NCBI GenBank assembly: GCA_002286715.1
Contig: NSJX01000027.1
Coordinates: forward strand, 310,001-374,000
DNA length: 64,000 nucleotides
Direction of reading: 5' to 3'
DNA from: Dentipellis sp. KUC8613
Taxonomy: Eukaryota; Basidiomycota; Agaricomycetes; Russulales; Hericiaceae
The position numbers and the translations under genes are program-made. Below the pieces are notes generated by a model that was not told the origin of the DNA, ran no database searches, and saw nothing but the letters and a program-made list of their open reading frames with translations. This document shows, in pieces, positions 1 to 64,000 of this stretch. How positions within the stretch are numbered: the first letter of the stretch is position 1; each line of letters begins with the position of its first letter.

Positions 1-1701
1 GTTTACCTCCACACGATGCTCCGCAAGACATTCAAGGTACTAGACCTGCTTGTCTAGAGCCTGAGCCTAAGTACTGAATGGCCTCTGGCGCCCACCGTGC
101 CATCACGTCAGCACGAACTGTGCATCTGACATGCTTTGGTGCTCATGGGTACCGGCAGGTATGACTGCCGCTGGTGTCGCGTGGGCAAATGCTGAAGGTT
201 AATAGTTTCATTCGCGCCTCTTTGCAACGGCCAAATTGGTCTTGGGATCTTCCAAATCAGTCCTTTGGCGCGTGTTTCATAGCACTACTTCACAGCGTCC
301 TCCTGTTCGACTGATCTTATCGGCTATCGTAGATCATCCAAGAACCGCATGTTCTTCCAGCACCTTCTTCGTGGCTGTCTCGATGCCTTCCCCTTGGACT
401 GGTGACTTGGTTGCATTCCGGCGGACCACCAGAACACAACAACTTTCTATGTCCGATGTCACCAGCCACGTCTGCCCCCCGAGGAAGTGTGTTGCCCCGC
501 ACTGTACCTGATCCAACCTCCCGTGCCTTCATCTGCGCTCGTAACCTGCTTTGCTAACATTTCCATATACGTCCTCGGACAATGCTTGAACTGTGCGGTT
601 GCGTGCTCGGATGTCCACGCAAGAAGGCAACCGCCATGTCGGTGCCCCACCATGCAACCGATCTAGGGATCGATGAGGATGCGCCTCGCCAGCTCACCTT
701 GCCATGATCCGTGGTTGCAACATGTTGACGACCCCGAGGCGGAAAACCCTCCGCTTGCGGGACGGCCCCGCATTACAATTAGGAAAATACAATTTCACGT
801 ATTTAAGGCCTCGTCGTTCACGGGCTGAACTCACCCCTCCGCCGCCTCCCATCTCCCCAGCGGACGTCGGCACCCCATCCATAGAACCAGCCCTCTCATC
901 ACCCCCATTCACCAACGACGATGTGCCACAGAGTTGTCGTTATGATGACTTTCGCTTGTGGTGATCAGGAGCCAGTCTCTGATACCAAGGTTGCTTTCAT
1001 TGCTTCGTTCTAGTGATTTTTGGACTGACAGGATGCGCACAGAGCGACTGCGGCCAGTCCAACTGCAGGTACAGCACTGCTCATCCACAGAACTGCCCGA
1101 ACTGTAGGTGCAGATCCTGGTGCGTACTTGAAAGCTTGTACCGGACCTATTGACTGACGACATTACCGGCAGGATGGAACCGCCGCAGACAAGCTCCCAG
1201 GGAACGAGCTCGGAGCAGTGCAGCATGTGCCGCAGACGCTGAAGGTTGCCGAGCGTTGGTATGGGATTCCGGTGATGTCAGTTGGCGCTTATAATTATGG
1301 TCGTGTGTCTGGTGTCCAGGTGTCCCTAACCTATTGTCTGACCGGGTGCCGTCGGGAAACACACGATGTGTGCTCGTCAGATGGCCCACTATATAACGTT
1401 CGCTGGGGCGGGCTTCCTCACTGTATATATCACCACTTCGCATTCCTTATGCACTTCCCTTCGCTATTATTTATGCTCTGTTGTTGCGATAGAGGGTGGT
1501 CGGATCAGGCACGCGGGATAGAAGATTGGCAGAAGCCGGATAAGTAATGACTCTGAGGCTGTCAAACGTAGTCGTGGCCAGAAGCGGAGATCCATTGATA
1601 CTTACACTATCTTATCTGCCTGCTATCGTGAACGTGGAATACTGCACTTTCACAACGACTTCACTCTTCCTGACACAACTCTCTAAGCATCTCCGACCAT
1701 C
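1..1701. other. No gene recognised (left edge)
   Basis: I see no open frame here with a recognisable domain or a convincing splice chain. The short open frames overlap one another on both strands and mostly lack ATG starts. The last few hundred bases must hold the promoter and 5' leader of URC4, which begins just to the right. A gene running in from the left edge cannot be excluded. Confidence 0.5.
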
Positions 1702-3421
1702 ATGAACCTCGGTAACACAGGCTTGACGACCCAGCAGCGTATTGAGTACCTGCGCACCCTTCCAGCCATTCGCGAGCGATGCGGACGCGTCTACGACTTG
1801 GCTAAGCAGGACAAGCTGCAGTATTTCGATTACCATCCTGACAAGGAAAGCGGCGTCGTTGATTATTGCATCAGCGTCATGAAGGTATGTGAACACATTC
1901 CATACAACTGTCTGGCAATAACAACTCTTGTCTAGCGCGATTATGGAACCAAGTTCGCTGCGGTAAGTATAGTCACGGCATTGCCCAACGTGTCTGAGAC
2001 GGAATTCAAACTTCTACTGCCATGCTTCGTTTTGCCAACTATAGATCCCTCCACACAGCCGCTGGAGACACCTGGACGCGGGGATAGCTCGCGTTGAACC
2101 CTTGATTGAACAATGGAAGGCCTCCGCCTCGCCTCCTGATTCAAAAGAGATAGCCAAACGCTTAATCGACCTCTTCTTGGTTTCGGTTCTACTCGACGCA
2201 GGTGCAGGCAACGAATGGAAATATACCGATGCCGCATCGGGGGCGTCTTTCACCCGCTCAGAAGGGCTGGCGGTTGCAAGCTTCAACATGTTCGCGGAAG
2301 GATTTTTCTCGGGTGACAAAGAACAGCCATATAGAGTCGACGGTAGGTCATCCGCCTGATCCCTAACCCCGATCCTGGACGAGCACAGACATTGGCTGAT
2401 GATAGGTTGATTGCTGCACGTTATGCAGCGGCAGGATTAGCCCAGATTACTGCGGATGGTACCAGACGGGCCATGCAAGTGGGCGACGCCAACCCCATGG
2501 TCGGCCTCGAGGGTCGCGCCTCCCTTCTGCTCAATCTGAGCCGAGCGCTGAGGGAAAATCCGACGTTCTTCGGAACTGAGGGTCGGCCAGGCAACATGCT
2601 GGGTTAGTTGAAACGGAGGCATTCTTCATGGCATACACTGACGGTACCTGGGTCCAGACTTCCTAGAATCCGAGTCCATCTCAGACGGCTCAAGCCGCCG
2701 TGTACCCATCGCAGCCCTGTGGCACGTCTTGATCACTGGGTTGGCGCCCATCTGGCCTACGGACCGTACGACTTTGGGGGGCGTGCCGCTGGGGGACGTG
2801 TGGCCATGTGACGCTCTGAAGCCATACGCAACGGGCGAGGGAGATGAACTTGTGCCATTCCACAAGTTAACCGGCTGGACGACGTATAGCCTCATCGAAC
2901 CCATCGAGAAAATCCTGGGGTGGAAGTTTGTGGGGGTGGAGGATATGACCGGCTTGCCGGAATACCGCAATGGTAGGTTGTTACTTGCGGCTCGCGTCCC
3001 GTTCCACGTGTCGTTGACATCGTGCCCGTCGGTGCAGGTGGCCTTCTGGTGGATTTAGGTGTCCTGACGCTCAAGGAATCTGCCTTACCTGCCTCATTCT
3101 ACCCGCTGCCTTCCTCCAAAATACCCCGCGTCCCCCCCTCCCATCCTGCCGTGATTGAATGGCGCGCAATGACCGTCATCGAGCTGTACGGTTTCCTGCT
3201 TGCCCTCGTGACCTTCAAGGTTTACTCATATGCACTTCAAACGCAGTGATCGCATCGCAGAACAGATCCGTCAGAAGCTCGGGTTGTCTTCAGAGCAGCT
3301 GACTCTTGCGCAGGTCCTCGAAAGCGCGACCTGGAAGAGCGGGCGGCAGATCGCCAAGGAACTTCGGCCTCAGAGCGGAGGTCCGCCCATTGAAATCCAA
3401 AGCGACGGAACGGTGTTCTAG
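1702..3421 (+). CDS. URC4: URC4-type uracil catabolism protein (DUF1688)
   Basis: URC4 proteins (DUF1688) belong to the fungal URC pathway, which lets cells use uracil as a nitrogen source; their exact reaction is unsettled. Seven exons fit: 1702-1884, 1936-1962, 2045-2342, 2435-2602, 2658-2972, 3038-3185 and 3247-3421. They total 1314 nt, exactly 437 codons plus stop, in phase throughout. Family landmarks are the N-terminal YLRTLPAIRERCGRV, IPPHSRWRHLDAG, NPMVGLEGRASLL, GLAPIWPTDRT, GDVWPCDAL, LVPFHKLTGWTTYSL and the C-terminal IEIQSDGTVF. The third intron (2343-2434) has a nearer alternative acceptor that would add residues; I chose the one giving the conserved GLAQIT segment. No other URC gene is in the window. 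I am confident of the family, less so of each splice site. Confidence 0.93.
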
Positions 3422-4604
3422 ATGAATCGGAGGGGCCGGTACGATGTGCCACAAGTCGACGGGGTAGAGGTGAGGTAGCGTAGTGCCAAACGAACCGTGA
3501 GTTGTGTGTGACTGTGTGCCACTGTGTATACTATAAGCAGCCGATGGGGAAGGCTACTACAGGCAATACCAATTACCATGATGCGAACACGAGCGTTCCT
3601 CTCTTCTCGCCTCAGGCCTCAAGCTTCGCGACAGAGCGGCAGGACCAGCGGCAGCAGGCGGCAGCTGGTCAAGAGACTTCAGCATTTTGAAATTCCCAGC
3701 GGTTCGATCTGCCCGGATGGCATCAATTCACCGTTCCAGCACACCAAATTCGCACGGAAGGACTTCAGAAGGGCGGCAGCACGGCCCACATTGACCATAT
3801 CCGCAACACGAGGTCTGGAGAACTGTTTCAGTCCGAGCACCTCGTGCGAGGCGGCCCTCGCTGGGAACCTCCCCCGCTTTCGTGCTCCTCCCAAATGAAG
3901 TCCAACTTGCACGGCGGAACATGTTTCCTACTATGCTCCTAGACCGTCCGATCGTTCTGGCGGCTCTTCGCGGGAGTGTCTGCGCCCAGAACGTCCCATG
4001 CATACTGAGCGCGGTGCGGTTCTGCCTGATGCCACGAGTTCTGTTGACCCTGAATAGTGGGAGGCAGCGGCGTCCAGCACCGTGCAGTACGCGCAACGTT
4101 GCCGACTCCGAGCCCACCCCAAAACCCAAAACAAACATGTGCTCCGCTGCCACAAACACGCCGAAAAAACGATGCCACACCATTACCCTCACGCCAGGCG
4201 GAGAATAACATGTCGAATAAATTACAAGTTGTCCTATGCTAGATTCACAAAATGTCCACGCAGATCAGATAGTGTGTGACCTGTCTCCCGCCTGCAGCTC
4301 TTCCAGCCTTCCTGACATGTATCGTATGTGTAACCCTACGAGCCCAGATAATCGTCGATGCCATCTTCCTTCCAGCGCGCTGAATGAGGAGCGTGCGCCT
4401 CTCGTGTCCCACCAGGCCTTGCGATAATCTACGCAGATCATTTACACCACCACCGTCGCCGTCGCCGTCAGCCAGGATCAGCGCAAATCTCAACTCCGTC
4501 GCGACAGGCGAAACCGTCTCCGCCCACAGGCAGCGAAATACGAAGTCGCGCGTCGTGCGGACGAAGTACGTTGCGCGCCGGCGGTAAATGAAACGACGAG
4601 CGGA
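3422..4604. other. Convergent intergenic region
   Basis: This lies between the 3' ends of URC4 (+) and the sugar transporter (-) and should hold both terminators. A minus-strand open frame of about 150 codons around 3728-4192 is Arg/Cys-rich, has no recognisable motif and overlaps other frames of similar length. I do not call it a gene. Confidence 0.5.
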
Positions 4605-7600
4605 TCAATATCGCTTTCTCAGCTCTGTTGCTAGACGCCAGCAGATGACGAACGCTATGGCGGACGACAATCCACCCAAGCTGCGTCGGAAAGGCGTCCC
4701 GACAGGCACGCGGTCAGCTCATCGTCCATTACCCCGAGCGGTAGCTGTTCTTAGTCACTCACCGAAAGATTATGGCTACCGCGTTCGGGCCCTCAGGGAC
4801 TACGACGTCACTGCCGCCATCTTCATCCTGTCGGTGCAGCAGCGCATACGTAGCGTTTCCTATGACCTGAGCAACGGTAGAATTGCCGGGCGCTGTGCTG
4901 TTCGACATGGAGCCAGGCGGTGTCTTTCCGGGGTGTGCCCCGTGGAGGACTGACTTGTCGGGCTCGAAGATGGCGAAGATGAGAGACGACAGGCCGGTGA
5001 CAAGGAACTGCGGCACGACGATGAAAATGTTGTGTATACCCTATCCGAACGACCAGGTCAGTAAACGCGGTGGATCGCTCCTTGCAGGCAAGATGGCGCG
5101 GATGGACTTCGCTAACTCACAATGATGATCCCGGCTTTGGCAGCCAGGCCCGCCTGCTTGGGTCTTCGCCGCCCGCCGCTTTCATAGTCCAGGGGAGCCC
5201 TGGCTTCGCCGTCGTCTGCCATGTCCACCCCGCTCCGCCGTGCATCGGCGTTCCCCATAATTGCGGTAGTCCCACGCGCCCGCCCCTCATCGTCGCCTCC
5301 GTCCTCACTGCCATCATTTTCCTCTGGCGCGCGAACGTCGTCCCATACCCCCTGCCCCATATCCTCGCCGTCGAAGACAGCACGTTGCTCCAGGCTTCGA
5401 CTTCGACTTCGACTTCTGCTCGACCTGCTGGCTGCCGCACCCTCAGCGATGACGTCATCATCTTCTTCGTCCCGTCCAACAAGAAACTGTTCCTCCTCTC
5501 TTTGTGGTGTGCGCGTATCGGCTAGTAAGATTGACTGCGCATCGTCGGGGTCTAGCCCATCTTCAGAGTCCGGAGTCGTGAGGATGGCCTCAGCGAGCTG
5601 TGCAATATTAAATTAGCTATAAAAGCACGATGGTTTCTCGCCCTCAAGAACGTACGAGAGAGAAAGGAGCCCATTGCGTTATGCCCCAGGAGAAGCCCGT
5701 GATAGTCATCAAGAAGGTCGCGCCTCCTACGCTGTCTGTGAAACTGATCAACAACGTCAGTTGATGGTCGGAGAGGACGAGAGCAAAAAAAAAAGGGAAC
5801 GAGTTCTCTGGCTACATTGTCCGCATACCCTCATGGCCTTGAGCCATGGCCACAGACCACGGAAGCGACAACCTTGAAAACAGACTCACAATGTAGCAAA
5901 CATGCAGAGCGTAAACACCGCGTGCGACATCGCCCACAGCGTGGCCAGGTGTATTTTTCCCACTCTGCTCCACCACTTCTCCCACCACTTCATGCCCTCC
6001 TCTCCGCGCGCATCCACGTCCGGGCCCTGCCACGCCGGTCCGACGCGCCGGCGTGTTTCGTTCACGATAAAAGGTGCGAGTACGTTAGTTGCGAGCGCGA
6101 GGAGCGCGGAGTACAACTGTGCACGCGCGCCGAGACGCGTGGCTTCATCGTCGGCGGCAGAAGGTTCTGCAGGGGCACGGGGCGCGGTTGACGCCGCTGG
6201 CGATAGCGAGCGGCGATAGAGGTCACCGATATAGAGTGTTGTGTAGAAAAGGATAGGAAACCATGCCAGCCACGCACTATGGACATGAAGCGTGAAGCGC
6301 CGTCAAGATTAGCTCGTGACACGCCATTCCAAATGCAGCAAGACGCACAAAAATTGAATTATGCACTGCGGAAGGTGGCCGGTTCCGTTGCAACGGTGTG
6401 AGTATCGCGTCATGATGGGCAAGGGGAGGCGGAACGCACGATCTGGCGAATGACATAGGGAAGTGTGCGGGCATTCTCCCAGAGCTCGCGCAATTCTCGA
6501 CGGAAGCTTTTCTTTGCCTGGCTGAAGGTCCGTCGTAGGATTCATGTAGAAAATGGGCCGAATCAAAATCGAAGTCCAGTATATTGAGGGAAAAGACATC
6601 GAAGCCGTCAGTATTGAATTAAACGATAAGATTACGCGCATATATGCGCTTATGAAGCACGTACCCGCTACGGCTGCCAACAAAAATGCGCTCCTTGACC
6701 ATAGACGCGGTCCAGAGGTGTGTGCCGATAATGAGAATAGCAGACATCACCGAAAGAAGTTGCAATTCGGAGCGGTGTTCGCCAAATATATTCGGGAATA
6801 GACTTGGAAGGTCTATGTTGCCACTAGTGGGATGCTTGTTAGAGGCAGACAATTAACGGAGGGGATTTGAGGTCAATTAAAATAGGTTGTCGGTGTATGG
6901 GGTAGACTACAGATAAAAATAGAGATGAAAATACCCACATAAAAAATCCTGCCACACTTCCGATGCCCAACATACGCGCAGCCCACGCGTTCCCACTCGC
7001 CTGAGTTGATGGTGGAAGAGTGTCGACCAGTAAAGCTCGATCAACAGCTTGTACTAATGTCGAAATGAATATATGAGCGACAGCATTGTGGAAAAGAACG
7101 TACCTGCATTGATTCCAAAATCTATGCAATATATAGCTAGAATGGCAAGCCCCACTGTTAGTGCATCATTCTGCAAACGGTCAATATGAGGTTGCGCCGC
7201 CAAGCCACGAGCGGAAGAGAGTAGACGCACAGCAGATGAACCGAAAGTTGTTACTATGCTAGCCACCTGACGGGTAAACCCGAGCAGAAGGATCGCGACG
7301 GAGCACAAGGCGACACCAGACAGTATATACGGACGTCGCCTGCCGAAACGTGACTTTGAATTGTCGGCGAGAACCCCTGGAACAAGGAAATTGGACTCAA
7401 GATGAGATGACCTGAGAAAACAGCCGCACCTATCAGGGGCTGGACGACGAGGCCCGAGATAGGACCTGCCAGAAAGACCATAGCCATCAAGGACTTAGAC
7501 ATTCCTAGTGAAATAAGATATGGTGACGCTAGCAGCCACAATGAAGTCTCAGCCACCGGCTCACGGCTAACGCACAGAAGAGTTGCACGCACCATATGAC

Positions 7601-7764
7601 ATCTCAACGGACCACATAACCTGGACTCCGACAAGACCAATGGTCAGGACGGGTAACTGGGACCAGCGAGGGCCGAGAATTCTCGCAACGCCCTCGAAGT
7701 GCGCGTCACCATCATCGTTAGCCGTCTCCGCGTCGGCGAGCGGGAGGGCGCTGAAGCCCGTCAT
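4605..7764 (-). CDS. SLC45-type MFS sucrose/alpha-glucoside transporter
   Basis: Plasma-membrane sugar:H+ symporter of the major facilitator superfamily, related to fungal Sut1 and plant/animal SLC45 carriers. Seen in order: GVQVMWSVEMSY in helix 1, SPYLISLGMSKSLMAMVFLA, then across a spliced junction (G|GTGCGG...CCAG|GG) the hallmark LADNSKSRFGRRRPYI of the loop 2-3 motif. Next come SVAILLLGFTRQVASIV, VQAVDRALLVDTLPP with helix 4, a long variable cytosolic loop with an acidic EVEVEVE run near 5400, and IFAIFEPDKS near the last helix. The final exon reads RLGGLSSAIAFVICWRLA and stops at 4605-4607. I use ATG at 7764, the only in-frame ATG before helix 1; the open frame extends further upstream without an ATG. 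At least seven introns. Substrate is inferred from family only. Confidence 0.88.
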
Positions 7765-8033
7765 TCGCCGTGTGCGTCTGAAGCGTTGGTGTGTTGGCTG
7801 GTATAAGTGCACACTTGAGTACCTTCTCTTCGTGACCAGAGGGTCGTGCTCGTCGTTGTCGTCGTCGTCAGTGGCGTTGAGACGCCGTAGACGCGTACTG
7901 GTTTGGCCTGAGCGTGCCTGCCAGCAGACGTGACCGACACGTGAACCTAACCCCGCGTCGCGCGTCCTTCCAGCCGCCTGCAACCACCGACAGGCGCTAG
8001 CACTTCATCGACATCTGTACAGACCGCTGCATT

Positions 8034-9916
8034 ATGGAGGTGCTGAGCTCTCTTCCGAGGTAAACACTATCTCATACTTCCCTGCACTTGTTGACCCAGC
8101 CACTCTTAGCTCCGAGGCCTGGTCATTTTTAACCAGGTCGAAACTCGTGTCCATCTCCAAAGTCTCGTCACGGAGCGACCCTCAGTCCATCTCCAAAGCA
8201 CAGAATGTGCTCAATTGCGAGATCAACGACGCTCTGAAGGCTATTCGCTCCGTCAAGACCTTGCGTAACTCGCTGCTACCCATCCACCGTCTCCCACCCG
8301 ACATCCTGTTCAAGATATTCTACATTATAGCCACCCAAAAGTATGCTCATATTCATATCACCGCAGAATCAGGGAAGACATCGCCACGATACTGCAAACC
8401 AATGGACATTTACAAGCTCACGCACGTCTGCCGGCACTGGAGAGACCTCGCCTTGCAATTTCCGCTGCTCTGGACTGACATCCCGTTGCAAGAGGCCAAA
8501 TGGGCGCACGAGTTTCTCCTTCGATCCCAGAGCGCTCCCCTCTCTCTGCTCGTCGAGTTCTCCTCAAAGGAACTGTCTCCAGCTATCAATTCTGCTCTTT
8601 CAAACTCAGATCGTATACAGAGACTCACTCTGAGGGGACCCATCGTCTCGTCCCTCACTAGTCATATTGCTCCCGCACCGGCCCTCGAATCACTCACAGT
8701 CAAGGCTGTCTGGACCCGTGACTCTTATAAAACGGATGCACTTCTATGGTCGAAGCTTTTCGCCAAGGAGGCTCCGAAATTGCGTCGCATCATCACTCAA
8801 AAAATCAGCTTCCCTTGGCACTTGACCGTCTTTAATAACCTGACACACCTGGAAGTTCACCTAGCGTCACACAAGCCGCCACACGCGGCTGACGGCCCTC
8901 GCACAGCATCCGTAGATGAAATCTCTGAGTCTCTTCAGCGGATGCCCAACCTCACAGCGCTTATACTGCACAATTGCATACCCGCATTTCCTCCAAACAC
9001 ACCGGTGGAGCCTTGCACAGATCATGTCGTACATCTCCCCTCCGTCATGTTTCTTTCGCTGGCAGGGCCCTTACTGGACTGCGTTCTGCTCGCGCAGCGG
9101 CTGATCGTTCACGCTGATGCTTCTCTCGCATACGACTGTAACATCGACGAGCGCAAGCTGCCGGACGACTTATTTTCCAAGTCATTGAGGTCAGCCAGTA
9201 GTTTAGCGTCCAGAATTCCGCAAACACTGTCCGTAGCGTATTCGACGATGCGGCTCTCGTGCAAGCTTTGGGATACGCATAGTCTCAAAATCAAGAGCAC
9301 CAAAAAGTGGTCTGCAAGGCCGTTTCTCTCCATCACATGGAACGCTTCTGATGCTCTACGCGATGAGGCACTCGAAGACGCGAGAGCCAAGATATCCAGG
9401 GAAGCGCAGAGTCTCTTTCGAACGTTCCCCCTGAACAACGTTCGGGTCCTTGAGGGTGACCTCGGTTGCACACTGCTGGACCCCGGTTGGAAAGGCGTCG
9501 AGGACTGGGATGAAAATTGGCGCGCAGTCGACGACTATTACAGAGTCTGGGGGCGCGCGACTGCAGTCGAGAAGATCCTGATCAGTGACTCCCTGTCGTC
9601 TCTCCTCGAAGGATGGGCGGAGCCCGCTACCATCTCTGAAGAAACACCGAACGCGCCAAACCAATACCTTTTCCCGTGTTTGAAGAAACTGTATATTCAT
9701 GCCGTAGATTTCTGTAACGCAGATTCCGACTATGTGGACCCAGGCGACCTCGAACAGACACTCAAGGAACGCAATCAGCTGGGATTCGCTCTGGACGAGC
9801 TGACGATTCGGGGTTGCAGGATCGATTTTGAACACATTTATGCCCTCAAGAAGGTCGTGAAGAAGGTTAATTGGGACGGTGATGATTATGGTCTTGGAGA
9901 TCGGGACGATTGTTGA
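8034..9916 (+). CDS. F-box protein
   Basis: Probable substrate adaptor of an SCF ubiquitin ligase. Two exons: 8034-8059 (MEVLSSLP...) and 8110-9916, joined by a 50-nt intron with GTAAAC donor, CTTGTTGACC branch-like site and TTAG acceptor. This is needed because the long second exon has no ATG before the F-box. The F-box follows a predicted helix: NSLLPIHRLPPDILFKIFYI, then LTHVCRHWRDLALQFPLLWTDI, the typical Agaricomycete arrangement. The rest (about 450 residues) shows scattered leucine-rich segments such as LTHLEVHL and LTALILHNC but no regular repeats. The start is only about 270 bp from the divergent sugar transporter ATG. Family call is strong; the target is unknown. The F-box gene at 49428-51233 has the same layout. 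Confidence 0.88.
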
Positions 9917-10758
9917 CTGGTACCTGTCGATGATTTCAAGCTCGTTGGCCTGGTCTTATTCCTTCCTTGCTCCTCTTTCACCCCGAAGCTCGATATCACG
10001 GATTTGCTCCGCAGCACATCTTCTTGGAACTTCACTGGACTTCATCGGGCTTAGGCCGACCGCCTCTCTTGTCGCCATGCATCGCACTGCCTCTTGAGCA
10101 CGGCGCACCCCCCGTGACTAGCTTCTGCAGCCTTTTCGTCAGAAATGTCTTGTGCGCCACAAACGCTAGCCGTCTTTGGAGTACTTCTGGCAAGGCCTGT
10201 CATCTCAGCTGCAAAACCTGCGAGGCCAATCACCTGTCACACTCCCCAGGCGTATCAATCGAGGTGCTGCTCAATAAGCGTACACTGTACTTACATGCAC
10301 CACCGTTTTCTCTATAGTCAGATACGTCACCACTCGCCATTACATTCCCGTGGCAAAATGTATCTACAATCATGACCTTGCACTCACAGCACCCGTTGAC
10401 GGCCCGCTCACCATCGCCATACAGTGCACGATGTATCGGTCATCCGGGGGTAATATATTTACCATCTGCAGTACTGCAGACAGAATAAGTACTCACTGTC
10501 ACGGTCGTGGTGTAGCCTTGAGATCTAGGGTTAGGTGCAATGCTTATAGTCGAGTGCTATGACTTCATCGAGCCCTGCCGCGTAGCCTAGGCCAGAATGA
10601 CACCGGCTACCGCACCCATAGCACTAAGTAGTCCTTCCAACCCCTCGTGAACGACGTGTTCATCCCTCCTCTCACCAACTCTACCGTAGCACCACCCGCG
10701 ATCCACGCTGAAGCCTAGCATCACACGACTCATTTCCAGCACACTATTACGCCTCAAC
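9917..10758. other. Intergenic, no gene recognised
   Basis: Separates the F-box gene from the methyltransferase gene, both on plus. It must contain the F-box terminator and the methyltransferase promoter. No motif-bearing open frame was found. Confidence 0.5.
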
Positions 10759-11807
10759 ATGGCGTGGTTCTCCACCGGAAAGACCAACAGCGACCTGATC
10801 GCAAACATGTCGCGCAACGGCATCCTCAAGTCCGATCGCGTGTACGAGGTGAGCAGCACACCGCGCGTAGGCGGCCAGCCGGCCGTATCATACGAAGGAC
10901 GACGCTTCATCTGCACGGCAGGCCATGGAGAAGGTCGATCGAGCACACTACGTGGTCGACAAGGCCGATGCGTACATCGACTCGCCGCAGTGAGTATGGC
11001 TGCCTGATCATGACGTCCGGGGAAGGCGCAGCGCAGACTCACTGAGCTGTCTCGTCTCGAGGTATATCGGACACGGCGCGACCATATCAGCGCCACATAT
11101 GGTACGTACGCCAAGGCGACATGTCTACAACTAGGCTGTGCTCAGCTCACGCTGTCCCGACAGCACGCGCACGCCGCCGAGATCCTGCTCGAATACCTGC
11201 GCCCGGGTGCTCGCGTGCTCGACGTCGGGTCCGGGTCCGCCTACCTCTGCTCCGTGTTCCACCGCCTCGTCACTACGTCGGACGGCGCCAAGGGGCGCGT
11301 CGTGGGGATCGAGCACATCCCGGAGCTCGTCGAATGGAGCAAGGAGAACGTGCGGAAGGACGGGCTCGGCGCCGCGCTCGATGACGGCGAGATCATCCTG
11401 GTTGCGGGCGACGGGCGGCAGGGTGCGTGTTCTTTCAATTGTGCCGTGCACCGCCTCTGGTGACGGTGCGAGGCCGGCTGATAGAGCGGTTGTGTTTGTG
11501 ATGCAGGGTATCCAGAAGGGGGCCCTTATGATGCGATCCATGTCGGCGCTGCGGCGCCCACGCTGCCGCGGTCGCTTGTCGACCAGCTTGCGACGCCTGG
11601 AAGGATGTTCATCCCGGTAGGGACGGGCGCGCAGGAGGTGCTGCAGGTTGACAAGCATGCAGACGGAAAGGTAACCGAGAAGACTCTCTTTGGTGTCATG
11701 GTGAGATTAAATGGCTTGGCTTGGCTGGTGGAGGCGATGCTCACCTGCCGTTCGAACAGTATGTCCCATTGACGGATAGAGCGAAGAGCGATGACGGGCC
11801 TCGATGA
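10759..11807 (+). CDS. Protein-L-isoaspartate O-methyltransferase
   Basis: SAM-dependent repair enzyme that methylates isoaspartyl residues in aged proteins. Six exons: 10759-10848, 10922-10989, 11062-11101, 11164-11422, 11507-11700 and 11760-11807. They total 699 nt, giving 232 aa, close to the usual 220-230 aa of PCMT. Motifs: EKVDRAHYV near the N terminus, [15 protein letters not shown] (the family's pre-motif substrate loop), motif [12 protein letters not shown], motif II-like [14 protein letters not shown], and GRMFIPVG near the C terminus, ending [14 protein letters not shown]. The start is the first ATG, followed by [17 protein letters not shown], a typical eukaryotic PCMT opening. Very sure of identity. 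Confidence 0.96.
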
Positions 11808-12122
11808 GCGGCTGGTTTCGGATGCTGAAGTGCTGACAGGAAGAACTTATGGACTTGTTGTATCCATTTCTACGATTGTACTACTACATGCTTGCTCTTA
11901 CCTGCCGTCATGCCATTGTCAAGTGGACTTTTCTGCTCGTTCAAGGGGGAGATACACAACCCTAACCCCTGTGCAGCACGGCCCCGATAATGACGTTAGG
12001 AGAAATAGTTGGGCGCCCCGATAGCGTTCGACCGTACGCCGCCGCGGCTCTAGAGCACAAGCACTCCAGCCTTGGCATGTCCACCACGCACCTCTCTCTC
12101 TCCCTGCCACTACGATAGGTTC

Positions 12123-14367
12123 ATGGTCCCCTCTTCTGCTCCGGACGACACTCCTATCTGGCCGTTGCTCAAGACTGTTTGTGCCGTGAGTCGCCCTATT
12201 GTTCCGGGCGCGGACGGGCGCTGACCATCCCCGACCATGCGCAGTCGATCCTAGAGGTTTTCTTGATCTGCTTTTCGGGATATTGGCTCGCGAGGATCGG
12301 GATTCTCGAAAAGAAGACACAGAGAGTGAGTGTTCCTGTCGTTCAAATGTATCGCTAGTGTGTCGGTCTTTAGGAGGTTTTACGGCTCGGCTGCAGCAGT
12401 CCGGTTGTGGTCGTGGTACAACAAAGCTCTGCAGGCGTCTAAGGACACCTTGTCGATGCACGGGGTCGTGCCGCCGTCAGCGTGGCCCCACACCTCGCGA
12501 GCCGTTTTTGGCATACATGTCGCCTTTTCAGGCACACCACATCCTTGTGTCTTTGCACATGATATCATTTACTTACTTTTGGCAATATCTAGCAACTAAA
12601 TGCCATAAATATCGCCCTGTTTACTCCTTGTCTGCTTTTCTCAAAAGTTGCATTCACCTTGACCCCAGGTGCGTTTTTTGCTTGTCGTTATCAGGCTTGG
12701 CCTCACGTACTGACCATCGGGACAGGAAAACTCAAAGAATTATGGATTATTCCTCTCTTCTTCTTGGCCGTGACACTCGTGTCGATGGTAGTAGCGTGGG
12801 CGCTTGGATGGTTATTCCGACTGAAACATTCGCAGAGGTACGTACACTTTTTTGAGTAACAGAACATCTTCATTGATACATTTTCTACGCAGGAATTTTG
12901 CCATGGCCGCGTCCATGTTCATGAACTCCAATTCTCTTCCTATCGCATTACTTCAGGCTTTAGCAAAATCCGTTCCAGGTCTGGAGTGGGGGGACGATGA
13001 TAGCACTGATGCGATGGTGGGTCGCGCGCTGACTTATCTCACCCTCTGTAGTACCATTGGCATGGTTGTGAGTGTTATTTGCTCCTGTATTTCATTGCTA
13101 CTGTTTCAACCTCTTACGTTCATATGTGATAGCTTCGATGGAGCTACGGAGTAAGCCTCCTGTCCCAGGCAGATCCAGCCGAGGAGGCAGACATCGAGCC
13201 CGAGCACGACGAAGCCGCGCCTCTTCTCTCCAGCAGCGACGACACCATCGTCAACCGCATCCCCGTCCTCATCGAGCCCGAAACCGAGCCCCTGGCAGAA
13301 GCCGTCCAGCACCTGGACCGCCCGCCCGTCGTCGAGAGCCACGCGGACGCGAACGTGCACCTCTCGCACGAGGAGCCGCGCGCACGCATCTTCTACTCCT
13401 TCCCGAACACGCCCTCCAGCTCGCGCACGAACCTCTCCGAGTCCTCCGAGTCCTCCTCCGAGCAGACGCTCGACTCGGGAAACGAATCCGACGACGACGT
13501 CCTGCCGCAGCACCGGCGCAACCCGACCCCGCCGACCTCCTCGCGCCTGCACTCGCTCCTGCGGCGCACGAAGCACCACACGCTGCACTACGTGCACCGC
13601 CTGCTGGCGTTCATGACCGCGCCGCTCTGGGCGTCGCTCTTCTCGATCATCGTCGCGCTCATCCGCCCGCTGCAGCACTCGCTCGAGGTGCACCTCTTCC
13701 CCGTCAAGGGCGCCGTCGGGCAGCTCGGCAACTGCTCCATCCCCGTCACGCTCGTCGTCCTCGGCGCGTACTTCTACCACCCGCCCGCGGAGGGCGCGCA
13801 GGGCCTCGTCGAGCGCGCGCGCAGCCGCTGGCGCCGCGTCGCGTCGCAGGCGTCGCTTGCGGGCAGCGTGCGCGAGATGTTCGGCAAGGGCGAGCGGGTC
13901 AAGTCCCGGGTGCAGAAGAGGAAGGACCATCTGAGGCGCGGCGAGGGCAAGACGGTGTTTGTATCGATTTTGGCCAGGATGGTGATCACGCCCGCTGTGT
14001 TCATCCCGATCATGGTGTGGGGCGCGTCGACGGATATCCCCGACGTGTTCGAAGAGTAAGTCAAGGCCGTGCACGTGCATTCCCCTCGCGCTCGAGTCTG
14101 ACGGTGTTCGTCCGCTGTGCAGCCCCGTGTTTATACTCTCCATGATCATATTACTCGCGTCGCCGCCCGCGCTCACCCTCGCCCAGGTTCGTCCGTCGTC
14201 TTTCACCACCGCGGTTGAACTCACCTGCCCCCCAGATGACCCAAGCCGCGTCTGGCGACGCCTTCGAGCGGCTCATCAGCCAGACCGTCTTCTGGTCCTA
14301 CTGCATCGTCACTGCGCCCGCCACGATCGTGTACGCCGTCCTCGCCATGATGATCGCGAAGATCTAG
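12123..14367 (+). CDS. Auxin-efflux-carrier (AEC/PIN-like) family membrane transporter
   Basis: Ten-helix AEC-family transporter, probably in ER or another internal membrane as for fungal PILS-like proteins; substrate unknown. The first exons give MVPSSAPDDTPIWPLLKTV, then VFLICFSGYWLARIGILEK, then after a long intron (about 12326-12593) NIALFTPCLLFSKVAFTLTP, the conserved AEC N-terminal bundle. Later come LWIIPLFFLAVTLVSMVVAW, NSNSLPIALLQAL (the conserved N-S-x-x-x-P-x motif), and a roughly 190-residue acidic/serine cytosolic loop with SSESSSEQTLDSGNESDDD. C-terminal helices include LWASLFSIIVALIRPLQ, LGNCSIPVTLVVLGAYFY, VITPAVFIPIMVWGA, ILSMIILLASPPALTLAQ and VFWSYCIVTAPATIVYAVL. Stop TAG is at 14365-14367. 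Strong family call; small splice details are inferred. Confidence 0.9.
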
Positions 14368-14631
14368 CTGTAGCCAGCACAAGTCTTCGCACACGTCTTC
14401 TTGCTTCACTTACTTACCGATACTCGGGCTCATAGACGCTATATGCCACCCCCTCTCGAGCGTGATCTTATCTACTAACATACTTACCTACTTACCCGCC
14501 CAGCACGACTGACCTACTGTACCGTCGCAGTCCTGTATGTACTGACCTTTACCTCAATCGGAGCGCCCCTCGCCCCGTCTCTCGCACTCACCTCACCAAT
14601 AGACCTTGCATCATTAACATCAGCATTATCA

Positions 14632-17600
14632 TTACGAGGTATCATCCAACAACTCATGCACCGAACTCGCACTCGCACTCGCACTCGCGCCCGAAAACAA
14701 GTCGCGCTCGGACTGGGGTATCGTAAATATCATAGGCCGCCGCGGCGCCGTCCGCCGCCGCACAGGCTCCTCCGGGAGCGACAGCGAGCGCTCCATCGGG
14801 ACAGCGAGCAGTGGCGGCACGGGCACGTTCGTCGGGAGATGCGGGTTTAGGATCGCAGGTGCACCTTGGTCTGGGCCGACGTCGGACGTGGTAGGCACGG
14901 AGCTGTCTTCCGTCTGCGTCTGCGTTTGTGTCGATATTTCCGTCTGCGGCGTCTGCTCGCAGCCCGAAGTAGCAGCATCCGACACCGGCGTCCCGTGCTG
15001 TATATTGAACATCGGCGTCGGCGGAAACGCGGGGTTCGTGGGACGCTCGAACGAGAGCACGCTCGACGCTGTCAGGCTCGTGCGCGACGGCACTCTGGTC
15101 GCACCGCGCGAGGCGACGGGCGCGACGGGCGTCGAGGGCGGCGGCAGCGTCCAGATGCCGACCGAGCCGCTGTGCGTGCCCGTGGCGAACATGAACGGGT
15201 CCGCGGTCGGGTTCCACGCGAGCGCGGTCACGTCGCCGCCGACGCCGCGCGCGGGGATGTGCCGCAGCAGCGCGGCGGACTCGGTGTCCCAGACGTAGAT
15301 GTCGCCCGCTTTGTGTTGTGGACACAGTAAGTGAGGAGGATTGTGTTGTGAGTGGCGGTTGGCTGGAAGGTGGGAGCGCAGGATACGTACGTTTGCTGGC
15401 GCATATGACCAGCTCGTCGTCTTTGCCTCCGAAGTACGCGGGCCCGGCCCAGTCGGTGGGTGTTGGGGGGAGGAAACTATGGCGCAAAACGGGTCTAGCG
15501 AGTTGGTCGCTGGGCGTCACGCTGAAGGGCGATGGCTTGATCTCGTCGATTCTCCATAGCTGAGGCACCTATTGAGGACTAGCATTCAGTGTTCCGCGAT
15601 AGGGTGAAGTGCGTAGCGACAGCAGACCTGAGATTCGAAGCTGACCAGGGCCGAAAGCCCACTGCGCGGAGCCATGACGGCGCGCATCTGGTGAAACACC
15701 GGCACTGGCCTTGGGACCTTTTCTTCAGCGAGAACATCATGCGGCGTGAATGCCCTACGCACCTTTGAATCAGCTTGTGGTCCATGTGATAGGCTATGGA
15801 AAATAGAAGATATCGGGTCAGTAAATAGAAGTTTGATATACAGAGTCGTGTAGGGTACCAAATATGCGTCTTTCAGATCGACATTTGGTAGGGCGCCTGC
15901 CATCCCGACTTGCCGTCGACGTGCCGATGCCGAAGAGCCACTGGCCGCCTGGCATCACCACCGCATCGTCGACCGTGAAATGCACAAACTCGTACTGTCC
16001 TAATACCTGAGGGGTATTAGCAAGGCCCGTACGCTGCGACCGGTTGCTGGGACGTACCTCTCCCGTCAGAGACTAACCAGATCATTTCAGCATCGGTGAC
16101 CCGGAGTGAAGAAGGAAATGGACAGACCAACTTGACAATGGTGCTCCCCTCGACGCTGATGAAGGCTGGGGATAGGAGTGAGACAAACGTCACATAAGAC
16201 ATTCTCCGTGAACCGACCTTCTCCGCCCGGAAACCAAGCAATCGAATCCACACGAGGACGTTCGATTGTCTTGACGCAAACACCTGCCTACAAGAGTCGC
16301 AAATATAAACCGAGGCCCAAGCCCGTATTAGTTAAAGACCCACCTCGGTCCAAACTTTGATTGCCTTTGGTAGCCTGGTCAAGAGTTTATTGCCAATGGG
16401 GGACCTGGGTGTCATTCTTTCAGAATTGAGGTAGGATAAAACATTGGGAACTCGCACCAGACAACGTCCCTTACTACACCAGATGGGTGGGCCAAGATGC
16501 GATGGTGGACAAGTGTATCCTTCACGAAAAACCGGCGTTAGAGGGGAAAACGGTGCTTTCATCCTGCACTTACGCCAACGTGGAATATACATGACGTCCT
16601 ATCCGAACTAATGAAACCAAAACAGCCAATCTCTTCAATACCGACAGCAAAACAAAACGAAAGCTACACCACCCACCTCGACGTCGCCAAAAACTTTCCA
16701 TTCGGCGAAAACTGCAAGCGTTTAATGCGGCCCTTATGCGCCGCCAAGTCCTGCGTGACCTCAATGCCCCTCAGTTTCTCCGCCAGCGTGACGACGCGCG
16801 ACACATGCATCGCCGGGCGCGGCTCGAACGTCGCGCCCGAGCGCATCATCATGATCGCGCGCACTGCGCTCGCGAAGCGGGCGCGTGCGGGGGACATGGG
16901 CGGGTCCTCCCCGTTGAGGCTTGGGGAGATGCTGTAGTCGAAGAGTGCTAGGGTGCTCGAGTTCATGGCGATTTTGGTTTCAGATACGCCGTTGCCATTG
17001 CCAAACGCTCCTGGGCCTTGTTGGCGAAGGATAGGCATGATCTGGTTGGGTGATGCCGTGTTGGAGCTATACTCGGACATCGCCTGCGAAGGCGGCTCTT
17101 GTGAAGACTTAGACAGATGTGAAAACAGCCTCGAAGTCAGAGCAGACAAGCACTGCATAACACCATGCACCCGGGCAGCCAACTTGAGCAACAAGTGCCC
17201 TGCGGAGTGCACGACCATCCGCAGGCGCGGCGTGATTCCGTTTATTGGTATGGCGAGGATGATGAGTAGGTTGACGGCAAGGCTATACAACAGCGAGATC
17301 GCGTATATGGACATGACCTGGTTCCAGAGCTCTTTGATCGAGTCCAGGAGCCATTTCGTTCCTTGGTGCCGGTTGAAGATCCAACGCTCAGACGCGAACC
17401 AGGCAGATACGCATGCGAGACCGAGGCTGCTCACAGCTGTCATGATGGTCGTCACGATGCACACTGCCAGATGCTTTATCGGGTCAGTACTGGGAAGAGC
17501 GTGGAAAAACAGGTGAACGCTACCTGATTTGTAGAATATGTGAAAAGAACCAGTCCGACGGAGAAACTGGCCACTGAGAGCACCAGGAATACTAGAGGTG

Positions 17601-19071
17601 AGCGCTTGATCCATGCTAGCACCCACCACGGTACCCGATCTCCCGGAGAACGCCTGTCGACAATATTAGAAAAAGGTGAAGAAGACAGAGGACAGCTACG
17701 ACGAACCATATCGCTTGTTTCCATGTCAAGCCCAGCAGACCGTTCACAGCTGCAGCAACACTAAAGACTAGCGATATGAACCAAAAGCCATTTACGCTGT
17801 CAGACAAAGGATCGCCCTGAAGATTAAACGAAAACTGTAGAGTGGTCGCCGTAACTGCAGAGAAGAAGGTCGCGAGAGTTGACAGATTTCGCAAACTGTT
17901 GTTGCTGTATTTTTGTGCTGACCGAATGGTCGGGACGCCTATGAAAGTGTCAGTGGATGATGAGTGTCGAGGAACATAATGAAATGGCTGGCGTACCAAT
18001 CTCAACGAACATGGATAACGCGTTTCTTATCGCCTCGAGATGGTCTCCAATATCGGCAGTGAGATCATGCAAATATCGTTGGACACCAGGATATCGGAAT
18101 TGACCTGATGCAACCTCAATATGTCTCCATAAATCATCACACACCAGCAACCGGCTTACCCTCGTACTCCTTCAGGCAGGATGACCAATACTTTACAGAA
18201 GGGTCAGTACTCAGTACCTGGCTCCCGAAGGCTTCATGAAACTCACCCTTAGATCGCTATCAAACGACGTCAGCGCATTATTGACCGCCTCATCCGTAAA
18301 CTCAGCAACCTCATTGAAGCAGTGCAAAAACGTCATCACATCGTCCGCAAACTTCCACAGCTGCGCCGGGACGTCCTCCACGTCCAAGACCGACAAGGAC
18401 GAGCCGCGGCTGCGCGGGGCGCCATTTCCGCTACCAGTACTGGCGCTAGCGCTGACATTGGACGTGGATGCCTGCGGTCGCTTGCGCGTGCGTAGAGACG
18501 CAACGCGGAAATTCGGGTCAACCAGCAAGTCTTTTGGGAGGCGGTTGATCTTCCGCGGGAACAGGTCCGCCGCATTCTCGCGGAAGAGGTAAGAGATCTT
18601 GGTCAGGCGCTCGCGCAGGTGGAACGCAGACGAGAGGATCCCGACCGAGCCTCCCAGCTGGCGGGCCGAGTTTGAGAAGTTGCGCAGCTGCCAGGGTACT
18701 CAGGACGGCTGAATAGTGGGAAATGCAGTACCGGGACGCCGCACCTCTCTGTCCAGGTTGCTGATTATCCTGGGCGCCACGAACCACGGGCCACGATCAG
18801 CGTTCGAATTCGATGCCAAGCACGAGCAGACACGGTACGTATACTACGTACCTCTGGAACTGCTCGAACGCTTCCGCCCCCGCCCGCTGCAAATGCTCGT
18901 CCACGGTCGGAATCTCATCATTGTCCTCATCATTCACCTTCGAATCTTCCAATCCACCTCCGTTCAGCAACCATCACAGCGCCCGCATATCTGCATTCCA
19001 TGCGCACCGTTATCTTGTGGACTCGCCGACTCGGACGTCTGGCTGAGCGGGAGGCTGTATTGTCGGCTCAT
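14632..19071 (-). CDS. Multi-exon membrane protein with C-terminal WD40 domain
   Basis: Large fungal protein joining a helical/membrane N-terminal half to a WD40 propeller. From ATG 19071 the first exon opens MSRQYSLPLSQTSE, then an acidic segment with PTVDEHLQRAGAEAFEQFQR, LGGSVGILSSAFHLRERLT, and LWKFADDVMTFLHCFNEVAE. Membrane segments follow: FFSAVTATTLQFSF, WFISLVFSVAAAVNGLLGLTW, SPLVFLVLSVASFSVGLVLF, HLAVCIVTTIMTAVSSLGLA and LLYSLAVNLLIILAI. The propeller begins IEVTQDLAAHKGRIKRLQFS and FSPNGKFLATS and later shows YFGGKDDELVICAS and WNPTADPFMFATGTHSGSV. It ends in a Ser/Thr/Pro-rich tail with alternating Ala-Ser before the stop at 14632-14634. The WD part resembles the C-terminal half of WDR26/Gid7-type proteins. 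Function unknown. The N-terminal exon model is less certain than the rest. Confidence 0.78.
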
Positions 19072-19737
19072 GGGCTGTCCTCGTCCTTGTACTTGTCTTC
19101 ACCGGCTCAGATTTGAAGGCTAGTAGAGTACGCCACTGGCACGACCGTTGGATCCAAGGACGTTTGTTCGGAAAGCCGGGTACTAGGAACGTGTCCCGCC
19201 GGGCCAGCGCTAACGCCTGTACTGGCAGTAATTGTCCCATGATGTGACGCAAATAGCGCAGCTCACGGCGAACCGCGACCTTCAAGGCGCATCGGACTGA
19301 GGTAAATGGTGTCGTTCAAGAACAAGCTATCGGGGTTTGCAGGCGGCAAATGTGATACTTTGGAAGAAGGCTTGCTGGTTACTGCGCTGGCAACCCGGTG
19401 TTGCGGCCCGATCTCCGAATGCGCTCATCCTCCATGCATGCGCGGAGTCGAAGTGTTTGGTTGATATTTAGCTATGATCAAAGCAGGGTTTGTCTAGGTA
19501 CATATTATTATTGCTACACCGTCCCTGCAGCGGTCCAGTAATCAATATGGACATGGACAGACAGGGTATTCGAGTCAGTCTAGACAGGGCGCGCATGGCC
19601 GACTACTGGTAGTCCGTGTGAGTAGTATCTGGTATGGTATTTTTGGTGCATCAGGACAGCCAGCTACGATGCTAGCAGTAATTGTGCACAGGCGAGCAGA
19701 CCAAATGTCCAAGCTTGATGAACCGATCAAGAACCGA
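19072..19737. other. Intergenic region
   Basis: Holds the promoter of the WD40 gene and the 3' end region of the MFSD5-like gene, both on minus. No additional gene seen. Confidence 0.45.
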
Positions 19738-21579
19738 TCAAGCCGTACGGCCATTCGAGTCTGGCATCGCTTCGATACGGGGGATGATGACGGCGGCGGT
19801 CGTGATCGACGAGATGGCGAGCACGATCGCACACGCAGTGAGCACCAAGTTGCGCGCGGACGAGACACCCGTGAGCAGCGAGAACACGACGAACACGTTC
19901 AGCGGCACGCGGAACAGCGCCGAGACCTACAAGCCAGCCACAGTAGACGTAGATGTCAGAATCAAACTACTCCAGCATGAAGAAAGAGAAGACGAGAACG
20001 TACCGTCGCACGATGCTCGTTGGCGATGAGCGACCCGCGCAGCATGCCCTGCACGGGGTAATACATGCCCACGCACGCCTCAAACGCACAGAACGCCCAG
20101 AACTTGAGATGCTCGGCCCACGGGTTCCCGCCCGCGCTGCCCGCATGGACGCACGCGGCGAACGCGAGCGCAGACACGGCGCACACGAGTGAGGAGAGCT
20201 TCGCGTGGAGGATGAGCGGCGGGTCGCTCGCGACGCCGGCGGTGCTCGCGATGGACGCGATGGACGCCGAGCGCGCGTGCAGCCGGATGGGCGCGGGGCG
20301 GCTCCAGTGCGCGGTGATGAAGGTGTAAAAGAGCGAGCCAAGCATCATGGAGACCATGAAGGTGGAGAAGATGTAGCCGAGGGGGAGCGCAGACGCGTTG
20401 GGGGACGATTCTTGCAGGGTCGGCACCCAGATGAAGACGAAGAGGTACATCGAGCCCTCAAAGATGGTCTGCGTGAGACCCAGGACGAGCAGAACCGGGT
20501 CTGGTGGGGTAATTTAGACGGGTCGCAATGCAGATAGTCGAAGGGCTGCATACCGGCTGTTACAATGCCCCAGGCAGAACCGAGTCGTTTGATTTGGAAG
20601 ATGTCGGTGTCGGCGCTAGGTGCTCCTGCACCACCATAGTTCTCTGTCCATGTGCCGCGAATCACAAACCATGCGAGAGTGAGCAAGCATCCACTCGCAA
20701 TGAAAGGCGAACGGAAGCCCCCTGCGTTCCATTCGACAAGTTTGTTCGAGAAAATCTACAAAACTCCTTGAGTCAAGGAACGGAGCTAGGGTACCGGAAG
20801 AAACTCACACCGGCGCCAGTCGCGACAAAGCCATTGACCAGTGTCGCACGGCCCATGATACTGCTCAGATCCTCGCTGTGCAGAGCGGCCGATGTGCTGG
20901 CAGATACCAGCCAGCTCTCGAAGGCGGAGAATAGGATGGAGGTTGAGATACCGCCAAGAACGCGTCCCAAAAACAGCAACGGCAGGTAAGGAACGAGGAG
21001 CAGCGCGCAAGTCAAAGTGTAAGTGACGCAAAATAGCAGACAAAGGCGTCGGCGACCACTGTAAAGCAGTATTGAGTATTCTCCGTCATACAGCGTTAAA
21101 TGAGACTTACTATTGGTCGGCCCACACTCCAACAAGCGGCGCGAATAACCCTGCGCTCACGAAGCCTGTGACGAACAGGACGGCAACGATGCGCTCCGAG
21201 AAGGCGTATTGTTGGCGATAGAGCGAGTACACGTACGGGCCCTGCAACCAGTCGGCACCTAGAGATCCAGCAAGTCAGCGCAAGCTCCCCACCTCACCCC
21301 ACCTCGCGACGTCCACATACCCATGACAATCGCATACACGATGAGATACTTTTGCATCAACGCTCGGAGCGCTGGTCCTCGCGCGCCAGCGACCCCATTC
21401 CCCACTGCTGGCGCACCGCCAGCAGCCTGTCCATTCTCCAGGGTATCATCCAGCTCCCCCGTGTCCTTGCGGGCGATGCTTGGTGGTTTCTTCGCCGAGG
21501 CCACATATCGTTCGAACAGGAGGACGGCGATGCATATCCCTGTCAAAAGAAGTAACTGGGATTCATAGAAGCCGGCCAT
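19738..21579 (-). CDS. MFSD5-like (molybdate-anion-type) MFS transporter
   Basis: Twelve-helix major facilitator of the MFSD5 family, whose characterised algal member carries molybdate. The substrate here is inferred from family only. From ATG 21579: MAGFYESQLLLLTGICIAVL, a linker, MQKYLIVYAIVMG, then the hallmark ADWLQGPYVYSLYRQQYAFS, GFVSAGLFAPLVGVWADQ, RRRLCLLFCVTYTLTCALLL, PLLFLGRVLGGISTSILFSA followed by FESWLVSAS. After another exon come LGLTQTIFEGSMYLFVFIWV, the PLGYIFSTFMVSMMLGSLFY half-repeat and PVQGMLRGSLIANEHRATVR. The last exon reads FRVPLNVFVVFSLLTGV and stops at 19738-19740. About seven exons. Very characteristic motif order, so the family is firm. Confidence 0.92.
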
Positions 21580-22880
21580 GAGGTGGTCCCGTTTACGCCG
21601 CGAGGTCCGGGATTAGTGAGTACTCGTCGTGAGGAATCGGAAGGTGCGCAGGACAAGAAGATTGGGTTGGAAGGAGGGAACTGGCTTAAGGTATGGAGGG
21701 TATCATGCGGGGGTGTATTGAGTCTTGGTCTGGTTTCAGGGAGGCGAGTCTTTGAATTTCGTTACATACTCTGTGGCTGGGGTACTAGACGCCCATGATC
21801 ACCACGGGCAGCTTGCTCTCACACATCGTCGCCGCGTCTCTCCCTTCATCCACGGTCGGTCGACTTTCACTACGCCAGAAATAATGTAACAGCCTCTACA
21901 ATACAGACAGACCTAGGCATGTCTTATGGGGTCAATACGCATGCTAGCTATAGGCGGGCTTCTCTTGGTGCTCCAGCTTCCTTGGGGAAGATGGCCGGTG
22001 GTGCGTTCGTCGAGGCAGTTTGAGCAATGTACATGGGCGTAACAAGCAGTTGCGAATATTATTTCGCAACATACCCTGTGCAAGTAGGTAGACGCCCATG
22101 GTGAGTACGATCACGTTCAGTCAGTCTGTGTATATTACCCTTCGTTCTCTTCTACAGTGCAAATCAAACGGCTTCTACAGCAGAGTACTTTGCGTAGGTT
22201 CCAAGAGGAAGATGTTCTGATTCGGTGAATTATACTCATCGCCTTTCCTGATGAACGGAAGGATGGTGGAAATCATGTCATAGCCCTTCACGCTCACACG
22301 CCGCGGCGGCCTGGCCACGACAACTTGAAGCCTTCAGCATCAACGGAATAACGGAGGGAAACTTACAGACCGCGACGAGCGCTGAGCGCTGGCGGAGGTA
22401 AACCAGCTTTATTGACCGAGAGCCGATGTTGCATTGTATATCAACGGCAGGGCTGTCGTTATTTAAATTTGGTGGCTTTGCTGGAAGTCGGCCGGGTGAA
22501 TTATCCTATTGGATAGCTTTCTATATACGCCCGTACGGCATCACGAAAGATTGATAAGGGCCGCCGTTCTCCTTCCCTGCTAGCACCTGTACTAGTGCTA
22601 TTTGCTGCGGAGGCATGTGAGCGCAGGTGCCAGTCGTGTTACCAAGCCATTTCTAAGGCCCTGCGCCCGCAGGGTCGCCGGATGGACGAGGGAAGCAATT
22701 GAAGTCCTGTCAATGGTGGTGGTCGGGGAAGATGGAATAGCAGTTCCCGGCTTCCAAGCTAATCACCTGCAACCATGCGACTGTATTGATATATAATACC
22801 AAGCTAGTTGTAGGCTTGGAGCGAGTTGGCGCCCGCATCTGAACGTGAACATTGAACATATCACAGCCTATACGGAGAGA
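21580..22880. other. Divergent promoter region
   Basis: About 1.3 kb shared by the MFSD5-like gene (-) and the aldehyde dehydrogenase gene (+), so it should hold both promoters. I found no coding frame with a recognisable motif. AT-rich TATA-like strings occur (for example near 22434-22442 and 22785-22797), but none is well placed enough to call. Confidence 0.5.
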
Positions 22881-25246
22881 ATGGCCATCCCTGCCTACGT
22901 CGAGACACCCGTCGAGAGGATCCCGGAGGTGAGTGCACGTCTAGAGCACGAGAAGACGCGACAGGTTCGAACGAAGCGGTGATGTTCCTTGGCAGATCCG
23001 CGACAGCCTGGAGAAGGCCTTCAGGTCAGGCAAGACCAAGTCTGTCAAATACCGCAAGGAGCAGCTCCTCCGCCTCGCGTATCTCGTCAAGGACAATTTT
23101 GGGCTGTTACAGGAGGCACTCGCGAAGGACCTGGGCAGAGCAGATGCGGAGACGAGCATGTGCGTGTCCGCCTCCTATCCCCGCCCTCTAGTACTGACGG
23201 GGCCTCTAATTGCCGTAAATTAGCTTGGAGCTGGGGAACACCCTCGGCGACATCAAGACGTCGTATGAGAATGTCGCGAAGTGGGCGAAGCCAGAGCGTC
23301 TCCCGTTCATGTTCAACTGGTTCGCCATGAAGCCGACGTTGAGGAAGGAGCCGAAGGGCGTCGTGCTCATCATCTTCCCGTTCAACTATCCCATATGGCT
23401 CTCTCTCGGCCCTATGGTGCGTGAACTGCGTGAGCTTCATTGTGGCCAACTAATCACTGTTGTCCCTGGATCAGGCTGGTGCCATTGCTGCGGGATGCGC
23501 CGTCGTGCTCAAGCCCTCCGAACTGACGCCTGCGTACAGTGCTCTCATCGCCGAACTTATTCCTAAGTATCTCGACCCTGAGATCTACACCGTTGTCAAT
23601 GGTGCTGTACCTCAGGCCACCAAGGTGAGTTGACTAAATCTCGACGTCGGCGGATGGCGTCTGACATGAAGTTTCGTTAGTTGTTGGAGCTTCGCTGGGG
23701 ACAAAGTGTGTGAACTTCTTGCTTGAGACCCAGGGACCCCACACTGACAGATCATAGTCCTCTACACGGGCGGTGGACGTGTCGGCCAGATTGTTCTTTC
23801 GGCGGCGGCGAAGACGTTGACCCCCGTAGCCACCGAGGTCCGTCAGCAATCTGTTGGGAGAGACCGGAAGGCTAACCTGTCTACCGCTCGCAGCTGGGCG
23901 GAAAGTCGCCTGCTGTCATCGACCCCAACTGCGACCTCAAGACGTCCGCGAAGAGAATCGTATGGGGGAAGATGTCGAACTCCGGCCAGGTACGTACAAC
24001 TAGCCCCCCACCCCCCCTGTATGATGGGCGGAGCTGATTATGCACTTTTGCGATTCAGACCTGCGTCGCTCCCGACTACGTGCTCATCCCCAAAGCATTC
24101 GAAGCACAATTCGCGCAGGCGCTCAAGGAAGTGTAAGCCTTCTCCTAACACCTTCAACGTTCGTCACCGGGCTCATCATATCTGCATTATCCAGCCTTTA
24201 CGAATTCTACCCCGAAGGCGCCGCCAAGTCCGACTCCTTCTCGCACATAATCAACGGAGGCCACTTTGAGCGCATCAAAGGCCTGCTCGACGCAACGCGT
24301 GGCGAGGTCGTATACGGTGGGAGCACGGACAAGGAGAAGCTGTTCATCGAGCCTACGATCGTCACTGGCGTGAAGGCTGACGACTCGTTGATGAGCGAGT
24401 GCGTATCCTCCTCGATAGCTGGGGTGTGGACTGACGTTATGGACAGGGAAATTTTCGGCCCTGTGCTGCCGATTGTGCCAGTGGAAGACGTGGACGAAGC
24501 TATTGCGTTCATAAACGCCCAGTAAGCAACTATCCTCATAGAATCTTCTGTCTTCGTGTCTGAGACTTGAGATCTCTCTAGTGACCATCCTCTCGCGCTC
24601 TACGTCTTCTCCAAGTCCGCTGCCTTCAAGTCGAAAGGTACGTGCCATACCTTCTTCCAAATTTCCGGCACACGAAATAACGGTATATCCAGTCATTGAG
24701 AATACGCAGAGCGGCTCTGCCATCGTGAACGACACGCTCGTGCACGGTGCGGTAGAGGGGTTCCCCTTCGGCGGCATTGGACCTAGTGGATGTGCGTCTC
24801 CTGAATCCACTGACCGCGCTTGGTGCTTGACTGACGTTTTGCCAGCGGGAGCGCACAAGGGCAAGTTCTCGTTTGACATGTTCACTCACATCAGGCCTAC
24901 ACTCGACAACCCGAGCTGGTACGTCCATACCTTATAAACATCTTTCCCGTCTAACGCGTGTACGATGCATAGGGTGGAGATGATGATGAGCGGCCGCTAC
25001 CCGCCCTACACAGTACGTCCCTCATCCCTTCCGCGCTCTCAACATCCCATCTTACCCAATGCGTAGGCCGCGAAAGCAAGCAGCATGGCGAAGCTCATCA
25101 TCCCGAGCCTGCCCTCCCGGCCGTCCTACCTCCCAAAGCTGGAAGGCACCGTCGCGCGCAGGACATCAAACAGGTGGGGCGTGTGGTTCCTCGTTGCGGC
25201 TGTTGCGGTTGGATATGGGCTGATACGTGTGCGGCGCAGCGCGTAG
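22881..25246 (+). CDS. HFD1: Membrane-anchored fatty aldehyde dehydrogenase (ALDH3 type)
   Basis: NAD(P)-dependent class-3 aldehyde dehydrogenase resembling yeast Hfd1 and mammalian ALDH3A2, which oxidise long-chain aldehydes such as hexadecenal from sphingolipid breakdown. Starts [16 protein letters not shown]; then [78 protein letters not shown], and [11 protein letters not shown] with the catalytic Glu. The catalytic Cys is in [16 protein letters not shown] (the QTC junction crosses an intron at about 23990). [12 protein letters not shown] and [16 protein letters not shown] follow. The C terminus ends with a predicted anchor [17 protein letters not shown] and RVRRSA, as in ER/peroxisome/mitochondrial-outer-membrane FALDH. 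About a dozen introns. The symbol is given by homology class, not proven orthology. Confidence 0.93.
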
Positions 25247-26564
25247 TGCTTAGGCTTGTACGTAGCTATGCATAGTATAGCATGCTGCTGTTTGCCGGAG
25301 GCTATGGGTTGTGGGTCGCGTCGGGCTGGCAGGTATTATGAGCAAGTGCAAGCATCGGGTCGTGGTCGAGATTGCTCGGAGTGTTTTCTTCTTCTTCATC
25401 CTTATCCTTCTGTACTAACTTCATTTGACTTTCTTCATCCATCCATATTCCAGCTACTAGCTTACTATACCCACATTCATTATCGTTCCTTATTCTTGTT
25501 TATTCGGAGGATCCATCTCAATTACTACGCCATGTAACTCCATATCATTCAATTCAACAAAACATACTACCTACAACAAAGCAAGGAACCTTCAACAAAG
25601 AAGGTGAAATTTCTAAAAATTGTACAGGCCGACAGCCCACACGCACACACCACGAAACCGCCACCCCTCCTCCGTCCAAAGTCTCCCAGCATAGCCCCAC
25701 GCAAACGAATGCTCCATCTTTCCTCTGTGCTCAACCGCGGAAGGCAATGCTCTTACACCTGGGTATGAGAGCGGGGCGTACGTTTGTGGCGTGCCGCCAG
25801 CGCAATTCACGAGAGCAGGACGACCCCAGAGGGACACCTGTATACCACAGACCGACAGAGGGTTCCCGCTGATGAGGCATATATCTGTGCCTCGTGCGTA
25901 TGCCCCTTCGATCCGGGCCTGCCAGTCCTCGAGAACATGCCGCACAGCCAGAGCTGCCAGCACGTCCGTCGGACAAGAACCATACCACTGTCTCCTCCCA
26001 ACATGGTAGCGAGGAAGGATGGGGGCAGGTGCGGACGACGAGGTCCGCAGCGGCGAGGGCATGACCCCTCCACCGCGGCAGGGCGTATGTGCAAGCGAGC
26101 CGTGTGGGGGAGTGGAGAGACACGTCGGCAAGCGACGTCCATCGGCGACGATGGCAGGATGAGCAGACGGGTGGGGATGGGCGCGTGCGTGCAACCCGGG
26201 CGTCGTCGAGGCGCAGCGGTGCCTCCCAAGGGCAGCGCCAGGACGCGGTAGCCCGGGCGAAGCAGGTCAGAACAACGAGCTCCAAAGGGAGCAGCCTGTA
26301 TGAAGGTTGGGATGAAGAAAGGGAGGCGCGTCCAGGGCTATTTATCCCAAGCGCGAGCGGGCGCTTATTGAAATCAAACCTCGCCCGGGCCAATCCCGGG
26401 CCTCGCTTCATTGTCGTGATGGCACGCGTTAGCTGCATGCGGGCTGTCGTCAGAGCCTGTCGTTGATTGTGTCTTCAGCTTGCAGAAGAATTTACGAAAC
26501 GATATTTTCTTGCCGTACTACAGGCCATTGGATACCGCGTCAGACCGATGCTGCAGAGTTGAAT
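25247..26564. other. Gene-poor stretch with weak minus-strand frame
   Basis: GC-rich from about 25620 to 26300. A minus-strand frame 25613-26062 (149 codons, ATG at 26062) is Trp- and Gly-rich toward its end and has no motif I recognise. A second minus frame of 235 codons (25731-26438, with ATG) overlaps it. Overlapping long frames are expected from GC richness. I regard both as unproven. Confidence 0.35.
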
Positions 26565-26735
26565 TACAGCGGATTCCGAAAAGGTTGGCGGGACGCGTTT
26601 TCAACTTTTTTTGTGCGATGCTCGGCTCCGAGGCTGATGGGACTGTTCTGGTCGCGTGGACGGTCCGTGAGAGTGTCCGGAGACATCCGACGAGACCGCT
26701 CGACAGCCACAGCGATTGATGAGACAGAAGAAAAG

Positions 26736-26812
26736 AACTCTGAGCGGGAGTCGAACAAAAAGGCTCCGCCTACGAGTGACAGCGCATTGGCCGCTAGGCC
26801 ATAGTGACATCT
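26736..26812 (-). other. tRNA-like pol III promoter head (left arm)
   Basis: Read on minus, it has an A-box-like TGGCCTAGCGG and, about 35 nt on, a B-box-like GTTCGACTCCC, followed by a short T-run. A D-arm and anticodon-arm can be drawn, but acceptor and T stems do not pair. I therefore read it as tRNA-derived repeat sequence, not a functional tRNA. Confidence 0.5.
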
Positions 26813-27083
26813 TCTGGAGATTCTTCACATGCTACATGATATGCTCATTGAGTCTGTAGCAACGCTAATCTTTTGCAGCTACTTATGCACAGTTTGTCCA
26901 GTGGCTACTGATTTGGAGCATGACTGTTACTTTTTTATATTGACAGTACCATAATCAGTTTTTGGAGTTTGATCATGTGTCGAGGTCACAATAGCTACTA
27001 AGGTGTTGTTGACTGAACAGACTGAACATAGGAGACACAACGAGCTCGTCATGTACTGTGCAAAGGGTGGTTAGCAGATGACA

Positions 27084-27160
27084 CTATGGCCTAGCGGCCA
27101 ATGTGCTGTCGCTTGTAGGGGGAGCCTTTTTGTTCGACTCCCGCTCAGAGTTCTTTTCTT
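27084..27160 (+). other. tRNA-like pol III promoter head (right arm)
   Basis: Mirror copy of the left tRNA-like head, with the same A-box (TGGCCTAGCGG) and B-box (GTTCGACTCCC). It differs at about four bases between the boxes. It faces outward in the opposite sense to the left copy, so any pol III transcripts would diverge from the central spacer. Confidence 0.5.
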
Positions 27161-27323
27161 CTGTCTCATCAATCGCTGTGGCTGTCGAGCGGTCTCGTCG
27201 GATGTCTCCGGACACTCTCACGGACCGTCCACGCGACCAGAACAGTCCCATCAGCCTCGGAGCCGAGCATCGCACAAAAAAAGTTGAAAACGCGTCCCGC
27301 CAACCTTTTCGGAATCCGCTGTA

Positions 27324-27721
27324 AAGCCCACAACTCGTGAAAGAACCTACAGCCTAGAGACTAGCAGATTGCCGGCTGCCAACAACACAAAGAATAAAGG
27401 AAAGCATGAGCAAAGGATGCTCAGCCGCGAAAGGGAGTCGGCGCGGGAGCAAGAAGGCGTCCCCGAGGCACGTGATGCACGCGTCGGAAAAGTTTGCGCA
27501 TTGTTTGGTCGTGGACGCGCGAATTGTGGCCTGCCGCAAACAAGAGCAGACCAATCCTGCCATTGTCCTCCCCCGCCGCAACTCAACACCTCACATCGGC
27601 CTCGACGCCCCGTCTATATTGTACACTAATCGCTTTCGCCTGTTCATTGACTCCTTCAGGCAGCGACTTTTACCGTTACCGTAAACAGGCACCGGGCACC
27701 AGGTACCTCCGGAGGGCGAGC
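27324..27721. other. Upstream region of acidic hypothetical gene
   Basis: Between the inverted-repeat element and the ATG at 27722. The reading frame of the next gene stays open upstream to 27494 but has no ATG there. This is probably 5' leader and promoter. No separate gene seen. Confidence 0.4.
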
Positions 27722-29221
27722 ATGGAGTCCGCGTCGCAGAGCTCGTCGAGCAGTTCCGCCGCCAAAAGCTTCGACGCCCTGGTCAAGTCCTTCTTCACCA
27801 AGCCATCCCAGGACATCGACGTTGACGAGGACGAGCCCAACGTCCCGCCCCGCTCGCCAAGCCGGATGGGATTCAGCAACGGGCCGAAGCGTTCACCTGA
27901 GCACCGCGGGCCCAACGACAGCGACAGTGATGACGAGGACACGGCAGCCGCGGAAGACACAAACGAGGAGAGGAACTTTATTGAGGGCCGCCTTGCGGAT
28001 TGCGGTGAGTCGGACAGCTCCGACGAGTGGTCTGACGAGTCGGAAGACAGCTACAGCGGCGAAATCGTGTACCGCACTGGCCCTCCCCCGCCCATCATCC
28101 GCCCCCTCACCGTTTCCAGCGGCTCTGCGGACGAGGCACACCCTATACCGGCAGCTGGAGGCTACTCTAGCTTGTACTCCATCATACCCGAAACGGACCC
28201 TATCCTAGAACCGGCAGAACATACCCGCTCATCGATCTCACACCATGGTCTATCCCAGAGCGCGCTGCAGCATCAGAGATGGATGTGGGGGGCTCGATAC
28301 GAGCAATGGATGCGGTGGCATCTGGACGTCGAGAGGGCCACCGCCGAGGCGAGCGCGTACGACGGGATCGTCGACACCTCTGGCATCGAGCCGCCGTCGT
28401 CTATGAAATCGCGGCCCGCATCTCCAAGCGAGCGGTCAGAGCAGAAGCCTCCCGGACCGGCCGAAATCAACCCAGCCATCTTCCCGAGGGCTGGAGACCT
28501 GTCGACGCTGCACGACCCGAAGGCGAACTCCATGGACCAGTTGTTCCACCACTTCCCGCTCTGGACGATCAAAAAAGTTCTATACGTGTTCAACATGGAC
28601 TTCCGCGGCTCTCAGAAGCCACCGGCCGCCAAACCCGACGAGGCAGAGGGCGAGGAGCCTAAGGCGGACAGTCAGAACGAATCTCCAGCGACGAGCGAGA
28701 TGGACTTAACTCTGGTCGAGGAGCCAACCGGCAAGTCTTCTCCTGGACCGTCCAAGGGTCAAGTCGATGCATGGACGGATCTTATCCAAGATGGTGCTAG
28801 CTGTCCGGATATTTCGAAAGCGAGCACGAACGATACTCCCGATTGGGAGCATAGTTGGCAGGCGCGGTGGGAGGTCTTGGCGGAATTGGTCAAGTTGAAT
28901 CGCGAAGCCATGCAACCGGCCCCAACAGACGACGACGAGAAGTCAGAGGTTTCGGCGTCCGCTCAAGCCTCGGAGCCCACTGCTCGAGAAGCACCGACGG
29001 CCAACAAATTCTTCTTTGCGTCAGATACAGCTCCCGAGGGCAGCGAGAACGAGGACAGTGGCGAGGATTTGGAGGATTCAGACGAGGACTACGGAGAGAT
29101 CATCCTAAACCCACAGTTTACCCAACCTTTCGAACGTGGAATTGATCTCGCCAAGGACTTTTTGGAGAACAACAGCCTGCGAGTGGACGTGCGGAGCGGA
29201 GCGAAGATGCTCTGCATCTGA
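27722..29221 (+). CDS. Acidic, low-complexity hypothetical protein
   Basis: Intronless frame of 499 codons from ATG 27722. No known domain recognised. Layout: Ser-rich start MESASQSSSSSSAAKSFDAL, an acidic block NDSDSDDEDTAAAEDTNEE, a Ser/Asp/Glu block around SSDEWSDESEDSY, then an aromatic segment HQRWMWGARYEQWMRWHLDV. A conserved-looking core follows, with FPRAGDLSTLHDPK and FHHFPLWTIKKVLYVFNMDF. A second core has PDWEHSWQARWEVLAELVKL, and an acidic tail precedes YGEIILNPQFTQPFERGIDL. The two aromatic cores separated by disordered acid-rich linkers suggest a real, probably fungal-specific protein. No signal peptide or membrane segment. Function unknown. Confidence 0.7.
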   Translation: MESASQSSSSSSAAKSFDALVKSFFTKPSQDIDVDEDEPNVPPRSPSRMGFSNGPKRSPEHRGPNDSDSDDEDTAAAEDTNEERNFIEGRLADCGESDSSDEWSDESEDSYSGEIVYRTGPPPPIIRPLTVSSGSADEAHPIPAAGGYSSLYSIIPETDPILEPAEHTRSSISHHGLSQSALQHQRWMWGARYEQWMRWHLDVERATAEASAYDGIVDTSGIEPPSSMKSRPASPSERSEQKPPGPAEINPAIFPRAGDLSTLHDPKANSMDQLFHHFPLWTIKKVLYVFNMDFRGSQKPPAAKPDEAEGEEPKADSQNESPATSEMDLTLVEEPTGKSSPGPSKGQVDAWTDLIQDGASCPDISKASTNDTPDWEHSWQARWEVLAELVKLNREAMQPAPTDDDEKSEVSASAQASEPTAREAPTANKFFFASDTAPEGSENEDSGEDLEDSDEDYGEIILNPQFTQPFERGIDLAKDFLENNSLRVDVRSGAKMLCI

Positions 29222-30475
29222 GCAGACAGCCCGCGCACGAGAGTGGGAGACCTGGGACATTTGTATTAGTATCACACGACTACGCGATACCTCTACCACA
29301 CCATGTAGCTCTACATCTACTACCATAATCGATACTTCGTTTTGTCTTCGTTCAATGAATAGTCTGCCTGTTATTTTGCATTCATAGTAGTAAAGCAAAT
29401 TTACAACAGCCTGATACAGAATAAGTAAACGCACCGACCATGAGGCCATGCATCGTATTCATTCAGACCCTGAGCACAGCCCAACAGCCACCCCACGAAG
29501 AGGAGCACAAGGAAAAAATTCCAGGCAGCAGACCCAGAGTAGTCTGAATCGAGTTTCGCGCCCCCCTGACGAAGGACACGAGCCGCAAATTGCACTCAAG
29601 AGCACCACGCCTCTAAAGTGGTACCTCCAAGAGACCCGTACCCACCGCATTCGAAACCCAAGCAGAGGGCTGGCATGGCGACCCAGCCCGGATCCCCACC
29701 CGTACTCGCGCAACGCCACAAAGTGGCATCGTACGAGCAGGCCCTGCGAGGACCAACTGGAACGCGGCGGGCAACCATCGTGACGGGCAGGTCGCCCGCC
29801 GACCCATCGAAGAATGATGTTAGAGCGAGGGTCTCGAAGTGTGCAGAGGCGCCATTCGATCTCTGCCCGACCGCGGGGGTCGGATGGTGGGGAAGGTCAG
29901 CGACGAAGCACAAGGCGATGTCGTGGAGGACCGAGGGAGAGCGTGTTGCCCAAGCTTCGCGGCACGTCTCAAGCCTCCCATGGCGATCCTCGGTCCTCAT
30001 TCAGAGCACGTCTCCGGAAATGGCCACTGCAAGCGGATTTCTTGTGTGTCGCGCGACTCGTAAGAATCGGACCCGGCGAGAGTCTGTCTGGGAAGCTGGC
30101 ATACTCAGACCTTAGCCCGCTCGCGAAAAGACAGATGGGAAGTCTGCTGTGGGAGGCGAGCTTTGCGGCTTTGGACCTGCTGCAGTTCGTGGTGGGTCGA
30201 ACGAGGCGCTCGGTGAGATTTTGATACCAGAGAGCGCCCAGCTTCGGCAAATGCCGGTTCATAGGATCGACGGACGAGTCGAGGGTCGGGAGGGTCGAGT
30301 GCAAGTCATCCCCTTCAGCATACAGTAGTCCCTGAATGCCCCCCTCGGCCATTAGACATGGGGTTCGAATCGTGGGGTTCATTTCAAACAACCATAACCA
30401 TCCCAGCGCACAATGCATTTCTACCAAAAATATTGTTACAAGTTCGTGCTGAAAACCCCGGGAGTACTTGCGGAT
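29222..30475. other. Intergenic region with weak minus-strand frames
   Basis: Three-prime ends of the acidic hypothetical (+) and the first OYE gene (-) converge here. Minus-strand frames (for example 29596-30000, and 29401-29595 with a hydrophobic stretch FFLVLLFVGWLLGCAQ) could be exons of an unrecognised gene. I found no consistent splice chain or family motif. Confidence 0.35.
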
Positions 30476-31926
<1,451 letters not shown>

Positions 31927-32795
31927 CGTCGACAGAATGCTAGCTCAGAGTGAGAAAGATGAGAGGTAAACGATGCGAGCACTGAGTGGTGCAGATACTC
32001 ACTGTTTTTGGTTCCGTCTCCTTATATAACACCAGCTCTATATATGACTAACCTGCAGACAGAGGTCGACAATACGCAGCATCGCGATGTCCTGCATCGA
32101 TCCCTGGCCGATCCACGGAATGAACCCCACGGTTCGGGGCCACGGGCGGGCACTTCGCTGAGCAATCAAGGGAAAGTTGATGAATTGCAGGTTGAAGCTG
32201 CTGAGGAAGCGTACAGAGGCAGGGCAAGATTTGGGGAAACTACCCCATACTCTACGACCCGAGTCGGAACGAGCATGTTTGCCACTGCTGCAAACCGAAT
32301 TACAAAGCCGGGGGGCTACCCGGAAAGCCGAGGACACGACACGGGTACAATGGTGATCACGTTGGATTGCTTCGCTCATCAGAAGGGATACCGCGTCAGG
32401 GCAGCACTAAGAGCGTTCTACGGACTCATGAAAGAGGCTTTGGAAGTAAAATTAGCAGAACATGAGACTGCAGATGGTCAATTACTTTACGTACCCAGAA
32501 AAAGCAGCCTTATATCGCTGACATGGCCACCACAGCGCCGAACCCGCAGCTCGATTCAATATGAACAGCCAGCGCTATTCCTTACATTCGAAAGATAAAA
32601 GGAACCGCGAAGGGCCCCATTACTATAGACACATGAGGGGGACAAGATGGATACTGTGTACAAGAATCGCAGGCACGAGTGGATTTCGCATAACGAGTCT
32701 TAGCGTAGACGTCGGGAGCTGCGTTAAACAGCTCGACGTTAGCATTAGCAGAAGAAACGAGAAAATGAAGACGAAAAGAAAGGCATTTGTGGCAA
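31927..32795. other. OYE copy 1 promoter and GBP2-like 3' region
   Basis: Contains the upstream region of OYE copy 1, with a TATA box at 32022-32028, and the 3' flank of the GBP2-like gene. An open frame on plus (about 32008-32598) begins without ATG and shows no motif. Confidence 0.45.
32022..32028 (-). promoter_or_regulatory. TATA box of OYE copy 1
   Basis: On minus the sequence reads TATATAAGG, ending about 95 nt before the ATG at 31926, a normal place for a fungal TATA element. The paralogue at 48290 has a matching TATATAAG. Confidence 0.55.
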
Positions 32796-35428
32796 CTAGA
32801 CCACCTCAGCTTGCATTGGCACAGTCTGACCGCCCTTGGCTGCGGTTGGTGTGAAAGTGTGCCAGCGGTCATTGAAGCGGACATCTGTCGGCAATCGCTT
32901 AGTGAAAGCGAGAGCGCTGAAACGAGATGACACATACCCAAGGGTCTCCCGCCGTACATATACTGCTGGAACTTGGCTAAAGTTGCACAATGCGATGAGT
33001 GATCAGACAGAGCATGATGAGGTAGACAACGAACCGATAGCTGTCTCAGCCTCAGCAACCTGAGCAAACTGGACAACGCCGGCGCCCTTGGATCTGGTGC
33101 CGTCGAACAAGATTTCGGCGAGTTCAACCTGACCAGTCGTCTCGAACAGTTCCACAAGATCTTCGTTAGCAGTTGACCAGGGAAGCTAAAGTTGTAGACC
33201 ACATCCGTAAGTCTTCGATAGGTGAAGACATGACATTCCACTCACGTTGCGGACCATAATTTGCTGACTTGGCTCGGCGTCGAAAGCGGGGGCACCATAG
33301 GCGGAAGCACCGCCGCCGAAACCATGTCCGGCGGCACCGTAACCATCTATGCGCATGCCGCCAGCTTGCTGGTCGGGACCCGAGTAATCTGCATATAAGT
33401 CTTGGTTTGAGAAGTCGCGACCGCCAGCACCGCCGTAGCCTCCGCGGAAACCGCCTCGTCCACCGAAGCCGCCGCGGAAGCTACCGCGCAGGCCTCCGCG
33501 AAGACCGCCGCGCAAGCCCCCACGGAAGCCACCGGCACCAGAGAGCCCTGCATAGCGATCCTATGGAAGGGCCTGAGACGCACAGATCGGATGATCACGC
33601 TGAATTGCTTACCTCGCGAACTTCAAGGGTACGCCCATACCAATCGAACCCGTGATACATGGCTACGATGTACATCAGCTCATGACCATCTCGCACAGGC
33701 TAACTGATACTCACTGATGGCTTGCTGGGCATCCTTGGCGGTCTCGAATATAACAGTGCCGCTGCCCTTCGGCCGGCCATCTGCACCAATGTTGATATCT
33801 GCACGGATGATGTTGCCCGCCGACCTGAACAAGTCTTTGAGGTCCTGCCAGCCAGCCTGATACGGCAACTACGTCGAGAATGGTCAGCGAAAGCCAATGA
33901 TTATTGAGACTGGACAACTTACATTCCCGACGTAAAGTTGATTGCCAGGATTACCACCACCAGATCCGAAACTGTTGTGGTACGCAGGACGAGGAGGAGG
34001 AGCGGCATTCAGACCTTGACCAGCCATAGCCATGCCAATCTTTCCGGGCACAGGGGTGGCACCGAAGCGGGATTCATTCTCGCGATCCTACGACATTCTC
34101 GCGTTGGTCGCAGACTCGTGTCGCGAGGGTGGAGTGACGCACCTCGCGAATGAAGACGGGACGGCCAAGGAGCGGTTGCTCAGAAAGTTCGCGGACAGCT
34201 CGTTGGGCATCCTCATGGGAGGCATATTCAACAATGCTAGAAAAAGTGTGAGTGTGAATCATCTACTATATAACCATAGAAAGAACTCACCCGCATCCCT
34301 TCGAAATGCCCGTGGGGGTAACGAGAACTTCGGCGAACAGGACCTCACCAGCTATCATCCCAAAAGAAAATCCCATCAATAACCGTCCTCACAACTTCCC
34401 TTCCAGCAAAAACCAAAAAGAAAATGCAAATGCCCCGCCCGCTCGAGCTCCGGAACCCACACTCTCCCCAGACCACCCCCTACAGCGACGTGGTGATGCG
34501 CCAACGACTGGCACGGACGAGAAAAAACGGAGTTGGAAGCGCCACGGGCCATCCAGTTGCCTCCCGGCCCTCTACCCCGTCCCCAAATTCACAACCATAG
34601 CCATAGCCACTCCTGCTCTCACTCTCAGCCTCGGCCTCACACTCCGGCTCCGGCTCCTCTGGGCACAAGAAACACGATGACCAATAACAGCAACTAATCC
34701 GGGATTCCCCCACCCACCTCCCCTCATGAATTCCATTAGGTCCCTGTACTTGACGTCGTAGCTGAGGTTTCCGACGTAGACCCGGTTTTCGCGCTTGCTG
34801 ATCTTCGAGAACTCGACGGCTTCTTCATGCGGAGCGTTCATCGGCCCGCCGAGCGAGCGAGGGAACGGCTCTGCCGGCTTCCGGTCGCGCGACCGAGAGC
34901 GTGAACGGGTGAGCGAACGGGAGCGCGAGCGGCTGCGCGAACGCCGGGAGCGACGGCGGGGCGAGGCCGAGCGGCGGCGAGAGCGCGAACGAGAGCGCGA
35001 ACGGCGACGGCGCTACCGAATCAGAGCAAATCACCACGATGCGAATTAGGTGTGGGAGACTCGATAATGGCAAGCGAACACGTACATCACCATTGCGCCG
35101 TCCGTCGTCGGGCTCCCAGTGGTCACCGCCTCCGCCACGCCTGCTGCGGACTGGAGGAATGTACATCAGCGACAGGAGAAAGACGCCGTCGAAAGGGGCT
35201 CCACGTACTCGAGTCGCGGCGGTCGCGATCCCTATCGCGCTCACGGTCGCGGTCGCGGTCCCTGTCGCGATCTCTGTCTCTGGGGTCGCGGTCGCGGTCT
35301 CTCCGGTCCCTGTCCTTCGAATCGCGCTCGCGCTCCCTGTCCCGCTCGCGGTCGTAGTCGCGGTCGTCCTTCTTCAGCGTCTCGCGCTTGTCGTCCACCT
35401 CCTCTTTTGTCTTCATGTCGACGTCCAT
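32796..35428 (-). CDS. SR-type RNA-binding protein with three RRMs (GBP2/HRB1-like)
   Basis: Nuclear mRNA-binding shuttling protein like yeast Gbp2/Hrb1, which bind poly(A) mRNA through TREX and aid quality-controlled export. N terminus MDVDMKTKEEVDDKRETLKK followed by a long Arg-Asp repeat tract and then an Arg-Ser tract. RRM1: RVYVGNLSYDVKYRDLMEFM, joined across a 366-nt intron (34352-34717) to EVLFAEVLVTPTGISKGCG. RRM2: NQLYVGNLPYQAGWQDLKDL with KGSGTVIFETAKDAQQAI. A Gly-Arg-rich linker (RGGLRGSFRGGFGGRGGFRG) precedes RRM3: QIMVRNLPWSTANEDLVELF and KGAGVVQFAQVAEAETAI, then PLDVRFNDRW. Stop at 32796. Three RRMs plus RD/RS and RGG regions match the family; a gene symbol is withheld because orthology between Gbp2, Hrb1 and Nop3 cannot be settled here. 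Confidence 0.9.
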
Positions 35429-36376
35429 GTTGACTCCCTTTGCCTATTAGCCTACAAATATCTTATAGGTTAGTACGCAGAGGCAGGATTGGCACGGGCG
35501 AGGAAAGGAGACGAATGTGCGGTGGCGGGTAATTTTTTGGACAAGTCAGACGTCGGTCCTCCAGGGTCGCCTTCTGAATCGGACCTCGTTTCCCTTGCCC
35601 CGATTCCCCTCAATTTCAAATGGCGCTTGAAAAGCGGTGGCGCCACCTCGTAGACTCTGGGGCAGGAACTTGAAGGAGAAAAATACTCTGCTGCTGCATC
35701 GTAGCCATGTAGGCCACCCTGTGTGCAACAAAACTGAACACCTTGGCTCGAAGACATGCAATTAAATTCTCGGGTCGAACCTCAGGAATCAGCTGCAGAT
35801 CGCGGGGATTGTCGTCCTCGAGCTCGCGTTGATCATGACACGTTGACACCGTGACGTCTCATCGCAGCATAGTTTTCTTGCAGATCTCACGATTCGGACT
35901 CAACGTACTCAACAGAAGTACATGCATCCTTCGACAATCCAGTGAGCAGTCTTTTTGAGAATCTCATTTTCTGGGAGCTACTAGTGGTAAATTGATACAA
36001 GACAAGCATAGTGATATAGGGAAACACATGAAGAGAAAATATAGTCCAAGCTGAGCAATGTTCGAGTGAGTTGTCCGAGATCTTCTAATGATACAGCGTA
36101 ATCCACAACGAGAAGAAACACATAAACGATATTTGCTCGATGAGAGACAAGGTGGGTGCGTCGGAAGAGGTCCTCCGAGCTTGCATACCCGATCGGGAAC
36201 AAGGGCATCGTCGGTAACCCGACGACGACCTCTACGCGTGCGCGAAAGTATAAACAACCTTCTAAAGCGGGAGGATTGTCTTGTTCAACGCCGGCCATGC
36301 TTAATGCCTCATCGAGCACAAGGGAAACGCGACGCGAGGTGAGTGCGCGAGTATAAAGGCCGCGCATCCTGGAGTC
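35429..36376. other. Intergenic region
   Basis: Promoter of the GBP2-like gene to the left and 3' flank of the zinc-binding protein gene to the right. AT-richer than flanking exons. No gene recognised. Confidence 0.5.
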
Positions 36377-38035
36377 TTAGCGAGTCGCAACAGAGTGCGC
36401 CTTCTGCTCCACCCCCTTCCGTCCTCTTCTCGCGGCCTCCCTCATCATCCTCTTGACGTCTTCCCAAACCAGCACATCCCGCCAGCGCGGATGATGTTTA
36501 TCCAAGTGACGCAGCATGCTGTCTGCGCGGCAGCATTTGCTGTGATGACCGCAACCGGACCCATGCTTCGACATCGGGCAGTCCACACCTTGGCTATGCT
36601 CCGCTGCCGTCTGCATGTGCCGGTCATAGCTGGATTTTCCAGCAAATTTCGAGCCGACGCATTGGCTGCAGCTGTATGTCACTTCGGGCGCAGGGGATAA
36701 ATTGGTCTCTGGCGTCGGGTCGAAGGTCGCATCTTCTGGCCCCTCCAGCTCACCAGTTAAGCTATAGCTGTCGGTATTCGGCTGGAGTTTGTCTCCAGTT
36801 TGGTGGTGCACAGCTTTTAATTGGGGGTTTTGAAGGGCCACAGGAGTGACCCTTCGGACTGGCGACTCAGTATCATGTACCGAGCGCCTTGGTTTGTTAT
36901 ACTTGGGTCGTGCATGCTGCAACGAGCCCTCGTCAGCGCGGCTCTTCTTAGCCGGCGGCTGATATTCGTCGTCTTCATCGTCGTCGCCATCATCACGAAC
37001 CCTCTTGACAGTCTGACAATGCTCCACTGTCTCCGACACAGCTATATCCACGCGACTCTTCTTGGCCGGCCTCGAGTAGTCTTCAACTTCATCTCGTCCT
37101 CTCTTTGGGGCTCGATGAGTCATGGCCGGCTCTGATGCCTGTCCATTCTGGACATGTACCTGAGGCTCAAATCCGCCGAAGGTCGGCGTGGACAGGTTAC
37201 TGAAGGAGGCCGATGAGGGCGTCGACAGCGGCAAGCTCTCGAAGCTCGCGGACGGAAGAGGAGGAGCGATCGAGAGATTCAAGGGGTTGGCACAGGACGG
37301 CCGAGGGGGGCTCAGACTCCTCGAGGGCAGCACAGGACTGTCTGGCGACAGTGTCTGTTGTAAGTGTGCATCCCATCCTCCTTCCGGGATGAGACACTGA
37401 CTGCTACCGAGCCATAGGTCGTTGGCGGCCTCGCCATACATAGTATGGCCCGCGAGACTAGGACCCGAGTCGGGTGCCGAATCAATCTCGAGATAGAGAG
37501 ACCAGTCAAAGTTATCCTTTTCAGGGCTGGAGAAGTCCTGCGCCACGGGCACGTGAGGGATGCCTAGAATCTCAGAGAGTTCGAAGTTGTTTATATTGTT
37601 GTGAGAGGTGGGTAAAGGTGCGCTGGTCTGCCCGTACAGGCCGGGCGCTGCAGGAGGGAAGGTCGGCGAGCGGCCGCCGTAGCTGGATTGTGGTAGGTAG
37701 GAGGGGTAAGAGGGGAGATTATACTGATGTGCGGGGACTTGAGTCGAAGTGGGATACTAGATGGCAACAGGTAAGCCACGCGACGGTGGGCGACACGCTG
37801 ACCAGACACTCACCCCCCAAGCATTCCCATCGAACGCCTGGAAACTCGAGTTCACAGGATTCTCATCGTACGCAGACTGACACGACACGTCAGTTGAGCT
37901 GTCCGGCGGCGCAGACAACAACATCCAACGCACCGCGTCCACATTCGCCACATCCTGCGATCGTGGCGACGCCGCGGTGAGAAACGCGAGCTCGTCAAGC
38001 CAATCGGAGGTCCCAATGTGAGACGAGCTGCTCAT
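36377..38035 (-). CDS. Putative nuclear Cys/His zinc-binding regulator
   Basis: Two exons. Exon 1 opens MSSSSHIGTSDWLDELAFLT and continues to FQAFDGNAWG; the intron donor (GGGTGAGTGT) is near 37817. Exon 2 begins PTSTQVPAHQYNLPSYPSYL and runs to the stop at 36377. The middle is disordered, Ser/Pro-rich, with two basic clusters RPAKKSRVD and PPAKKSRADEG that look like nuclear localisation signals from an internal duplication. The C terminus has YSCSQCVGSKFAGKSSYDRH, then CPMSKHGSGCGHHSKCCRAD and SMLRHLDKHH, spacing reminiscent of degenerate C2H2 fingers but not canonical. Probably a DNA-binding transcription regulator; targets unknown. Confidence 0.72.
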
Positions 38036-39053
38036 GTCTATTGTCGAGCAGTCAATGCGATGAAGGGCAGAGGACAATACGCTTATTGTCGGAGGGGGGT
38101 GGGGGATCGAGCGACAGGTGCACTGATCGAATTTACCCCCACAGGGCAGAATCTTATACCCCCTCGGGCCCTACGTGAGCTTGGACCTCCAGCCTCGTGT
38201 GGTCCCACGACATGACAACGCGAAGGCCCGAGCAGCAGTGTACTTCGTTGCGAAGAAACAGCGCGCGGTGCTCTGCAGCACTGACGGTCTCGAACGACAT
38301 GGTGGAAGCTTTCGTATGGCCCAGCTGTGCTCTGCTTTTCTGCCAGGCTGTCTACGTTGGACCCATACGTTCGAGTGCTGAACTCTGCTTTCGAGCACCT
38401 ATGCCTATCACGGTGCCCATACTGTGCCTGTGCAATGACCGTCATCAGCTGGTTCTGTTTTGATTCTGTCAGCAACCCTATGCCCTTGCTCATAGCTTTG
38501 CTACGCGGTACGCTTCTTCGCTCAGACCCTTCGTTACGTTCAGACGCGTCTCTGCGCGCGCTAATTCACGACGCGTTGCGTTGTGCCTGTCACGTGCCCA
38601 GCTGTATACGTCGATGCGTGCAATATATTTTTCCTCGTTTCTTTAGGGCAGAGCTACCTAGCGACCTAAAACCTGGAGGCCTGGAGCTTCGAGCTTAGAG
38701 TCTCGCAGAAGAAGAGACGACCATGCTTTCGACGATGATAAGAAGGAACTCGAAAATACCACCACCGACAGGCCTGGGAGCTATGCGACAGCCACGGATG
38801 TAGGCCTGCTCAGGCTGCATGTACAAGTCAACACGCATCGAGTAATGTTTGTTCCCATCGGGAAGAATTAATTGGTTTAAGTATGATGGTACAAGGAGCC
38901 CTAGCGGCGTGTCTACAGTACAGTTTCAGGTCGTCGTCGTCACGTCCATGGGGATATAATCATTAGTGAGTGTGTGCGTGGTGCTCTAAGTTTCCAAACC
39001 ATCCGTCCCATCCATTCCGCGTCAACTACCAACTGCCAATGCAAGATGGACAG
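38036..39053. other. Intergenic region
   Basis: Promoter side of the zinc-binding regulator gene and 3' flank of the His/Pro-rich gene. Many short frames on both strands, none with a motif. Nothing further seen. Confidence 0.5.
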
Positions 39054-39915
39054 CTAGTTGCTCTCGGAGTCCGTCGACGGCGCGGTACTGCGCTGCGCGC
39101 GCCGCTTCGGGCGGCCGCCGTCGTTGGGGCGCTTGATCTTGCCGTCGCGCCCGCGGCGCCAGACCTGGTGCGAGACGTGCTCCTCGAGGACGGCGTGCGC
39201 GGCGTCGCTGACGCCGACGAGAGGCGAGGACGCGAGGCGCAGGAGGTCGGTGACCTGGTACACAGCGGGACCCGCGAGCGGCGATATCGGTGCGGTGATA
39301 GGTGAGGCCTTCACGACATCTGCAATGAAAGCTGCAGTCAGCACAAGCCCCTCTAACGCCGCACATACTGAGAGAAGACTTACCAGCCTGCGCACGTGCA
39401 TCAACGGTGGTGGTAAAGAGACTTAGCTCCGCAACACGCTTCTCGGGCGATGCGGGGATAGAGGATGCGGCCGTCGAGGGCGCGGTGGAGGGTGCGGTGG
39501 AGCGGTCTCTCCAGCTCGCGGTCGATGCGTCCGAGAGGGAGGACGAGGAGGGCGAGCGGGAGTGGGTATAACGCGGCGACGGCGAGCGGCGCTGCTTGAT
39601 GGGTATGGGCGCCTGCTCCTTCACGGGTGCGGGCGCGGTCGGTGCGTGCGTGCGCCACGAGGAGCTGCTCGAGGCGGCGGTCGGCGCGTGGTGCGGGGTG
39701 AACGCCTCGAAGCCGTGCTGGGCGTGGCGCGAGTGGGGGTTGGGATGGGAGGGTGAATGGGGATGATGGGGGTTGGGGTGGGAGTGGGGGGTGGTGTGGC
39801 CATGGTGGAACGCGCCGAAGCTCGTATGGCTATGGCCGTAAGCCGAGGGGTGCGCGAGGAAGTGTCGCGACTGCGCGCCGTGGAACGGGGAGGCGGGGGA
39901 TACGATGGCGGCCAT
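39054..39915 (-). CDS. His/Pro/Ser-rich hypothetical protein
   Basis: Two exons joined at a clean GTAAGT...TTGCAG intron near 39322-39384, in phase (G|AT making Asp in AQADVVKASP). The N-terminal part MAAIVSPASPFHGAQSRHFL leads into a His/Pro-rich tract (HSHPNPHHPHSPSHPNPHSR), then a Ser-rich region with STAPSTAPSTAASSIPASPE. The C-terminal part is better ordered: KRVAELSLFTTTVDARAQ, ASPITAPISPLAGPAVYQVT, DLLRLASSPLVGVSDAAHAV, LEEHVSHQVWRRGRDGKIKR, and basic end KRRAQRSTAPSTDSESN. The ordered C-terminal half suggests a real protein, perhaps nuclear. No family recognised. Confidence 0.65.
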
Positions 39916-41240
39916 TGGAGAAGTGATGCTTGGTGAAGGTGGGGATGCGGTTCGGGATCACGAGGAGTGGATGCTGGGGAGGAGAGGGAGGATGAAGCAA
40001 CGACGACTCGAACGGGGGATTCACCAAGGTAGTGGTTGCAGGCGCTGGACTCTGGAGCGCTGTTCGACTTGGGGGGGCTGGCCATGGCAGGGGGCGGGGT
40101 TTAAGTATCGGACGGGAAGTATACTGCGGCATCTGTGACTAACGTGGATCAGTAACAACCAGCAGTGCCGCCAGAGGATTCCGCATTGTCGTGGGTGGCC
40201 GTGGATGCTACAAAGCCCACCCGAAGCCGCTGCCTGCCGAGCCGCCCCGGCACGAGCGCGCGCCCACGGGAGATCTCTGGATCTCACCGGAGGGAAATCT
40301 CTAGAACGACCCACGCCGAGACACGGCGGTCGTCGAAAGTTCTAGGACAGCATGCAGTCATCCTGCGTCCCTCGCCGACGTGTTCATGAGACCATCTTCC
40401 TGTGAACAGTCAACGTGTATCAGCAGTGTCTTACCGTGCAGCTGAGGTGGACTCGGGAGGAGATGAGTCAAGTCCCGAGGGCAGCATTCCCGAAAAGGCA
40501 ATTGTTGTGCAGCGCTGAATGCCGACAGCGCGGCATCCCGTCAGCCACCGTCCCTCGCCGACGCTCGAAGCCGGCCGCGGGGAAAAGCTGGAGGCGACCG
40601 GCACCTCGACCTCGGCCGGCTTCGCACCTGGCAGATTCGATATCTTGCGTGCCGCCCGCGGGGAAGGCATCTAATCTGATCGCCCCCCATCGGAAAATGA
40701 ATCCACGGCGTTCCGCGATATCGTCGCGGTATGAGCCATTTCTGTGCGTGTGGGTTCTTTGTGGATGCAGGCCTCGGTTGAGAAGTTATGACGAACAGAG
40801 GAGACGGCGAGGCACTCGTAATTACGCCCAGGTGGGTCTGAGCTAACCAAGCATGCGAGCAATGAGATCATAGCAGGCATGCAGCAGCGTGCAGCACATA
40901 CAGCAACCGCAGACGTCCAAGCATCTGCGCGGCAAGATCGGCGCCGCGGCAGTCCAGGCTCGAGAGAAGGAACGCGCCTCGTCCGAACGATTTCCCGCCT
41001 CGACCCAATCGACCCCGGCAGGATCAGAGCCAAGAAGACGGCCGCTCCAAGGGCGACAACGACAGGACTGGCAACGGCCGACTCAAATTTGTTTAGCGCG
41101 TATAAGAGGCACACACTGAAGAGAAAGAGTGCAGAAGCAGATGAGAGGTGCAGTCGATTATAGCATGACATGTCATAAAGCTAGTGGGGTAGATGAGTAT
41201 AGTAGGGGGGTGTAGTGTCCAGATATGTGCGTGTACGGAT
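39916..41240. other. Intergenic region with one weak frame
   Basis: A minus-strand frame 40671-41171 (166 codons, ATG) starts MSCYNRLHLSSASALFLFSV and has two hydrophobic stretches, so a small membrane protein is possible. However, its last 80 residues look random and it sits just past the MAM33 stop. I do not call it. The rest holds the upstream region of the His/Pro-rich gene. Confidence 0.35.
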
Positions 41241-42458
41241 TTAGGCGTCGATGAACTTCTTGACGCCATCCAGCCACTGGACGTACTCCTACACCGCGAA
41301 CGCACATCAGTAACTCAACGAATACAAATTTGAAACGAAACCGCAACGCACCTTTTGCTCCTTGAACTCGGCGTACTCAGGAACGAAGAACGCGAGGCTC
41401 TCGTTGATACCGCGGTCCTGGAGGAACTTCTCGAACTCCTCCTGGACGGTAACGTCGAGAGTATCAAACTACGCCCCTCGATCAGCTTGACTTTCCAACC
41501 TGAACAACGATATGAAATTACCTGGGGACCGATGTACAGGCCACGGCGCTTCCAGTCCGCCTCGGCGGTCAGCTCCGTGCCGACCTTGGTTTCGCGGTAG
41601 AACGAGATGTTGTCCACAACGAACGTGCCCTCCTGGCACATAGCGTCAATCGTGAGGGCACCGGGGGCATTCGCCTGCATAGTACCATGTGACGTCATCG
41701 CAAAAAGTCACGACAAAACAAACCCAATACTCGTCAGAAGAGATTCAAGGATACACGAAGGCGGTATAACAGACCTTGGTGATAGAGAACGAGCAGCGAA
41801 GGGGGTACGCAGAGTTCAAGTCCTCCTGCGACTCGCCCTCAGCCTCATCCTGGAACTCGGACTCCTCCGGGGTCTGGATGTCGGCAATGGAGAAGATCAA
41901 GCGAATGCTACAGCAACCAGCGAATCAGCACATTGTCACCCCTCCACGAGACATTATTTACGCACTCTTCGTTGCCGTACTTGCGGTGCAAGATGACCTC
42001 GTCGTTGCCCGCGACGTCCTCAACCTAACACCGAAAACACCACGCATGGAAAAATTGTCAACACGCCACGCCAGCGTCAGACGCGCAAGGACGCACCTGC
42101 CAGACACCGTGGCTCTTGAACTCCTTCAAGAACTCAGGCTCGCCCTCGGCGGCCGCCTCCTTTTCGTACTGCAGCTCCTCGGCGAGCTTCGTCGACAGCG
42201 CGACGTCAGCTGCATCACACAAGCGCACACCATCATCATCAGTTACCTTCCAGCAAGCTCGCAGAATACACAAAGATACCCACCCTCACCGAGAACCCTC
42301 GTCGACACGTAGAACGACCTCGTCATCGCCGGCGCCGCCGCACGCGCAGCGAGCGCGGGGAGGCGCGCGCGGACGCCCGACACGGCAGACCGCGCGACGA
42401 GCGCGCGGCTCGAGGCGGCTGCGGCCTGGCGGAGAGAGCGGATGGCAGACATGGACAT
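41241..42458 (-). CDS. MAM33: Mitochondrial acidic matrix protein MAM33 (p32/gC1qBP family)
   Basis: Doughnut-shaped trimeric acidic matrix protein of the p32 family, needed for mitochondrial translation and respiration. N terminus MSMSAIRSLRQAAAASSRAL, Arg/Ala/Ser-rich without acids, is a typical matrix targeting peptide. After a phase-1 intron comes ADVALSTKLAEELQYEKEAA, then FLKEFKSHGVWQ, VEDVAGNDEVILHRKYGNEE, IRLIFSIADIQTPEESEFQD with acidic EDEAEGESQEDL-like stretch, and RCSFSITK. Later are ALTIDAMCQEGTFVVDNISF, DWKRRGLYIGPQFDTLD, QEEFEKFLQDRGINESLAFF and VPEYAEFKEQKEYVQWL, ending VKKFIDA at 41241. About seven exons, some very short. The motif order matches MAM33 closely. Confidence 0.95.
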
Positions 42459-43369
42459 GGCGAAGCAAGAGAGAGGTAAGGAGGTGGATTTTGGTCAGGA
42501 GTCGACGAGCACAGAGGACTGCTGGATTCTCAGCCACCGCGTTTTCGCAGGCAACTTTATTCTAGGTCCGCTGTTTGGCAACGGCCTCGGAAACAAACAA
42601 CCGCCTGCGACGCCGCATCCGGGCTACGCCATAGGCTGCGCTGATTTTTGTTCTACTACATTCTGAGAGCCTCGGATATTACTTTCATCTCTAGGTGGTG
42701 TGCAGCGAGTGCGAGAGTTGTGCGGTAGTGACAACCTTCTGAGCAGATAAGCCGCCTCATATTTCTGTGGGAGAAAAGAAGCCTCGGCATTGGCAGTTTG
42801 CATAACAAATGCCATACAGCGTCCTTCCAACACACGAACATTCCAACGCTTCTACCATCTACGTACACGTCAAAGAAAGTTACGAGCACATATGTATAGA
42901 CGAATGTATCCGACACAGCCGGCGACATATAAATTTAAAGTTACAACACCCTAATCAATACAACACCGTCGGTGATAACAGCGACAGTCAGAACGAGAAT
43001 GCGCACGACGGAACCACGGAACACGGATCGACGGAAATTAAATAAATACGAACGAAAGGACTTCATAGAACGAGCCTCCACGAAAAGCGGCACACACACC
43101 GCGGCCCTCCGAACGAGCGCCAGCCGCATTTTCTTGACCGCCACGCACGGGGCCCTGCGTGGTGGTCAAAAAAAGTGACGGATGGAGACCATGGGGAAAG
43201 CCAGCGCGGCGCTTCTTCCGATCTTTGTGGGCGGGCAAGCAGACAGAAACAGATCGACCAGACGAGGCAGAAAAAAAAGCACGAATCGATAGCAAGCAAG
43301 CAACAGAGCCTAAGCACAAGAAACCCATAAAAACACCCCCAGCGCGCACTCTCCTGCCAGCGATCCGAA
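42459..43369. other. Intergenic region
   Basis: Promoter of MAM33 on the left and 3' flank of the Zn(II)2Cys6 gene on the right. AT-rich in the middle (about 42850-43060). No gene recognised. Confidence 0.5.
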
Positions 43370-44679
43370 TCAGGCGGCGGCGATGACAGGCGGGTGCGGG
43401 TCTGCGCCCGCGCCCGAGCCTGTGCCGTTTCCGGTCGTCCCGGTCCCATTTCCGTTGAGGGTCGCCGCGCGCGCGACCGGACTTCCTTCGTCCGAGCTCT
43501 CCTTCGCCACCGGGTCGACGCTCGCAGCAGGCCGCTTTGCCTTCTTCGTCTTCGACGCCGCGGGGCTCTCCTCCGTCGTGCGTCCTCGCTTCTTCTTCTT
43601 CGACTGCTCCGTCGTCGACTCGGCGTTCGCTCCGGAGGGCGCACCGTTCTTCCCCTCTGCATTCTCAGCGGCCTGGCCTTGGGTGGGAGGAAGCTGGCCA
43701 GGCATGGGCATGTACGAGCCAGGAGGATACATAGGGATAGGAGGGTATGCCGGATGGAGCGGATAGTATGAGGGCTGGGGCGGCTGGCCGTTGGGCGAGC
43801 CGTCGCCGTTCAAGTGTGGGTCGTGGGGCGGGGGAGGAGGCGCGTAGCCAGGCGGGGGCGGGTAGTAGTACGGGTAGTAGCCCTCCGGGGGAGGCATAAA
43901 CTGCGGAGGCATAGCAGGATGCCCATTGGGAACGCCGCCGTTTGTCTGATCGCCGGAGGGTGGCCATTGGCCGTCCCCATTTGGCGTATAGCCTGCGCGG
44001 GCGTCAGTGACGCTACTTCTCCCGCCGAGACAGCTGCACTCACCATTGTTGTATGGCTGGTTGTCCGGCTGCGCGAGCTTGTTCTTTCGCTTGTACGGCC
44101 CGCGCTTAATACCCTTCTTCCTCTCCTTCCTGACGCCGTCCATGCACGAGTCCGCGATCCCGTACTTGAGGCAGCGCTCGCACGGGCGGGCCTCATCGCA
44201 CCGCTTACACGCCGCGGCGCAGTTCGTGCACTGCGAATGGCGCGAAATCAGCAGCTGCCCAACAGGCGCAAGACAGAACTTACCGCCATCTTGACCTGCT
44301 TGCGCTTCGGTCGCGTGACGGCACTGGGCGCTGGGGGCGGTGGGAAAGGAGCATAGCCTTGGGGATGATCAAACTCTAAGCAAGACAGCGGATGCCACGT
44401 ATGGGGCGACATACCTGCGGGCGGGGGCGGCGGGGGAGGATAGGCGTACACCAGGCCGGGTGGGGGAAACGGCATCATGTATGCGCCCGGCGGGAGGCCG
44501 TTAGGGGCGTTCGGATCGCCGCCATTGGCGTCGGGGTGGGGCGGGTAGTAGAAGGGGTACGGGCCGCCAGGCGGGGGGTACGACGCGGCCGAGTACTGCT
44601 GGGGAGGGTAGGACGCGACAGGAGGCGGTGGCTGAGGCTGGTCATCGCTTGCGGACGAGGACTTGGAATGGTCGCTCAT
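43370..44679 (-). CDS. Zn(II)2Cys6 fungal transcription factor, Pro/Tyr-rich
   Basis: Sequence-specific fungal regulator with a binuclear zinc cluster. The first exons (MSDHSKSSSASDDQPQ, then a Pro/Tyr/Gly-rich segment) end TRPKRKQVKMA. The following exon completes the cluster as ACTNCAAACKRCDEARPCER and CLKYGIADSC, giving Cys spacing C-x2-C-x6-C-x5-C-x2-C-x8-C with one extra Cys between positions two and three. It is followed by a strongly basic linker RKERKKGIKRGPYKRKNK. The rest is a disordered activation-type region rich in Pro, Tyr, Gly and Asn, a basic KKKKRG patch, and a Gly/Asn/Thr repeat end. No middle-homology regulatory domain is seen, so it belongs to the short Agaricomycete type. 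Regulon unknown. Confidence 0.88.
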
Positions 44680-46870
44680 TTTTAAGGCGGCAGGGCGCGT
44701 GCGGGGAGGACGCAGCGGGCGAGACGCCTAGCAAACAGAGACGATTCTGGGATCATAGTCGGAGGAGATGGGAGGTCAGAGGACGCGGGAGACGGTGGGA
44801 GGACTCGAGGCTCACCTCAACACTCCGACTCAAATTCGGGATTTCCGACTTCGTCGCCGCTCGGACTGATCTGGTGTTCGTCGCTCCGCTCAAAATAATG
44901 CGCGGGGCCAAGCTGCAGACAGCGCATGAACATTGGATCCCGAACTCTGCACACAACACTTACCGAGACGCACGGCGGCGGGTGAGGCAGACTGTCGAGG
45001 ACGGTGATGGGGGGAGTGGTTGAGTGCAAGACAGGGATAAGCCAGCCGCACGTGCGAACAAACCTTGCCGGACGCTTAGCGCCACACAGGCGCTCCCGAA
45101 GCCTGCGCACCGGCCGCTGTGTCGCGCTCGACGTCCTCGACGTCCTCTGCTCCTGACGGCGGCGGCAGAAAGAGTCTGATATTGCCTGCATTGCGGCGGC
45201 ATCAACGATAGGCTCGTAGCCACCCTCCATCTGGTCCCAAGTGGTTCTCGTACTCCGACTCAACCATCCCATCTCCGCCCGCATTCTTCGCTCACCTCTC
45301 TTTCTTTCGTCTCTCTTTCTTCGCCCTTTCTCTGCCATGCTCTTCAACGGTGAGTGCTATCGCCCTGCTCTTTGCACTCCCAGCACTGCACTTTGCCTAC
45401 TGCAGCTCAAATGAAGAGCTGCCGTCTCGCAAGTTACCGTTGTCAGACCACGGTCAGCCCCCAGCGGTACTCCTGCCCTTTTCCGCCGCTTCCAATGCTT
45501 CTTTTAGAGCAAGGTTCTTCGCAGGCGCACGCAGGAACAGTCGCAGCTTCGCCTTGCCACGCAACTTTGGTGTCCAATGCGGGTGCGGTCCCTGTGCTCA
45601 ACAGGCTCCCGTTCCGGCCTGGCATACCCTCGAAATGGCGCATTGTCAGATTCCTGATGATGGCCTGCATCGATAATCACCCGTGCGGCCCACGTCCTGC
45701 TTCATGCGCAGGGAGTCATCATATCATATCTCCATTCAGCCCTTCTATGAAGAGCAACTGCCGTATCCTCGCCTGCTTTCTCTCACAGTCTCCGGGTCAT
45801 CGTTCGGCCTCTGTTGCGCGGGCCACCGCACGATGCGTCTGTAACCTTTTCCAGTCGCCAGGGCTTCACGCCCGTGCTCGGATCTCAGTGTCGCGGCCTC
45901 GGATCGACTGCACCGTCGTCGAGTTGATCATCTTCCGAATTTGTTGACCGTGTCGCGCCCACACACTCTGGCAGACGGAATGGTGCTCGGGGCATCATGC
46001 ATCATGCGTCACGACTGCACGCCAGCGACGATTGGACCACGGCGTCCAATTCCAAGACTTCGGAACTCATGCTCAGGTGTGTATGTATAGTCCGCTGCTG
46101 CTCCGTTGTTTGCTGTACTGTATGCTTCAAGATCATCAGAACGAGACGGAGATGTCACCCCGGCCTCCCACGGGACAGCTCATATGGTCAGCGAGTACTT
46201 TGTATGCACGGCGCGTGTGAGGAACGGGACTGCATTGTCCAAGGCCAGTGATACACATCACAGCTGTACGTCAGAGTTCCGACGAAGATCCCTCTCTTTC
46301 CGTCAGTCTTGTATATGTCGGGCGACGCGACTGTTCCTTATTCTGACCAAATCGCAAAACGATTCAAAGCTCAATTCTCTGCAGGCGAACGGACCTTGTC
46401 GTCTGGTTGATCACAAACAGTTGTGCAAACCATGGCTGAACAACAGTAACTACAGACATTGCATGCAAACCTTGCCATTCAACAGAAAATCAGACGCTTC
46501 TGTTTTCTTTCATTTGACTGCCTGCAGTGCACTTCCGATTGCACTGATAGGTACTCCGAGTTGATGGTGCTGAATCGCAAACAGGGCGAACACCACTCTA
46601 GTAGGATATCTTTAGAAAACCAAAATACATGTCGTGCTCTATCCTATCTCTATAGTACATGGGCTGCGAGATATACGTGAGTTCACCAGCAGTAGATAGC
46701 CTAAGAGAACGTACATTTTTCTACTTTGGATTCGTCATCTGCACTGGCACTCTAGTCTGACCATTCATTTCCGATGAGCTAGGAAATCCCGTAGGTGAGC
46801 TTCCAATCGAGCGGCAATACGAGTACCAGCCGAAAGTGTCCCCCAACTTCCCCGATAGAAACGAAATCGT
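44680..46870. other. Long intergenic region; possible mini-exon at 45338
   Basis: About 2.2 kb. A pyrimidine-rich leader (about 45290-45335) precedes ATG at 45338 and a GTGAGT donor 13 bases on, which looks like the start of a spliced plus-strand gene. The downstream frame, open to about 45947, is Cys/Ser/His-rich with no motif, and I could not chain further exons. It could be a spliced noncoding RNA or an unrecognised gene. Confidence 0.3.
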
Positions 46871-49427
<2,557 letters not shown>

Positions 49428-51233
49428 ATGTCATCATCAGATGGAAATCCAAGGTTCGTGTCCAATCCTATGAATCTGTCGATACAAGGGCTGACACGTC
49501 GACGAACTACGAACACCAGCTCCAGGCAAACAGAATGGCAACATGTGGCCCGTCTTAAACTCGTCGAAATAGACGACATCGCCTCTCGTACAAGGGAGCT
49601 TGCCTTCAATCAGGCGGAAGAGCAACTGCGCGAGCTCGCGCGCGTCGCACGCCGCTTCAAGGTTCGACGAAACAGCCTGCTCCCCGTTTCTCGCCTCCCC
49701 GCTGAAGCGCTATGCCATATATTTTCCCTCGCCGTGATGGCTGATATCGGTCCAGAGGACCCAGTATGGGACATCGTGGATACCAGAACTTGGGCCGCAC
49801 GGGATCGGACCACGATTACGCATGTCTGCCACCAATGGCGAGAAATTGCACTCTCCTACCCTGTGCTTTGGACAAGCATTATCTGCGGTGCTTCTGAGGA
49901 GTACTATGCAGAGGTCCTCTCCCGTTCGGGAACACTACCGTTGACGATGAGTGGGGATCAAGGTATAGGCGCGGGCCTCGCAGAACTGGCGCGCATCGAA
50001 GATCTGGCACTTTCCACGACCCCGTCTGGGATGAAAGATCTCGGACAGGGAACGTTCGGCCCTGCACCCCTGCTTAGATCCCTTCAGCTTGAGTGCGTAC
50101 ATGACAATGAAGACCTGCTGCCATACATAATGCTCGGCGAAGGCGACGTCCCACTTCCCTGCCTCACACGCCTTGTCCTGATCGACTGCATTCTGCCATG
50201 GAGCTCACCAATCTTCAGCAACCTCGTGCACCTAGAGATCCAGATGCCCATTCACGTGCACGCAACCAACTCCTCCGCACGGAAACCCTCGCAAGACGAC
50301 CTATTCAGCATCCTGCGAGCCGCGACGGGCCTCAGAACGTTGATTCTCGCGCACGGCGCCTGCACTTCTGAGTCCATGGCCGCACAGGTGCTCCCGCTCC
50401 CCCACCTAGAAAACCTCACACTCCGAGGCCATGCCATGCACATGGCCTACTTTTACGCCAGCATCCGTATCCCAACCGCAGCAACGGTCGTCCTCAAGCT
50501 GAGCTCCTTCTACGTCTTTGACGAGCAAGGTAGCGTATTAGAGGTGATGCTGCCCTTGCTGTGCATGCGCGACCGCGCCGACGGCGTCTTCTCGCCGAAC
50601 ATGCTTTCCATCGTCGCAGCCGATATCAAGCCCGCCGACGCGGACATGGTGGATGTAAAATTCCAACTATCAAACATCTCCGCTCTAGATCACCAGCACC
50701 CGCAATGCGGACCTGCCAGTGCCTATCGCGAGATCGTCGCCTCCAACTCAAAACCATTGTATACGCTCCGATTCTACTTCTTCCTCCATCACTACAATGC
50801 CAGGTCGAATGTGCTAGGAATGGTCTATCGGAATCTGCCGCTGGACGCCGTGCACACCCTGTTCGTCGCGGGCACTCGCTTGCAAACGAAAGTGTGGTGG
50901 GAGAGGCTCTTCAGACGCAGCACGGAGGCGGACAACAACCACATCCACACGCTCTACGTCGATGCTCTAGGCGAGGCCTACCAGTGTGCCCTGCCGTTAT
51001 GTCCAGAGCCAGATTCGGGCGCGCCGCTTTTTCCCTCCCTGCGGCATGTTGGCGTCCGGGAACCAGGCCCATTTCTGGAAATAGACACTCTTGCGCTAGT
51101 ACACCGTGTGGCGAGCGTCCGCAAGCTCGGGGGTACGAGCCCTGAATTCTGGATCAATGCAGCAGGAGAATATGTTGCTGCCGAGGCCTTGCTACGATCA
51201 AGTTCGCTTCCAAATGACGGCGTGCTTGATTGA
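49428..51233 (+). CDS. F-box protein, intronless
   Basis: Single exon of 601 codons. A coiled-coil-like N terminus (RTRELAFNQAEEQLRELARV, ARRFKVRRNSLLPVSRLP) leads into the F-box LPAEALCHIFSLAVM, then TTITHVCHQWREIALSYPVL and WTSI, typical of expanded Agaricomycete F-box families that feed SCF ubiquitin ligases. The long C-terminal part has irregular leucine-rich strands (LLRSLQLECV, LTRLVLIDCILPW, LVHLEIQMPIHV, LRTLILAHGAC, LENLTLRGHAM) consistent with a degenerate LRR-like ligand arm. No other domain. It shares the NSLLP..RLP motif and layout with the F-box gene at 8034-9916 but the C termini are unrelated by eye. Target unknown. Confidence 0.9.
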   Translation: MSSSDGNPRFVSNPMNLSIQGLTRRRTTNTSSRQTEWQHVARLKLVEIDDIASRTRELAFNQAEEQLRELARVARRFKVRRNSLLPVSRLPAEALCHIFSLAVMADIGPEDPVWDIVDTRTWAARDRTTITHVCHQWREIALSYPVLWTSIICGASEEYYAEVLSRSGTLPLTMSGDQGIGAGLAELARIEDLALSTTPSGMKDLGQGTFGPAPLLRSLQLECVHDNEDLLPYIMLGEGDVPLPCLTRLVLIDCILPWSSPIFSNLVHLEIQMPIHVHATNSSARKPSQDDLFSILRAATGLRTLILAHGACTSESMAAQVLPLPHLENLTLRGHAMHMAYFYASIRIPTAATVVLKLSSFYVFDEQGSVLEVMLPLLCMRDRADGVFSPNMLSIVAADIKPADADMVDVKFQLSNISALDHQHPQCGPASAYREIVASNSKPLYTLRFYFFLHHYNARSNVLGMVYRNLPLDAVHTLFVAGTRLQTKVWWERLFRRSTEADNNHIHTLYVDALGEAYQCALPLCPEPDSGAPLFPSLRHVGVREPGPFLEIDTLALVHRVASVRKLGGTSPEFWINAAGEYVAAEALLRSSSLPNDGVLD

Positions 51234-54200
51234 TTCTGACTGTAAGTAACATGATATATCCTGTTTACTGTCACCGTGCATGGAGTATTCAAGTTTCGAA
51301 TGAATGCATTATATATACGCGCGCGTCCGCGCAAACATGCTCGACGCATTGAAAATCCTACGAGCTGTATATCATAACTACAATTAGCTACTAGTGCAGG
51401 AGTCGGCAAGCAAGTGTACACGCCACTGGCGGTATGAGCAGACTTGCCCGGACCGCTGTGAGGGTAACCTCCCGGGACCGCCGGCCCGGCAGCGACTCGG
51501 CCATTTGGCCCGGCTCTCGAGCTCTCTGTCGCCTACTCCGAGTCCTCACTGGTGCTCATTCACCGCATTCTTGTCATTCTCTCGAAGGCCGAACCTGGTT
51601 GACGCTCTCCAGAGCAGGTCTCCAGCTCGCTTTATTGTATGCTTGACGTAGTCCCCGTTGCTGACCTCGATAAGGAAGATAGTCGTTTATGCCCGACGGT
51701 GTCTCGCAATGTCTCTTGAACTGGTCTTATTTTCATCTCTATGCTGCACTCGGGTCAAATATCACTTAAATCTTGTCCCACTAGCAGCCTACCAGTGCCA
51801 GGGTTACGGCGTCATGTCATGCGCAGCGCACTAAAATGATGAACACGTCGTATCCAAGTTGTGATAGCATCTTACCCCACATTCCGGGACCCACCTTCAT
51901 CAATGTTCGATCTCCTTTCCGATATCTCATCCCGCCGAAAAGCTGGACTGAGCGTCGAATTCGATCATGTTGACAGAACTCATGGCTGCGCAAGCTGTCT
52001 TGTCAAGCCTCTCAGTGCATACGATCCCTGTAGTTGTAAAAAGTGCGTCTCCATATTCATCTTCCTCACCAGTCGCGACACAAACACATCCCTGTATGTT
52101 GCTACTGGATCGCTCACTTGTAGCTCACGCCCGCTACTTCCAGTCGAAGTCATCAATTGCGCTGACTTGCGCTCGCCTCATGCGCAACCGCCTATTGCTT
52201 CCCGGCGCCGCAACCCCAGATGCCTGCGATGCCACCGACGCCGTGGGCTTTGCATATTTCCTCGCCCCACCACTCGCAGACACGGCGGCGCCAGTTGCAG
52301 CAGCCACCGGCGTCGCGGACCCCGTGTGACCGGCAGTAGATGGCTGGTCGGACGGATGCGTGCTGGTGTGCGTTGGCTGCGAGCATTTTGTATAGAGATT
52401 TACGGGGACATGAGTAGAATGCCATGGAATTCTTTTGTTTAAGACTGTTCCGGGCGAACCTTCGCATTCAGAGACATACAAGCCCTACGAGCACAGGACA
52501 TTCTGGTCTCAGAATATCGCTGCGGGGCCACGGCATGTAACTGCTACTAGCATATATGCACGTGGGCTGCTCAAGAGGATGACTATATGCGTAAGTAAAG
52601 ATGACTGGGCACGAAGAGAGTGTGACAGGCCCCGGGCCGGGCGAATGGGAGGTGCAGGTACGGTTTTGAGGGTACCGAGGTTTTGGTATGGTAGCAGAGA
52701 AGACGAACTGGTGGCGGCGAAGATAGTGTGTGGACCGATATTGAGAGGTTCTCGGCGGTGCTCCGTTCCATTGGGGCTGGTTCGATGTTATTCTGTTCGG
52801 TCGCTGCGAGCGAGCTTGAAAGCTCCGCACGTGTATAGTCCACTTTTTGCTCTGCTGCGGCTTTCAGTACGCATCGAGGCGGTGAGAAAAGGAATGCTCA
52901 CTGGGCCCGGCGGATAGGGTCATAAGATGCTGGAATGTCGAGTTGCTTGTACGAGCTATCGACTTCAGCCGCATTTCTAAGTCGAGCAATCCTTGGTGTC
53001 CACGCCTGAAATACTGATTCAAAAAAGAGCGTCAAGACTAAGTACGGAGGGCTCAACGTGCCTTCACTTTCAGTTTCGGAACGCTTGATCCCAACAGATC
53101 TCGCAATTGTCACCTACGCGTGTCGTAGGTCCAGCCTTCCAGAATACCTTTATTGCGCGTGGGGTACTTGCCGGCGCCATTGCGTCGGTAACTACCGACC
53201 ACATCCACGTTCGCGTTCCGTTTCCTACTGCGGAGCTCCACGGCGCGCTGCTCGACGCTCTCGAATCTTGGCACACGCCCAGGCGGACCTGGACGCATAT
53301 GCGTCTTGGGGTCAGCGGACACTAAGTACTGGGCAGCGCGACTGCCTGTTCCAGCTCGCGACTGTGCGGAACGGAGAGCCGGATGTGCATCGCGATATGA
53401 AGGAACTACGGCTCGCGAGCCAATCAGGAGCAGGCGCAGATGCACAAAGGATGTCGATGGCCTCGAAGATTCAGTGCACAAGGGAAGATCAAAATTCGAG
53501 AGCAAGATCTAGTAGTAAGAGAGGCCCGCTGACGTGTAAGTGGTGCTCGGAGCGTAAAGATCGCGCGCGATATGAAGGAAGCACTAGCAGGAGTCGAGAG
53601 AATGCATATATGAATCGCAATACAAATTTCTGCGGTGGTACGCGCGACACGCGTGTGCATGGACATGTCTAAAGGATAAAAGCCGGAGCCGCAGGAAGCA
53701 TGGGCTGCAGGAGACGCTTGGGAAGCCTGGACATGCCGCGGCCCGGGCAGTGTGAGAGGGCGCTGTGCCAATCCAGAATGGCCAATCCGCGGAGACTCGG
53801 GGGGTAAGTACTTACTGCAGCAGGCAGAGAGGGCGACTGGCCACCGAGCAGGTACATGCATGCATGAAGCTAAGCATGGAGACAGCATGCTGAAACGCGC
53901 GTGTCGACCGACGTCGATCAGGATGATTGCCTTGCAGCGCCGATAAATCGCAAACACGTCAAACGTCGCGTGGGTTGAGAGGCCGAGAGAGCAAGGCGAT
54001 GCGCAATTGCAAGGGGCAGCAGGAAAAAGAGCGGGACGCCAGAGTATCCGGGGAGTGCAGGGGGGAGGCCTGTGATTACGCGGGCGAGAGTGAAGGTGTC
54101 GAGCGTGTGTGCCGGGATTAGGGGCAGCCGAAGAGAAGGAAGCAGGCACGGCATGCTAGGCGGTGTGCGCGACGATGTGGGGGACGATCATGCGACCGTG

Positions 54201-54704
54201 ACGCGACCACGAGAGGACGCGACGAACCTGCGCGGGGGCGCGGACGCGAAACGTGCAGACGGCGACGGCGGGCCGCGGGGCCGCGTCGAGGGCACTATCG
54301 GATAACACGCACGGTGCCAATGACGGCGATGACGCACCCGTTTTGGCGAATGTGCGCATCGATGGAGACGAGCGGTGCGCACTCGGCCGCGGCGCAGGGA
54401 CTCGGAACGCGGGCACATCTCGCAGGATTGTAGGGACGGAGGGGCGAACGTGGGGTTGCTCAGTGGCGGGCGGCGGGAGACCCCGGACAGGGCTGGACAC
54501 AGCGGCGGCGGGGGCGTCCGAGAAAACCCCATGCGTCGGGGCGGGGGATCGATGGATGCGGGGAGAGGCGGTGGCGGGGGGCGTGGCGGTCTGGGCGGGG
54601 CGGATGCCGAATGCGTCTGTACGGCCGACTTTCGATAATCGACCATCGCCTACTTATACTCTCTCCTAGTCTCCTGTCGCTCTCTCATCTCTCTTCTCGC
54701 CGCC
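51234..54704. other. Gene-poor region upstream of TPS2
   Basis: About 3.5 kb without a recognisable gene. Several frames of 110-200 codons occur on both strands (for example 51967-52329 on plus, with ATG, 120 codons, Ala/Ser-rich), but none has a motif. From about 54150 the sequence is very GC-rich and contains AGGGG-type stress-element cores on plus (near 54059, 54119 and 54441), which would fit stress control of TPS2 but also arise by chance in such sequence. Confidence 0.4.
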
Positions 54705-57700
54705 ATGGACAGCTTCCACGAACCCCAGCAGGCCACCCGCCCCATCCAGCTCAACGCCGTCCGCGACGCAGTCCGCGCCCGCGAGGCCGACCTCCGCGCC
54801 CAGGGCATCCACCTCTCCGGTCGCGTCCTCCATGTCTGCCACTACCTCCCCATCACCGCAACCCTGCATTCATCTTCTCGCCCTGGAATCATAAGCCCGC
54901 CCGCCACCCCGCCACCCGCCCCCGCCGACATCCCGCCATCTCCAGTCGAGGCGTCACAGCCTCCCGCAACCGATGCACCCCAGGGCGACGAGCCCCGCCT
55001 GCGCCCCAAGTGGAGCCTCGCCGCACGCCAAGGCCATGCCGCCATGATTAGCGGCATCCGCTCGCTCTCTGCAACCCACGACCAGCTGATTATCGGCTGG
55101 ACAGGCGACATCGAGAGCCCCGTCTCGTCCTCCTGTACGTTTCACTCAGGCTAATTGTTCGCGCTCACGCTCACCCGCCGCGCCCGCAGCGGGCGAGAAG
55201 CTCACCATTCCCTCAAACGCGCTCTCTGACGAGGACAAGGCCGCCCTTGAGCACGAGATCGCGCACTACGAACCCGACGACGATGACTCGTCCCTTCCGT
55301 CCGGTATGTACCGCTGCATGACTCGCGTCATTCCCGGTCTTCCTGACTCCTACCCGCGTCCAGGCATCGCAGAGCGTGCCAGCGCCAAGTCGCGCACCAG
55401 CTACGTCCCTGTGTGGCTCGAGGACGGCGTTGCACACGGACACTATGAGGGCTACTGCAAGAACAGTATGTGTATACCCGCCCTACCGCATACATGCGCT
55501 CATCGTTCTTCCCAATTTATGCTTTACATCCCCTCTGCTTCCTGTACTCGCGTCCGGCCGACTATATGCGCGTCATACTTGGTTCTATGCGCGTCATACC
55601 TGACCATATGCGCATCTCCTAACTATATGCGCATCTACTACTGTCATACGCGCCACCCTGCATTCTCCACCTGCGTATATGCGCCCCCGCAGCCCTTTGG
55701 CCACTCTTCCACTACCTCCTCTGGCAAGACGTCGCGCCCAACTCCAACTCCGCCTCCTTCAGCGCCGACGCGCACTGGCCGCCGTACGAGGCCGCCAACG
55801 CCGCGTTCGCGCGGCGCGTCGCGGAGATCTACCAGCCGGGCGACCTCGTGTGGGTGCACGACTACCACCTGCTGCTCGTCCCGCGCATGATCCGCGGGCT
55901 CGTCGGCGAGGGCGTCGATGCGGACGGCCAGGCGCTGCCGCAGGCGCACCCGGACGGCAGCGCGCAGGTGCCCGGGCAGGGGCAGGGGATTTGCATCGGG
56001 CTGTTCGTGCATACTCCGTGGCCGAGCAGCGAGGTCTTCCGCTGTCTGCCGCGTGCGTTCTATTATTCTTTATCCGCTGTTTGTCCTTGGCTGACGTGTG
56101 GAATGCAGGCCGCAAGGAGATTCTCGACGGCATGCTTGGCGCGAATCTGGTCTGCTTCCAGACGTACTCGTACGCGCGCCACTTCGTGTCGTCGTGCGTC
56201 CGCGTGTGCGGGTACGAGGTGGCCCCCACTGGGAAGGGCGGGAAGGGCAGCGATACCGGGGAGAGTATGGGCATCGACGTGCAGGGCCATGTCACGGCCG
56301 TGCGGCACTGCTCCGTCGGCGTCGATGCGGAGCGCGTCGCGAAGGACCTGTACGTTGCCTGCTTATCCCACACTACAATCAATATGTATGCTGATGCTGG
56401 GGATTGTAGGCTCCGCCCGGGCATCCAGCCCAACCTCGCTGCGCTGCTGAAGTTGTACACGGGCAAGAAGATCATCATTGGCCGGGACAAGCTCGATGTC
56501 GTTAAGGGCGTGCTGCAGAAGCTGCGTGCGTTCGCGAAGCTGCTGCGTGACTACCCTGAGTGGCGCGGCAAGGTGCGTCTATTCTACGCCTAAAAATGCT
56601 TGATGATGGCTAATGCACATGCTGCAGGTTGTGCTGATCCAGGTGACCAGTCCCGCGCTGAGCGACAGCCCACGGCTGGAGCGCCAGGTCAGCGAGCTGG
56701 TGAGCAGCATCAACGGCGAGTTTGGCGGGCTCGACTTCGTGCCTGTGCATCACTAGTATGTTCCTTCCCCATCGTATCCTCGACTATTTGCTGATGCGAT
56801 GTTGTAGCCACCAAACGATCAAGAAGGACGAATTCTACGCCCTACTGTCAGCTGCAGACCTCGGCGTCATCACACCCCTGCGCGACGGCATGAACACGAC
56901 GTCGATGGAGTTCGTGATCGCGCAGGACAAGACGAAGCATAGTCCGCTCGTGCTCAGCGAGTTCATGGGCATCTCGAGCAACATGATCGAGGCGCTGCAG
57001 ATCAACCCGTGGAATCTTGGGGTGCGTGGGCATTGTCATCGAGCCCTTCGTCGATGTTAACGTTGGGTCCGTATTACAGGACGTGGCCGCTGCAATGGAC
57101 CGCGGGCTGCGCATGTCGGACGAGGAGAAGCTCACGCGGCACAAGGCGCTCTACCAGGTCGCGACGACGCACACCTCGCACACCTGGGCCGCGATGCTCG
57201 TCAAGATGCTGCTGAACGCGATGGACTCGCAGAACATGGCGCGCCAGACGCCCGTGCTGCCGCTCGAGCGCATGGTCGAGCGCTACGCCGCCGCGAAGAA
57301 GCGGCTGTTCCTCTGCGACTACGACGGCACGCTCGCGCCGATCGTCAAGACGCCCTCGATGGCCGTGCCCTCACCCGAGACGCTGCAGGCGCTCGAGACG
57401 CTCTCGACGAACCCGCAGAACCTGGTCTACATCATCTCAGGGCGCGACGGCGCGTTCCTCGAGGCGCACCTCGGGCACCTCACACATCTGGGGATGTCGG
57501 CCGAGCACGGCGGGTTCATCCGCGAGCCGGGGGCGCGGACGTGGACGAACTTCACGGCGACGCTGGACATGGGCTGGATGGACGAGGTGCTGGAGGTGTT
57601 CCGGTACTACACGGAGCGCACGACGGGGTCGCACATCGAGGTGAAGAAGAGCAGCATCACGTGGCACTACCGCTCGAGCGACCCCGAGTGGGGCCAGTTC

Positions 57701-58274
57701 CAGTGCCGGCAGTGCCAGGACCTGCTGGAGAACAACGTCGCGCATAAACGCCCGATTGAGGTGCTCGTGGGCAAGAAGAATCTGGAGGTGCGCCCGATTG
57801 CGGTGAACAAGGGCGAGATTGTGAAGCGGATCTTGTATGAGCATCCGGATGCGGAGTTTGTGTTCTGCGCGGGCGACGATAAGGTCTGTCTCTGTCTCAG
57901 TCTCTGTCTTCCGCCCTTCAGACGCTGACAAAATGTGAATGCACACACAGACGGACGAAGACATGTTCCGCTCGCTCTGCTTCCAGAGCCCGGGCGCGGA
58001 CGGCGCGCTGCACATGGACCCACCGCTCTCGATGACGCTCGCGAAGGACAAGGACAAGGACAAGGACGCACCCGCGCCCGCGCCGGAGCCCAAGACGCTC
58101 GCGCTGCGCGCAGACGACATCTTCACGACCGCCGTCGGGCATGCGACGAAGCGCACGCTCGCGAAGTGGCACGTCACGAGCCCGGCGGAGGTGATTGGTG
58201 GGCTACTGACGCTCGCGGGCGAGGAGCGCCACGAGCGCGAGCTCGAGCGCGAGGAGGGAGAGGCGAAGCTGTGA
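54705..58274 (+). CDS. TPS2: Trehalose-6-phosphate phosphatase (TPS2 type: TPS-like + TPP)
   Basis: Dephosphorylates trehalose-6-phosphate to trehalose within the fungal TPS complex; cytosolic. Ten exons (54705-55134, 55190-55303, 55364-55465, 55693-56052, 56109-56349, 56410-56572, 56628-56755, 56808-57021, 57080-57883, 57951-58274) sum to 2880 nt, giving 959 aa. The N-terminal GT20-like domain has RVLHVCHYLPI, LWPLFHYLLW, DLVWVHDYHLLLVPRM, IGLFVHTPWPSSEVFRCLP, LGANLVCFQTYSYARHF, IIIGRDKLDVVKGVLQKL and LLSAADLGVITPLRDGMN; in this family it is usually inactive in synthesis. The C-terminal HAD phosphatase shows motif I FLCDYDGTLAP, ISGRDG, SAEHGGFI and motif III AGDDKTDEDMF across the last intron. 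A Lys-Asp repeat near 58040-58065 is a lineage-specific insertion. Intron 3 is unusual (see findings). Confidence 0.96.
55466..55692 (+). repeat. Short tandem motif inside TPS2 intron 3
   Basis: This 227-nt intron is about four times longer than the gene's others. It carries five TATGCGC cores at 55565, 55586, 55607, 55626 and 55678, the first four spaced 19-21 nt apart within similar ~20-nt units. Splicing across it restores KNTLWPLFHYLLW, so it is intronic. Confidence 0.7.
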
Positions 58275-58880
58275 GTGTGGGAGGGGGCAAGTAAAGCAGT
58301 ATCGTACGGGTGGGTGTAAGATATGATTTGTGTTCTTGGGTCTTGGGTCGTGGGTCTCGGGCGGTCGACGTGCGACGGGTGTATATTGCAGACAGACTAC
58401 AGTGACAGCTACTATTAGTATTACTTAGAGCAAGCTAGCATCCATCCATCTATTTCTATTGCATTTTTGTAGATCTTCTTTTCTCTGTCATTCTCTGTCT
58501 CATTCTGGGCTTGCAGGCTGTGGGTTCTTGATGGTAGAATGGATGTGTTCCTTGCACTGTTGGTGCTCGTCCCTGCCTCCCTGCCTTCCTTGCTTCATCA
58601 CTGGACTGAATCTCACCTTGCCCCTGCTTCCCTGTGCTCCATCTCTCATGAGGTCATAGAGTAATATGAACACATATTGTACATTGATTGATTGGCCACT
58701 ACACACTGCATATGTACACAGAACTAGTACATATAGTAAGATACATGGCTGAATCATGAAAAATTGGCATGGTAAGTAGATTCTGAAGTAACAGACAGAT
58801 TGATGAGCCTGTAATGTTGGTGTCAGTATTCCATTTCATTGACATTCTCAGGAGAAAGAAGAGAAAAATACTTACCTCAG
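58275..58880. other. Convergent 3' region of TPS2 and NLR
   Basis: Holds the TPS2 3' UTR and, on minus, the NLR 3' UTR with a good intron at 58809-58875. GC content drops from the TPS2 side to the NLR side. No further gene seen. Confidence 0.5.
58809..58875 (-). other. Predicted 3' UTR intron of the NLR gene
   Basis: Directly after the NLR stop (58881-58883) the minus strand has GAG|GTAAGTA, a branch-like AATACTGACACC and ATTACAG|G, bounding a 67-nt intron that begins five bases past the stop codon. All signals are strong, so it is probably spliced in the 3' UTR. Confidence 0.5.
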
Positions 58881-61800
58881 TTATTTTGCACCATATCTGT
58901 GCAACAATTGAATCATGTCTTCATGATCATGTGCTGCTTCCAGTGCTGTGCCATATTTACCAGCTTGTGCATTGACCTCAGCACCTTCTTCTAGCAGAAT
59001 CTGAGCAATTTTTGTGTTGCCCCTCAATGATGCAGCAATGAGGGCTGTGCCATGTACACCAGCTTGTGCATTGATCTCAGCACCTTTTTCTAGCAGAATC
59101 TGAACAACATTTGTGTTGGCCCTCAATGATGCAGCAATGAGAGCTGTGCCATATCCACCAGCTTGTGTATTGATCTCAGCCCCTTTTTCTAACAGAATCT
59201 GTGCAATTTCTGTGTTACCCATCGATGATGCAGCTATGAGGGCTGTGCCATGTACACCAGCTTGTGCATTGATCTCAGCACCCTTTCCTAGCAGAATCTG
59301 TGCAATTTCTGTGTGACCCTGCAATGATGCAGCAATGAGGGCTGTGCCATGTACACCAGCTTGTGCATTGATCTCAGCACCTTTTTCTAGCAGAATCTGA
59401 GCAATTTCTGTGGAACCCCTTGATGATGCAGCAATCAGGGCTGTGTCATAATGACCAGCTTGTGCATTGACCTCAGCACCTTGTTCTAGCAGAATCTGAG
59501 CAATTTCTGTGGAACCCCTCAATGATGCAGCTATGAGGGCTGTGCCATAATGACCAGCTTGTGCATTGATCTCAGCACCTTTTTCTAGCAGAATCTTAGC
59601 TATTTCTGTGTTACCCCCCAATGATGCAGCTATGAGAGCTGTGCCATGTTCATCAACTTGTGCATTGATCTCAGAGCCTTTTTCAAGCAAGAGCCTCAGA
59701 ATCTGGCTATTACCTACCTGAGAGGCTCTGATAAGTGTAGTTTTTCTGTCCCATTGCATATTTACATTAGCTTCCTGTGACAGCAGCCACTCAATTATTT
59801 GAAAATTCTCATTATTTATTGCAGCATGTAATGCACGACTTAACTCTAGTCCATTGACCATATTATTGCTGTGCAACAGCTTCAGCATATCTAGCTTACC
59901 AATTGCACTACTACACCAAGCTGGAGAATGTTTGATCCTCCTAAATGGCCATGAGGAATAGCCACAGATGGTGTGATCTATTCTAACCTGTCTTTTTTCT
60001 CCAAATAGATGTAGTATATAGTCACATATATTCTTATTGGGGTCTAGCTCTGCATTCTGAATATGTTTGAGAACAAATTTTTTTGTGTATGTTTCAATCA
60101 TCCTCAAGTCACTATTGTCCTCTGTTGATACTAGAAAATACAAACAGCTTTGAGCAATCATTGTGTGAGAAACTGATAGATTTATATGATAAGGATTTGA
60201 CTGAGAGTCACCAGAGGTGAGGTATTCCTTGACAGAGAAGTGGCAAAACTGTATGCGTTCATTTGATTCAATGATGAGACTAGAAATAGGTCTCAACATG
60301 TTTGAAAAGTCTGGAAAGAGTGACTCTTTAAATTTAGGATGGGCTTCTCTGTATGATATCCCCACTGCTGCAGCTAGCTTACTCTTTGTGAGAGGCTGTT
60401 CAGAAAATGCAATCCAGCTGAGCATCATATGAAATATCTCTGCTTCTTTAGAGTCTATCCTCTGCAGAATGTTCTTGTATGTCTCCTCTAGGTCTTTAGG
60501 CAAATTATCCAGTACAATTCTCAATGCAACTCCTGAAGCACATTTCTTTAGTTCTTTGATCTGATATGAAACCCAAAGAAACCTATAAATATTATTGCTC
60601 AGTATATGTAAATCAAACCAGCATATGAAATGACTTACATTCCATCAGCTTTGCAAAGTAGACTGTCTCTGATTTGTTTTTTCAAGCCAGCATCATAATG
60701 TTGAAAGATACTGTCTGTCTGCAGCACAGTGGACAGATATGTTTCAATATCATTGTGCACCAGCCTGTCAAGATCTATAGAGTGAGACACTTTTTTCTGC
60801 TTGAAACAATCTTCAATATCAACTTCAGAGCGACTTGTGGCTAGAAAATGCACAGAGTAGTCTTTTCCAAGCATTATTTTATCCAGAAATGGCAATAGAA
60901 AATCATGTCTATCCTCTGGAAGACATTCATCCAGAGCATCCAGAACAATGTAAGCAGAGTTCAGCTGCTTCAAGATATCCCCAAGAGCATCATGTAGTTT
61001 CTGCCTGCTAGGCTGCATGTGACCATTGTCATGATCTGCATATAATTTTTTCAACACAGCAAAAGCCCCAGAGCTCTGATAACCAAGTTGCTTGACAAGA
61101 GACTGCAGCATGCCATGGCAATTTTGCTTTGATGGATCTCTGAAGTCAAAGTAGAAGAAAGCAACTGCACAAGAGGCTTTGAACCTGTGATCTTGCAACA
61201 TGTTGATGATTGTTGAACTACAATAGCTTCAGTCTTTCATATAAACATGGAAATATAGAATTTGCACAGGCTTACCACAATACACTTTTACCACCCCCAG
61301 CTGTAGACTTTATCAGCAAGAGATCACTGTCAGCACAATAAGATGCACTTGCGTTTGCCATGCAGCCACATTGAAGAATGGATACTGTGCATCCACTCAA
61401 CAAAGTCACTGTTTTGAAAAATCCATTGACCAGTCTTCTGCCCCTGTTTCACCTTATCTTGTGCTGCATTATGATTCACAGATGGATCAGGAGCAGCAAG
61501 CCACCCAAAGCATTTGTCATCTTCTGCAATGGACAAGTATCAGCCATGCAATTCCAAAGAAGAGTGAACAATGTATACTTTGAGTTTCTGTAAGATCTAC
61601 CATTTTCTGCAATGTCTGGCCAACTTTGCTGTGTATGTCTGCCAGGGCAGCAAGAGCCTCTTCCTTTGTCAAATCACTTAGCGTTTGCAGTGCATCCTCC
61701 AAAGCACTATCCTTTGCAAGAACACTATGAAAGAAATGCCCTTCACTTTAACGTAAGCAACCCAAATCACCATGTATCATCAGGAGAATGACATACTGAG

Positions 61801-62410
61801 ATAGCCTCTTTTGATGTCTTTTGTCACCATGCCAATGATAGAAAGTAGATGCACAAGTATCTCTACAAGCCTCTGCTGCAATCCATGAGAGATACTGCTC
61901 TTGACATATGTCTTGCAACGTTCAAGGAATGCTTGCATCCTTACAAAGATGTTGATGATAGCCTTGTAGCGAGCACTGACATTGTCGGCAGCCTGACAGA
62001 TGGTCATTCAATTGAGCGACATGCAATGGTAAACTGATGAGCATACGTCGAGAAGCAGCTTTACAGCCACAAATACAATCTTCGCTGGGGGGAATGCCTG
62101 AAATTATCATCACATAAGGACTATTGCCTTTATGAAGAAACACTCGACGCACCGCCTCTACAGCCTCACCCGCAATGTCCGCAATTGTCTGGATTACGTC
62201 GAGGACAGGCTTCACGGCTCCTTGTATCTTCTCTACTTGCTTATGATAGTTCTTGAACTTCTTCTGCTCGCCGTCTATGATCCCTAATAACTCGTCTGGG
62301 CTGGTGATGTTCACAAAATTGTGAGAAGCGTCCATGATGTTGATCTTCATATCGGCCTCGTATTGCTTGATCGCTGAGGCCCATATGTCAGAGAACTGAT
62401 TGTCGGCCAT
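58881..62410 (-). CDS. NLR: Goodbye-NACHT-ankyrin STAND receptor
   Basis: Predicted fungal NOD-like receptor of the STAND NTPase class. Eight exons (62153-62410, 62047-62097, 61797-61992, 61579-61740, 61353-61523, 61276-61300, 60639-61217, 58881-60582) total 3144 nt, giving 1047 aa in unbroken phase. N-terminal ~200 residues match the Goodbye effector-type domain: FSDIWASAIKQYEADMKINI, AFPPAKIVFVAVKLLLDAAD, then RLVEILVHLLSIIGMVTKDI and KEEALAALADIH. A linker with CFGWLAAPDPSVNHNAAQDK precedes the NACHT: Walker A WLHGKPGGGKSVLC (split by a GC-AG intron), Walker B IVLDALDEC, sensor-like FLATSRSEVDIE, then GMFLWVSYQIKELKKC and LPKDLEETYKNILQRI typical of this group. The C terminus is an ankyrin array with seven near-identical 33-aa units. 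No frameshift or stop; it appears intact. Codon use is AT-rich unlike its neighbours. Ligand and output are unknown. Confidence 0.94.
58959..59651 (-). repeat. Seven 99-nt ankyrin repeat units in the NLR
   Basis: Exactly seven 99-nt units encode 33-aa ankyrin repeats of the pattern xxGTALIAASxxGxTEIAQI and LLEKGAEINAQAG. They are bounded by more diverged units on both sides (RKTTLIRASQVGNSQILRLL before, KYGTALEAAHDHEDMIQLLH after). Differences fall mainly at repeat positions 1-2 (EH, HY, VH, GY) and 10-14 (LGGN, LRGS, SRGS, LQGH, SMGN, LRAN, LRGN), the loop and groove positions that normally contact ligands. Confidence 0.92.
61301..61352 (-). other. GC-AG intron within the Walker A codons of the NLR
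   Basis: 52-nt intron with donor C|GCAAGT, branch-like TTGCTGATAA and acceptor CTACAG. Removing it is the only phase-consistent way I found to join WLHGK to GGGKSVLC; no GT-AG pair does so. GCAAGT is the consensus form of GC-AG donors. Confidence 0.8.
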
Positions 62411-64000
62411 TTGAAAGCGACGGGATAGCCCAATGGTATGTGATGGGAGGTAGCTCGCTCGATGGCGATGGTGCGATGGTGAGAGCTGGAAGGAAGACGC
62501 CAGCCCGCAAGGCTTGCGTGTGGGTCGCGGGCGTCAGGCTGTTTCCGAGGGCCGGCAGGTAAACGCCAGGTGCACAGATAATACATGTTTGGGAAGACCC
62601 ACAGCAAATGTACTCGCTCGGTACGTTGGCAGAACCTCTATGCGACGCCAGAACTTACGAATGTGCTACCGGGAAGATCAAAATTGGTTAGAACACTAGA
62701 TAACTCGAGGAAGCGGTAGCACGTCGAACATAGGCTATCCAAAAGGCGGACGACGAGTACAGCTGCAGGCGAAGAAGCTAGTAGATCGTTAGTAGCTGGC
62801 GCTGGAAAGACCTGTGAGACAAGGAGATTGACAGCAGGCGATGACCCGACGGTGATGATGAGAAGGTGGTAGTTCGGATGAGTTTCGCGACTGTAGTGGG
62901 ACAGAGGTCAGAATGAGTTGTTGTGGCACGAGCCGTGCATGGACTCACTATATTGACTTTCTGCAGACACCTCAATTCCAGGAGCTTCACGAGTTTTCCT
63001 AGGAAGAAAGACATGGAAGAGGTGCGGATAAACGCAGAGTTGACACGGCCCGGCTGCAAAACGAGCGTGTGCTGCAACGGTCGGTTTGCCATTGCGCCAC
63101 GTCTCGAGAAATGTTGACCATCTCGCCCAACGAGTTCTGTCTAGCACTCCGTAGACCAGGTCCAGGTGCGCCTATTGGAATTTCCTAATCGTCCCGAATG
63201 TACTAACATACGTGTCCATTAGCGCATCGAAGACGCCAGCTCCGCCCGCTTCAAAGGCATCGACGCGGATTCGCACATTGAGTCCTCACGATCCACCCGT
63301 CTTCCTCAATAACGTCATCAAGATATTCTCTCATGTAGACGAGTCTATGCCTCGATATTGGTAGACAAGATTGGTACGTACCACTCGCTCTAGGCATATT
63401 CCGACGTATCGTCTGCTGTCCCTACCTCCATCTCCGAGTCCACTATTTTCGCTCTTACACAGGATCGCCCCTGTAATAGCATTCCTCTCGCAAACTCGGC
63501 ACTCCTCAAGCCCATACACAAGGTTCTCACCGTGCTACTGATGACCAAACGACGTCACAACCCGGGGACGTTGCATATATCGCCGTCCAGCGGACGAAAT
63601 GGTGCGGCCTTGGGCATGGTGTGTGCTCTCTTCTTCATGCGCGCGTCGACTGGGCGAAGAACCAACCAAACGGTAGACGTAAGTATTCTCAGCGGCCAGC
63701 GTTGGAGAGAGTAACCATTTCGAAGCACTGTGAGGGATCTACCGGATACATCGCAACAACGAGAAGCTCTGACATAGCCTTATAGGTGCGTCTCTTTCGT
63801 TGTGCTCGTGTCCTGCAGGCCGTTCGTACTGAATTTCTGGGGTTTCAGGTCCGCTGCTGGACGAGCGCGTGGTCGGAACGGCCATTCCTGAAGTGTTGCC
63901 GGTCCGAGGATTCTTGACTTGAGTCAGCTCTCCTACACTACCATTCATTAGACAGGGATGTGAGAACCCATGGAGCCTCAACAGCTACGGATCCGCGACG
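62411..64000. other. No gene recognised (right edge)
   Basis: Contains the NLR promoter region. Short frames occur on both strands without a motif or coherent splice chain. A gene may begin near 63540 on plus and leave the window, but nothing supports naming it. Confidence 0.45.

Follow-up and report, generated by a model that had tools for sequence, protein, structure and literature searches.

A Goodbye-NACHT-ankyrin receptor gene of Dentipellis sp. KUC8613 with a nearly CpG-free gene body, and CpG methylation as its possible cause

Structure of the Receptor Gene and Its Product

The window, that is, the whole stretch of 64,000 nucleotides that was analysed (C92:310001-374000), contains a minus-strand coding gene at 58881..62410. 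It was rebuilt from its splice signals as eight exons (62410-62153, 62097-62047, 61992-61797, 61740-61579, 61523-61353, 61300-61276, 61217-60639 and 60582-58881) separated by seven introns of 52–58 bp each, which together encode in phase a protein of 1047 aa followed by a stop codon. Intron 5 is of the GC-AG type; this 52-bp intron (61301-61352) falls within the P-loop codons of the NACHT domain, and its removal gives the canonical P-loop HGKPGGGKS. Over residues 1-714 the product is identical, letter for letter, to the public protein P0001 (DENSPDRAFT_931704, Dentipellis sp. KUC8613; partial, 714 aa), thus all seven introns match an independent model. The initial annotation had proposed a 1047-aa protein from eight in-phase exons, which is borne out by both the splice model and the identity with P0001. 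P0001 ends at residue 714, directly before the near-identical ankyrin array (window positions 58881-60300 were compared), and P0016, another model of the same strain (contig C97), is likewise partial. Sensor arrays are thus dropped in public annotation: models of this family break off at the repeats, and the sensor parts will be undercounted when fungal NLRs are surveyed.

The protein is ordered Goodbye-NACHT-winged helix-ankyrin. The Goodbye domain (PF17109, 89.0 bits, positions 1-120 of the 120 of the profile covered) comprises residues 10-132, encoded by exons 1-3 (61906..62383, minus strand, as computed from the exon model). It is followed by a nucleotide-binding module matched by NPHP3_N (134.7 bits) and NACHT (31.6 bits, cut-off 26.7), and by repeats that match ankyrin models with E-values down to 6e-52. 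The Walker A motif GKPGGGKS (residues 278-285; 61284..61359, minus strand, split by the intron) belongs to a P-loop conserved in at least 90% of the 44 rows of an alignment, in which D381, A382, L383, D384 and E385 of the Walker B motif YIVLDALDE (residues 376-385; 60926..60955, minus strand) are invariant. A complete Goodbye domain, both Walker motifs and an ankyrin array had been claimed beforehand, and the proposed profile search of the translated model does return Goodbye, NACHT and ankyrin matches. The protein thus combines the sequence features by which NLRs of the STAND class are recognized: a NACHT module with Walker A and B, C-terminal superstructure-forming repeats and an N-terminal effector domain of a known class. 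The gene, from a wood-rotting fungus, is real and intact and encodes an immune receptor of the fungal STAND/NLR type, which as a protein is a new member of an already known kind of receptor. Roles of the receptor in allorecognition, symbiont sensing or cell death would follow from what is known of the family. The predicted model of the Goodbye domain is all-helical, and a structure search with it gave no confident match, therefore the proposed executioner role of Goodbye leans on the literature. The matches listed named neither a HeLo nor an MLKL chain, which does not count against a four-helix fold of that class. Searching the PDB with residues 1-481 returned one weak, useless match (E 0.0013), and a PADLOC scan of P0001 assigned no family.

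The near neighbour of the receptor gene is a trehalose-phosphatase gene; on the far side, a scan of four ORFs (62371-63785) gave no Pfam domain. The statement of the initial annotation that no effector partner is adjacent holds for these scanned neighbours. The absent partner is no gap, since Goodbye-type N-termini are described as fused "all-in-one" effectors (PMC12881547).

The Ankyrin Array

The sensor part contains seven near-identical ankyrin repeats of 33 aa (residues 794-1024; 58953..59645, minus strand) with a period of 99 nt, which Tandem Repeats Finder (TRF) reports as 7.5 copies with 88% matches. The mean identity among the seven is 0.87 for nucleotides and 0.80 for amino acids. Repeat statistics were computed for seven loci of the paralog family, with L013 (2 repeats) and L025 (6) unused. 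The diverged first repeat of the present array was omitted, as was the first match in each of L011, L012 and L024 and the first two in L010. In five of the seven usable loci the repeats are clearly more alike within than between loci (0.87 vs at most 0.70 for this locus), the exceptions being L011 (0.70 within, 0.73 to L012) and L024 (0.59 within, 0.58 between).

Nonsynonymous differences cluster at the positions randomised in DARPins (permutation P 0.022 here, 0.0001–0.011 in six other loci), numbered as in the DARPin design and in a register that agrees with an alignment to DARPin 6mol. Pooled over loci, the five most variable repeat positions are 3, 13, 14, 2 and 5, and position 33 is not among them. 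Variation among the repeats is concentrated at the ankyrin binding-surface positions. The nonsynonymous-to-synonymous ratio of this array is 1.35 at the randomised positions vs 0.52 elsewhere; at the same positions of the remaining loci it ranges from 0.44 to 1.13, so that positive selection on the arrays is not established as such. The solved structure 6ne1 ("Pfs, NACHT and Ankyrin domain protein") is found among the matches of the array and is a possible template for the sensor.

A Family of Paralogs with a Mosaic History

A profile search of the genome gave nine Goodbye matches, all within Goodbye-NACHT-ankyrin loci: four on C92, where the window gene is accompanied by three others at 259-289 kb, three on C97 and one each on C119 and C81. 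In the paralog at C97:39k a run of N takes the place of most of the array, and an open frame of 5305 aa on C97 was rejected as being an N run. Such runs, which are either assembly gaps or withheld sequence, interrupt or adjoin the repeats of several NLRs with CpG-poor bodies (L013, L014, L032, L033, L037). The nearest relatives outside the strain are proteins of Dentipellis fragilis, P0122 (76% identity over the Goodbye part) and P0004 (70% over the aligned NACHT part); other proteins of the Goodbye-NACHT-ANK type are present in Lactarius, Russula and Amylostereum. The search for stand-alone Goodbye relatives, which was weak owing to length and word limits, found one protein, a D. fragilis fragment.

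The window gene and the C97:39k paralog share about 2 kb of non-coding DNA upstream at 78–92% identity, in four blastn pieces, and dS between the two amounts to 1.27 in the Goodbye exon, 1.57 in the NACHT exon and 0.65 in the winged-helix part. The coding DNA is thus less similar than the DNA upstream of it, which points to module exchange. In the tree of the NACHT exon, in which the window gene takes no supported position, the C97:39k gene groups with D. fragilis P0002 (98/96), and in the tree of the winged-helix part, which has no P0002 row, it groups with the window gene (100/99); long branches are flagged in these trees. To judge from such comparisons, the history of the receptor family is a module-wise mosaic. 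The dN/dS of the window gene against its paralogs is 0.16–0.48 where defined, which indicates that the framework is under purifying selection.

The CpG Desert and Its Edges

The initial annotation had pointed to the AT-rich composition of the gene. The shift is real: the GC content is 0.42 in the gene vs 0.56 in the window, with a sharp drop in the GC profile, and the three 1-kb bins that make up the gene have CpG observed/expected (o/e) ratios of 0.04, 0.06 and 0.13, compared with 0.86–1.33 for the remaining 61 of the window (CpG is normal in 121 of 128 half-kb bins). All paralogs examined have a GC content of 0.38–0.43 between flanks of 0.52–0.59. A change-point fit places the CpG desert of the window at 58378..61919, where it extends from within exon 3 through exon 8, takes in introns 3-7 and continues for about 0.5 kb beyond the stop codon, with 8 CpG vs 153 expected. 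The 5′ part at 61920..64000, which is composed of exons 1-2, the start of exon 3 and the upstream region, is CpG-normal, and the similarity of the upstream region to that of the C97:39k locus runs past the end of the window. The same fit over the nine paralogs gives 82 CpG vs 1538 expected inside the deserts (ratios 0.037–0.069) and ratios of 1.05–1.18 outside. In all nine the 5′ edge is found 491–623 bp downstream of the ATG (extrapolated in one paralog). Of the eight paralogs with a stop codon, five have their 3′ edge 485–550 bp downstream of it, the others at +297, +756 and +1746. In the window the 3′ edge is located about 0.1 kb beyond the trehalose-phosphatase ORF, whose listed end is 58274. 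CpG o/e is thus far below 1 in the body and the 5′ end is spared, as is characteristic of gene-body methylation. What had been read as the separate history of one gene is instead a CpG-specific depletion, common to nine paralogs, that starts inside the gene. By arithmetic from the counts, CpG loss accounts for roughly half of the GC deficit relative to the window mean.

The loss is specific to the dinucleotide. Across the nine paralogs, codons ending in C or T show C:T counts of 3:299 (exon 7) and 1:295 (exon 8) before G, vs 332:381 and 386:489, respectively, before other letters; in the CpG-normal exon 1 the count before G is 100:89. From the gene's own codon usage 47.5 CpG are expected at the codon junctions of exons 3-8, where one is seen, and 13.0 at those of exons 1-2, where 11 are seen. 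Introns 3-7 hold one CpG in total and the 3′ flank holds one. Both TpG and CpA are in excess (1.64 and 1.49), as would be expected if methylated CpG were deaminated on both strands. Simple RIP was rejected because TpA/ApT shows no rise (0.55 for the gene vs 0.66 for the window). After normalising for dinucleotides, TpG↔CpA double changes are not enriched between the repeats (0.45 vs 0.61 for ApC↔GpT), nor between the paralogs (0.82 vs 0.89 in exon 7, 0.86 vs 1.23 in exon 8), thus present diversity is not fed by recent CpG decay. Position 9 of the array has TTG, TCA and TCG codons, in this one column only.

Distribution of Deserts in the Genome

Among the NACHT loci checked (22 of the 24 loci behind 25 matches; C80:1329701 and C128:240112 were left out), 13 are deserts with CpG o/e of 0.04–0.19 and nine are normal (0.91–1.21). 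The deserts are the nine paralogs, a fragment at C97:16.5k and loci on C27, C150 and C107, of which that on C150 has WD40 repeats (3.1 copies, 88% alike). The fragment (L028, C97:16531-16920; CpG o/e 0.06) lies near a reverse transcriptase and is apparently a broken family member that keeps its desert. Two of the five DNA-methyltransferase (PF00145) matches are also in deserts, L039 (C22:530k; 0.05) and L041 (C128:631k; 0.29 over about 3 kb), and the other three are normal (0.94–1.18). These two loci, whose motifs suggest the DNMT1 type, are without tandem repeats and without a blastn match to each other, and the methylation machinery itself may be marked as the receptors are.

CpG content was normal in all eight sampled reverse-transcriptase loci (0.80–1.17; eight of 24 matches, most with long open frames and possibly young), in four of four P450 loci (of 114), in the one TET/JBP locus sampled (1.01; one of nine), in six of six non-NLR ankyrin or WD40 loci and in all 20 random segments (18 contigs, 10.96 of 34.1 Mb). 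As to other species, the Arg/Lys ratio is 0.23–0.40 in nine D. fragilis proteins vs 0.57–0.74 in 15 proteins from Lactarius, Russula and Amylostereum, and the low share of arginine in Arg plus Lys is suggestive of a desert in D. fragilis too. As a proxy for deserts in other species the ratio was not relied on, since unrelated fungi can be similarly low (Amanita rubescens 0.38, Mycena pura 0.33, Athelia 0.44) and the desert NACHT ORF L032 has an ordinary 0.54.

Origin of the CpG Desert

A near-complete removal of CpG that is keyed to the gene body, spares the 5′ end and affects both strands is best explained by CpG methylation, and the genome encodes candidate enzymes for it (PF00145 and Tet_JBP matches). 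We consider it reasonably probable, on sequence patterns, that the locus is an all-in-one NLR whose desert is the footprint of lasting gene-body CpG methylation. In such a receptor the variable face of the ankyrin array would bind a ligand, NACHT would switch and oligomerise, and the helical Goodbye domain would execute the response, probably cell death. CpG methylation would be kept for many generations on transcribed bodies with their 5′ ends spared, in the cells that lead to the next generation, and 5mC would deaminate to T until an equilibrium of near-total CpG loss to TpG and CpA is reached. The target would be a chosen set composed of the receptor family, three other NACHT loci and two DNA-methyltransferase loci, with retrotransposons and duplicated genes in general outside it, and the receptors would diversify through repeat homogenisation and module exchange. 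The further-reaching proposal, that a gene-directed programme of CpG methylation coats the bodies of immune-receptor and DNA-methyltransferase genes between fixed edges, with CpG nearly erased and receptor arginine halved, is put forward tentatively, as one that may prove right nearly as readily as wrong. Such a programme may insulate repeat-rich receptors from illegitimate recombination, or set their expression. Against methylation stand the fungal norm, the single outlying 3′ edge at +1746, the ordinary Arg/Lys ratio of the desert ORF L032 and the lack of TpG↔CpA enrichment.

The main rival is a repeat-triggered process, RIP- or MIP-like but directed to CpG and acting in the sexual cycle, which would sense the internal tandem arrays and spread over the gene. 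Clear 99-bp arrays of 7.5–16.9 copies are present in six of the nine paralogs, the NACHT-WD40 desert has its own repeats, the six control NACHT loci that were scanned have no arrays, and N runs accompany the repeat part of L013, L032, L033 and L037. However, tandem repeats as the sole trigger are weakened by the deserts that lack such arrays, L024 (copies 59% alike), L025 (2.2 copies), L039 and L041, the last two of which have no blastn match to each other; moreover, the desert edges track the gene ends and not the array, TpA/ApT shows no rise and the eight sampled reverse-transcriptase loci are normal. We therefore regard this process as rather unlikely.

Codon bias, a general AT mutation bias or counter-selection of CpG in mRNA, acting without methylation, would agree with the GC3 of 0.39 and with C being somewhat rarer before letters other than G in the desert exons too. 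Nevertheless the introns and 0.5 kb after the stop are depleted whereas exons 1-2, although part of the same message, keep their CpG, and TpG and CpA rise together, which makes these biases an improbable cause. That the gene is a decaying relic is more improbable still: the public model is partial and some six-frame matches of paralogs contain stop codons, which introns could explain, but the 1047-aa frame and the catalytic motifs are intact and the dN/dS values speak for constraint. Horizontal transfer from a CpG-poor donor, the strong form of the "different evolutionary history" once proposed, has the GC contrast in its favour and is scarcely credible, as the desert begins in-gene after CpG-normal exons in all nine paralogs, whose synonymous divergence mostly exceeds 1, NACHT and methyltransferase loci unrelated to them are deserts as well, and the best relatives are from D. 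fragilis and other Russulales.

With lasting gene-body methylation as the preferred reading, the "AT-rich island" is accounted for without horizontal transfer. Fungal methylation is described as directed to TEs and repeats and as leaving most gene bodies untouched (PMC7862722, PMC13297926); here the sampled transposons keep their CpG and the receptor family has lost about 95%. In a rust fungus, gene-body methylation is reported to be elevated on lower-expressed alleles (PMC12129025), and for Sordariales no strong tie between NLR numbers and RIP is reported (PMC12258605). Searches of the open-access literature turned up no account of fungal NLR genes with CpG-depleted bodies, and gene-shaped CpG erasure is, as far as searched, undescribed. 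If methylation is the cause, immune receptors would be epigenetically marked in a mushroom-forming lineage at a mutational cost, and their evolution would be tied to the methylation machinery.

Comparison with Known Systems

The closest parallel among receptors is provided by the fungal NLRs of Dyrka et al. with homogenised ANK, WD40 or TPR repeats (2014; het-e/het-d/het-r and the ANK/TPR genes of P. anserina; PMC4986451). They share the plan of N-terminal effector, NACHT and repeats, the similarity of repeats within a locus and the variation on the concave binding face, and the variable positions found here agree with those published for Podospora ankyrin NLRs. The line drawn there is more than 85% over 100 aa, and this array has 0.80 for amino acids and 0.87 for nucleotides. 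Unlike those genes, the present ones are a basidiomycete Goodbye-NACHT-ANK family whose gene bodies are nearly free of CpG. With the Goodbye/HeLo/MLKL-like domains of Wojciechowski et al. (2022; PMC9815663) the N-terminus shares the full-profile PF17109 match and the all-helical model, and the structure search gave no confident match; pore formation by Goodbye domains is described in that paper as generally untested.

As regards the desert, gene-body CpG methylation of animals and plants offers the same CpG-poor body, TpG and CpA excess and spared 5′ end, whereas the depletion here is about 20-fold and confined to few gene families, in a fungal group whose methylation is described as TE-directed. 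RIP and MIP are alike in the C-to-T type of loss and in having repeat-bearing genes among their targets. They differ from the present case in its CpG context, the lack of a TpA rise and the sparing of sampled retrotransposons, and in that the affected genes are here intact, are under purifying selection and have desert edges at fixed distances from the gene ends.
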